Source: Gonatopus flavifemur (Eukaryota > Arthropoda > Insecta > Hymenoptera > Dryinidae). Taken from it: a stretch of DNA of 64,000 nt. The DNA is taken from contig JAFFJZ010000004.1 of NCBI GenBank assembly GCA_018340375.1, positions 44,742,001 to 44,806,000 of the forward strand. Reading direction: 5' to 3'. Positions within the stretch are counted from its first letter, which is position 1. The number at the start of each line of letters is the position of its first letter. A program made the position numbers and the translations under genes. Below the pieces are notes generated by a model. It had not been told where the DNA came from. It was given only the letters and a program-made list of their open reading frames with translations, and ran no database searches. Shown here in pieces: positions 1 to 64,000 of the stretch.

Positions 1-590
1 ATACTCATTTCACAACAGATTTATGTAGTGTTAGGAAATCCAATCCTTATCAGGCCCCTATATGGTTGAGTTATGAAAATCGATGCCTTATCGTACTCAT
101 TTCTGAGAGAAATCTGAAAAATTCGAAAGATATCTTAGGATATGAGATAGGATTTTCTTCGTATATGGTAGACTAACATCAGGTAATATGACCAGGATCA
201 TTTTGGGCCCTTTGATATATGCCTGATCTGAAAAACCTATTTTGCCACGGAGTGTAACTAAGACTCGGTACTCTACTCTCATCAACCATCCACCTATCCA
301 TCTATCCATTCAAGTGTCTATCTATTCTGAAACCCATTTCCACATATTTTTTTCAAACTTAAGATACCATTCAGTTATATGATAGAAAATGAGAGGTTGA
401 AAAGGTTGCAAATGTCAGTTGGGAAGAGAGGTTATATGCCATCATCGGAATCATGATTTTTACAAGACATACGCCGTATTCCACACCCTATTGATGCAAG
501 TCTCTCGCCAGATGGTGCTAAAAATTAGTTTCATACATATTCATTTGAGATTGATCCATTTCTTTTTTATCGATTTTCCACGAGACCACT

Positions 591-870
591 GTATTACATG
601 CATGATCAGGTCCCGACCAGGCTGCGTTATCAAGACCTGATAGTAGAATCTGGCGGACATGATCTCAACTCGATAATGACGCTAGGACTTTTTCTGGTTC
701 ATTGGTACGTTCTCTAATTAGGTTAACTCAAGAGTTCCTGATCATTCTTACCTGATGGTTTCTTCATCACGCCTTTGCGTTACATGTATGATCGGGTCCC
801 GATCGGGCTACATTATCAGGGCCTGACTACTACATCGGGCTGTCATGATCCGATCATGATAATGGCCCCT
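591..870. repeat. Degenerate direct duplication (about 90-bp unit, 187 bp apart)
   Basis: The stretches 591-682 and 778-870 share the order of words TTACATG, ATGATC, GGTCCCGA, TTATCA, CCTGA and a CATGAT/ATAATG end. They look like two diverged copies of one unit. I see no gene in 1-1723 apart from this; the short open frames have no recognisable motif. Confidence 0.5.
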
Positions 871-1723
871 GTATTTTTTCTAGTCGGGCTACCACGAATT
901 ATTGCAGAACTGCCCTATTATAAGAAGCAACGACATTCACCTATATTCTTCAAGGCTCTGTGGTACATTCTTCCAGTATGAATAGAAAGAATTATTCCAA
1001 GCAGGAATTGAAAAATGCGAATCAAATGTCTTTTGCTCATCTTAGGCTCCTCTCTTCCCTCATTTTTTTCAAAACATCAACCAACGCCCGCAATCTAATC
1101 GCCATATTAATTCCTGTGTGGATTATAACAGACATGAAATTGATAAACATCAATTGAAACATAGATTGGGAATTTGTAATAATTTTTGCAACTCACAATT
1201 GTCCACCGCACAGGTTCTTGAATGGTCTCTCCATCTGTTGATGAATATTTCTTGTAAATTGGAGTGCACACATGATTCACATATGTAAGGTGGCAAGTGC
1301 CCAAAATTGCATTCACCCGAAAGACAATGATTTGTGAATCCGAGGCAAATTACCAGAAGTTTCTAGCCCTCTTCAAATGGCCGTAGACTTCACCGTTTTC
1401 GGGTCAATGGCCTTTCGGAAACTTGCTACCTCACCATTTACATAGAACACAGAGCATAACCTGATCGAATGTTGTTTTCCAATCCTCACATATGAAGTAT
1501 TCAAACTGCTCTCGTGAGAATCGATCCGAATAACAAACGGCGTATCGTAGCACTTAATTGAACTCATTTGAATTGGAGGCGGGGAAAGATATCTTCAATT
1601 GAACGCATACGTGTATGAAACACTTCTATCCGATATATAATCCCATTCATAAATGATTCGTGCTATTATGATTTCAGTCATTCTACCAGCGCCGGATTTA
1701 GAATTTTCATTTCCCTCCTCAAT

Positions 1724-1728
1724 CAACG
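1724..1728. repeat. Transib target-site duplication, left copy (CAACG)
   Basis: CAACG lies directly before the CACAGTG end and is repeated at 7393-7397 directly after the CACTGTG end. Five bases is the Transib duplication length. Confidence 0.85.
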
Positions 1729-2299
1729 CACAGTGGGGCCAAATGCCAAAAAGCTGGCCAAAACCCCAAAAATGAAGTTTGTAGTTGGGGATATTTGACC
1801 CTTGGGATAAGTAAGGTGATGTCCCAAGTATTGGAATTCTGATATAAGAAGATCTGATCCCCTCCCCCTGCCCTTATGTACCAGTTGCAAAATACCCTCC
1901 TTGAAGTATAATCCGCGTGATTGAAAGACAGTAAAATAACGAGCATGTTCAAAAAGACGCTGTGTCTCGAAAAATGAACCGATTTAACTTTTTCAAATTG
2001 GAGTCTATTACTGAAACTATGTAGAATACACTAAAAATTAAGAGAATATCAATTTGATGAGTGGAAAATACTGACAGAGCAATGATTGGATGTAATTTCT
2101 ATATCTATAAATGAGAAAATGTGTTTGGTTTTTGAAGGAATAGTAGAGAATTACGCAAAATTACGTCGTTTAACTTATTGGAGGTGGTAGATGGGACTCT
2201 TACCTAAACATCAGAAAAAAAAACGGCTGCCCATGTCTGCCCCTAAGCAATTCCGCCATGTTTTTGTGCAGGAAATCACAAAAAATTAGACGGAGTGAT

Positions 2300-2775
2300 G
2301 AGGAGTCCTTAGATCCGTCTGAAACTTGATATGCAGAAGTTTGTGGGGTCGCTGATTATGAATCCGTTGTCTTCATTTCGGAATTCAAAATGGCGGATCC
2401 AATATGGTGGACGAAAATTGAAAGAAATCATCGGATTTTCTTCAAATTCGTGACCCAGGGGTTTCTGAGGTCGCTGATTACGAATCCGTTGTTTGAATTT
2501 CAAAATTCAGAATGGCGGATCCAATATGGTGGATGGAAATTGAAAAAATCATCGGATTGCCTTCAAACTCGGCACCCTGAGGTTTTTAAGGTCGCTGATT
2601 CCGAATCCGGTGTCTGAATTCCGGAATTCAGAATGGCGGATCCAGTTTGGCAGAAAAAAATTGAAAAAATCATCAGATTTCCTTCAAACTCGGTATCCAG
2701 GGTTTTGTGGGGTCATTGATTACGAATCAGTTGGCAAATTCCAAGAATCAAAGATAGCGTATCTAATATGGTGGA
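2300..2775 (+). repeat. Left subterminal array, four 121-bp units
   Basis: The phrase GCTGATTACGAATCCGTT recurs with small changes at about 2351, 2473, 2593 and 2715, each followed by GGCGGATCCAATATGG-like sequence. Period is about 121 bp. The array runs opposite to the right-hand array at 6405-7320. It is not coding. Subterminal repeats can act as transposase binding sites; that role here is inference. Confidence 0.85.
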
Positions 2776-3655
2776 CACAAAACTCACAATTCAGTAGATT
2801 CGCTTTGAATTTTATCTCAACGTTAGTATGTGTTTTATTTCCAGTGTATATTTGCTGCACGAGGAAAACTGTATGAGATTGATTACCATTCGTTTTTCTT
2901 CTCATCGCGGGCTTGGGGTACACAAAAGCCAGAAATCATTGATATTTAGGAAGATGATGGACCATTGAGAGAAAAACAGTGTTGCTGGAGAATATTCGTA
3001 GTGAATTTACTATGAGTTGATGAATTCACTATGGGAAATGACAATAAAACTACCAACATTTAGTATTATTACTACGAATTTTTGGTAACTTCACTGCTAA
3101 CATTCTTCAGCGATGCTCTTTTTCCCTAAAGTAACCGTCATTTTCCTAAATGTTTATGAATGTTATTCAAGTATTGATATCTCTTTTCTTTTCGTGAACT
3201 GAATCATGACTCGCGATTTGGTGATCGTTCTTATGTTAACCTATCGTTTCCATAGCAACGTAAATAGTTGGTTGTAATCGGTCTGATTTCAAATGGTGCT
3301 CATCACAATTGTGCAATAGCTGTCACCGAATTCTTACTCTTGCTAGTAATCGTTACCGTAAACTTTTTTCCGCGTGCAAGTCTGGAGCTTGGTGAATATT
3401 TTTCGTTTTTTAAAATCATTCAATGTTAACATACAATTCCAAATGAGATGGATTCCGCTGCCATAGGTGGGTGTTTCAACAACCTATATTTTCTTAGTAG
3501 TTTAATTTGAACAGTTGACTGCGAAAAAAATTAGCTTAAGAGGGTTGAATCCAACCCAAGAAAATCAGGAAAATTTTTAGAAACATATAGGGTTTCTGTA
3601 GCGAATTTTATCGAATTCTACAACGTTTGTAGATTTCAAAGATGATTCAATATCT

Positions 3656-6156
3656 ATGACTCGGAGAGAGATGTACAATATTTCAAGGAGCAGTCCTCTA
3701 CCTACGTTGGATGAAAAGTTCACTTTCCTTCAAGGAAAAATCATCGAGATAACGTGTTGTCGGGATAACAAAACTACAGAGATCTCTAACCTTTTATCTA
3801 CTTTTAAATGTGTATTCAAGAAGAGATGGGAATCTTCTCAAAGGACCGAAGAACGATTTCTTGAAAATAATGAAGAATGGTTAAAACAAGAGGTAGTGTT
3901 TTGTACTTTCAGGAATCCCCATTCTGTAACTGTTCACACGCAAGTGGGAAGACCTCTTGTTGAATTCAACGAATGTTCAGAAAGAACGAAACGTAGGAAA
4001 ACGGAGAATATCAGAGTAAATACTCCTATCTCAGAGCTGTCTTACACCACACAAATGTGTTTGAGAGCGTCTGGACAGAACGAAGCCGCAAAAATTGTAA
4101 AGGATGTTACATCTTCTGATCCTGAGCTTGTCAAAATGTATATGAAAGGTTATCAAACTTTCAAGCGAAATGCGCCAAAGATGTTGAATGATGAAGATGC
4201 TCTAGCTCTCCTAGTAGATGCCGAGCTCTCAAAACATCAGTACTGCTTATTGCGTGGAGCTGATCCGCAGAAATTTCCACCTTATAAAAAAATTCAACTG
4301 ACCAAACGCATGTGTTTCCCTGACAAGGAATTTATTCAAATAACAGAAACCTGCGCTGTTGTGCAACTACAAGCACTTCTTGATCACACAGCTACACGTA
4401 TTTTAAAGCTACAGAATTCGGTTTTGTCAACTTTATCTGATGAAGAGTTACAAAACCTGGTACTTATTTCCAAATGGGGGTTTGATGGGAGCTCTGGCCA
4501 CTCCTCATACAAACAAGCATATCAAAGTTCGGAAGCTAGTGATTCCGCTGTGTTCATTACTTCACTTGTGCCTCTCCGCCTACACTGCAATTCAAAAATA
4601 ATTTGGCAGAATCCAAGGCCATCATCAACCAAATTTTGTAGGCCAATCAAAATAGAGTTTGTGAAAGAATCAACTGAAGTTTCGGTTGCAGAGAAGCTAC
4701 GGGTTGATAATGAAATAGAAAATCTGAGGGCTACTTCTTTCAGAACTGATGAAAAACATGTTTCAGTGAAACATGAGATGATTTTTTCTATGGTGGACGG
4801 GAAGGTATGCAATGCCATAACTGAGACAACCTATACCCAGAAGTGCTATATATGTGGTGCCACATCTAAGGAATTCAACAAAATTGATGATATAGTATCC
4901 AGGCCGGTCAAAACCGAAAACCTCCTGTTTGGTTTGTCTTGTCTACACGGCTGGATACGATTTTTTGAGGGCCTCCTGCATTCGTCTTATAAGCTACCTA
5001 TTCAGAAGTGGCAAGCACGAAAACAAGATAAAGCTTTGGTGGAAGAACGAAAAAAGGTTGTACAGAAAAGTTTTGAAGAAAAATGTGGCCTCATTGTCGA
5101 TGTTCCTAAGCCAGGGTTTGGGAACTCAAATGATGGGAATACCGCTAGGCGATTTTTCGCACAACCCGAAGTTTCTGCCGAAATCACAGGGGTGGATGTC
5201 AACCTAATACAACGACTTCATGTAGTATTAGCTACCGTTTCAAGTGGCCATGAAATAGACGTTGAAAAGTTTCGGAGTTACGCTTTAGACACGGCACGCT
5301 ACTACGCGACAAAATATCCGTGGTACCCAATGTCACCTACGATGCACAAGTTTTTGATCCACGGACCTGAAATCATTGCATCCGCTCTTCTACCTATAGG
5401 CCAATTGACTGAGGAAGCACAAGAGGCTCGTAACAAAGATTTTAAAAGGTGAAAATGATGTATATCACTTAATAATAGTCTATATTTGTCACAGTGGACT
5501 CGACACTTTGAAGGGAAAAATTTGACTTCTCAAGTACTGCAATCAGTTTGATACATTGCACAATACGTTTTTGACTACTAGGCAAACTATATATTTATGG
5601 TAACCACGAGAATATATGTTCGCGAAGATTGTTTTGTTCTGGTAAGGAATTCGGGGAATTATGAATATTCATATACTTTTTTTTATTAATAAGCCACATT
5701 GTTCATCCTCTGGAAACATAAATTCATAGACTAGAAAACAATTTTGAGAATCAAGTAAACTTATGAATTAGAGGATTTATTCAAAACTCTATACTGATGA
5801 CCCCAAAGTGCAGCTGCTTTTTGTTTTTCCTTGATTTTGCTTGTCATGTTGAGATCAAAAGCTTTAACGGTGTCGATGAATACATAATTATATTCAAATA
5901 TCTTAACAACATTCATTTCCAAAGGTACCGAGAGCATCACTCCAGGAAATGCAGTAGAGGAAAAACGAATGAAGACATTTTTAAATGGTTCCTTTTGAGT
6001 TCTGATCCAATGTTATCGAGTAAAAGACAGTTGCCCAAGAAAAAACTAAAGTTTCTCCCTAGAGACGTGTTAAGCCTGATCAAAACTCCGGATATACTTG
6101 ATAAAGACAACGTAACTTTCCCATTATCTTCCTCTGAGAGTGAAGAAGAAGACTGA
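3656..6156 (+). CDS. Transib (RAG1-core-like) transposase, two exons
   Basis: Exon 1 is 3656-5448 and exon 2 is 5925-6156. The intron (5449-5924) has GT..AG borders, and splicing joins AG to G as an Arg codon inside the conserved C-terminal block. The predicted protein is about 674 aa, a normal Transib length. By eye against RAG1: D277 in FDGSSGHS matches the first catalytic Asp (D600), CYIC at 397-400 matches the CxxC zinc site, NTARRFF and HKFLIHG (H564, H569) match the zinc-binding C-terminal region, and E590 in TEEAQEARNK matches E962. I could not place the second catalytic Asp by eye; the block around LSCLHGWIRFFE is where it should lie. A Ser/Glu-rich acidic tail ends the protein. Unspliced, the frame ends at 5452, four bases past the exon, which would remove the last 76 residues. 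No internal stop is seen in either exon. It should bind the CACAGTG ends and cut and paste the element. Confidence 0.82.
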
Positions 6157-6404
6157 TTTGAGTAAAAAAAGTGTGGCAAAAGTAAAAACCATTACGATTT
6201 CAGTTTTTTATATTATTGTATATATTGTGAATGTATATATCTTTAGATTTAACACATTTGGTGTGGTAATATCATTCGATAATTATATTAATAATGATTC
6301 AATGTTGGAAATAATAATAATAATAATGATCATAATAAGAACAACAAAATGGGCCGTTTAGTTCTTGTTTAATATTAAGTTATGAATGAGAATTTGATTT
6401 CCGG

Positions 6405-7320
6405 CATCCGCCATCCTGAATTTCGGAATTCTGACAACGGATTCGTGATAAGCGATCCCGAAAACCCCTGGGTACCGAGTTTGAAGGGAATCCGATGATT
6501 TTTACAATTTTCGTCCGCTATATTGGGTCCGTTATTTTGAATTTTGAATTTCAGACCGTGGATTCGTAATCAGCGACCACAGAAACCCCTGAGTACCGAG
6601 TTTGAAGAAAATGCGATGATTTTCTTAATTTTTGTGCACCATATTGGATCCGCCATTCTGAATTTCAAAATTTTGACAACGGATTCGTAATTGGTGACCC
6701 CTAAAACTCCTGGATGCCGAGTTTGAAGAAAATCCGATGATCTTCTCGATTTTATTCCACCATATTGGATCCGCCATTTTGAATTTCGAAATGCAGACAA
6801 CGGATTTGTAATCAGCGACCCCAGAAATCCCTGGGTACCCAATTTGAAAAGAATCCGATAATTTTTTCAATTTTCGTCCGGCATATTGGATTTGACATTC
6901 TGAATTTGTGAACTCAGACAGCGGATTCGTAATCAGCGACCCCGAAAACCCCTGATCACCAAATTTGAAGAAAATCCGATGATCTTCTCGATTTTATTCC
7001 ACCATATTGGATCCGCCATTTTGAATTTCGAAATGAGAACAACGGATCCGTAATCAGCGACCCCAAAAACCGTTGGGTACCCAATTTGAGGAGAATCCGA
7101 TGGTTTTTCAAATTTTCGTCCGCCATATTGGATTCGCCATTTCGAATTTTGGAACTCAAACAGCAGATTCGTAATCAGCGACCCCAAAAACCCCTGATCA
7201 TCAAGTTTGAAGAAAATCCGATGGTTTCTTTCAATTCTCGTCCGCCATATTGGATCCGCCATTTTGAATTTTGAAATTCTGACAACGGATTCATAATCAG
7301 TGACCCCATAAACTTCCCGA
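6405..7320 (-). repeat. Right subterminal array, eight 121-bp units
   Basis: Eight copies of the left-array unit in inverted orientation, marked by ATTCGTAATCAGCGACCCC-like words near 6440, 6562, 6682, 6803, 6923, 7045, 7167 and 7287. Copy number differs from the left side (eight against four), as expected for unequal exchange in tandem arrays. Minus-strand open frames of up to 168 codons here arise from the repetition and are not genes. Confidence 0.88.
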
Positions 7321-7392
7321 GTACGAAGTCGCAAGCGAATTTGAGAGCCCCTTATAATTTTGTCCAGCTTTTTGGCATTTGGCCCCACTGTG

Positions 7393-7397
7393 CAACG
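7393..7397. repeat. Transib target-site duplication, right copy (CAACG)
   Basis: Perfect copy of 1724-1728, directly after the right terminus. Confidence 0.85.
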
Positions 7398-8090
7398 CAA
7401 AACAAACGATAAGTGATAGGCTTCCAGCTTACTGTTCATCTTTTGTTACACGTTAATTAAAGAGAGGAATAAAATGTCTAAATTCGGCTCATCTAAAGCG
7501 ACTAGAGCTTATATATAGATGTTGCTTGTTCTCAAATAACTGTTCCCAATCCCTCTCATCTTTCTCCAGGAAGGAAACCATAAAGAGATGTCTGGTGAGG
7601 AAAGGTACGTTCAATATAATTTCATTGTCTCCGTAGTTCAGATGAAGAGTATGATCTAATGGAAAAGTCCATTGAATCTAACCAAATCTCATCGGGAATC
7701 AGACATCAACTACATTGACTACAACAACAATAACATGAACTACATCCCACTGCATTGACTTCAGCTAGAACATTGTACAATATTCAGTAAGATTCTTTGA
7801 CAAAGGCTGTTATCAGATTCCCGAATGTAAAAAAAAATCGATAGTATTGGTAGCTAACATACAGATCTATGGTATGTTCGCTTCATTTTGTTGAATCCTC
7901 ATCCACCCGTACTGCTATTCAAATAATCTAATGTTAGTGTCGGATAGATCTGTGATATATTCACTACACTTTTGCCTTTGCTTCACACGACCATGAGGCC
8001 AGCGAATGGGATTGATAGTGACAGCTATCGTCTAGCTGAATAGCTAAGGTACAGATTTTTTATTCGTCTGTTTCATTTCTGCTCCCCCAA
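7398..8090. other. Intergenic, possible promoter and tiny first exon
   Basis: No clear gene. A TTATATATAG box at 7509-7518 is followed about 80 bp on by an ATG (7588) and the codons MSGEE, ending at a good splice donor AAAG|GTACGT (7604/7605). This could be a promoter with a short first exon, but I found no second exon, so it stays a guess. Confidence 0.2.
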
Positions 8091-8094
8091 TCAA

Positions 8095-8340
8095 ACAGAA
8101 CCTTTAGATATCTAAAAGACATTCACCTTTTAGATATCTAAAAGATATCTCGCAATTTTGAAAGATGTCTTACAAGAAGGTCTCGAAAATGTCTTTTAGA
8201 AATCTAAAAGATGTTTTACGCGACTGATTTCGACAAGTTTAAGATATCTCAAAAACGTCTTGCGGAAGATATGCTTTAGACGTATCCAATCAATTCTTAG
8301 AAATGTCTTGAAGAATTCATAAGAGTATCTTGGAAAAATC
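8095..8340. repeat. AGATATCT/AAAGATGTCTT-rich repeat, left patch
   Basis: Dense short repeats of TTTAGATATCTAAAAGA and AGATGTCTT in both orientations, so the patch is self-complementary. A similar patch lies at 9055-9245; the two may be arms or relatives of one foldback element around the SINE between them. Confidence 0.6.
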
Positions 8341-8424
8341 TTGAATCGTGCATAAAGAAAATCCTCCCCTCTTTTCCTTCTTCCTCCTTCTCAGTCTAAC
8401 AAATTTTACTTCATTTCGGATTTT

Positions 8425-8495
8425 TGGGGTTGCGGGATTCGAACCCGGACATTTCACGACGTACCACGCTTCGATGACCTGAGCCATATGGACAA
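8425..8495 (-). repeat. tRNA-derived SINE head with Pol III boxes
   Basis: Reading the minus strand, TGGCTCAGGTCATCG (8472-8486) fits an A box and GGGTTCGAATCC (8435-8446) fits a B box, at tRNA-like spacing. The presumed acceptor-stem ends do not pair and no sensible anticodon arm forms, so a SINE or tRNA relic is likelier than a working tRNA. The body would extend towards 8345. Confidence 0.6.
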
Positions 8496-8499
8496 TTTG

Positions 8500-9050
8500 A
8501 TGACTGTGCTCATGATTGTCAATATGACATAGTGAGATATAATGTCAGCGGTGTATATTTTCAGAGTAAGAGTGATCTTTTGAATCAGGTGTTTATGACA
8601 TATACAAATATAAGATAAGTTGACTGTGCTCAAAACTTGAACAGCTTGATGAATTTGGTGAAATATATTGAAGTACATGATCCAGTGATCGTTAGTGCCT
8701 GATGAATATCATAGATACCTTTAAATTATTTCTTTCTCACTTTCATTGGAAAACAACTTATTAGTAAATGTGAATGAGAATTTGATAAAATCACCGTACA
8801 CAAAGGCCGTACATAAAATTCAGCGTAAAAAGTTCGATAATTCGCAAAATATTGTGACTCGGAGATTCGTTAGTTTCAGTGCTAGCACTGCAAGGTTACA
8901 AAATCGGACTTTTCACAGAATTTGTTAGTATTTACATGGATTATTCAAGCTTTCAATTTATGAACGGATTCACCTTCTTTGCGATTTGATTGTGAACAAA
9001 GACATTTGTAGTGCTATCCATATGCACCCATAACCTCAAAACTGCTGATC
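8500..9050. other. No gene seen
   Basis: AT-rich sequence with only short, motif-free open frames. Confidence 0.5.
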
Positions 9051-9054
9051 TTAG

Positions 9055-9245
9055 AGATACATTTGGCAAAACATCTTAAACATATCTTTTGAGAGACATC
9101 TTCAAGACATATCGAAAAGATATCCTTTAGATATCTTTTCGATATGTCTTCTAGATGTCTTTCAAAAGATATCTTCAAGATGTCTTTTTGATATGTCTTG
9201 TAAATGTCTTCCAAAAGATATCTTCAAGATATCTTGAAGATGTTC
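9055..9245. repeat. AGATATCT-rich repeat, right patch, with internal palindrome
   Basis: Repeats of CAAAAGATATCTTCAAGAT and GATATGTCTT with a period near 43 bp over the second half. At 9107-9147, CATATCGAAAAGATATC faces its complement GATATCTTTTCGATATG across a short centre. Confidence 0.6.
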
Positions 9246-9328
9246 ATGTTTATTGGGTTGTCTCCATCCACCTGTGATCTGACTCCGGGAAAGCGATGAG
9301 TGCAGTATGTCCTCAAGATCTGTGGCAT

Positions 9329-9345
9329 ACACTGAGAGAAGAGAT
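9329..9345 (+). repeat. Fragment of a CACTGAGAGAAGAG MITE end
   Basis: CACTGAGAGAAGAG here equals the terminal sequence of the complete MITE at 25768-26019. The 2.5-kb element starting at 9350 seems to have inserted just inside this end. Confidence 0.5.
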
Positions 9346-9349
9346 TATA

Positions 9350-11837
9350 CAGGGTGGTGCAAAAATCTGGATGCACCCTGAGAACTCCTGAACGGGTGGA
9401 GATAATGGAATAAATTTCTTTCAAATTCAACGGGGGAACAGAATCTACCATACTGGAAGGGTGAGAAGTCCTCAATCTTGAAGGGGACGTTGGGGGGGGG
9501 GGCGAGGGGGGCAAAATTCTTGAATGAGGTGAAGGAGCTTCCGATAGCCCATTCGATGGAGATTTCGAGTCCAAATACAGCCGTTTTTTTGTTTTTTGAA
9601 ATCAGTCAATTTTTCGCCGAATGATGACCACTTGCAAATTGTTCTGGGAGCAGTCAAAGCCGGTGTAGACCATCCTCAACTCCCCATCGGATGAAGATCT
9701 TTGCGTGTTGTTTTTTTCAATCAAATGGGAGGGCGCATGATGTATTCTAGGGAAGTGAATTCCCGAGAACAATCGGAAATGATGAATAACGATGGATACA
9801 TCAACAAATCAAGCTAAATAAGAAATAAGTGTAGAAGGATTGCACACATTACGTAGCCCCCCAACCAAAGTTCCCCCTCCAAGTCTCTGATACCAGCGTT
9901 CCACGCCGCACTCGCCTTATAACGTCTCTAAAGCTGTTGATCCAGGATTTTTCACAAGTTTTTCTCACCTGTTCATTCGAGTCATAATTCCCATTTTTTT
10001 CGCGTTTCTCTCCATTTCTGCCTACTCTCGATCATTCCCCATCATTTTACGATACTTCCGACAGTTCATGAACATTTCCGGATAACTTTGCCCATTTTCG
10101 ATATTTTCGATAATTCTTGAATATTTTCGGACAAATTTGATTGTTTTTGACGTTCTTGATAATTCTCAAACAACCGCCCCCCCCCCCCCGATATCCTTAT
10201 TCGACCGCATTGGACTTTTTTCTTTTGGAGACATTCGAAAAATCGGGTTTTTCAAAATCGAGCACAAGATTCAGAAGGGTTGCGTGAAAGAATAGTGGAA
10301 GAAGTGGCACTCATCACTCCTGGAATTTTGCTGCACGTAGGTGAAAGTTGTTATAATGGTCTCACCCCCTGCATCGAATGTTTGGGCAACCATTTTGAAT
10401 ACCTCATCCAGGTCCCGCACTAAAGCGCGTATTCGCCCAAACATGGATATCATTTGAGAATGGAGGAAAACCACATCTGGAATGTAGGAATTGCTATATC
10501 TCGGCAAAGGATCGACCGATTTCATGAAATCAAAGACGATTGGATGCGGGTTAAAAAACGCCATTCACAGGTGTGTCGCAAGCCCCCAAACTTGATTCGA
10601 GATTCGTGTCTTTCCTACAAATCCCATAGCCTCCACTGCATCCCGAGTTATGAATTCTAACTCTTATGGGAGGATACAATGCCAGAAACAATTCATCAAT
10701 TATCGCGGTTGATCACCCATGTCTACTAATGATTTCTTGAGTTGGAATGGCGATATACCAAGTGTTCCTCAGTAAAAAGTTATAAAAACTAATCAGGAAT
10801 GTTCGTTGATTCCCCGAAATGCATTTCGATTCAAAGTGATAACCCTACCAACAATTCAAGACAGATCTCATCAATGATCGGAATTTCTAACCAATGCTTT
10901 TCAACCGTTTCTAGAGTTGGAATCATGATCGTCCAAGTTTTCCTCAGTGAACAATCATGACAACTGAGTAGGAATTTTGGGTCACTTCTGCAAATGCATC
11001 GTTTTGGAAGATAATAACCCCATCCACGGTTCCAGACGCAATTCATCAATTTTCGCGACTGTTAACTGATGTTCATTAACAATTGCTTGACGTGGAAGCG
11101 CGATATTCCAAGTTCTCCTTAGTGAACGATTATACAAATGGAGCAGCGATTCTAGCAAAAATTACGGAAAAATTGACAAAAAACAAAAAAAAACAATAAA
11201 AATTTGTCTTTTTTTGTTGAAATTAACCAATTTCTCCAGATGAGTTTTCTTAGAAGATAATAGGTCTACCAACAATTCAAGACACATCTCATCAATTATC
11301 CCGATTGTTACCTAATGTTTATTCACAATCTACTTTGGCTAGGGGCTACGCAATGTGTACAATCCTCCTACACTTATTTCTCGTTCATCTTGATTTGTTG
11401 ATGGATTCATGGTTATTCATCATTTCTGATTGTTTTCGGGGATCCACTTTCCTAGAATGATACATCATGCGCGCCTCCCCATTTGATTGAAAAAAATATC
11501 CAAAGATCTTCATCCGATGGGGAGTTAAGGAAGGTCTACACCGGCTCTGACTGCTCCCAGAACAGTTTCCAAGTGGTCATAATTCGGCGAAGAATTGACC
11601 GATTCCAAGAAAAAAAACGGCTATATTTGGGCTGGGAATCCCCATCGAATGAACTATCGCAAGCCCCTTCACCTCATTCAAAAATTTCGCCCCCCATCGC
11701 CTCTCTCAAGATTGAGGACTTATCACCCGCCTAGTATGATAGATTCTGTTCCCCCGTTGAATTAAAAAAAGAATTATCCCATTATCTCCACCGGTTCAGG
11801 AGTTATTAGGGTGTATCTAGACTTTCGCACCACCCTG
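9350..11837. mobile_element. Non-autonomous mariner-type element with long inverted arms
   Basis: The left end starts CAGGGTGGTGCAAAAATCT and the right end is its imperfect complement, ending GCACCACCCTG. TATA flanks each side (9346-9349, 11838-11841), consistent with a TA duplication. Similarity between arms runs for about 500 bp (about 9350-9865 against 11320-11837). No transposase domain is recognisable inside; the 97-codon minus-strand frame at 10271-10564 lies in a diverged copy of arm sequence. The termini resemble those of the transposase-bearing element at 55266-58327, so a related transposase may move it. Confidence 0.75.
10680..11320 (+). repeat. Tandem array, 175-bp units, inside 9350-11837
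   Basis: CATCAATTATCGCG-like starts occur at about 10694, 10869, 11044 and 11290. The first two spacings are 175 bp; the third is 246 bp because of an extra A-rich segment near 11150-11220. Each unit carries CAAGT.TTCCTCAGTGAA and GATAATAACCC-like words. Confidence 0.7.
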
Positions 11838-11841
11838 TATA

Positions 11842-12913
11842 AATATCAACAAAATTCCAGTTGAAGTTATTGGGAAGTATGATAATTGAGTGACACATGG
11901 GGATTCAAGATAAACGTAAAAGTTGTATGGGTTTCAAATGAACCTAATATTGCGTAATACGTGATGAAACAATTGGCTCAAGTTTCAATAAGATGTTAGA
12001 CCATCTCCATTGTTTCTGTACGTGATTGTCGGAGCAAAATCGAGCAAATCTTCCTTTGGCGAAATACCGTGGGAGGCTTCGTCTCCAAGTTATAAGCAGA
12101 ATAAATTTCAACGAGAAAATCAAATTTTAAAATCAAGACTACCCTCTGCTTTTGACATAGATTGCATCTGAAATATGCCAAAAATTCATATACTACACTG
12201 AAACATTAAGAATATGCTGTCAGTCCAGAATGAAGATCTGAGGATGAGAGGGAAATATTCTCAAAGTTCAGCGCAGGGGCTTTTGGTAGCAAATTTGTCA
12301 CAGTACGCGACGATGATTCAATCAACACAAGTCGATGAGAAATTGATTAGAAGCACGCACTGCACGCACAAGCATTGATCTAGAGTAGGTGGTAGTGGGG
12401 ATGAGCGCAGATTCCAGTGAACTAGACAGTAATCTGTATTCAAAAGGTCACAAACCAATCACTGGAAAATATGAGAACAAGAATGTCCTTGAAAGTTCAC
12501 TAATGTTTCCGAAATACGTGTCGTAGACAATACGAATATATATATGATAGAGGTACGCACAACAAAGCTACATGAATATATGATGTTTATATTGAACATT
12601 GCTCAGTAATTTGGGAAAAATAATCTCACAAGTAGGAATGGAAGGTACAAAGTATTCGAACATTTCACTTTTTGATGGAGTTATTATTCGTAGTTATGTG
12701 ACACTATCATTCCTCACATCATGAGACTATCAATTGATGAAGTGTTTACTGTAGTTAATAAGAAATATCGTTGTACATCCTTTTTGAATATGTAATGATT
12801 ACAAAACTGAACGTATGATGATATTTATCGAACATTTCATCAAGGTTTTGCATAAGGTGGGTGAATTTGGATGAACTTATGAGATCTATAATTAATATTT
12901 GAGCAATTGATAA
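11842..12913. other. No gene seen
   Basis: AT-rich unique-looking sequence with short motif-free frames on both strands. Confidence 0.5.
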
Positions 12914-12957
12914 CACAGGTCAACCTTTGATCTACGCTGGAGCACCAGGACGGAGGT

Positions 12958-13745
12958 GAGTACCTATAAGTTTTGGAGGTCACAGATCACGACTCCTGGA
13001 TCCATATGACCCTATCATGTCAGGATCATGGTCAAATCAAGGTCAAAGATCTCAAATCGAAAGATATAATTTTTTTGACTTCGGATTCCGAACCAGCGGG
13101 AAATTTTACATTCAGATACATTTTTACCTTCGAATGAAAGTGATATCTGCAGGTCATATTGAGGTTATATGTAGGTGAAATCCTGTTTTCGAATATTTTT
13201 TTTATACTAGGCTGAGCAGGCTCTTGGATCAGTTGACTCCTACGTTTTGAGGGTCGCAGATCACGATTCTGGGGTCTATATGACCCCATCACTTCAGAAT
13301 CAAGGTCAAATCAAGGTCGAACATCTCAAATCAGAAGATATCATTCTTCTTCACCCCGGATCCGGAATCTGCGGAGAATTTTACATCCAAATACACTTTT
13401 ACGTTGAAATTAAAGTGATATCTGCAGGTCATATAAAGGTCATATGTAGGTGGAATCCTTTTTTTAAATGTCTCTTCTGATATTGGCCAGGCAGGGTCTT
13501 GGATTAGTTGACTTCTATGTTTTTGCGGTCGCAGATCACGATTTCGGGGACTATATGCCCCCATCACGTCAGAATCAATGTCAAATCAAGGACAAACATC
13601 TTCACATCAGGGGATATCATTCCTTTTAATCCCAGATTCCGACCCAGCGTGGAATTTTACATCCAAATACACTTTTACATTCAGATTGAAGTCATATCTG
13701 CAGTTCATATGGAGGGTAATATGCGGGTAAAATCCTTTTTTCGAA
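12958..13745 (+). repeat. Left array, three 275-bp units
   Basis: GCAGATCACGA-like words fall at 12982, 13257 and 13532, exactly 275 bp apart, each followed by CATATGACC and TCAAATCAAGGTC. Inverted counterpart at 16700-17440. Confidence 0.85.
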
Positions 13746-13870
13746 ACTTTCGGGCGATTTCAGTGGTTATTACGTGTGATTGGACCCAGGGCACCTCCAC
13801 GTGGTGACGGCGGGTGACGAAGTTGTCCCGCGTTCCGGCTGAGTCCCTGGGTTACGGCTTCCATGCTGTT

Positions 13871-15724
13871 ATGGCAACCACACGGGATAATGTTACGAGA
13901 CAGGGTTTCGGAAACCTAGAACCGGCGGCTGGTCAGGGTGGGGAAGCGGGTCCGCAGGCGTCGTCATCATGCGACTGCAGCTCTACATTGGTGGGAAACT
14001 TGGCCTTTGTAGAGTCGAATGCGACAAGTCAATCCTCGTCTTGCATGAACGGGGTGAACAATTCCTGTGTCGTGTGTGGGGAGTATATTCCCCAATCGAA
14101 AGAATTTATGTTTCCGGATCTAATGAAGAAAGAATATAACGAGTGCTCCGATATCGATAGCTACACATTCGACAAGATTTGGACGCCTCAATCTATATGT
14201 TCTAGATGTCGCAGTGCCCTTAATGAATCTGATAAACGAATATTTTCGAGGCTAATGATATGGAGAAAACCAACAGATCGTACTTCTGATTGTTACTTCT
14301 GTTTGACCAACGTAAAAGGCTTCAATTTTGTCAATAGACGCGCGATTTCCTATGCGTGCGTGACATCTGTCATTCCCCCCGTGTATATCAGCGCCAGAAT
14401 CGATGGGAACGACAGTAGAGATGTAGATGATGAAGCCAACATTGATGAAATTCCCGCAGATAATATCACTATCGATGCAGAGACGCCAGATCAACGTTCG
14501 AATACTCCAGAAAATGAAGGGAGTGATAGTTTTAGTGAAAAAGAATCAGAAATTGAGGACAATGAATTGAATTGAGAAAAGATGAACCAAGATGAACTTA
14601 GTGACTTGTGCCGAGACTTGGGACTCTCAAAAGATGAATCTGAACTATTAGCATCCAGACTAAAAGAGGAACAATTTTTGACTCCAGGAACGCGTGTAAC
14701 ACACTGTCATTCAATCGAAGGTTTGGTCAAAGAATACAGCATAAAGTATACAGCTAGGGATTGGCATCTGTTCATCGATTCTTCAGAAAGAAGCTTAAAA
14801 GCTATCTTGCTCCACAACGGAAATGCTTCACCAGTTGCTTATTCTGTCATACTAGATGAAAAGTACCATAACTTGGAATTATTATTGCAAAAACTGAAGT
14901 ATGAGATTCATAACTGGCAAGTTTGTGGAGACTTGAAGACGTTCACAATTTTGCTTGGGCAACAATCAGGATTCACATCATATCCATGCTTCATCTGTGA
15001 ATGGAATAGTCGGGCTAGAGATGAACATTATGTTCGAAAAAATTGGCCGTTAAGAGAAGAATTAATTCCTGGTGGAAAAATATCAAAAGTCTGAGTCTGA
15101 TATCAGGAGAGCAATTTCTCTTACCACCGTTAAATATTAAATTAGGGCTGGCGAAGCAATTTGTCGAAGTAATGAGAAAAAATGAAAGTGCTGCTTTTAT
15201 GTACATTTTCCGAGTATTACCCCATCTTTCTGAAGCGAAAATGAAAGAGGGCGTATTTACAGGACCCGGAATAAGGACACTCTTGAGGTATGAGGAATTC
15301 GAGAAGCGAATGGATGATAAAGAAAAAGCAGCATGTTGCAGCTTTAGGGAGGTTATAGAAAAATTTTTAGGGAACAATAAAGACCCCGAGTATAAGAATA
15401 TTGTGGCGAAAATGGTAAATGATTACAAAAAAGTAGGATGTTTGATGGATCTCAAGCTTCACTTTCTTGATTCTCACCTGACTTCTTTCCAGAAAATTTT
15501 GGAGCATCTAGTGAAGAACACGGTGAAACAATGCATCAAGACTTAAGTGAGTTTGAGAAAAGATTTCAAGGTATTTGGGGGAAGAATATGTTGGCAGACT
15601 ATTGCTGGTGTTCAAAAAGAGACACAACCGTATCACATAAAAGGAAAGGTGTTGAGAGATCATTTTTGGAAAGTGAACGTCAGCATTTTGAGCGGTGATA
15701 CCACATTGTACTTTTGAAAAAATT
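13871..15724 (+). pseudogene. Decayed transposase-like gene (repeated arthropod family, superfamily unknown)
   Basis: First in-frame ATG is 13871; the frame open further upstream begins with GTG. The N-terminal part (to 14575) has CxxC pairs (CVVC, CSRC, CYFC) and an acidic Ser/Glu/Asp stretch. A TGA at 14573-14575 interrupts the frame, which then continues in phase through a part with LFIDSS, LLHNGN, WQVCGDLK and CFICEW. An A-run near 15080 shifts the frame into LLPPLNIKLGL and KEGVFTGPGIR. A second shift near 15485 leads to PENFGAS, EEHGE and LADYCW, ending about 15700. These blocks are familiar from many repeated arthropod proteins annotated as uncharacterised. At least one nonsense codon and two frameshifts make it inactive, unless the indels are sequencing errors in homopolymers. 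Confidence 0.7.
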
Positions 15725-16699
15725 GAACAATTTCTTCTTGGCTTGAAACACTCTTTATAGATTTGGAAATGATAGGCCATGATCTGCGAATCGAGATCTG
15801 AAGTGGAAAGACAATTTTTGAAACGTGGAGATAGGGGCGTGCACAAGTGCGTTGACGTTCTAGCATGGTGACTTTCAGGAATCAAATCTCTGGCTCATCA
15901 CCTGCTTATTTTAACCTGTCAGAAGGAAGTGAATATCGATCACATAGATGTAGAAAAGATGCAATATGGGCCCAGTAAAGGAAATTAGAGGTGATTTCCA
16001 TCCAAGTCATCTTGATTCACAACAAATCGTCATGAAAAGTTTAAACGTTCGTCTGAGAACTGTATCTTGAAAATCGGTGGGTGCGTTAGCTCTGTCAACT
16101 TTCAATCAATTGCCCCGGTTTTTTTCAATTGTATTCGTGATATAGTCATCCAATGAAATACATACGAGAGTGACGAAATATTAATATTTACGTTTCTCTT
16201 AAGTCACGAATTTTGGGGTGAAAATCCTACGTTTCTCTTCAAATCGATGCTATTTCGTGGAGAAGCATATTTTTCAAAAGTGATACGTATTTTACTACAT
16301 TTCGGGTGACAAAAACGAATTATTTTTTGTGCATTGTTTTGGTTCAATCTTGGACTGGGTTATTTCTCCCACTGAACGACCATGAATTTCCGCAGCGCAC
16401 CGATCAATCGCCTGTCAGGCCGCCATATTTGCAGCAAAAAATTGATCAAAGATGTTATTCTGAACTTCAATAGTAGCATCACACCTTCCTGCATTTCAAT
16501 TTGAATGGCACCTTTCTAATTATTCACAAACAAAAATCTTGAAAATTGGCGTTTTTGCAGGGATCACTTTAGTCTTGTCCTCCAAAGCTGACTCTTATGA
16601 CGAGCGAGAGTGAATTGTTCATATTGAGGTTGAACAGATTTTGAAAGACAGAGAATTCGAAAGAAAACATTTGACCTGCAGATGACCTCCATATGACCT
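15725..16699. other. 3' flank of the decayed gene, no gene seen
   Basis: Noncoding interior of the 12914-17486 element. No motif recognised. Confidence 0.5.
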
Positions 16700-17440
16700 G
16701 CAGATATCAGCTCGATTGGATTATAAGAATTTATCAAGATTCAGAATTTCCAGGCCGACCAGGATCCGGGATTGAAAGAAATGATATCCTTTGATGTGAA
16801 GATGTTTGTCCTTAATTTGACCTTGATTCTGACGTGATGGGGGAATATAGTCCCCGAAATTGTGATCTGCGACCGCAAAAACATAGAAGTCAACTAATCC
16901 AAGACCCTGCCCAGCCAATATCAGAGGAGACATTCAAAAAAAGGATTTCACCCACATATGACCTGCATATGACCTGCGGATATACTTTTAATTCGAATGT
17001 AAGAATGTATTTGGATGTAACATTCCCCGCTGGTTCGGAATCCGGGGTAAAAAAAATTATATCTTTCGATTTGAGATGTTTGACCTTGATTTGACCTTGA
17101 TCCTGACGTGATGGGGTCATACAGACCTAGGAATCTCATTCTGCGACCCCAAAAACGTTAAAGTCAACTCATCCAACAGCCTGTTTAGCCTAATATCGGA
17201 AAAAAGGTTCAAAAACAGGCTTTTACCCACATATATGACCTGAATATGACCTGCGAATACCAGTTTTATTCGAATGTAAAAGTGTATTTGGATGTAAAAT
17301 TCCCTGCTGGTTCGGAATCCGGGGCCAAAATAATCATATCTTTCGATTTGAGATGTTCGACCTTGATTTGACCTCGATCCTGACGTGATGGGGTCATATG
17401 GACCAAGGAATCGTTATCTCCGACCCCCAAAACTTAGGTA
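16700..17440 (-). repeat. Right array, three 275-bp units, inverted
   Basis: Complements of the left units, marked by GACGTGATGGGG and CTGCGACC words at about 16862, 17137 and 17414 (spacing 275-277 bp). Confidence 0.85.
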
Positions 17441-17819
17441 CCCACCACTGTTTTGGTGTTCCAGCGTAGATCAAATCTCACCTGTGTAATTGGTGGATAC
17501 TGTTATCATTTTGTGGTAGTGGTTTACATTGTGCGGACGACCCTGGAGTTTCAGTTGTCAATATTGCGGAATGGTGGAGTAGTGAATTTTTGGCAATTTT
17601 CCCTGAATTTCGACTTATATAACCAGTTTTTAGTACACCATCTATCAATTGACCAAGTTAAACCATTAGAAATATTGAAGAACTAGCCAACGAAAATGAC
17701 ACAATTAGTTAAAAGTTTCAAAACATCTACACATCTCGTCCAACCGGGGTTTCCAGCGTGGGGTCATAAGTTACCCCATGTGGCCGTTATGTGGCCTAGG
17801 TGAGGTGTAGCCGTTGAGA

Positions 17820-18828
17820 GTTGAAGACGACCAAAATCACAAAAATTCATTTCAATCACGCATCAAGCAAAATTCCATCAACATTATACCCATATACATA
17901 TATATTCATACACACATACATACATACACAGCATATACCCTTTCGTGCGCGATACCTGACAATTCGATTAGGGAATACTTCCAAGAAAACAATCAAAATC
18001 ACCGGAAATGATTGATTACACAACTTCTCGGGTGAAAATAGAAAAAAATGACTCATTTTAAGCCTTTGTCGAGTTGAAGTTATAGTGGTTTGGGTCGACC
18101 TTCGGAACAAAAGATCACCGATCTTGAAATCAAAAGATTGTCACACAAGATTTCTAGAAGAAAATGAATCACATCTAGGAGATCTCATGAAATCTTACAA
18201 ATTAGATGACTGAGATTTGTTCAGATCTCCTCAGATCTACACAGATCAATGTAATTCTAACCAGTGTTTCCCAAATATCCATGATCAGAAATCGTATGGG
18301 AATAGTAGGAATTGAACATCTATTATTTTAGATTTTGGTTCAATTCATTGAAATCTCCATCATTTAGATGTGCTTAGATCTCAATAAATCTATCCAAATC
18401 TAACTGGATTTCTATGATCCCATTCTTTTGAATCTACCGACATCTTATGAGATGTGATCAGATCACTTTCAGTCTGATCCATTTTTTCTTGAGATTCTTT
18501 CTAAGAGGCTAATACAACTGCCGGGCCGGATAGGAATTTCGCCGATCGAAAATCGGGCCATCCAAGGGGCTGTCTCAACCCAGACTACTCCATCTTGGAT
18601 CCGAACGAAGCTTGAAATGTGTTGATTTTTTTTATTCTCACCCGGGAAGTTGTGTAATCAATCATGTCCTTCTGGGAGTATTCTCTAATCGAAGAGTTAG
18701 GTATGGCACGCATGAGTGTGTGTGTGTGTCAATATAAATGTATAACCATTATGCTGATGGAATTTTGCTTATGCGTGATGAAAACGAATTTGAGTGATTT
18801 TGGTGGTCTCTAACTGACTATAATTCCG
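17820..18828. mobile_element. Foldback/MITE with about 220-bp inverted arms
   Basis: The left arm (17820-18060) and right arm (18625-18828) are imperfect complements. Shared words in order are ACCAAAATCAC, ATCACGCAT, GCAAAATTCCATCA, TTCGATTAG, GAATACT and GATTGATTACACAACTTC. The loop (18061-18624) is rich in AGATCT/AGATTT words. A (CATA)n run sits at about 17890-17930 in the left arm and a (GT)n run at 18716-18730 in the right. Confidence 0.7.
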
Positions 18829-20896
18829 ACACAAATAACACTTTAATTCCGACTCACAAGTTTCAAATTTTTATCATTCGCCCCACATACCAAGTTTAAG
18901 GCCTAAAATATGCTGTTTCAAAAAATTTACAAATTTGAAGTTGGAAATTTTTTCAAAAAGAGCAGACCAGAGGGTCCAATAGCATGTTTTCCTATTTATT
19001 CTATGCATGCTCATGATATGAAAAAAAGATGATTCCCTTACATCGGATAGGATAGGCACACAAGTAACTTGAAAATTACGAAAAATAGTAAGAAAATAAA
19101 TTTTTTTAGTACATTGTTATTTCCTGGGGGTATTTATGGTTAACTTTGGTTATTCTATAGAGTAACTGCTATCTTCCAGATTTAGAATGCCATCACGAAC
19201 ATTAAAATATCTTCCATTTTAAAAAATTCGCCGTCAAAAAGATAAGAGCTCGAAAATAGTACTTTTGAAGTCTTCTAATTGATGTGGAATGGATCTCACA
19301 AAATATGAAAACCAAATGGCCGTGATTTCGTTTCTTACAACTCAGGGTAGATTTTCATCAAGTATGATGGAAATCTAAAATAGCGCGGTAAGCAACATTT
19401 TTATTCATGTGGTGATTTCATATGGAATGACCCAACATTCTTTCTCGTGCACCTAGTATATTTCATGATCATAAACATTAAATCTTGAGTTATCGTAGAG
19501 AAAGAGAAATTCCGTAAGGTTTGTTCCCTTAATCGCTCCCGCAATTCCTGTATTTTGTCCACGGAACTTTACAACAGTCGTGAGGAAGACATGGAAAAAA
19601 TGCAAGCCTTTGACATGTATAGGCAATACTGGAGAAAATTTTCTTATAAGATAAGTGAGATTCACTGATGGAAGAGTTAGTGTAATATAGGCAGATGTGA
19701 ATTTATGTCTTGCAACTAAGTTCCAGTTGATATGTGAAATCAACCATCCAGCTGTTTGCTCGATGAATCTAAACAAATTTGATTACGAAATATGAATTTA
19801 CCACCTGTGGTACACGATTGAAAATTTTGTGTGAATGTGTTAAAAAATCCGTGTGTCATGAATTTTCTGTTAAATATTTAACACAAACACGTGTAACTTC
19901 TACAGACAGTCCTTGTGCAATCAGGTCTCAACTAATTTATACTGTGAAATCATTCAAACAAGTGAAAAAAAGTGTCAAAATGACACAAATTTTATTCAAC
20001 TCAAGATTGAACATGAACATTGTGTTATTCTCAACTACCAAGGGGAGATCGCCAGTGGTGTGAGCTATTTTTTTTATGAAACTCCTATGTACGTGTAACT
20101 TTAGTAGTCGTCGGAAGAACTATTCATTCACTTTGGTTTTAGCTCTCATTCCAATGGGAATTCGTTTTCTAGATATGTAAATTTGAGAATAGAGTGCGAG
20201 TTGATATACGCAAAGAAAGTACACTCAACTGAAGGACCGGCAGTGGCTTGAGTGATACAGCTTCAACATTCGGTCCCGACGATCCATGTTCAATGCTGAT
20301 TGAAGTACTGTTTTTTTTCAATTTATTCTTATGCATTGTTTCAACACGGGGAAAGTGTGGTTTTCACATTTGACTGATGTAAAAAAATCCATAAATTACA
20401 CTTGTGGACTGTTGATTTACTACTTATTTTGGATTTCATTTGACAGGACTTATGTACTGAATTTATACGATCGGAAATTCCAATCAAAATTTCATCAAAG
20501 CCCTTTTGTGTCATATTATTTACATCAAGCTTGAGTTACTAGCTGACACAAATACATTATGTGATATCGGGACAAAAATATGTGTGGACAGTTTGGGACA
20601 TGTGGAATGTGTTGAATTTAACACAAAATTTCCAACTGTGTATGAAAAACAAAAAAATCAACAGACTGAATTCATTCTGATCAACATTCGAATCGAAGGA
20701 GGATTATTCGAGTTATAGTAGTTGAGTTTCACTTTTCATGTAATTGTGATAGAATTGTGAAACATTGATACCATTTTAAAAGTAGTGAAGAGAATGACGT
20801 AATAAAGAGAGATTAAATATCATGTTGGCAATTGTGTAATGTGAAATTTCCATCATCGTAATCTCGATCATGCACGTGTTCAAAATATCAAACCCA
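18829..20896. other. No convincing gene
   Basis: AT-rich with short frames and no motif. Recurrent TGTGTTAAAT and TGACACAAA words between 19800 and 20650 hint at a degraded repeat. I could not define its ends. Confidence 0.4.
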
Positions 20897-21417
20897 CACG
20901 GAGAAAACTGGAATAGTGACGTTCACCATTATCGTTTAGTAAAACCTTGTTTCGCTGAAAGCACCAGGCAATCATTTGATTCTACTAAATATAATTCAGT
21001 AAAGATTCGTGATTTCAACAAAATGGTACAGTAGTCCATGTATGATCAATATTACGGATGGTATAGTTAGTTTGACTGACTCAATTGCCTTCACTACGCT
21101 GTTTGGTAATAATAACTATTTTATTCGCGCTCGAGCGGAGTGAACCGAAACGAGTCGAACATAACCGAATATACGAACTCTCCTCGCTTACCGACACTGT
21201 TTTGTTTATAAATGATTTTTTTTCTCATAAATGTGTTAATGGCAGGAAAGGAGTTGATGATAACTCGTGTATGGAAAATGCCTATCATGATTCTCGTCTC
21301 AATAATCAACACTTCACAAAATCAGCTTATTTAGAAAATCCAAAATTGTTTCAACAGTATCCTCTAATTATAAGTTCTCCAAACACTTATAAGAGATACG
21401 CAAAGCTAGCAAAGTTA

Positions 21418-21663
21418 CACGGAGAAAAAAGATCATGGAATGATCGCTAGGAAAGATAGTAAACTGGTGACAACTACGAATTTCTGTGCACAGTCGCTAA
21501 CAGAGACGAGTAATGATCCCTATTTTGGTATACTATATTGTATTCTAATATACCAAAATAGGAACCATTACTCGTCTCTGTTAGCGACTGTGCACAGAAA
21601 TTCGCAGTTGTCACCAGTTTACTATCTTTCCTAGCGATCATTCCATGATCTTTTCTCTCCGTG
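21418..21663. mobile_element. Near-perfect hairpin MITE
   Basis: Arms of about 115 bp (21418-21532 and 21549-21663) are almost exact complements around a 16-bp loop. Ends are CACGGAGA/TCTCCGTG, with TA on both sides (21416-21417, 21664-21665), a mariner/Tc1-type target. Very few arm mismatches imply recent origin or gene-conversion upkeep. Confidence 0.9.
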
Positions 21664-21671
21664 TATATGTT

Positions 21672-21760
21672 CAGTTTAGCTCAAGTGGTATACGCGTTAG
21701 GTGTAGGTAGGTACGTAGGTAGGTAGGATGTTGAGGTTCGATTCCCGCTTTCAGCACCCT
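21672..21760 (+). repeat. tRNA-like SINE head
   Basis: TAGCTCAAGTGG (21677-21688) fits an A box and GGTTCGATTCC (21735-21745) a B box. The intervening region holds a (GTAG)n expansion. It begins within ten bases of the hairpin MITE end. Confidence 0.65.
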
Positions 21761-22206
21761 GAATGTCATGTGCAATCGATGTTCGATGCTACAACTTCAC
21801 GCTCAACTAAACAGTCATGAATGTCAAGCAATCAAAATTTTTGCTGCTTTGGGAAATTATTTCTGAAGACAACATTAACAACCTTCATAATATAACAAAA
21901 ACTTTTTTATTGTTGAATCGAATTCATATCGTTGTTCAGTAAAAATTATCATGCCCATTCCGCGGAATAGATGATTTGTGTGGTGGAATCAATTATGCGA
22001 CCATTCACTGTTTGGTACGAATAACAATGCTTGGATAATCGAATGAAATACAAGTTTAGTCAAATTAATTTGACTTGTTATGGTGACATGAACTGTATAT
22101 GCATTCGGTTTCTAATACTAAACATTTGGTCTGTCCATATTTCACTAAATCGTTATGTACAAGATACCATTGGTTTGATTGATATCACTATTCAGTTTTC
22201 TCCGTG

Positions 22207-23760
22207 CAGATCTTAATTCATAATTTGGATGAAGAAATTGAGAAAATGAGTTTTGAGCCATGATGAATTTTAAGTGAGTACTTATATGATAAAAATACAA
22301 TTGATGCGGAAATCCGTGATTACTAAATTGCCAATCCAAAGTTCCAATTAGTACTACGATGATTTGGCGATAAAGAGGAAAGAGAGAATTCCAACTGATT
22401 GGGCCAAAACTCTTATCGATTCAATATCATCTAATCGTTACTGCGCTGGGAAGGAGATTTAATCTTTCCATTCTGATTTTGATTGAATGACTTTTCCCTT
22501 CTCATTCACACAGTTGGAAAAAAGTTTACTCAAAAAAGTCGTGAATGATTTATATGGTATCATAATGTTTTTGGAGTTTGAATTGTTTATATAAACGATA
22601 CGAAAATTTAAACTTACAAAATCTGATAAATTATCGTCATTTATCTTCTCAGATTAATTCCTTGGAACTGGAAACATTATTCGAAGGATGTACTGTAAAA
22701 TTTTTGATTTTCAACAGCCAAGTATCCCGTTATTCGATCACTAATTCATTCCATCAAACGATTCAAACTTCAGCAACATGTATAATATGTGAAAATGACA
22801 TCACATCACATTAATGGAATACATTGGGATGGGTTCTAATTATCGAAACGTTGGTATAATAGATAACTGGTAGGTTTAGATTGATGTTATATCAAGATGA
22901 CATTCTAGGGGATCGATTCTAAACAATTTTGGATGTCAATCATTTCTAAGGGTGGATTTGACGCCATAGATTATAGTATGAAGAATACCGGGGTTGAGTG
23001 ATTTTCGCATGAATTTTGACGTTCATAGTTCGATTGGTGCAGACATCTTGTAGTTTTGGATTCAATAACATAGAATACAGATACAATCAATGATAGCTTG
23101 ATGAGAAGGTTAAATTATGTAGTAACGTTGTTTACCTGTTTGTTCTTGACATACCATCTTCCAGTTTTGAAGAGACACCCTTGTTGAAAATTGGACTGAT
23201 ATAACAAGTTTAATTTCTGCTGGTAACAAATATGCTTTCTTAGATATGTTGTAAAAGTAGAACAATAATGAATAAATGAGTGAACTATAAAATAACGAAT
23301 GAAAATACAGAATGATACATCACAGGAAAAAGAAAGCGGGTCGAGAAGTTTAGTATTGGGAGTTTTAAGGTCTACATCTCAAGGAATGATACACCACACT
23401 CAAATTGGAACACGGATGGATTTTTCGATATTTCAAGATATGGAAATTTCATATTTCATCTTATCTTTATTCAGGATAAGAAGCCGTAATCATTAGAGAC
23501 ATGGATTATTACCAGTTTGTGTGATAGCGTTCGTTACGTAAAGCGGCACACTGCAAAATGAAAACAATCTTCCTCAATAAAATAAACAAATATATAAATA
23601 AAGAAGTTGTGAAGGATTTGAAATTGAACATTTCGCTCCCCCCCTTGCGTTTTGAGCTGGATACGCCTATGATTTGCTTCGCATACAGCAATGATGCGAG
23701 AGATTTTGAGATCTAACTGTCCATAACTGATCAAGCATTCCTGTTAATAAGATCCACATC
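22207..23760. other. No gene seen
   Basis: AT-rich sequence, short frames, no motifs. Confidence 0.4.
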
Positions 23761-23764
23761 ATAG

Positions 23765-23990
23765 CAGCACAGTCCGAGAAGAATTCTTGAAAAATTCATG
23801 AAGAACTCCACTGGTTAATGTATTGACACAAATCAGTCATGTCAGCACAGTATAGTCCACTGTGAAGACACCCCAACCAACATTCCAGTCCCAGATGAAT
23901 TCATAAGGAATTCTTGTTGAGCTGATTGTGTTCTTTATAAATTTAAAAAAAATTCTTCTGAGTCTGTGTGCTGTGAGGGACGTCTGATGT
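23765..23990. repeat. Imperfect hairpin repeat
   Basis: GCACAGTCCGAGAAGAATTC near 23768 faces a diverged complement ending TTCTGAGTCTGTGTGCTG near 23983. Arms are about 45 bp. Possibly an old MITE. Confidence 0.4.
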
Positions 23991-24764
23991 GTCAATGCAG
24001 TAACTAGTGGTGTTAGATTCTTCACCATAGGTGATCGTGTTTCTTTTGTTTTCATAATACGAGCCAGGCTTATCAGATAAAGTATTCATAAGGATAGGGT
24101 TTTCTCTGTGTGTATATCGATGGAACTTGTTTTTTAACCAGAACAAATTGCAATGAATTCGTTAATCCATGTAAATTATCCAATTCTTGTCATATCACAT
24201 CCGATAGGTGTTTTTAACTCAGGTGAATTAATTCAGGTGAGTACGGAAGTTGTAGAAATTCGGGTAGGATTCGCATCAAGTGCTAAGCCAGAAACTGCTG
24301 ATCTTTGGATTTATGATTGGATGACTGGCTAATTTGGTCAACTGATAATTGTATCATCTTACACATTATGCACAATTCAACCAAATACGAAAATAATAAA
24401 AGTTCAATATGACTGTTCTCATCTTTCAACACCCAATCAACAATTGTAATATACTGTGAGTGAAACTGACTTCAAACATTGGAAGGAAAATTGAAAATGT
24501 GTTTGTATAGAATATTCGTTCATAATCATTCCAAACAGCAAACAAGGTTCACTACAGGATTTTCAGAAGAGAATCCTGAGTAAAAATGACCCCTATATAA
24601 TCCCCTATATAAATCATATATGATCTCAGCCATATATGTGCTTCCTATTGAATCCATATATGTTCCCTATATGATACATATATGGATCATATATGCATTC
24701 ACATATCCTCCCATACATTGATTCAAACACCTTCATACATGAATTCAGATATTTTCATACACAC

Positions 24765-24955
24765 CCACCCAGCACAAAAAAAAATTCCTGCAGAGTTTAC
24801 TTTTACAAATGTTGGATGAGCTTGGCCAGAATCACTTCGAGTGGAAGAAAACCTGCTTCGAAGTCGATTATTAGAAAGTTTCCCCAGTGGGGATTGAACC
24901 CGGGTTCTGCGGGTGAGAGTCAAGGCTTCTATCACATGAGCGAATCTCCGAGATG
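24765..24955 (-). repeat. tRNA-derived SINE
   Basis: On the minus strand, TTCGCTCATGTGATAG (24929-24944) is A-box-like and CGGGTTCAATCC (24891-24902) is B-box-like. A body of about 120 bp follows, ending with a T-run and GTGCTGGG near 24775. Confidence 0.65.
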
Positions 24956-25339
24956 AAGACACCACTCTCAAAGTGCCATTTACTGTAATCATCGTGATGG
25001 GAGTTTGAAAAATTCGTTTTCGTGAAATATAGATTCATCGGTTCAGAATCTTCTGAAATGAAGAATGAATTGCACTTGAGAGGAACGTATTTTGAAAAGT
25101 GCCCCTCCAAAATTTACAAAGTGTTGGAGTGAATTCATGAAAAATTTTCAAAATTTGTTTCCGTGGTGTATAGACCAATCGATTCAGAATCTTCTGAAAC
25201 AAAGAGTGAATAGGTCGTGGGAGAGGCGTTTAGATATTCCCTTTTAATCACATTTCACCAATAATGAAAAAATATTGCATACATGAAATTGAAATCATAT
25301 ATGAATTTTCATAACCACAAACAATTTGAATATCATATC

Positions 25340-25592
25340 GTCGGTACTATGACAGAACCTCGTATCTTGATTTTCGACGGTTTGGTGATTCCATCGGACA
25401 AATGGTCAGCACATGCTAATACACATATGAACGAGACTTTTCAAAACAAAGAGGCCTTCGATTATTGTTGAGTGAACATAATTGATCACATATAACTTGA
25501 TTATATGTGTATTTAGTGTGTACTCATTATATTTCCGATGGAACCTCGACACTGTCGAAAATCGAGATACGAGGTTTTGCCATAGTACCGAC
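25340..25592. repeat. Inverted repeat pair, about 40-bp arms
   Basis: Left arm GTCGGTACTATGACAGAACC with CGTATCTTGATTTTCGAC; right arm is its complement, with a few changes, ending GCCATAGTACCGAC at about 25592. The loop is about 175 bp. Confidence 0.7.
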
Positions 25593-25767
25593 GGTATAAT
25601 ATGGAATGGCAATGAAAATCATATGTGGAACAACTTCATGCAGCATAACATATATGGGAGAAGACTCCATATATGACTGAATATTCAAACCATATATAAT
25701 CAAATCTTCATATGTGACTGATATATGAATTATATAGGGGTCATATATGGATTATATAGGACTCATA

Positions 25768-26019
25768 CACTGAGAGAAGAGTTTATTTTTATTTAATAAA
25801 TTTTGTTTTGGATACGGCGAAATAAATATTTATTACGTACAAACACAACTCATTATCCTCAGATAAGGTTTAATACCAGTTGAAAAATTTCATATGAAGT
25901 TTTGTAACAGTTAATCAACTTCATTTATAGTTATTAGGCCAAGTTTACGTGGAAAAAATATTTATTCCGCCGTATCCAAAGTAAGCTTTATCAAATACAA
26001 ATAAACTCTTCTCTCAGTG
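25768..26019. mobile_element. MITE with CACTGAGAGAAGAG ends
   Basis: Terminal inverted repeats of about 65 bp begin CACTGAGAGAAGAGTTTAT and include GGATACGGCG. The element is 252 bp, with TA on both sides (25766-25767, 26020-26021), as for mariner/Tc1-type MITEs. A fragment of the same end occurs at 9329. Confidence 0.85.
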
Positions 26020-26557
26020 TATATGTTACTTGTGATTCATATATGATTTATGTAGGTTCACATATGATTTATTTTCATTAGGGATTATGCTCAACTGGAA
26101 TTCTTGAATTTCCAAAGAGATTGTTAAGAAACTCCCATTTGTACGTATGGTAAAGTTTTTCTCAAATCTTCTACGAATTCTGTACGGGTAAATAAATCTT
26201 TCACCGAAAATTCGACCGTGATTTTTCTACATTGAAAAAATATGTATAGTCCTTATAATGATACTCTGTGTTCGTTAAAACTACTTGAAAAGAAGGGCGA
26301 ACGCATCATTACGATAGCAAAACATACCTAATTTAACGATTCATATGACTCAGGGATAAATTTGTATCGTTGTAGGATGAATACCTGATCATTATGATTA
26401 CTATGTTATCCCTGTAACAACAATGCGTTCATCTTCTGTATTAAATAGTAGAGATCGACCGAAATATTTTGTCAAAAATGAACAGAATCGAAGTTGAAAC
26501 AATTGGTTTCAAATAAAACTTGAAATTGAAGGTGAATGTTTAGACGAGCTTCCTGAT

Positions 26558-26657
26558 ATTGCAATTATCATACTTATCGTCACGTATCAATATAATTAAC
26601 TGAAATTCCGATTTTTGGCTTATATCAATATGTGATGATAAGTACGATAATTGCAAT
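26558..26657. repeat. 100-bp hairpin
   Basis: ATTGCAATTATCATACTTATCG at 26558 faces GATAAGTACGATAATTGCAAT ending 26657. Arms are about 37 bp around a short loop. Confidence 0.75.
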
Positions 26658-27177
26658 GTAGGGATGAGCAGCCTCGATTACTTTTTGTTCTTGAAGTATT
26701 TTTTCTTGTCAAGAAGTTTCAAATTTGATGCCTAAAATCTCTATTTTATGAGCAAAAAATTGATAGACAAAAGTACTTTGAGCACAAAGAATAATTGAGG
26801 CTACCTACTCTCTATTGCAATGTTATGGGGCTTGTCTAAACTTTCACTGTAGGTCACTTGATTTCAAATCCAAGTTTTATTCTATACCAATTGTCTCCAC
26901 TCCAATTTTAGTTATTTCTGGTAACAATTCATTAAATTGCTTTAGATTCTGAAGATGGCTCGAAAGCTTGATCCAAAACGATAATATAAGTTTGATCGGC
27001 GCATTTGTTTATATATGGACAGAAACTTTTGGTCGATCTCTCTTGAATAATGACAAGAATGCATCTTCAAAAGAATTATAACTTCACACCAGTGTATGCT
27101 ATCTGGAATGCAGAATGACAAGGCGTTGTTATAACAAAAACTGTTCTTTCTTCCCTTTCTTTCTCATGAATTTCAAC

Positions 27178-27340
27178 TACGCGGAGAGAAATTCATTTGG
27201 GAAGATCACCATCTTATACGTAAACTAGAACTATTAGGAAAAATCAAACAATAAATTATAACATGACTCCTAATCATTCATTCAATAGTTCTAGGGTCCA
27301 AATGAATGGCAATCTTCCCAAATAAATTTATCTACGTGTA
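27178..27340. repeat. Hairpin MITE-like repeat
   Basis: ACGCGGAGAGAAATTCATTTG with GGGAAGATC at the left faces GATCTTCCC-like and AAATTTATCTACGTG sequence at the right. An inner CTAGAACTATT/AATAGTTCTAG pair supports the fold. Confidence 0.6.
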
Positions 27341-30300
27341 ACCTAAATCAAACCAAATTAACCAATTTTTCACGAATCAAGTAGAATAGTCTGAAGCAGC
27401 AACAGACGTTCAAAGTATATACGGAATAGAAACGTTCGTAGATGGATGAATGAGATACGAAGAACATAGAATGAACGTTTATAGAATATTCAAATGAGAC
27501 TGTTTTAAATATACTTGGAACGTACATAGTACATTCGAAATGTACGATATTCATTTGATCGACGTTCGATTGACGTACCGTGGTATACTTGAGTACATAC
27601 ATACGTTCGATGAATATGCATAGCACCTATGAAACGGTCTCTTTGGAATGTGCATAGAACATACTTCGAATATTTGAAGAACATTCATAGTATATTCTGG
27701 TGCTGCTTGGGGTTATTTCTTGAAAGCCAATGGGTCAATTTTCTGTACGTATTCACATCAAGGATATAACTTTTGAGTATTCATGCATGGAGAACAAAAA
27801 TTCAAAATTTTAATGAGTAGATATAAAACCATTCTGTCACTTGTAACGAGTATGATTTTTGTGGTATATTTTCCTAATATTATTAAAATGTTCATACTTT
27901 GAAAGGGATATTTCATTGAAACAGTTGAAGTTGGCCGTTGTAAGTCGTATGGTTAATATTTGGGTAACAAACAAATCACTGCATCAGCTGCGTTTCTCAT
28001 GGCAAATGAATTTCAATGACAGCTACAATGTTAACTCAAGCCACGCCAATGGTGATCTCAGTCAATGCGTTTTCCTCACCACTCGGAATTTATTTCCACA
28101 CTGCAGTTCTGATGTATTCATAAGATATTTCCAATGAGCTTATAATAGCATTCTTAAAGAACATTCTGACGATTGATTCTTGATGGACTTGTGAATTAGA
28201 ACAAAACAGGAATGGGCAAGAATGTACTCCGCCAAACACAAAGTGAAAAGTATAATTATACTCAATACTTCATTTGTTACAGAACATCAAATATAATTGT
28301 GCTCTGTAATCTAACTCTTTTAGAGTATCAAATACAATACCAATCGAGGCTTTCTTTACTTTCAAGTACAAAATAGAATTGTACTTCCACTATTTAGGAA
28401 TTTGAAATACAAAAGCTAATTGTAATTCCCATTTCAAAAGAGAGGAGTAAAGATTACAATACGAACGCGTACTTGCGCTTTGAAGGTGTATGAGGCAATT
28501 TGTATTTTATGTCTCAATATTGAGAAGAAAAGAGTGGCAAAATACATGATCATGGAATAAACATTGTGTTAAAAATTATATCTTTTTATCGATCTATCAA
28601 TATAATACGAGAGTCTATCTTTAATTTTTGAAATTAATATCAATACGGTTACATGGTTATTAATTGTAGCTTGAATTTGGCCACGAACATGAATATACAA
28701 CAAATAGGGTGATCCCTAACCATTCTTCATTAGTTGATCGTTTTCGAATTCTTACCATAAATCAAATAGTCTTCTACACAAAAACCAATGTATGTTCCGA
28801 AAAAATTATAATCTTAATCGAATTTAAAACATCGAATGTCTGAGAGTGTCATGAAACTATGTGTAAAATAAACAATTCTTATTTTATGAACTTAGCTTAC
28901 AGTTTCATGCAGTCATTATACTATTGCAAAGAATCTCATCCTCGTCTTATATTCAAACGGAAAATAGGTACAGAATGAATTTGAATGAATTCTTTATTTT
29001 GCTGTTGCAAGAAAACAGAGTATATTCGTATTTGTAATTCGATTACATACGAGTGAAAAATGAATTTGTAATATATGTAACATTCAACTGTCGAATACAA
29101 GATACATTTATAATTGTTACTCTGTAGATGTGTGAAATATCGAGTGAATTTGTATTCATTACTTTTCCATCAGAATATCACTGAGTGAATTTGTATTCCG
29201 TACCCTTTACTGTAATGGAGTCAAAAATTATTTGAGGCTGCCCATCCCTGGAGAAAAATCTGAATTGGACCATAAAAATTCATTATGAATTTTTTCGGAA
29301 CTGTCTTAACTATCTGAAAAAGTTGATTTTTACAAACTTATGCCGTGGGGAATATGATGAGTAGTTTTACAATCTTGAAATATCGAAATTTCCAACGAAG
29401 CAATACGTGCAGTTTTGTGAACATTTCATATATTTTGGGGTTGAAGAGTTTTCAAAAGTATGATTCAACATCAAATTTGCAGAGCGAATTTCTAATGTTC
29501 ACTCTTATATTATGTCAGAAGTCATTCTGAATAAACCGAAATAATCTAGTAGCATGCAAGTGATAATTGCAGGTTTCTCGACATATTATTGAAAATAAAA
29601 CGTATTGCGGTTACTTTGAATTAAAAATGAAGTCTTCAAGAACTTAAAGATCTAGGGGCAAGTTCTGTAGAAATTCTACGTGAATCAATTTCACATTCAT
29701 AGAATTCATTCTGAATTCATTCATACTATCACGACGCTGATTATTTGAAAATTCTTGAGGAAATTTTCCTGAATCCAAATTGATTATGCATCCAGATCCA
29801 TTGTTGGAAATTCGTTCAAATTTTTAGCCATTCCTTTGATATGCTCGTGAATTGAATTCCCAAATTCCAATCACTGAAGACAATATGTTCATAAGTGATT
29901 TGAACTTCCATAACTGTTGTATTATAATATACTTCTGAGTATGAATGAATAAACAGTGACTTGATTTAAATGCAATTAGGAATTTAATTTTTCATCTTCA
30001 CGAGTGATGAAATTTCCACAGTGTCATATTCTGAGAAATTAACTTTCGATTGGTATGAAATCATGACTGAGCAGTTGAGGATTTTTTGAATACTGATATT
30101 AGAAAACTACACCACAAATTGAGAAGAACACAATCATGACAGAAAAAAGAAAACACCGAAATGATGAAAACCAATGATATTTTCATATGACATGTTTGAC
30201 CAGTAGACTTTTTTATCCGTATTCGTCAGTTCAAAAAAAATATTCATATTTTTGCGTGTAAAATCACTCTCGATTGGTAACTAAGTTCTTTTCGGGGTCC

Positions 30301-30360
30301 GATGATATTCTCAGGAAAAATGATGAGAAACGATTTGAAGAGAAATAATTATTTTGTGGT
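27341..30360. other. No convincing gene
   Basis: AT-rich. 27390-27700 is rich in GAACATAGAA/ACGTTC words, a degraded simple repeat. Frames of up to 92 codons here have no recognisable motif. Confidence 0.4.
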
Positions 30361-30384
30361 AAAATGAAGAAATACAATTTCATC

Positions 30385-30620
30385 ATTGATAACACGTCTA
30401 ACCGTCGGACGTAGTTTTCTACGGGAGTTCGGCGCGCGACTGTGCTACTGGAGCCACCCCGGGCCACTATCAACCCTCTTATGGTTTCTCTCTGCCCTCC
30501 TCATTTCGTCCCTTTTGCCCCTTCCTTCGCTCATCCTATCTCACTTCGATTCGCATTATTCCCGCGTTTTTACAAACTCTCCAAAGTATGCGTTATTTTT
30601 TCATTCCCGTACCTTCTAAT
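30385..30620. other. GC-rich island of unknown origin
   Basis: A sharp rise in GC (CGTCGGACG, GGCGCGCG, CCACCCCGGGCC) interrupts AT-rich surroundings, then changes into a CT-rich run on this strand. It may be the 5' region of an element on the minus strand, or a fragment of one. No domain is visible. Confidence 0.4.
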
Positions 30621-30986
30621 TACAACAAATAGCCCAAGGTATGAATACCCCAATGATGCGCACTTCTATGTATTAGCGATACACGATTGCATCAAAATTT
30701 ATTTATCTTATTATTTGATTAATAGAATTCTTCGAACTCAATATGCTTGGTTTTGAACAATATAATATTCAATCAAAATAAATGCGTATGAAGCCTGAAA
30801 TGATCATCAGGACGACATCATGTGGATATGCGTGCGGTGTGTGAGATAACAGGGGGCGCATATCAAGCTGACATCTTCATTTCTATATCAGGTGCACATT
30901 TTTATCCAATATGTTCAAAATTTTATTTCCTCAAATCCGTATACATAAGAAAGTTCCATACTCAAAAGCAGGTACGTTTGAATATG

Positions 30987-31218
30987 TACTGTAGAAAATT
31001 TTCTGAAAATTCAGACCGTTTCTGTAATTTTTTATAGGAACAGGTCTGAATTATTAGGGAGTTCTGATGAATATTCAGATTTATTCTGAATATTGAGAAT
31101 AATATGGATGAGTGTTCAGAATACATCTGTGAATTCAGGGAAAATTCCTGATAGTTCAGATCTGTTGCTGTAAAAAATTGCAGAAACGGTCTAAATTTTC
31201 AAAAAATGTTTTACAGTC
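30987..31218. repeat. Hairpin MITE-like repeat with GACCGTTTCTG arms
   Basis: CTGTAGAAAATTTTCTGAAA and CAGACCGTTTCTGTAATTTT at the left face complements ending TTTTACAG at 31216. Arms are about 75 bp. Confidence 0.7.
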
Positions 31219-31547
31219 TGGTTCTTTACCCGAACATTTCGCCCCAGATATGGTGATTTATGAATGATTGCAATATGTTGATAGTTTTATGACATCTTAA
31301 AATTCCTCGAAAGATTATGCATGAAATCTTCCGAATCATCATCAAATAGCAATCATAAACATAGTGATACTTTGATTGGGAAATCACCATTCTTTGAAAA
31401 CATCTGGATACCCCCACCATCATTTGAATTGGATGTAGAGTTCTTCATTGTTCGACGCTCTCACTCTCAAGTAAAATACTACAGCAATGATGTTTCCTGG
31501 ATGTTTAGTGTAACGTTTTTAAAGAATAATGCAAGGTAAAAAAATTG

Positions 31548-32142
31548 GAAAAAAAAGATGTGAAATCAATGTGAGACACCAAGTACATTCGGTTTTCACA
31601 TGGTATTCGAACTATCCTTGGTATATTTTCAAATGATATTCATTTTTATGAACATTTTTTCTTGAAATTATAAAATAGAGTAGAAGGAAAATTATATTCA
31701 CTCATTCCACGTCCTAGAAACAGTGCTGAGTTATTCTCAACCAAACGTGTTCGTTGTGTCTGATAGGTTTCGAAACCCGGAACACTTGGTGCGGCCGATG
31801 ACGTGAGTTTTGAGGCCTGAGTGTATTCCAACAAATTTGTTGATAGTATGAGAACGGAAAGTTACCTAATAAAATGTTCATCGGCCACGCCAAGTGTTCC
31901 ACAACAGCGTGGGTTTCGAAACCTATCACAGATAACGAATACGTTTGATTTAGAATAACTCAGCACTGCTACTAGTATGTGGAATGAGTAGATCTAATTT
32001 TTGTATTAATCTATTTCATAATTCCAAGGGAAAATGTTTATGAGTATAAATATAATTTGTGAATATACCAAAAATAGTTCAAATACGATGTGAAGGCCGA
32101 GTGTACTTGGTGCCCCACATTGATTTCGCATCTTCTTTTTTC
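31548..32142. mobile_element. Foldback element, about 250-bp arms
   Basis: The left arm (31548-31805) and right arm (31875-32142) are imperfect complements along their length. Shared words include GAAATCAATGTG, CACCAAGTACA, CAGTGCTGAGTTATTCT, GATAGGTTTCGAAACCC and GGAACACTTGG. The loop is about 70 bp. No coding capacity. Confidence 0.78.
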
Positions 32143-32199
32143 GAATCAGGCGCATCTTGTATGTTTTCAAAAATTTTTTCGTACGTTTTGACCACATTT

Positions 32200-32530
32200 G
32201 TATGTACTTGGGATTGTTTTTTCCCCATTTCTGAAGTTTTTTATTGAGATTTCACTTGTTTTCCTGAGTTTCATAATATTTCGCAATATCCATACTCTCT
32301 AATTACTCTATTCTTCAATTAATATCTACATTTTTGATTCTCCTCAGTTTCAGATAATTCTTCTCTTAAATAACAATGATTATGAATACCTATTCTTATA
32401 TATATTTCTACTCTCACAGTGCCTCATTTTCAACTACATATTGAGAAGATGGGAGAAATATACTGTTGGATAGGATTTTTTCCATTCTCAATACATGTTC
32501 ACGAATGAAGATCCGTGAGGATGCAAATAT
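32200..32530 (+). repeat. Diverged direct repeat, first copy
   Basis: Words ATACCTATTCTTA, TTTCTACT, GAGAAG, TTGGATA and TTCTCAATACAT recur in the same order at 33760-33990. The two copies bracket the truncated RTE copy. Confidence 0.45.
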
Positions 32531-32888
32531 GTGAGAATAAAGCCATTCAACATTCATGATATTCCAGGTAGCACAGAGTCCATCGATGAATTCTTAACGA
32601 ACTTCTTGAGAACATTAGAGTATGAATGGAGTTTTTTTGAAAATGCTTGTCGAACTCCATGTTATCTGTGGTTCAAGAACAACAAATCAAATGAACAACA
32701 AAGAAAGAGGCATGATTATACACAAGAAAACAGGTTTGTGAGAAAAGAAATATCATCCAGCTTGAATAAAAAAAACAGCACATATAACTTTCGAGGAGAT
32801 CATTCTAGAATAAATCATATTCCCAGTCACACGAATGAGGTTTACTCATAGTTATTCTACAACAATCTCATGATTATAATTTTACTTA

Positions 32889-33685
32889 TTGAGATTTGCG
32901 GATGACGTAGCTATATTAGCTACGACTGGTGCTGAGTTAGAAAATAATCTCAACACTATGAAAACAATATTACTGGAAAACTATTGTATGAATATAAATG
33001 AGGACAAAACAAAATTCATGATTTGTACAACAGCGAAAACATCAAGGAGAACGGAAATAGAAATAGATGCAGAGACAATTCAGCAAGTGAAAGCATTTAA
33101 ATATCTAGGGAGCATAATTATAGAAAACGGTAAAAGCAAAAGAGATATAAGAGCAAGAATAGCACAGGGAAAAGAGGCTTTCCACCAAAAGAAACAGTTA
33201 CTATGCTTGAAGAATATTAGCTTAACAGTGAGGAAGAAATTCTTGAAGAGTTACGTTTGGAGCATAGCATTATATGGTCGCGAAACTTGGAAAATTGAAA
33301 AAACGGACCAAGAAAGACTTGAGGGTTTTAAAATGTGGTATTATAGGAGGATGCTCAAAATGAAGTGGATAGAGAGAGAGTGAAAAATGAGGAAGTACTT
33401 GAGAAGGTGAATGAAAAAATAAGTCTCTTGAGACAGGTCGTGAAAAGAAGAAGTAATCTCATACGACACACATTAAGGCATGATAGTTCCCTGAGAACAA
33501 TATTGGAAGAAAAAATGGATGATAAAACTCGCAAAGGTAGACCTGGATTAAGTTATATGAAGCAAATTATACAAGATAAGGGTTGTCGTAGATATGCAGA
33601 AATTAAGCGGTTAGCGGATAATTGACAGGGTTGGAGGATTTCATTAAACCAGTCATAAGACTGATTACTTCATGATGATGAATCT
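32889..33685 (+). pseudogene. 5'-truncated RTE retrotransposon copy (RT end and C-terminus)
   Basis: Sequence starts inside the reverse transcriptase at the FADD catalytic box and matches the near-complete RTE at 37433-40788 to its 3' end. It preserves KYLGSII, ARIAQGK, RKKFLKSYVWS and a C-terminal RRSNLIRHTLRH block. An extra GA in a GAGAGAGAG run near 33375 shifts the frame, and a TGA near 33623 replaces an Arg codon of the other copy. The 3' end is the same ATGATGATG-type tail after AGACTGATTACTTC. 5' truncation is typical of target-primed reverse transcription. Not functional. Confidence 0.85.
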
Positions 33686-33759
33686 CACTTATAATATATA
33701 TAATATTTTGTAATATGCTTGCTTCCAAGCACTTGATTTTTCATGGAATATTAATATTT

Positions 33760-33990
33760 TTATTTCTGTTTATTTTCAGAAAGTTCCCTAAAATACCATA
33801 TCTAATTATGAATATCTATTCCTACACATTTCTACTGTAACAGGCCTCCATTGTTGAGCATAATATAACAGTTCCTCATTTTTGAATACATGTTGAAAGG
33901 AGAAGAATTCGTGGTTGGATAAAATTTTTCCCATTTTCAACACATATTTGGGAATAAAAATCTGCAAGAGTGAGAATATGTGAATATGGA
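33760..33990 (+). repeat. Diverged direct repeat, second copy
   Basis: Second copy of the repeat at 32200-32530, after the RTE fragment. Confidence 0.45.
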
Positions 33991-34475
33991 AATATTCAAC
34001 GGAACATAATTGGAACTAAAGATAGAAGTTCGTAAGAATGGACATACAGTTCAGCTTGAATGAAACAACTGGAGAGATGAAAGTTTTGGAGAGTATATTT
34101 TAGAATGATTTCTATCTTCAGCGACATCAATCAGGTTGACTCAGTGATGTAAGCAATCAAGTTTCACCCACTCCATCAAGCCCTATCTGTATATAAATTC
34201 CACACACATAATGGAGCTGTCGACAAAAACAATTTCATAGTGTAGAGGCAAAATAATGATATTCTTTATTTGTTCTAATTCCATCGGAATTGTACAAAGG
34301 GGTTCGTTCGAGACCATGTATCACAAATATCTTATGCTAGTTCAACTTGAAAATTGAATGATTAATTAAAGATCGTATCCACAATATCAATTTGATTCCG
34401 ATTCAAGTTAAAGCACAAAAGCAGCTGTGAATATCAAATATTATCACTTTTTCACAGATTCGATAACAATGTATA

Positions 34476-35420
34476 TCAATATACGAAAGATCCTTCGCTT
34501 AGCTCCAATATTGCCTTGATAAAAGAATAGATTTTCCTCATCGCCCTAATATCAGGGTCCTTTAAGAGCTCCAGCCAGATGTTGAAATCAAAATTGCAAA
34601 TAAAACCAAGATCTGAGAGGAGTATTTTTCTTAGATCGTTATAACCATGGCAAGAGATTACTTTGTGGTACAAATAATTTTTTTCATTACATCGCGCGCA
34701 CATTTCATCTTCTTGTACTTTATACAATCTAGGCGGAATAATGAGTCTGGGAGCAAATTTATTCCGTGTTCTTACTTGGGCAATTAGTTTCTTATATCGT
34801 ATCTCAACTTCTTTTTTCAGGTAACTTCGAGGTCCTTTTGATAGGACCAGGTGAGGATATATTGAGAGAAACGTCGATTTCGCGCATTTCTCAACATCCA
34901 TACCATACATATATGTCGCGAAAGTTGACAGTAAAGTTTCTTTGTTACTTAAAAACGAATGTGAGTTCAGATCATCCCACATTTCGGATGCCCCAATAGG
35001 TTCAGAAAAATTTTCCTTGATTTGAAGTGCTCGATTATATTTAATAGATGCTTTGTTCTCCTCTCCCAGGTTTATTCTTCCGAAACATATTTTTGGATAT
35101 CTGTTATCTGGCATACTTAGTATTTTTCGAATATAATTTAGAGTTTGTTTAAACATGAAAAAAGCGAGATGTTTCCTCCCTACTTCTAATCCAATAGCGC
35201 ACGAAGACGTTCCTTGAGGGAGACCCAAAAGTTTTTTGAAGAATATTGCTTGTCCTTTCTCTATTCGATCGAGGTATCTAATGCTCCGGATGAGAGAGAC
35301 GTATGCGAGACATGATGCAACAAGTGAGCCGAAAAGTTTTTCATAAACCTCCCACCAATTGGAGCTCATAATATGAATCAAAGAGATGGTCTTGATTCCT
35401 GCAAGATTAGCTTTGTGTAC
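34476..35420 (-). pseudogene. LINE C-terminal domain with CCHC-like motif
   Basis: The minus-strand frame reads from VVHKANLAG next to the insertion border, through YVSLIRSI.YLDRIEKGQ, FFKKLLGLPQGTSSCAIGLEVG and a long helical stretch, to CARCNEKNYLYHKVISC and the stop at 34476. This is the usual region after reverse transcriptase in APE-type LINEs, with a Cys/His finger near the end. About 300 codons are open. It continues the reverse transcriptase fragment at 41.9 kb. Confidence 0.75.
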
Positions 35421-35763
35421 TACACTGTTAAAAATTTCTTGAATTTTAATGCACTCTTAATGTACCAGTGTACATGAAATTTCAACTTGAAGGTACATTA
35501 AATGATATTCAAGTATTATTATATTAATTTTCAAATCATGTGGAATTGAATTACAATTTCAAGTATCAGTACATTAAAAATTAACTTAGAGTAAATCGAT
35601 AGAGATATGAGAAGATAACATAACCATCAATAATGTTTGAAATTGAGTGAATGAATTGAATAATTATAATCTTTTTGTGATTATAAATTTTGGAATTATT
35701 GTTCTCAATCGCATTAGGTGACACTCTACGAGTTTTGTCGTGAAGAGTGCTTGAATGACACTG

Positions 35764-35874
35764 AACCCCAACAAAACCTAAAATTTGTGTACGTCTAGGA
35801 AACCTCCAAAGGACGTCTGAGAAACGTATTTGGACGTTTCCTGGACGTACACAAATTTTAGGTTCTGTTGGGGA
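35764..35874. mobile_element. 111-bp hairpin MITE
   Basis: CCCCAACAAAACCTAAAATT and GTGTACGTCTAGGAAAC at the left face their near complement ending AATTTTAGGTTCTGTTGGGG. Arms are about 45 bp around a short centre. Confidence 0.8.
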
Positions 35875-36554
35875 AGAGTAGGAAATTTTGCGCGAAATAT
35901 TTTCGTGAACCACGTGAGAAAGACGAATTTTATAAATACGATGATCAAATACATGCTTGGGATTGAAGATTTTAATTTCATAATGGTTCTGAAACATTAT
36001 GGGATCGATGGGAAATTCTCACGATTGAAGGTTATAATTCAGAAAATTTGGCTTCCTATATTTCAGAACCAATATGGAATGAGAATTTGCATTCACAGTG
36101 CGCAATCCCATGCACGTACCCTAGAAGAAATGCACGTACCCTGGTAGAAATTTCACAAATTTTTTCCTATGCCTGATGAGGCGCTAGAGAGGAAAAACTG
36201 AGCACAAAAAACTAGCGAGGTACTGGTCAATTACTGATAAGTTGAATCCAACTAGCGTTGGTTGGTCAAAACTAGTGAGCTACTTATTAGTATGTAATAA
36301 GTTGAACTAATTGATAATGTGGAGTAAAACCATCTCTAATAATTATACAAGTGCTTACTAAAATATATATAAAATGGAGAAGAATGAACTTTTCAATTCT
36401 AAAATGAATAAAATATTGTTCACACTTGATATCGAAAATGTCAGTACCCATACAGCACGTATTTCATAAAGATTTTCAAACAGCTGAACAGGTTTCTCCA
36501 TTAATTTTTACATATAATTACAGGTGATATAAATGAGAAAGAAAATGTAACAAA

Positions 36555-37360
36555 TCTGTTTGTATTTTAGAATTGAAATATAGTTTACGGATATGAGGTT
36601 GACTTCTTTGAATTGAAAAATAAAAATTAATTATTTTCGTGAAATGTGTGATCGTTAGTTCTTAATTAATATGTATTAAAAAAATCTATTATTCAGTGCA
36701 ACATGAATTATTGAATCAGTCATAGCTGCTGTAATATGTAAAAAATCATAATTTGTTGATGCAGTGAGAATGAGTTTTATTCAAATACTTACATCAATAT
36801 TCCTCAGAAAAAACTCAGAGATCAAAACATTTTTGTAGTAATATGAGTCATGAAGAACTCATTTAATCAAAACTATTTTAAGCGGATGTTTAAAATAAAT
36901 TTCCAAAAACTTGGATTATTCACATAAAGCTCGTTGGATGGTTTTACTCTTGAAGAGTACTGTCAAAGTTGACGGTTGCAAATTGGAGAAAAAAGTCTTA
37001 TTTTCTGTCTTGAATTTGTTATTAGAGTAGTAACAAACTTGTAGGAAGAGTTTGAAGGTTGGGTGGAATCCATATTGATCAGGAAAGTCAAAACCGTATT
37101 GCAAAACTTGGAAAATCTGTTAACGTAGCTAACAATACTGGGGTATCGAGTCAGCTTTTCCTTACTACGTGAAATCTAGGCAGGAGAAATGTATCAAAAT
37201 TCAGTGAACTCAAGTTGGTGTCAAGTAAGAGAGGATAGAAATATTCATTGGATTTTATTGGTTATTATAAAAATGTTGACAAATAAGAAAAGTCTATGTA
37301 GGACTCATTCTATCGTCTTTCATTATTTTTGTTTCAATAATTTTGTATCGTGGAAATTTT
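36555..37360 (+). repeat. Left arm of a large palindrome
   Basis: 36900-37355 is a close complement of 40805-41260; for example ACTTGGATTATTCACATAAA against TTTATGTGAATAATCCAAGT, and GGGGTATCGAGTCAGCTTTTC against its complement. Weaker similarity continues outward to about 36555 and 41425, with about 200 bp of extra sequence in this arm. Confidence 0.85.
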
Positions 37361-37432
37361 TGTATTTTCTTACTAATAAGTTGAAGAAACAAGTGTATTG
37401 AACCTGTTTCACAAATATAATAACATTCATTC

Positions 37433-40400
37433 ATCATCATCATGAAGTAATCAGTCTTACGACTGGTTTGATGAAACCCTCCACCCCTGTCTATTATCCG
37501 CCAAACGTTTAATTTCTACATATCTACTACATCCCTTGTCTTGTACGATTTGCTTCATATAACTTGCTCTAGGTCTACCTTTACCAGTTTTACCATTCAT
37601 TTTCCCTTCCAATATTGTTTTCAATAAACTCTCATGCCGTAATGTGTGTCCTATAAGATTGCTTCTCCTTTTCACGATGTGTTTCAAAAGATTTCTTTCT
37701 TCATTTATCTGCTCGAGTACTTCTTCATTTTTGACTTTGTCTATTCATTTTATTCTGAGCATCCTCCTATAAGACCACATTTCGAAAGCTTCAAGTCTTC
37801 GTTGATCAGTTTTCCCCATTGTCCAAGTTTCGCAACCATATAATGCTGTGCTCCAAACGTAACTTTTCAAGAATTTCTTCCTTACTTCCAAGCTTATATT
37901 TTTTGAGCATAATAACTGTCTCTTTTGATAAAAAGCCTGTTTCCCTTGTGCTATTCTTGCTCTTATATCTCTTTCGCTTTTGCCGTTCTCTGTAATTATG
38001 CTTCCTAGATATTTGAATTCTTTCACCTGTTCAATTGTCTCGGTATCTATTTTGATTCTCGTTCTTCTAGCTGTTTTCGCTGCTGTACACATCATGAATT
38101 TTGTTTTGTCTTCATTTATATTCATATAATAGTTTTCCAATAATATTGTTCTCATGGTGTTGAGAATGGTTTCTAACTCAGTACTACTCGTGGCCAATAT
38201 AGCTATGTCATCCGCGAATCTCAACATACTTATATTTTCTCCCTGAATCTGTAATTTCGATTGAATTTCCTCCTTCACTTCGTTCATTGCTTCTTCTATA
38301 TATAAATTGAACATCAGTGGCGATAATGAGCATCCTTGTCTCACCCCTCTTCTTATTTGTGCTTCCCCTTCCTGACCCTCTATGTCTATTATTGCACTTT
38401 GATTCTTATATAATTCGTATATTATTCTTCTATCTTTATAATTTATTCCCACCTTCTTCAGGATCGCAAACATCTTCTCCCAGTCCACATTATCGAAAGC
38501 CTTTTGTATATCTACAGAACCTATGTACACAGATTTCTTCAGCGCTATCCTTTTCTCTATTACTGCCCTGAGTGCTAAGATTGCTTCTCGCGTTCCCCTA
38601 TTTTTTCTAAAACCAAACTGATCCTCTGCCAATCTACTCTCTATTTTATTTTCCATCCTCCTGTATATAATTTTGGTCAGTATTTTCGAAGCATGTGAAG
38701 TTAAACTGATCGTTCTGTAGTTCTCGCATTTGTCTGCCCCTTGTTTTTTCGGGATAGCGACAATTTTATTCTTTTGGAAATCTTCCGGTACTTCTCCTTT
38801 TTCGTACATATCTCTAATCAATTCAAACAGTGCGTCGCGAGTTCCTTCACTGGAGGCTTTTATAAGGTCCGCACTTATGCCATCTATGCCTGGCGCTTTA
38901 TTATTTTTCAATTCTTTCAAAGCCTTGTCGAATTCTGATCTCAATATCGAATCTCCCAATTCTTCCTCATCTACATCCTCCTCCTTCTCTAATAGTGCTA
39001 TATCATCGTTTCCTCTATACAAGTCTTCCAAATGATTGATCCACTGTTCTATTTTCTCTTCCGTTTTTATCAATTGTCGTCCTAGAGAGTTTCTAATCTT
39101 ATTGCTTCTAGATTCCATTTGTCCGAAAAATCTTTTAATAATCCTATATGCTTCATCTATTTTTCCTAAATGCAATCTTATTTCTATTTCCTGACATTTC
39201 TCTTCTAACCACTGTTCTTTCGCTTTCCTTGATTCTCTTATTATTTTATTTCTCAATGATTTGTATCGTTGCTGGCCTTCTTGGCTATCATTATTCTTGT
39301 ATTTTCTTCTTTCATTTATCAATTCTAAAATTTCTCCCGTTATCCATGGGTTTTTAGCTTCTACTCCATCATTCTTCGAAATCTTATCCGCACATTCTCT
39401 TATATTCCCCTTCATCTTTGTCCATCTTCTCTCTATTCCCAAGTCTTTCTCTTTTTGATCTCCCAATTTTTCATCCAACATTTTCTCGAATGCCTCATGT
39501 GTTTGTTTTTGCTTGAGGTTCTTCAAATTCCATCTTTTTTGCATTTTCCTTTTCTTCTTCAGAGATTTGAATTTCAGAGAATATTTCATCATCAACATAT
39601 TATGATCACTATCTATATCTGCACCGGGATAAGTTTTACAGTTTTTCACTTGGTTTCTAAATCTTTGTTTCACTAATATGTAATCAATTTGGTATCTTGC
39701 TGTATCTCCTGGCATTTTCCAAGTGTAGATTCTTCTTGGATGATTTTCGAATAAAGTGTTTGTGATAACCATCTTATGATTTTCACAAAATTCGACTAAA
39801 CGTTGTCCTCTATCGTTCCTCCTCCCTAACGCGAAATCTCCTATAATGTTGTCCTCTTTTCCTTGTCCTACTACCGCATTCCAATCCCCCATCACTATCA
39901 AATTCTCTTCTCCCTTCACATATTCTATCACTTCTTCTATTTCTTCGTACGTTTTTTCAATATCTTCCTCCGAATATGCAGATGTGGGCATGTATACTTG
40001 GACTATGACTGTGTCTACCGGTTTTGTTCTAATTCTAACCATCATCACACGTTCATTATGTTGCAAATAATTTTCTATTCTATTTCCTACTCTGTTATGC
40101 ATTACAATTCCTACACCTGCTTGACCGTTCTTTGATCCTGTGTGAATTATTCTATAATCCCCACTCCAGGAATCGCCCTCTTGTGGCCATCTCATTTCGC
40201 TAATCCCCATTACGTCTATATTCAACCAATTCATTTCTAATTTCAAATTTTCTAATTTTCCCGCTTGCCTCAGTGATCTAACATTCCACGCTCCGACTCG
40301 GAGAATGTTGTTTCTTTTCCCTATCCTATTCATAGGTTTTCGTTCCTTGCTGATGAAGCTTCCTCGAGCAGCCTCCACCCGGAGATCCGAACGGGAGACT

Positions 40401-40788
40401 AGTTTACCTCCGGAATATTTTACTCGAGAGAGCGCCATCATGTATTTATTAATTTGTTTGTTTGTTTTTGTTACATAATATTCCAGGTTAGGAAAAAGGT
40501 TTCATTTCCTCGGGAAGTATTGGAACATGTCAAGGAAGGTAGTTTCCCCTTGCTTTCCTTCCGTTTGATTTTGCCGATGTTTCTGGCATTAGGATGATTT
40601 CGTTTCTCTCAGTTTGTATTCTTTCTCTTGAGTAGTTTATTCCACTCAAAAAAAAAGATCCAACTCTGAGATACTTATCCTCCCCACCACGTAAAGGAAG
40701 CAGATACTACCAGGGATGGATAAAAAGGATATCAAGGACAGGTATCATGAATATCCCCCTGGAAGACCCGCAATCATCCACGGGGAGG
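37433..40788 (-). mobile_element. Near-complete RTE-type non-LTR retrotransposon
   Basis: 3356 bp flanked by an 11-bp direct repeat AACATTCATTC (37422-37432 and 40789-40799), a plausible target-primed duplication. A leader of about 350 bp (40788-40442), one long frame encoding endonuclease and reverse transcriptase, and a short 3' end finishing in ATGATGATG-type repeats fit the compact RTE layout. A truncated relative lies at 32889-33685. Confidence 0.88.
37457..40441 (-). pseudogene. RTE polyprotein: APE endonuclease plus reverse transcriptase, one nonsense codon
   Basis: The frame starts at the ATG complementary to 40439-40441 and is open for 898 codons. A TGA at 37745-37747 then sits where the truncated copy has TGG, and the frame continues 95 more codons to 37457. 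Endonuclease (about residues 45-285) shows GAWNVRSL, E in ISEMRWP, GDWNAVVG, QIDYILV and SDHN. Reverse transcriptase (about 500-770) shows NKAPGIDG near 515, NYRTISLT, FGFRKNRGTREAI, SVDIQKAFDNVDW, RRGVRQGCSLSPLMFN and FADD near 740. The C-terminal tail has RRSNLIGHTLRHES and GKGRPR.SYMKQI. All core catalytic motifs are present, so the stop may be a recent lesion or sequencing error; product from the longest frame would lack only the tail. No separate ORF1 is seen, as usual in RTE. Confidence 0.88.
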
Positions 40789-40804
40789 AACATTCATTCG
40801 TAGC

Positions 40805-41425
40805 AGCATGATACAAAATTATTGAAACAAAAATAATGAAAGACGATACAGTGAGTCCTACATAGCCTTTCCTTATTTGTTGACATTTTTATAGTAACCA
40901 ATAAAATCCAATGAATATTTCTGTCTTCTCTCACTCAACACCAACTTGAATTCACTGAATTTTGATACATTTCTTCTGCCTAGATTTCATGTAGTAAGGA
41001 AAAGCTGACTCGATACCCCAGTATTGTCAGCTACGTTAACAGATTTCCCAAGTTTTGCAATACGATTTCGACTTTCCTGATCAATATGGATCCCACCCAA
41101 CCTTCAAACTCTTCCTACAAGTTTGTCACTACTCTAATAACAAATTCAAGACAGGAAATAAGACTTTTTTCTCCAATTTGCAAATGTCAACTCTGACAGT
41201 ACTCTTCAAGAGTAAAACCATCCAACGAGCTTTATGTGAATAATCCAAGTTTTTGGAAATTTATTTTAAACTTTCGCTTGAAAAGATTTTCAATACATAA
41301 TAATTAAACAATAACGACCACACATTTCACAAAAATAATTCATTTATTGTTTTTTATCACATAAACTTAACCTCACATCTGTCAACCGAATTGCAATTTT
41401 CACATAGGTTAATAGATTATTATAC
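40805..41425 (-). repeat. Right arm of a large palindrome
   Basis: Complement of 36555-37360. Without the RTE and one target copy, the two arms would be separated by only about 85-90 bp, so the palindrome predates the RTE insertion. Confidence 0.85.
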
Positions 41426-41493
41426 TCAACCGATGGATTGAATCAGATATCCACGTCATTGACATTGATCTTTTCTAATCAACCACGTAGGTA

Positions 41494-41687
41494 CCGGTTT
41501 AGCTTAGGTCGTTAGGGCGTTAGGATAGTAGATCGCGCAACATTAGGCAGGGATTGGTTTAGGTGGTTCGATTCTCTTCGAGGTTTCCAATTTTCTCTCC
41601 ATGACATGAGAACGTAGTGAACAACGTGGTCGTCAATCTGCAAATGTTCTCCTCCGAAACATGTTTTTTGCTTAAAAAAAAAAAAAA
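41494..41687 (+). repeat. tRNA-derived SINE with poly(A) tail
   Basis: TAGCTTAGGTCG near 41500 is A-box-like and GGTTCGATTCTC near 41567 B-box-like. A 15-base A-run (41674-41688) ends the element. Confidence 0.65.
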
Positions 41688-41692
41688 ATTTA

Positions 41693-41855
41693 CTGGAAGT
41701 TTTTTTCTGGAACGCGAATGAAAATTCATATACAAATTTCATGTATTCGTACATTAAATTTCAAATCCATGTACATTCAATTCAATGTATGTAGACTTGA
41801 AATTTGTGGAACCAGTACATGAATTTTCAGTTACGTACTTGAAAAAAACTTCCAG
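41693..41855. mobile_element. Hairpin MITE with CTGGAAGTTTTTTTC ends
   Basis: CTGGAAGTTTTTTTCTGG at 41693 faces GAAAAAAACTTCCAG ending 41855. TA lies on both sides. The interior has GAAAATTCAT/ATGAATTTTC pairing. Confidence 0.7.
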
Positions 41856-42778
41856 TAGATTTACATTAAAATTCATGCGGAAATTTTTAACAGTGTATTT
41901 AAGTTGCAGCTTCTTCATATAGTGCTGATTGTTTGAGGTTGACACCTGAATCAGAATATCGAGACACGAACTCAATATGTTCCTTTCCAAATGGAGGGAG
42001 GGGGTATTTCTTTTCGTTTGCAAAGCCTCCCTTCTGGAATGAAATGATTTTGGTTCTCTTTACATTCACTTCTCGTTGGTTTTCTCCACAGTAATCCTAC
42101 AAACAGTTGACGGTCTTTTCAAGATTAACATAGGAGTCAGCTAAGAGAGCGATGTCATCCGCATAAGCTAACATCACAACTCTCAATGGGTGTGTTACGG
42201 AGACTCCTCTGACTCCCCTCTCTCTCATAAGCGTCTCTAGATCAGCTAGAAATATCGCAATTAGAAGAGGGCTGAGGATCTCCCTCTGTAGGACACCTTC
42301 GGTGACATCTAGGTAATTTGAACGATCGTTATTATCTTTGATTGACATCTTCGCTTTCCCGTATAGATTTATTGAAATGCGAATAATTTTCGTGCTGATC
42401 TCTGCTGAATATAATTTCCGCCATAGGATAGTATGAGAGAGGGAGTCAAACGCTCTTCGAAAATCTACGAATAAAACGAACAATTTGCCTCCTTTGACTC
42501 GCAAGCGCGTTTGTATTATGGCATTCAAGATAAAAATGTCGTCTGCCCACACCTGTTTTCGCTGAATCCGGCTTGTGATTTCGGTGATACATCATTCAGT
42601 TCGCACCATTTCGAAAGTCTATTGTACAAGATTTGAGTGAACACTTTTAGGACAGAATTGACTAGGGAAAAAGATCTGTAGTTCGTTAACTCTTTTCTAT
42701 CCCCTCTCTGGAACGACATTTTCATTTGTATTTGGGCCCATTCGTTCGGTAAGTTTTCTTGTTCCATTATCTCATTAA

Positions 42779-42794
42779 ATAAAACGTCTAAGTA
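42779..42794. repeat. 16-bp target duplication, left copy
   Basis: ATAAAACGTCTAAGTA, repeated exactly at 43138-43153. Confidence 0.85.
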
Positions 42795-43137
42795 TATTTA
42801 TATATATATATATATATATATTTATTCATTTGTATTCGGCGCTCTTTACATAGCATAGAGCGCCTCCCTCATTCCCATTACAATTTCTTATACGCTATCC
42901 TGAATCATAAAACAAAAAACAAACTTAATTCTAACTTACTCTATCCTTAATTAACGTGCGTGTGTGCGTGTGTGTACATGTGCGCGCATCTCTCACATTC
43001 ACTCTCTACTCACACACTCACCTCCCCTCACCACCCCAACCCTCTTTCCATCTCCTCCCTTATCCCCTCTAATTCCTTCATCCAATTCTCCCCTGAACCA
43101 TCTTCTTCTAAAATCCTTTTTATTTTTTCCTGTATGT
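42795..43137 (-). mobile_element. 5'-truncated LINE 3' end (343 bp)
   Basis: Flanked by a perfect 16-bp repeat. On the minus strand it begins with a GA-rich stretch that could encode the end of a charged protein, followed by GT/CA runs, a GAGGCGCTCTATGC..GAGCGCC hairpin, AATAAA and a (TA)n tail. That layout is a LINE 3' end inserted by target-primed reverse transcription. It interrupts the older LINE at 34260-44560. Confidence 0.8.
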
Positions 43138-43446
43138 ATAAAACGTCTAAGTAAAAGATCCAGTTATCTGATAGATTTTCAATAGGTCCGTTTGAAATTT
43201 CATCCGGGCCTGATACTGTTCCTGCCTTGACTTCGCTAAAACAAAATTCAATTTCATCTAATTTTATTGGTGCATCGAGGTCCGCATTCTCATTTCCTAT
43301 GAAAGATCAATTACTAACTTCTATCCTTGAGGGATACATTGATTTTCAGGAAACATACCAGGTTTCAATACAGTCTATGTTATTAGATGCTTCATATCTA
43401 TACCTTTTAACTATGTTCCCAAAATCTTTCGGGTTCTTTGCCCGAT

Positions 43447-44514
43447 TCAAGGAATGTATAAGAATATAATAAGATTCATAAAATCTTTGTTATATGACTT
43501 CTCTTCTTCCTCACACAGTTTCCTGAAGTCATTTTTCATATTAGTGTACTCTACCGTCATTTCTGTTGGAAGCTTATCCTTTTCACATTCCCGGAACTTC
43601 TTATTCAGCTTTTTATTGCAAAACCATTCTTTTCGGGCAAAACTATTTATTTTTCCGAGACAACTTATCATTCCAAGGTTTTTCGCCACTTCAGTGATTG
43701 TTTCTTTGAAATTCAATGCTAATTGATCGATTACCTTGTTCCCTTCACCAACTCTGGGAGAAAAGATCATTGAATTTTAAAAATTTCCCTTCAAATCATT
43801 TTCCCATTTTATGCACGGGGCACGCTTTGTTTCTATTACTGTTTTTTCAAGAGTCACCGTTATTGGAAAGTGATCTGAACCAGTTGGAACTTGTAGAACT
43901 TCTAAGTCTTCTATTTCAGTACACCCTGCAATACTTCATAAGACTAGATCTATTACTACAGAGCCTAAGTTACTAATATTAGTGAATTTCGCTGGAGAGT
44001 CAATTTTTGTTCTCCCATTCAGAATAACTGAGGCATTATCCTTCGCAAAACTCAAGAGTTCGTGCCCTTTGCTGTTCATTTTGAGGTCCATGCTAGATCT
44101 TTGTCCTGATAAATTAGGATTTTGAAGTATAACGTCTTCGTAAATGTAATTTGATTCCGCAATTCTACTATTGTAATCCCCTCCCACTATTATCAAACTA
44201 TGCGGATGATTTTGATCAAACAAGGATGATAAATCATTTATGACAATGAAAGAGTGATCGATTTCTTCTTAAGGACTGAAATATACTAGACCAATTATTA
44301 CATTACATGTGTTCGCAGTTATGTGTACAAATATATGATATTCTGTAACTGATAATACATCTGATAACTTATACAGTGAGGTATTGATAGCGATTGGGAG
44401 ACCTCCCTTTGCCCTTGCCCTTGCTGCTGTCTTCGTAGCCGGGCTGTGTGTTACTTCATACGTTGGTTGTTGGTATATCCTAAATGATGGTGAGTTGATT
44501 CCAGGGGGATGCAA
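43447..44514 (-). pseudogene. LINE endonuclease and linker fragments
   Basis: 44514-44269 reads LHPPGINSPS, then RARAKGGLPIAI, as at an APE endonuclease N-terminal half. 44223-43936 has IIVGGDYNSRI (the GDxN box), NGRTKIDSPAKFT and VVIDLVL. 43770-43447 is a Lys/Glu-rich linker. The pieces lie in different frames with stops between them. Confidence 0.65.
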
Positions 44515-44849
44515 CTGTATACAATGACCTCTACTCGCGTTTTGATTGGGGTCGAATGCAGTCAGTGTGAGGGCGCGAGTATAGTGATAAAAAGGTGGAG
44601 CGCCCTCATCGATATTTTCATGGAGTCATATACTATAGCATTAGAGTTGTGAATCTAGGTGTTAGATTTCAAATTCATCAAATTTATGTTGTAATGTTGT
44701 AGCTGGTTCTAACCTCAACTGATTGTGACATGTCATTACTCGGTCTATTTTATTCTATCCAGGATGAAGAAACATTTTTGAACAACAACATTCTTTGCAA
44801 TTACTATTATTAGTAATGTTACACAATTAGTGCAAAGAATGAAAAAAAA

Positions 44850-45197
44850 ATGGGACTGAGAGGATATATGTACGTGGTGCAAGGATGCCCATCGTCCACC
44901 GGAGTACCAGCACATGTATTTCCCAAAAATGCAGAAAAGGCAAGGAAGTGGCAATCCCGTATCAATGGACCGCGTATAAACGAAAAAACTCCAAAAGAGC
45001 TTAGAGAATCCTATGTTTGCCATCGACATTTCCCAGAGACATCATATAAATTGTCAGTGCACAAGCGGATTTTGAAAGATAATGCAGTAGCATGTTTGAA
45101 TCTACAATCCCCTGTGATACATGAACCGAGTAACACCTACTATGTGCGGAAAATGTTTGTTTTGTATCTTCTCAGACGCATTATGCTTTCTTCATAA
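44850..45197 (+). CDS. THAP zinc-finger exon with first cysteine missing
   Basis: The ATG at 44850 opens a THAP (C2CH DNA-binding) domain: C13 in VVQGC, FPK, RKW, KTPKEL, YVCHRHF (third Cys and the His) and AVACLNL in place of the AVPTxF box. The expected first Cys, in the usual CxVxGC start, is Tyr8 here (TAC for TGC, one transition), so zinc binding should fail. The exon probably ends at a donor in CCGA|GTAACA near 45128; the frame past this point looks like intron. Downstream on the same strand are 111-bp repeated exons and a coiled-coil-like final exon, together resembling a THAP transposase-derived gene or an old P-like element. Which of the two is undecided. Confidence 0.7.
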   Translation: MGLRGYMYVVQGCPSSTGVPAHVFPKNAEKARKWQSRINGPRINEKTPKELRESYVCHRHFPETSYKLSVHKRILKDNAVACLNLQSPVIHEPSNTYYVRKMFVLYLLRRIMLSS

Positions 45198-47292
45198 AGT
45201 TTCATAGAATCTGGAAGCGTGAGGAATTTTATACTTTCATATTGAGAGTTTGGCACGTATAAATCATACAGTAGATCAGAGAGAATTCATGGAGAACTGA
45301 TTTGAACATTGGAGAATGCGATGTGGATTCTTAATTCTTCTGGACCTTCTGTCGAGTATTGGGAATACATCCATGAAATATCCCCTGAGAAAAAAATGTA
45401 GCCAAGTACATATGAATTTCGATGTACCAAACAGGAGTACGTAATTCAATCAAATAGACAATCGATAGGCTCAACTATATACCATCGTTTCTACTAAATA
45501 TTTAGTTCCCTCAACAACGTACTGTCGAACACCATATCCAATCACATATGTAGCTGGCTCCAGTATACTTCTCCTCAGTGGATGTATCTGGGTATGTGGG
45601 GTACTAAAATTGATATTCCGCAATTACTATTTTACCTGTTGAGTGGAATGTATCTGGACTTTTTTTCACAACGTTCTGCAGAGAGCTCTGAACAAAACAA
45701 TCTCGATTTACAAGGAGAAAATTCCAACTCTTCACATATTTCATTAAGGGGGGAAATACATGTAGAACCAAAAAAATCGAATGTTTTATTTTTTGCTCTC
45801 AAAATAAGTATGAACCCTTAGCTTTGAAATGCGATAAACCGGAATCGAAAAAATCAAATAGAACGAAAGTTATGCTCCATCATAGAAAGGAGCGCGTAGC
45901 GTCAGGGAAAGCGTCGTCTGGCTACCGCAGGTATACGGCGCGCTCAGCATTTCGCAGACTCTCCTAATCCCTTATGGCGTACCTGCATATATATAAATAT
46001 GTATACAATCTTTATTCTGAATAGAGCAGATGTTTGAGCCTCTCTTTCTAACAAAGACATTCATGTAGCGTACTGCCTCACGTAAATGGCTCTTTTGACC
46101 TGCGAGGCTCTATTCTAACTGCCGAGTCAGTTTAGTTCAGCACGTCGTTCGGAACGGTTGAGTTTTTGCTAAAATATTCGGAATGTCGAATTATCCAAAA
46201 GGTAGCCGAGAAAATCCAAAGCAGTATTGTCGCAATCGTAAGAGACATTTCCAAGGAAATCAATTTACCGAAGACAAAAGTGAGAGCGAAGGCGCAAATA
46301 CGAGTACAAGCGCAAGTGCGAGAAAACTTGAAAGTGCTAGTAGTGATGATGTAGTGTCCAATCCATTGCACGGATATCGTATTTTTGAATTTGCCACTGT
46401 TTGTCTCGCTCTCTCGGAATCATTAATCTGCCGTGTGTGTGAACAAGCTGTTACTTTTTGAGAATCTGGACAAAGAGGCCTTGGATTTGAAATTGTAGTA
46501 ATATGTCGATGTGGACACGTGAATATAAACTCGGGGCCTTTTATTCGGGAAGGATTTGGAATAAATAAACGGATTGTGATTGTAATGAGATTGTTGGGTA
46601 TTGGTAGAGCCGGCATAAATTTATTTTGTAGTTTAATGGATATGTGCAGTGGTTTAACGCAAGGTACGTACGATAGTACGATCCAACGCCTTCATGCCAC
46701 TTCTAAATCAATGTTTGAACTCGTTACAAAAAAAGCCGCGGATGAAGAGAAACAGAGAAACTCTGACCTCGAAAGGCCGCTCTTACAATTGAAAGTTTCA
46801 GGTGATGGTACTTGGAAAAAAAGAGGATTCAAATCACGATACGGTGTAACAACGCTCATTGGTCATTACTCTGGTAAAGTGATCGACCTCGTTATTAGAA
46901 GCAGCTATTGTTCCGCCTGCAATTTGTGGAAGAACAAAACTAACAGCCTAGAATATGAAGCTTGGTATGAAAATCATGGAGAGGAATGCACAAAAAATCA
47001 CGGAGGCTCAGCGGGTAGAATGGAAGTAGATGCCATCACAGGAATGTTTTTACGTTCTGGAGAGGAATTTGGTGTCAAGTACGTGAATTATATTGGAGAC
47101 GGCGACTCCAAAACTTATAAAGCTATTTTGAATGTGAATCCATATGGCGAAGAAACACCTGTTGTGGGAAGTGAATGTATTCAGCGCGTCGAGAAAAGAA
47201 TGTGGGGTAGACTGCAGAATGTGGAAGAAAACTCACAAACTCGGTGGTCGAGGTAAATTGACTGACGTTGTCATAAAAAAACTCACGACATA

Positions 47293-48585
47293 CGAGGGTG
47301 GATTGATAAGTTTCCGACCTGACCAAGAAAAACAACGTTCTTAAGAATTTTTTTTTTTTATTTCTCAACATAATCTCCTCCAAGGCTGATACATTTCTCA
47401 TAGCGGTGTTCTAGTCTAGTAATGCCATCTCTATAGACTGATTCGTCAAGCTCCTCAAAATACCCATTTACAGCTTCGATTACTTCTTCATTGTCCGCAA
47501 ATCTCTTACCGCCAAGCCATTTTTTGAGGTTAGGAAACAGATAATAGTCACTCGGGGCTAGGTCTGGAGAGTAGGGAGGGTGCGGCATTAATTCAAACTT
47601 CAGATCGTTGATTTTAGCCATCGCAACGATTGACGTGTGCGCTGGTGCGTTATCGTGATGAAACAAGATCTTTTTCTCCGCCAGATGAGGTCGTTTAATT
47701 TTCACTTCGTGGCTCAAACGTTGCAATAAGTCTGCGTAGTATTGACCAGTGATAGTTTTACCCTTTTCAAGGTAATCAATGTATATAATACCTCTTGCAT
47801 CCCAAAAAACAGTAGCCATAACCTTGTTCGCCGAAAAAATTGTTTTTGCCTTCTTTGGAGTTGGTTCCCCTGGTCCAATCCACTGTTTAGACTGTTCTTT
47901 GGTTTCAGGAGTGTAGTGGTGGACCCAAGTTTCGTCAACGGTTACGAATCGACGCAAAAATTCGCTTGGATTACGCTTATACAACGCCAAATTGGCGGTA
48001 GAAATGTTCTTTCGAATCAATTTTTGGTCGACTGTTAGCAAACGCGGCACCCATCTTGCACAGAGCTTTTCCATATACAAATGTTGGTGCAAAATATTTT
48101 GTACACGTTCATATGACATCTTACAGGTCTCAGCTATCTCACGAACTCTTAATCTGCGATCTTTCAGCACTATTTGATGGATTTTTTCGATCATATCTGG
48201 AGTTGTGACCTCAATGGGGCGTCCTGAGCGAGGCTCATCAGAGGTGCTCACACGACCCTTTTTAAACTCGGAAACCCACTGCTTAACGGTTGAATATGAT
48301 GGGGAGGATGTCCCCAGTGTTGAGTCCATCTCTTCTTTAATTTCCTTCGGCGTTAACCCCTTCAAATAAAAGTATTTGATGACAGCACGATTTTCCAGCT
48401 TTTCCATTTTTACGAAAAACACAGAGGCGTCTTGGTCAGCGTGCTCTCAAAACTAAACTAACATGCCGATCGGACTGAAACTATAGCTACAAGCTATCTA
48501 AGGATGGTACTATAGAACGCCACCTCAAGGTAGGCCTAGTGGCGCCATCTCTTGGTCAGGCCGGAAACTTATCAATTCACCCTCG
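47293..48585 (-). mobile_element. Mariner transposon with intact ends
   Basis: 1293 bp, a standard mariner length. The left end CGAGGGTGGATTGATAAGTTT and the complement of the right end CGAGGGTGAATTGATAAGTTT match, with two mismatches in about 35 bp. TA flanks both ends (47291-47292, 48586-48587). It lies antisense inside the Kolobok-like transposase gene. Confidence 0.93.
47358..48407 (-). CDS. Mariner transposase, intact, D,D34D
   Basis: The ATG is the complement of 48405-48407, giving 349 aa, the usual mariner size; upstream codons in the same frame have no ATG. The N-terminal half has two helix-turn-helix regions (KGLTPKEI..STVKQWV and LRVREIA..SYERVQNIL) with GRP between them, then RWVPRLLT, a variant of the WVPHEL motif. 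The catalytic triad is D158 (TVDETWVHH), D252 (FHHDNAPAH) and D287 (YSPDLAPSDYYLF), with exactly 34 residues between the second and third Asp. No stop or frameshift, so it may be active. It would bind the CGAGGGT ends and insert at TA. Confidence 0.93.
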   Translation of the reverse strand: MEKLENRAVIKYFYLKGLTPKEIKEEMDSTLGTSSPSYSTVKQWVSEFKKGRVSTSDEPRSGRPIEVTTPDMIEKIHQIVLKDRRLRVREIAETCKMSYERVQNILHQHLYMEKLCARWVPRLLTVDQKLIRKNISTANLALYKRNPSEFLRRFVTVDETWVHHYTPETKEQSKQWIGPGEPTPKKAKTIFSANKVMATVFWDARGIIYIDYLEKGKTITGQYYADLLQRLSHEVKIKRPHLAEKKILFHHDNAPAHTSIVAMAKINDLKFELMPHPPYSPDLAPSDYYLFPNLKKWLGGKRFADNEEVIEAVNGYFEELDESVYRDGITRLEHRYEKCISLGGDYVEK

Positions 48586-49828
48586 TATTACGGTTTAGCC
48601 ATTCGCAGGAACATTATTAGCGTTGAGAATGTGAAGAGAGACATAATGGCAACATTTTACATTTCCTCGACCGCAGAAAATCCGAGTCCCGACAGCTGCC
48701 CAAAAGGAGTCGACAGCTGGTGCAAGTGGCAAAAAGCCCTTGCTCAGCAAAAGGATCCAAAGTCTCTCAATTTATCGCCTCTTTTACCTCAACAGTTCAA
48801 GCAATTTTTAGAGCCCATTTATGAAGAACTTTCAAATGATGATTCATTAACGAGATGTCTGGGTGGACACACTCAAAATGCCAACAAAAGTTTCAATTCG
48901 ATGATCTGGCTCATGGCACCTAAACATCTGCATTCAGACCTAAAACTTGTCGAAATAGCGGCTTTTCTTGCTGCTGGAATTTTCCATGAAGGCTATGGGT
49001 CAATAATGCATCCTTCCAACGAATTAGGAATAGTTATTCGGCCTCAATGTAAAATATCTGCCGGGCAGCATGACGAAACGCGCATTGCTCGCCAAAACCG
49101 TCGCAGCTGGCATGAGTCTAAAACAGCTCGGCAAGCTCGTAAACAACCACTGGCCATGGAAAATGAACTATTTGAGGGAGCTGAAGGATTTATATATGGA
49201 CCTGGAATAGCAGATCGATAAGTAAGTCACGATTAATCGTAATTTTCCTTATCCGATTCACTACTTTATTTTCAATCGCGTTTTTCTCGGAACTACATTT
49301 TTGTAATTGGTATACATCATAACTCGAAAACTAACCGTCCGATTGAGTTGGAATTCAGTGTACATATAGTCAATAACATCCTCTTCAATTTGTACCTACA
49401 TGATTACAACATTTACATCAAATAATACAACTTTTTCAAACAAATTGGTTGAAAGAATCACGCAAAAATCGACTTTCTCTTCGAATCAATACCAAATTTT
49501 TAATTTTTGACTTCTTGATGATTTTGGAGGTTTACATTGAAGGAAATATGGTCAATAATTGACATCTTTTCACGTTTCTGTTTCAGATGAATATTCAGAG
49601 AGCTGCGATGTATACCGTTTGTGAAGTCTAGCGTGACCTGACCTCATTTGGATCGCATTACAGCCGCCGTTTTGTTTTCTTTTTCTTTAAAAAAAATTTT
49701 TTTCTGTGCTCGAATGTTTTACTTGTTATGTATGAAAATTATGGAATGATGGGATGTTTGTGGGTGTAATAAAAAAAATCACAAGAAACTCGTTTTTTTC
49801 ATGCGTGTACATGTATTTCCCCCCTGAA

Positions 49829-50703
49829 GGGGGGCAACTCCTCCAGACAACAGGTTGTTCAATGATTCTCCACAAAAAATTGAGAGTATTTATCGTGCTC
49901 AAAGAAACAATTTATTACAATTGAAGTTTTTATTTATTCATATGCATTTTTTCATAACAAAAAAAAAACAAAATGGCGGAGTCACAGCTGCTGAAACTTG
50001 ACTCCTTCATCTTGCGCCGGGGAGAGCCCAGCCTCTTGTAGTCAACTGAACTCAACCAATCAAAATTTTTCCATTGGAATAAGTTATTCCGCTCAGCATA
50101 TACTACTTTTAACTCAAAAAAATTTGAAATTTGGACACAAAAAGAACAGAATTAAACCTTTTTTTTCATGAACAAATTGTTGTTAACAATATTTTCAGTT
50201 ATAATTTATGCGAAATTTCAGATTAATGCTGAGGCCATTACATTGAAGAATATCTGTGGGAAATTTCAAGTTGATATCTCAAGTACTTTTTGAGTCATAG
50301 TTCCCGGCGTGGAAAAAAACATGTTTCGAGAAAAACGCCCCGCAAGTTTTCGTTCTTGTAAAATAGAATTAAGAGCAATTCATAGTTACCCAAGCTTAAT
50401 CCGCGATACCAGGACCATAAAGCAGACCTTCTACTTCGTGGAAATCATTCATTACGGCCGCATTCTTTTCTTTCTGTGCAGTTCTGGCCTCTTTTGTCGA
50501 TGTTAACGAACGTCGCTCTTGTCTTCGTAGTCGATCGCTATCGTACAAGTCCGCGAAAATCTTACATTCCAAGCCTATTGTTAAGCCCAGGTCACTCATA
50601 TTGGGCTTTAAACATTGAAAATATATTCTCAAGGTTGTCATCGAATTTTCAAAGCAAAAAACCAAAAATGCAAAATTTCGAAGTTCTGGAGGAACTTCCC
50701 CCC
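49829..50703 (-). mobile_element. Internally deleted relative, element B
   Basis: The left end GGGGGGCAACTCCTCCAGA and the complement of the right end GGGGGGAAGTTCCTCCAGA match. TGAA precedes it and TTAA (50704-50707) follows. 875 bp, with a minus-strand remnant of a related transposase C-terminus at 50396-50660. A and B abut with only TGAA between them. Confidence 0.75.
50396..50660 (-). pseudogene. Kolobok-like transposase C-terminal remnant
   Basis: The minus strand reads FQCLKPNMSDLGLTIGLEC, then RLRRQERRSLTSTKEAR, and ends EGLLYGPGIAD, parallel to the end of the transposase at 49221 (EGFIYGPGIADR). Only about 85 codons survive. Confidence 0.75.
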
Positions 50704-50842
50704 TTAAAGAGTGCACATTCAGGGAGTTGTAGAATTGTATGTCCTGAATTAGGTATGTGAAATCATCCCATGCTGTCCATATATATCTTCTGGGAATTAT
50801 CAGAAGTATATGTAAAAGTTATCTGTCAACTCTTATCCTCAG

Positions 50843-50953
50843 GAAGCTGTGAAAAACCTAATTTCGTGTTGGAAGGAGCACATTCAATTCCTTTGAGCGA
50901 TTTATCGCGAACCGCGAATCCAGAAGAACATACAATTTCATCTTCTGAGGCAG
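50843..50953 (+). CDS. Repeated 37-codon exon, copy 2
   Basis: Acceptor CTCAG ends at 50842; donor CAG|GTATGT follows 50953. Length is 111 bp, phase 1-1, so adding or skipping it keeps the frame. It encodes a Ser/Glu-rich segment starting after a shared Gly (SCEKPNFVLEG) and ending EEHTISSSEA. No known domain. Confidence 0.65.
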
Positions 50954-51072
50954 GTATGTCCAATCTTTCCTCCAAATGTATACATTTTTTGTTGCTTGGA
51001 TTAATGATTGACATTTATAACTGTTACCATTGTCTGGAGTACGTTTGAATTTCTTTCGTCAACTCTTTACAG

Positions 51073-51183
51073 GAAGCTCTGGACGGAGAAATCCTGACGT
51101 ACAGGAAGGCAATTCAATTTCTTCACACAATTCATCAGAAAGTGAGAATTCAGGAATTCGTACAATTATACCTCCTGAATTAG
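51073..51183 (+). CDS. Repeated 37-codon exon, copy 3
   Basis: Acceptor TACAG ends at 51072; donor TTAG|GTACGT follows 51183. Length 111 bp, phase 1-1. Content SSGRRNPDVQEGNSISSH and a PPEL end, closest to the split exon. Confidence 0.65.
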   Translation, partial: EALDGEILTYRKAIQFLHTIHQKVRIQEFVQLYLLN

Positions 51184-51244
51184 GTACGTTAAACTATCTC
51201 ATGATATGCCATATATTCTCTGGGAATTATCAGCTGTGAATACA

Positions 51245-51345
51245 TAAGGCCTGCTTTACTGGAAGAAAATCCAATTTCTCTGGTGGATTTATTGGGAGGT
51301 TGAAATCTGAAGAATCATACGAATTCCGTCTCCAAATTGAGTACG
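51245..51345 (+). pseudogene. Degenerate copy of the repeated exon
   Basis: GGAAGAAAATCC, AATTTCTCTGGTGGATTTATTG and GAAGAATCATACGAATTCCGTC resemble exon copies 2 and 4, but splice borders and frame are damaged. Confidence 0.5.
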
Positions 51346-51523
51346 TAAAAACCCCTTATTCCATGATATATCTCTCCTACGCGATTCAATTGATATTCTG
51401 CATGTACTATTTCTCGCATTGGAGCTTTCCGAAGTAGCTGATCGAGACTAGATGATCAGCCACTCCGGAAGGCTCCATTGTCAAAAGCGGATGTAACAGT
51501 TGTGTCTCAACTTCTTTTCACAG

Positions 51524-51634
51524 GGCACTGTGAAAAAACACATTTTCTACTTGAGAGAGAAAATTCAATCCCGTTAGACGAGCCATCACTTGCTAGAAAT
51601 TCACAAAAGCATCCGATTTTGTCTTCTGAATCAG
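51524..51634 (+). CDS. Repeated 37-codon exon, copy 4
   Basis: Acceptor TTCACAG ends at 51523; donor TCAG|GTGCGT follows 51634. Again exactly 111 bp, phase 1-1. Content HCEKTHFLLERENSIPLDE and SSES end, closest to copy 2. Confidence 0.65.
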
Positions 51635-51777
51635 GTGCGTGTACTCTCCCTACGTAATCGATATCTTTTCCACAATAATTATCGAAAATTCATGAGAACG
51701 TTCTGTACAAAATTTCATGAAACAACAAATGCTTCAGTATACAATTTTTGTACATCAATTAATGGGTATCCGAACCA

Positions 51778-52043
51778 GAAAATACAACGGGCTTGTCGGA
51801 CGTTCGAAACATAGATTCATTTCAAAGAAAAAATCAAACCCGCCCAAATTTGCGGGAAGCAATTTGGAGGAATCCACCAGGAAAACTCAACTATGTCCTA
51901 AGGCACGTAGGTTGTATGATGAAGTCATCAATCTGGAAACACAGATTCGGAATGGAAGAAGGAGATCATTGAAGTTTCCGAAGCGATTATGTGAAGCCGA
52001 AACCATACGCGGCAGAACGATTTTCCAAATTTCGAAAAGTTGA
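51778..52043 (+). CDS. Probable last exon of the THAP gene
   Basis: The frame reads a basic stretch and then LCPKARRLYDEVINLETQI, a helical segment like the region after THAP domains in P-like and related proteins (K.LY..V..L pattern), ending at 52043. A neighbouring frame continues with GVQRDFIILQLKNTP, the usual FI..Q context, so one indel near 52020 may have broken the end. The start of the exon and its phase relative to copy 4 are not secure. Confidence 0.45.
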
Positions 52044-52059
52044 GCGGAGTGCAGAGAGA

Positions 52060-52348
52060 TTTCATTATTCTGCAATTGAAGAATACACCCTAGCAGCACT
52101 GGGAGGTTTTTAAAACGTTCCAAGAACGTTGGGACGTGTTTGAAACATTCTCGGATGGTTTTCAAAACGTCCAGGGAACTTGATGCTATTAGGGCAGGAG
52201 TCCCTCCAAAGGTTGGTATTTTTCTTGAATTGATGTAGGATAATGATTTGTATATATACTTTCGTGGACACTTGCCGTACATATTTTGTCTATCGATTTT
52301 GTTGTATAAATGAACTACACTATATTCATACTACGAACTGACATACTA
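52060..52348. other. No gene seen
   Basis: Short stretch between the THAP gene and a dead mariner, with repeated AAAACGTTCC/AACGTTGGGACG words. Confidence 0.4.
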
Positions 52349-53450
52349 TTAGGTGTATAACTTTGCTCCCGTCGTTTTCTTCCGAAATTCGGAGCTTTAT
52401 TGTAAAAAAACTAGTCATACATTTATGATTCAAAGTATTGTCCATCGCTGGCCACTACTTCCTCCCATCTTCCGGGCAGCATACGAATCCCGCGTTGGAA
52501 AAACTGGTCATTTTTTGAAGCGATCCACGAATCAATCCAATTCTTCACTTCTCCATAAGACCGAAAGTGCTGGTCAGCTAGGCCGTGTGCCATTGATCGA
52601 AACAAGTGATAGGCCGAGGGAGCAACATCTGAAGAATACAGCGGGTGGGGTAGGACTTCCTATTCCAAAGTTTCCGAGTATGTCCTGACCGCTCCCGCAA
52701 CATGGGGTTCGAGCATTGTCATGCTGTAAAATCACTGTATCATGCCTCTCATTGTATTGTGGCCGTTTGTATTCTAATGCTTGGCTCAAACGCATGGATT
52801 GCATTTGATAACAATCGCCTGTGATTGTTCCAGTCGGTTTGGACAACTCATAATACACTACGCCAAGCTGGTCCCACCAAATACTGAGCATAACCTTAGA
52901 ACCGTGGATATTCGGTTTGGCCGTCGACGTGGAAACATGGCCGGGATATCCCCATGATTTTCTGTGCTTGGGATTATCGTGATAAACTCATTTTTCGTCC
53001 CCAGTCACAATGTGATGCAGAAATCTCTCCCGTCTCTGCCTTGCAAGCGGCTGTTCACAAACACACAAACGCCGTTCAACATCTCTCGACTTCAACTCGT
53101 ACGGCACCCAATTTCCTTGTTTCTGAATCATTCCCATAACTTTTAGGCGTTTTAAAATGGCTGGTTGCGTCACTCCCAATGACCCTGCTGATTCTTGTTG
53201 CGTTTGAAACGAGTCTTGATCAAGTCATGCCTCCAATTCTGCATCTTCGAAAACCTTCTCTCTTCCACCACTATGCTGGTCTTCGACGTTGGAATCACCG
53301 TCCTCGAAGCGTTGAAACCACTCTCATCACGTTCTTACACTAATAGCGAGCTAACCATAGGTATTTGAGGGCATTCGATGAGCCTCAGCCGCAGATTTCT
53401 TCATATTGAAGCAGGAAATTAAAACCTCCCGCAAATGACGAGAATTTGGC
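52349..53450 (-). pseudogene. Dead mariner, second subfamily
   Basis: The minus-strand transposase starts about 53404 (MKKSAAEAHRM) and ends at 52423. Readable pieces include EWFQRFEDGD, LGVTQPAILKRLK, GNWVPYELK (the WVPHEL motif), HHIVTGDEK, IWWDQLGVVYYEL, ILQHDNAR and HGLADQHFRSY. Stops include TGA for the Trp after GDEK, a TGA near 53245 and others in the first 40 codons; the frame shifts around the second catalytic Asp, and the SPD..PSD region is unreadable. The left end TTAGGTGTATAAC follows TA at 52347; the right end is too diverged to place. Confidence 0.8.
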
Positions 53451-53479
53451 TCGTGAGCTGACATGTTTGATCGACAATA

Positions 53480-55263
53480 ATTCTATCATGCAGCCACAAA
53501 TCGACCAATATTCCGATAGCGTTATGTTGAAAAATACAACTTCGTGGCCAAGCTGGCATTCTGCTTGCAACCGGAGGAGTTCAAACTTACGCCGACCACC
53601 AAACGCCTCTCCCTCTGAACCTCCATCAAGGGGTGGGGGCCAGAGCTCCAACCAAAACCAAACCAACCAACCAAGCTCCGCCAAACCTGTGTGCACTGAC
53701 TGACGACCATCGTCTCCTTGTGTGTTCCAGGTAGGTGTCCCCCAGGCCCAGACATACATCGTCATTATTTGGGACATCTGTGATCCATTTATTCAAACTA
53801 CGACCCACCACTTGTGACGTGATAGATTGTCACAAAGAGGATCGCGAGGTGGCACCGCGCATCATCCTTGTTAGAGTTAGTCGTGTCATTTGCGGACACC
53901 TTGAATTCCTCAGGAGAACACAGCTGTCGCTCGCTCACATGAGGATCGGAAACACATTTCCCCTCCTCTAATCCCTGTCCTTCTATGATTCGTCGGGGTT
54001 CCCCGCCCTGAGGAGGCAACGCTATCTGCCACGAGGTGACACGGCGGTCCTTCACCACCGAAGGACGATCCACCAATCACAGGAGTTCACCTTCTCTCAC
54101 CCCAGGTCTACCAACAGCGGAGGGAGGAACACCCTTTCGCCAAGGCTGCCGACCGGGAGGGAAGGAGCAAGCCGCATGCGCCGCTCAACATGCCCCTTGG
54201 AGAGGAGAAGGAGAGGACGAGAGGAAGAACATGAACACCGACACTTCCCGTCACTCTCTCACGGGAGAAATCAAATAATCCGGTGGAGGCAGAACCCCTG
54301 ACCCCGGAGAACCTCCGCTCCACATATATTCACTCTCACGTAACGACTCATCAGAGACCACCACCGCCAGAACCAATGAAACAAGCTCAAGGGGTGAGCT
54401 CCAAAGAAAAGTCACCGACGTGGTTTCGTGTATCACTTTGCGAACTCACCCGTCGCTGAAGAAGAAGGAGGGGCCATCTTGGTTTTCACTTCTCATGTAA
54501 CCGAGCCACGGTGACGTTTCGGAAGAGAGATTTTTTTTCGAGAAAATTGGAATACGGCGAGTGTGGGGTGCCATCGGGGCTCGAATTTGGGATGAAACAT
54601 TGGCCCGCGCATCTGCCAAGTTGTTCATCCAGAGTGAGGGTGCCAATGTGGTCGATTTTGGTGTTGATTATAGTGAGAAACTTTCCTTCTCGTGGCATCC
54701 TCCACGTGCTCCCTCTCTCGGATTTTCCTGCACCCTTTGTGTTTGCGGATGGGGGCCAAATCAACGAAAAGACGAATCAACGGAATCAGTGTTTGAGAAG
54801 AGAGAGTGTGACGTATCTCTCTTTTCAACCAACTTTTCGTTGATTTGACCCCCATCCGTGTTTGCACCCTCGAATCACCCCCTTCGTCCGATTCAGCCCT
54901 CCCTCGTATACGATTCCATGGTATACTCAATGTAAACGGCATGGTCCGTATAGAGTGTCCCCTCGTGGTCATGCCCTCCGTGCTCCTCTGAATTCCCTGT
55001 GTCTCTCAAGTGAAATGGATGAACTTCAATGCATCGTTTATATTTCGATTTTCGCGACGAGGTCGCGTGTGTAACATAAAACCCTTGAATTTGAACTATA
55101 TATATATATATATATATATACACGTGCTTTGACACGTGGTTGACTTTATCCCGGGATTGGTTATGAAAGTGAATTAAAATCAACCCACCCCCTTTCCCTG
55201 AGCTTCCACATCCCTTCCCCCCTTCCAAATTATCGTGGACGTATAACTTGTTCGTTGTCAATA
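53480..55263. other. GC-richer stretch upstream of the Gypsy gag; no clear gene
   Basis: Composition differs from the AT-rich surroundings. Frames of 60-150 codons exist on both strands but show no gag, long terminal repeat or other domain I recognise. It may be the leader of the Gypsy element that continues after 58330. It includes a hairpin at 54738-54862 and a (TA)n tract at 55098-55120. Confidence 0.4.
54738..54862. repeat. 125-bp hairpin
   Basis: GATGGGGGCCAAATCAACG with AAAAG at the left faces CTTTTCGTTGATTTGACCCC with CATC at the right. TTTGCGG/CCGTGTTTGC words lie outside. Confidence 0.65.
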
Positions 55264-55265
55264 TA

Positions 55266-58200
55266 CAGGGTGAGGCATTGATCTTGAGACAACGAAATAT
55301 CTTGGTGGGATCACCTTTCACTGAAAAATGTTTCATACAAAAGTTGTAGGGTGTCAAAGGGGCTATCCAACAGTGACCTTGGGAATGTCCTTTATCTCGA
55401 TCCCCAAGGTCATTTGAACGTCAAGTTCGGAATTTGAAATGAGACCCCCCCTATTTGATCCCAGGGACGGGAAGAGTGGAGAATTTCACGTCGAGATATG
55501 ACCTTGACCTCAAAGTCGGGGCAATACCAGAATGATTCGAAGGGCAGAAGAGGAGACATTTTGTCCTACGAGAGGTGTTGTGCAACACAGAGGCTGGAAC
55601 AGGCAGGACCTTGAAATGACCCTGACCCTCAAGGTCGTTTGGAGGTCACCGTAGGGAATTGAACGAGTTCGTTATTGAACGAATTTTTTTTGCCTTGTTA
55701 CCGTGGGTCGGGGTGCTCGTTTTCGGTGAGTCCCCTCGCCTCTCACCGTTTTGAATGGTTTTTTTTTGTCCAGAATGAACTTATTCCAACAAATGCTCAA
55801 ATTGGTCACCTTCAACTCCGATGAATTCATTGATCCGTAAGTTCGTTCAAGTTTACGGAATTCCGTTGAATTTCATTGAAACCCCGCTTTGCCAAGAGTG
55901 AACAAAATTCAACAAAACTTTTCCGCCAGGGATCTATCAGGGAACTATCATCCTAATACGGTTTCATCAAGTTCTCCATGTACTCCTTGCGGGAAATTCC
56001 CAGTTTCGGGAATTTCAAAATGGAGGTTTCAGTATGGCACTCCAAAAAATCATTACTGATCGGATTATCAAAGCTGCCATCTTAGAATCTCTGAAATTGG
56101 AAAACTATTCTCATAAAGTACATGTATAACTGATCGGAACCGTATGAAAATCATACTTTTCTGATAGTTGATCTCCATGATTACATAATAATGGAGGTGA
56201 AAGCAGATGGGGAAAAGTAGGTACCCTATGGCACCTGTTCTTATTGAGAGATAGTGAAGTGCTTTTGCAAGGATTTTTTTTTATGTTTTTGGAATGCATT
56301 CGGGCAGCGCACTCATTGAAATTCTGAAAAATCCTGAATGAGCGTCAACCTAAGCCACACATTTGTTGCCTCGAAACGACATTGGTTGGTTCACAGCTAA
56401 CATTACGTTCACACGCAAGAGCGGAAGTTTGTTCTCCAAAAGATCACGATATTTTCCATGGTTTGAGTTACCTTCAATGGAGTGGGCACCCACAACCTTG
56501 TGATCAATTATTCCACATCAAATGTACACGAATATAAGCATAAACACGGTCGTACATGGTCGTTGAATTCAAAGCATTGCATGAAAACAAAACATACCAC
56601 ATCAAACCGGTGTATGTAATTGCGTTCTGTCTCTCGATATTCTCGGTTCATAACTCGGCACGTCAACGAATATCGTGATTTGTGTATTCTGATTCCTCTA
56701 ATCTTTTCTTTTGCTGACTGCTGATTTCTTTCTGAATTTCGTCTCTGTAAAACTTTCTTCCAATAATGGAGGTCATTCCTGTGGAAGGAAAAATGGAAAT
56801 GATCCTCATTTATGGTGAATGTGCCAGGAATGTTCATGCGGTTATTACACTTTATGCTGAACGTTTCCCGAACAACGAGCGATCTTGAGCATCTTTTTAT
56901 CCGGTCATTGAACAATTCATGGGAGAGGGAAGTGTGGGGAACAGAAAAAGAGTCTGTCGCAACACACTTACCGGATTTGACAATGAAACTGCTGTATTAG
57001 CTGCAGTGAATACTGATTCTCATGTCAGTACTCGAGAAATCGAACATGATTCTGGAATTTCGCAACGTAGTGTATGCAGGATATTAAAAAACAAAAATAT
57101 CACCCCTACCACATTTCATTGCATCAAGAACTCCATGGTAATGATTTTCAGAACCGAATTAGTTTTTGCCAATGGGCACGTCAACAAATCCAATGAGATC
57201 CTGATTCCTTTGCTGAAGTGCTATTTTCGGACGAGTCCTCTTTCACCAACCATGGCACGGTTGATAGGCATAACATGCACTACTGGAGTAATGAAAATCC
57301 ACATTGGTTACGTCAAGTCGAACATCAACGTCAATGGTCTGTGCACGTTTGGTGTGGGATAATTGAAGACCAGGTTGTGGGTCCACACTCCATTAAGGGT
57401 CACTTGAACGGCGGAAAATACCGTGATTGTTTGGAAAACCAATTTCCGCTTTCACTTGAAGACGTCACGTTAGCTGTGAGGCAACAAATGTGGTTTCAAC
57501 ACGATGGATGTCCAGCGCATTATTCTCAAGTTGCTCGTCAAGTTTTTGATCGCGAGTCCAATGGACGCTGGATCGGTGGGAGTGGTCCAGTAAATTGGCC
57601 AGCAAGATCGCCAGACTTCTTTTTATGGGGTTACTTGGAGAGCGAAGTTTACAAACAAGTGCCAACTTCTCGAGGAAACATGATACAGCGGATCAAGGAT
57701 GCTTGTGTCAAAATACCACCTAATATGCTTCGGAGTTGTGTACGATCTTTTGAAGTACGGATCAATGAGTGCATTGGAGTTGAAGGTCACCAATTTGGAC
57801 ATTTGTTGAAATAACTCGATTTCGAATAAAACAAGCATTCAAAATTGTGAGAGGTGAGAGGACTCACCGAAAACAAGCACCCTGACCCACGGTCACAAGA
57901 GAAAAAGGAACTCGTTTAATAACGAACTCGTTTGAGTTCTAAGGTGACCTCCAGACGACCTTGAAGGTCAAGGTTGTTTCAAGGTCCTGTCTGGTCCAGC
58001 GTCCATGTTGCACAACGTCTCCCGTATGACAAAATTCCATTCCTTTTGACCTTGGAATCATCTTGGTATTGCCCCGACCTTGAGGTCAAGGTCATATCTT
58101 GACGTGATTTTTTCCGCTCTTTTCATCCCCGGGGTCGAATAGGGGGAATCCCATTTGAAACTGCGAATTTGACCTTCGAATGACTTCGCAGATCGAGATC

Positions 58201-58327
58201 AAGGACATTTCCAAGGTCACTGTTGAATAGCCCCTTTGACACCCTACAACTTTTGTGTAAAACATTTCTCGATGAAAGATGATCCCACCAAGATATTCAG
58301 TTGTCACAAGATAAATGCCTCACCCTG
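55266..58327 (+). mobile_element. Mariner-superfamily element with about 590-bp inverted arms
   Basis: The left end CAGGGTGAGGCATTGATCTTG and right end GCCTCACCCTG are complementary, with TA outside each (55264-55265, 58328-58329). The arms (55266-55846 and 57740-58327) are imperfect complements with several GACCTTGA words. The inner end of the left arm is an inverted copy of the transposase 3' end. It is inserted in the Gypsy element. Confidence 0.82.
56919..57814 (+). pseudogene. Mariner-superfamily transposase, broken
   Basis: The N-terminal frame has a helix-turn-helix region (VSTREIEHDSGISQRSVCRIL). A frameshift near 57095 moves to HQELHGNDFQNR and WARQQIQ, where a TGA near 57200 interrupts. 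Then come LFSDESSFTN (first Asp), QHDGCPAHYS (second Asp) and WPARSPDFFLWG, and the frame ends GHQFGHLLK at 57814. The family normally has five more residues between SPD and FFLWG, including the last catalytic Asp. With them, the spacing would be about 41 residues, as in rosa-like DD41D mariners. So it carries a 15-bp catalytic deletion besides the stop and shift. Confidence 0.78.
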
Positions 58328-58329
58328 TA

Positions 58330-59070
58330 TTTCAGATGCCGCCACTCCTTACACATATCCACGACGGAGGTCGTAGAGGCGCTCAATACCTTATGCGCCT
58401 TTGTGCATGGGTCAGGATGGTTTCCATGGTCCAGTATGCGTAGCCCTCATCCTCTAGTGGCACAGCTTCCTCTGGCGCTAGATCACATGCGTCCAGGGTG
58501 TCGCTGCCAGATGATAAGGACAGCCTTCTATACCTACGAACAAATGGAAATGCGGGCCCTTGAAGTCGAGCGATCACTCAGGCCTCGGGAAATCCCCATC
58601 CAACTCCCCACATCCCAACAAGCCCTTCCGGAATTGGCCTATAAGCCAAAGAAGACCCAATCAAAGAATTCCCGAACTCTAGCCTCCTTAGAGACTTCCC
58701 TTACCTCACCAATGCCCGAGGAATCCCCGATTCCCCTAAACGGGAGGACCCCAAGAAGGAACAAACACTCAACCCATCACCTCCTGAGATTCCTACCGCA
58801 CAATCCACATATGTAGCAAAAGCTGCCCTACCAGCATTCCCTCCACCCAACCCCCGACGATGCGCGCAAGCAAGTCAGACCCCACCATCGCCATCCTCTA
58901 CCCAATCCCAACCATTGATGATCATTACCGTACCTGGTAGCTATGCACCCGAAAGTTTCCCTAGAAATTCCTCACGACCCACCCACAGAGTTCCAGACTC
59001 AAATCCGGACGGACCAATAGAATGTTGACGCTGCGGGGGACGCGGACATCCCGCTCAACAGTGTGCCACC
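58330..59070 (+). pseudogene. Ty3/Gypsy gag C-terminal part with zinc knuckle
   Basis: Readable gag-like sequence resumes right after the inserted element (EVVEALNTLCAFVHGSGWFPW, LALDHMRPGC, YTYEQMEMRALEVERSL) to 58816. A Cys-x2-Cys-x4-His-x4-Cys knuckle lies at 59023-59064, but a TGA at 59026-59028 sits inside it, probably from a Trp codon. The part of gag before 55266 was not recognised. Confidence 0.65.
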
Positions 59071-59985
59071 GCCCGTGATTTCGTTATCATGGCCCTGGAA
59101 GGAGAAACTAGACAGAGGAAGGGCGACCAGGGTCCGCCCGACCCCCAGGAGTTCACCCTCGTCACCCCTAGCGCACCCCTCCCAACCACAATGCGTTGTC
59201 CCACCAAGGGGATCCCGAAGTGAAGCCATGGTCGAGAGCACATCCCGGAATTCCACCCCAGTGGGACCCCACTGAGATGAAAACTCACCCCTACCCCAAC
59301 GAGAATCATACTGGACCATCTCAGATGATACTCCTAGGAAATTATCAGTGGTTCCACCCCCTATTCCGAACCCCTCGGATTATTTCGATTCATTCTCCGA
59401 AACCACCCCTGACCCCAATGATTCCGAAGCAGTTGTGCTTCGTGAACATCTACCCTTCCACCCCACTCCAGACATTCGGAACTTTGTAGGAAACACCCTC
59501 CTCAATGACCTGATAACCAATCTACCCCACAAACCAGAACCAATCGGAATAAATAAGCCTCCTGAGCATTCCTCAGGAGTCCCTGCACCCCCATCGACAG
59601 AGAATAACCCGGGGAGATCGATTCACAGATCCTTGTATGAGGATGGATATCCTTGTGAAGAATCTATTTCTTCAGAGGAACCGACCCCCTCGTTCGCCCA
59701 ACTCCCCGAGGAATCACCCCCTACCGGAAAGAGCGATATACCGAACCCCCAGGACACACCCTCCTGAGTGACCTAGTCGCGAATTTACCCCCCAGAATCC
59801 ACCTAGGGCCAGGAATCGAAGATCACCTAGATCCTGAGAGAACACTCGGGCTCAGCAACATTTTCCCGCACCCTCCATCACAGTCTCACCCTGACCACAA
59901 CTCCCGAAACTCAACTCCGGAAACCCCACGAAAGGAATCCAATAGCCACCCCCCGAATGACCCGAGCCCCCTAGCCCAAATATAC

Positions 59986-60420
59986 TTGACCATCAGGATT
60001 GGCCCTCACGATATTCCTGCCCTCATGGACACAGGTGCATCGTGTACCTTTTCGGTCCCCCCCGGTCGTGACTTACTGCGGGTCCTCAAAATCCTTATCC
60101 AAAAAGCCTCCTACGGTGCCATGGGAGTCGTCAATGTGAAAATTGAACCCATTTCGGAGGAAGCTCAGGTACGAATAGAAATTCTTGATGTTAAAAGGAC
60201 TCCAACTCGTCGGGTGGTACCTGGCCTAGACATTGATTTCATCCTAGGGATGGATTTCTTTCATGAATTCGGTTCGATTTTGGATGGGTTCAACTGCCGT
60301 CGGCGTATCGAAGGACAGGAAGAGAACTGCCAGTATTTGTCCTCAAGCCTCGAAATTCCAACTTCGCCACCCACCCTTCATGGTCCACTACCCTTGAACC
60401 CCTCCCAACAAACCCGTTGA
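59986..60420 (+). pseudogene. Ty3/Gypsy protease domain
   Basis: Retropepsin motifs are present: ALMDTGASCTF (catalytic Asp) and FILGMDFF near the end. The frame closes at a TGA (60418-60420) before the reverse transcriptase. Pro-rich, low-complexity sequence with stops (59071-59985) separates it from the knuckle. Confidence 0.75.
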
Positions 60421-60474
60421 GGAAATTTTGTCAAGCAGGAAGTCCCTGCTCTGACCCGTCCATCCGGTACTATC

Positions 60475-61880
60475 TTGTTAACTCCCCACCACATTGACGT
60501 CCAGGGACATCTAGGCAAGAAGCGCAGATATTACCTGGTCAGCCCAAAGGTCAGGGAAGAAATGTACAAGGAGGTAGATAGGATGCTGGGCGAAGGAATA
60601 GTCGAACCTTCTTCGAGGGATTGTTCAAGTCCGATCTTGATGATGAAGAAAAGGGAAGTAAAACCTCAAGACAAGGAGCTACAACGCATGATCGCTCGAG
60701 AAGGGGAGATCAAACCTAAAAGCGAGTATAGGTTCTGCGTGGATCCCCGTCAAGTTAACAAGGTAACCAAAAGAGACGCCTATCTCCTCTCCTACATGAT
60801 TAGTATTCTGGTCAAATTACGTTCGACCCAGTATATCTACACCATCGATACCAGTCGAGCCTACCACCAGATGCCCATGAACCCTCGCTCGGGAGAAATC
60901 ACGGCTCTCACGGTCCCTGGCCGTGGTTCATTACAATTCACCCGTATGCCCTATGACTTGACTAACGCCCCTGCCACATTCTAACGACTCATGGATGAAC
61001 TAATCGGCCCCTCCCTAGAGCCCCACGCATTTGCATATTTGGATGATATCATTATCGTCACGAAAACATTCGAAGATCATTCAATCTGGCTAATGGAAGT
61101 CTTGGACAGGATGAGAGAAGCTGGATTAACCATTTACCCAGAAAAATGTGAATGGTGTGAGTCGGAGGTGAGGTACCTCGGCTTTCTGGTCAATCAAAAT
61201 GGTCTTCAAATGGATCCTCCTAAAATCGAGCCCGTACTGAACAACCTCCTTCCCCCCCACCAATCTATGGAGACTCCAGAGATTCCTCGGTATGGCGTCG
61301 TAGTACCGACATTTTATCGAACATTTCAACACGATCGCCACCCCACTTCATAAGTTACCCAAGAAGGTTCAGCATGGAAGACGGAAGACGCGGAACGGAA
61401 GGCCTTTGAATCTCTCAAGAAGTCCATAGCTTCAGCCCCTATCCTGGCTCGCCCCGATTCTTCCCAGCCTTTCGCCTTTTAAACAGATGCCAGTGACATT
61501 GGTTTCGGCGCTGTCCTCACCCAGTCTTTCTAGGGAGAGGAGAGAGTCATTGCTTTCGGAAGTAGACCTCTAAACAGCGCTGAGAAAAATTACTCCGTGA
61601 CAGAGCGAGAATGCCTGGCCGTTCTCTGGGCCATTGAAAGATTCCGAAAATACTCGGAAGGTTTCCACTTCACAGTGATAGCCGACCACGGAAGTTTGGA
61701 GTGGCTATATCAACTTCAAAACCTCACGGGGACACTGGCCGGATGGGCTCCGGAACTCCTGGAGTATGATTCACATGAAGTCCACAGAAAAGGTGCCCTC
61801 CACCATGTCCCTGATGCCCTGTCACGGATGCACGAAGAGGCTTCCCACACTGCATCTGCTCTGAAACCTTCCACTTCCCA
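60475..61880 (+). pseudogene. Ty3/Gypsy reverse transcriptase and RNase H
   Basis: Reverse transcriptase blocks run EGIVEPSSRDCSSPI, YRFCVDPRQVNKVT, YIYTIDTSRAYHQMP and FTRMPYDLTNAPATF, then a TAA at 60982-60984 where Gln is usual. MDELIGP, FAYLDDIIIV (catalytic) and VRYLGFLV follow. A frameshift near 61265 and a TAG for Trp come next. RNase H shows TDASDIGFGAVL, NYSVTERECLAVLWAI, ADHGSLEWL and DALSRM, again with TAA and TAG codons between. Confidence 0.85.
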
Positions 61881-62099
61881 AGTCCTTGACCCACGAATTA
61901 TCCCGCCCCAAAATGATACCCACGTAGACTGGTACAACAAGAGATATAACGTCCTGCAGTACACCCCAGATATCATCCCAGCTGGAGGATCGTGGATGGA
62001 GATCGTGGATCTACGTCGAGCGTCGAGGCCTACTTGTTAGTCAAGTTATGTAAGACTTGAACAAATGGAAACTGGTCGTTCCCGATGCCTTCAGGCACT

Positions 62100-63022
62100 C
62101 CGCGTTCGGGGACATTGAACGGTATAACCAAAGTTGCGAGAGTGCCAGGAGGCAAGAGTCTCGCAACAGGCACCACCTGGCATGATCGACTTCCGGAAGA
62201 TCACGCAAGCGTGGAGCATGGTAGCAGCGGATGTCATGGGCCCTTCGCCCATGAGTGAGCTCGGCAATAGTTACCCCCTAGTATGTATGGACCTATTGAC
62301 CAAAGCGATTGAAGTCGCTGTCATGCGAAACGCCACTGCGGAAGTGATCTCGATGAGATTCAACGACATGGTCGTGGATCGTCACGGTGCTCCGGAAGGC
62401 CTTGTCACCGATAATAGAACCGAATATGCCAATCGACATGTTACCCAGTATCTGGCGTATCATGGCATTCGGCAGTCCCTCACCTCTGTGTATGACCCGC
62501 AAGCAAATCCTGTGGAAAGCGTGAACCGAGTATAGAAGACGATGTTCAGAGCTCACCTGGACAGAGACCATCGGGAATGGGACAAGTATCTCCCAGAATT
62601 TCGTATGGCATACAATACTGCGGTTCACTCTCCCACCCACGTGAGCCCTGCCCTCCTCGACTATGGTTTCAATCCCCGCCTTCCACAGTCCTACCGTCGA
62701 GTCGTGGAAAGCCCACAGATTGCCCTTGTGGACCTGCCCGTTCCGACCTGGGGAAATGGGAAGACCACATGTCCAGAATTCCCGCCCTTCGGGATATTGT
62801 CAGCCAACACCTAGACGAAGCTTTTGAGCGTCAATCCCGCTATCATAACAGTGGGAGAAGTGACGTTGTCGATCGGATAGGGGACGAGGTGATGAAACCC
62901 AATTTCATCCTATCGGACGCCTCGCGACACTTTGCTGTGAAGCTGGCTAGGGAATATAAGGGTCCTGATATGATAGGTAATGTCTGCTCCCCTGGTGTGT
63001 ACGAGACGAACAAGGCCGAGTA
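62100..63022 (+). pseudogene. Ty3/Gypsy integrase
   Basis: Catalytic positions are visible: D in VAADVMGP, D in VTDNRTEY (usually NGTE) and E in QANPVESVNR. 34 residues separate the last two, one fewer than the usual 35. A TAG at about 62533 breaks the frame before MFRAHLDRDHREWDKYLPEF. A frame change near 62750 leads to the tail with IPALRDIV, RYHNSGRS, VGNVCSPGVYE-type sequence and a stop at 63022. The overall pattern recalls insect Osvaldo-like Gypsy elements (inference). Non-functional. Confidence 0.8.
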
Positions 63023-63028
63023 GCTGGT

Positions 63029-64000
63029 TGTCACGTCCGACAGTCGAATGTACATGAATATTTTTCTAAGTTTAAATTCATAGATTTTGATTTAACTTGA
63101 ATGCCTCTGAGTAGCGCGAGGCTTGAGTGAAACTGGATCTGGAGCTAAAACTTGTGCCCACGGGACCAGTATTTTCTTGTTGGGAATAGGAAATCGTGAA
63201 ATGGATTCGGAAAGGATTTTAAGGACTCACGAGTTGTCGCACTGTTGCATAGGATGTATTCGAAAATCAAATACAACCTTCAACGACATCATTTACCACT
63301 TTTCGAGAGGATTGGCTCGTTTGTGAAGCTGTAAGAAGAGAAGGGAAAAGAAATGATCGAAGCTGTAGGAATGAATGTTTAGTTATTGGAATGAACATAG
63401 AATTCACTCAATTGAAATTTTGAACTCTGAAACTTGTGGAGAAAACTTTGGATTCACATCAATAGGAATGTACCAATCAATAAGATCTGATTCTACCTTT
63501 CGTTTCGTTATCACCACGTCCCTCTGTTCTCCCTGTCTGTAGTTCAATGAACGTTATCGTCGTTTTGTTTACCACCAACACTCAATCACTGCTTTGAGCA
63601 CTGAGATGTTAGTCTTGAAAATTGGGATTTACAATGAATTCAAATTAGAAGTGAAACTAAATTGAAACTGAATTGGAATTGAATTGAAATTAGATTGAAA
63701 TTGAATTGAAAATAGGGATGGATATATGAGAATGGTTTTCTTTTTGGAGTTGATAGATTTGATAATCTTTATGTAAGTCGCGACGAGAATCTGCCCAAGG
63801 TTCTTCTCTACACCAAGGAATGACCTCGGATTAACCCCAATTGGAGCGGTTTTGTTCGGTCAGTGGGGTCATCGACTAACTAGGAACCACTAATTATTCC
63901 ACAGACTGGAATACACCCGGTAGTGAGGGGCATTGACGAATCGAAAGGTCAGTGCTCTCGACTTCGTCATCTTCTTGTACGTTTTTCCTATGTCGTGAAG
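63029..64000. other. Possible 3' LTR start and unassigned flank
   Basis: TGTCACGTCCGAC at 63029, just after the integrase stop, could be the start of a long terminal repeat, but I found no matching 5' copy in the window, and the window ends before a right border could be seen. 63640-63717 is a low-complexity run of GAATTGAAATT words. No gene seen. Confidence 0.3.

Follow-up and report, generated by a model that had tools for sequence, protein, structure and literature searches.

The window, a stretch of 64,000 nucleotides (64 kb) from the hymenopteran Gonatopus flavifemur, harbors at positions 1729-7392 a 5,664-bp element of the Transib superfamily, whose members have terminal repeats with a heptamer like CACWRTG and are relatives of the enzyme that rearranges antibody genes. 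A preliminary description of this DNA had reported 29-bp perfect terminal repeats starting with CACAGTG, a perfect CAACG duplication and a two-exon transposase that is open after removal of a 476-bp intron, and all three were confirmed, with the following features.

1687-1728, unstranded: left portion of the target, a ~133-bp imperfectly palindromic repeat that the element interrupts
1724-1728, unstranded: left target-site duplication CAACG, present as a single CAACG in the uninterrupted target relative L085
1729-1757, plus strand: left terminal inverted repeat with CACAGTG first, 29 bp, perfect against the right arm
2300-2784, minus strand: left subterminal tandem array, about four units of 121 bp
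3656-5448, plus strand: transposase exon 1, with its ATG at 3656 and D277 at 4484-4486, D381 at 4796-4798 and E590 at 5423-5425
3944-4138, plus strand: nonamer-binding-domain-like segment with a GRP motif, residues 97-161
5449-5924, plus strand: intron of 476 bp, GT...AG, with an in-frame TGA at 5450-5452 if retained
5925-6156, plus strand: transposase exon 2, C-terminal tail and stop
6406-7313, plus strand: right subterminal array of about seven and a half 121-bp units, in the opposite orientation to the left array and of different length among copies
7364-7392, minus strand: right terminal inverted repeat, 29 bp, perfect against the left arm
7393-7397, unstranded: right target-site duplication CAACG, matching 1724-1728
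7393-7488, unstranded: right portion of that target repeat

Element anatomy and the transposase

The longest inverted match between the element ends is 36 bp at 97%. CACAGTG occurs six times on the plus strand and three times on the minus strand of the window, against 3.9 expected per strand, so this motif alone is uninformative. Measured from where the exon 1 frame starts, the distance to the right end ranges from 3,424 to 4,183 among copies of the element, mostly in multiples of ~121 bp with copies L011 and L012 as exceptions, and the left side is near constant (1,858-1,875) among copies having the left end. This stepwise variation on the right, next to a near-constant left side, suggests loss and gain of units in the right array among copies. 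The 121-bp arrays may provide binding sites, act as a spacer or be a by-product.

A second element of the same layout lies at 12926-17475, with 41-bp ends at 85% and, at 12970-13742 and 16775-17433, inverted arrays whose unit is 275-277 bp long. Its frames at 13808-15546 had no Pfam match at E <= 0.01, and GCGACCCCAAAAAC is common to its consensus units and those of the Transib arrays. The window also contains a mariner at 47290-48588, bounded by 39-bp ends (95%), whose 362-aa transposase frame is open (PF01359, E 6.7e-26). The mariner adjoins or interrupts a Mutator-like transposase gene at 46462-47256 (PF20700, E 4.5e-40); the frame at 48502-49221 has no Pfam match and may continue the latter gene. 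On the minus strand, a LINE at 37745-40501 has an open 918-aa frame with endonuclease and reverse transcriptase domains, the best relatives of which are 55% identical and the named ones are mainly from psyllids and aphids at 44-49%.

Splicing of 3656-5448 to 5925-6156 gives a transposase of 674 aa, whose ATG at 3656 opens the sequence MTRRE... and aligns with the starts of several relatives. The intron was called on comparative support, because all 21 aligned relatives run unbroken across the exon junction into exon 2-like sequence and the GT and AG are kept in 21/21 copies of the element. The best 120 of 628 relatives included no transcript of this family, all being at most 62% identical. The catalytic triad is present in the window protein and conserved across 66 aligned rows (D277 in 66, D381 in 64 and E590 in 66), as are the zinc-binding residues C397, C400, H564 and H569, each in 66/66 rows. 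Residues 1-80 had no Foldseek match at E <= 0.001 and the VIA rows for them are weak.

The protein scored best to HzTransib of Helicoverpa zea and not to another superfamily, which bears out the original assignment to Transib. A homologous transposase, a DDE triad with zinc residues, heptamer ends and a 5-bp GC-rich duplication are the superfamily features found in this element. Its top-scoring relative is 57% identical, the maximum among the best 120 of 628 is 62%, and in the tree it forms a lone branch (0.66) next to a clade of 31 relatives; within the scope of these searches, the element would represent a new family within the superfamily. The RAG1-like fold also fits a RAG-like transposon of the ProtoRAG type that carries a RAG2-like gene in addition. 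This is extremely improbable, since HzTransib is far closer than RAG1L (6.3e-112 versus 0.055), the element holds only one additional stop-to-stop frame of at least 130 aa (170 aa, over the right array and end), and its ends start with CACAGTGGGG, unlike the consensus CACTWMCAAAC given for protostome RAGL in the available part of PMC7204232.

Copies of the element and their insertion targets

Protein, left-end and right-end matches, joined by place and strand, put the Transib at at least 125 distinct places in the genome, a count that may include allelic copies on duplicate contigs where flanks were not compared. In the protein search (636 Mb, 402 contigs), the best 71 of 2,142 first-look candidates were scored; they span the frame of exon 1 with 96-100% identity, and in 52 of the 71 this frame contains no stop. 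With the left 122 bp as query, the best 40 of 1,000 candidates were all 100% identical, and with the right 103 bp the best 40 of 1,026 were 99-100% identical.

The window copy and the 20 best protein matches, a sample biased to good copies, were read out at length, and ten further copies were examined through short end pieces. Both ends were found in 16 of the 21 (window included) and in 7 of the 10, and therefore the ends are beyond chance. The 29-bp end recurs in other copies with at most two mismatches, and none contradicted the termini first described. The end search considered substitutions but no indels and therefore overlooked the right end of L015, which carries an extra base along with a matching CGTTG. 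Exact duplications flank 12 of the 16 two-ended copies of the long set and 7/7 of the short set, which amounts to 19 of 23 two-ended copies among 31 examined; the inexact ones are those of L012 and L018 (4 of 5 bases), L020 (2) and L028 (1). Over the 19, the duplication consensus is CGNCG (C in 16, G in 14, any base, C in 15, G in 17).

The preliminary description had pointed to other copies and empty CAACG sites as a check on the element; besides the copies, uninterrupted relatives of the target were found. The target repeat of the window copy was found at 38 further places among the matches listed, 37 of which cross the junction at 77-82%. Two of these relatives were read out: L085 has a single CAACG in full and L086 a diverged one. 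When the flanks of L026 were joined around a single CAGCG, they matched at least 40 places (95-99%, over 238-240 of 240 bases); at the two places read out, the alignment has no gap (238 and 232 of 240) and CAGCG occurs once. These uninterrupted targets contain a single 5-mer, and therefore the limits of the element and its 5-bp duplication are genuine marks of insertion. The same marks bear on the notion that the locus is a Transib-derived host gene and not a mobile element, for which the open frame and the conserved splice sites speak. They largely refute it, together with the perfect ends and duplication and the at least 125 places, and we give this reading practically no chance; in a comparison of flanks among the 21 copies (E <= 1e-5) only those of L017, L026 and L027 match mutually, at 73-81%. 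The two flanks of L012 match each other, inverted.

Pairwise divergence of exon 1 among the 21 copies averages 1.26% (0.76-2.01%), and the copies differ from the majority by 0.3-1.1% (window copy 0.87%). Exon 1 singletons comprise 92 non-synonymous and 63 synonymous changes and 3 stops against expected fractions of 0.671, 0.293 and 0.035, a synonymous excess that may point to purifying selection, in what is a biased sample of best protein matches. From the exon 1 divergence, the family looks like the product of a recent expansion, in a sample biased by the choice of copies. Judged from stop positions, the spliced frame is open in 14/21 copies, and eight of the 21 combine an open frame, both ends and an exact duplication. 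With this number of copies, the preliminary description's term "rare natural template" is not supported.

No short MITE derivatives were seen at 30 left-end loci of the 40 listed, each of which extends 1.1 kb or more into the element (92.5-98.5% identity), the loci ending at 1.6 kb. A 4.1-kb place with both ends may have an internal deletion. On contig C323 (50.3 Mb), its eight of the 71 listed copies are all within the last 9 Mb (41.5-48.9 Mb), and many other listed copies are on contigs of <10 Mb. Enrichment of the copies in repeat-rich DNA is possible.

State of the window copy

The element had been described as apparently intact, which is true only of the frame and the ends. Fourteen of the 674 aa of its protein differ from the majority residue in the other 20 copies. 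In exon 1, 11 positions deviate from the residue common to at least 85% of 65 relatives; eight of them are the family majority, and the other three, 131, 159 and 326, are among the 14 copy-specific differences. T131 stands where 65/65 relatives have A, V159 where 60/65 have A and K326 where 58/65 have R. An open frame does not equal an active protein, because of these 14 differences with three at near-invariant positions, and the activity of the window copy cannot be assumed from its sequence. The same changes argue that the window copy is a dead member of the family, with its own protein impaired and its ends mobilizable in trans by the transposase of other copies. Its frame and both ends are intact, however, as are all seven of the catalytic and zinc residues examined, and we regard this as a serious contender with a somewhat less than even chance.

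Transposition model and comparison with known systems

Almost certainly, the window contains a full-length copy of an autonomous Transib DNA transposon whose family has multiplied recently in this genome. Against this reading stand the 4/23 two-ended copies without an exact duplication, the three near-invariant changes, the Pfam RAG1 model PF12940, which does not reach the window protein, and the full CAACG at only L085 of two targets. By analogy with HzTransib and RAG, which in the available part of PMC6941560 nick 5' of CAC, leave hairpins on the flanks and blunt element ends and insert with a 5-bp stagger, the spliced 674-aa transposase would engage both terminal repeats, make its nick 5' of CAC, turn the flanking DNA into hairpins and release the element with blunt ends. 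Insertion with a 5-bp stagger at CG-rich sites would then give the CGNCG-like duplication.

The intron starts 24 nt past the codon of the catalytic glutamate, and the stop at this place is kept in 21/21 copies. Its retention would lead to an immediate stop and a predicted protein of 598 aa, with the whole DDE core and without the C-terminal tail, which is plausible as a repressor. The output of the P element is governed by splicing of its last intron; a similar control of this Transib is a long shot. If true, such a splice brake, with the 121-bp arrays serving as decoys that bind transposase, could account for an autonomous Transib exceeding 100 copies.

Set against recombination signals, both ends start with the consensus heptamer CACAGTG, as first noted; in the available parts of PMC4411706 and PMC8355894, heptamer-like ends are a general trait of Transibs, so this start is not unique to the copy. 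The best nonamer-like matches are 7/9 at spacers 10, 21 and 22 for the left end, and 7/9 at spacer 10 and 6/9 at 22 for the right end. None of the best six nonamer matches of either end is at spacer 12 or 23; the ends as a V(D)J 12/23 signal pair were rejected, having the heptamer only. The available part of PMC8355894 describes Transib ends with symmetric 20-22-bp spacers, some being 12/23-asymmetric. The nonamer-like ACAAAAACC with at most one mismatch occurs 10 times in the element versus 3.3 +- 1.8 in first-order Markov sequences; it was dropped as a signal, some occurrences lying within repeat units and being non-independent, and two in the right array facing outward.

HzTransib and the window element have in common the DDE core with its zinc residues and the 5-bp duplication. 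According to the available part of PMC1852546, HzTransib is 3,518 bp long and encodes 489 aa, versus 5,664 bp and 674 aa here, and that text mentions neither an intron nor 121-bp arrays, both of which the window element has. The solved HzTransib chain begins at about residue 173 of the window protein and is without the nonamer-binding-like domain. The C-terminal tails of the relatives align with HzTransib to residue 490, and the window exon 2 resembles those tails by eye. A GRP-type nonamer-binding-like domain and symmetric ends are shared with Transib subgroup II, the available part of PMC9435367 reporting symmetric ends for II and not for I. Further traits of subgroup II are a CTT2 tail and the loss of the alpha11-alpha12 region. 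The RAG1 core is 16-19% identical to the window protein, and neither a RAG2 partner nor a 12/23 spacer pair was seen in the window element.

More than 100 places for one family is high, but bursts are known, as judged from the available parts of three papers. PMC4411706 (2015) puts autonomous Transibs at typically "one or at most a few" copies, to which the present family adds a contrasting case: a recently multiplied, many-copy Transib with defined ends and uninterrupted targets. PMC7764229 counts 32 full-length Transib copies in all in Helicoverpa armigera, and PMC12230796 describes a recent spread of full-length copies of Transib1 in Drosophila melanogaster, as here; Transib1 differs in its host and its size of 3,030 bp, and subterminal arrays are not mentioned in that text. 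The family offers natural variants for testing the needs of RAG-like chemistry, including the nonamer-binding-like domain. Heptamer-like ends and such a domain are already known for Transibs; less usual are the number of copies, the oppositely oriented 121-bp arrays lying inside the two ends and a last intron that, if retained, would cost the protein its C-terminal tail.
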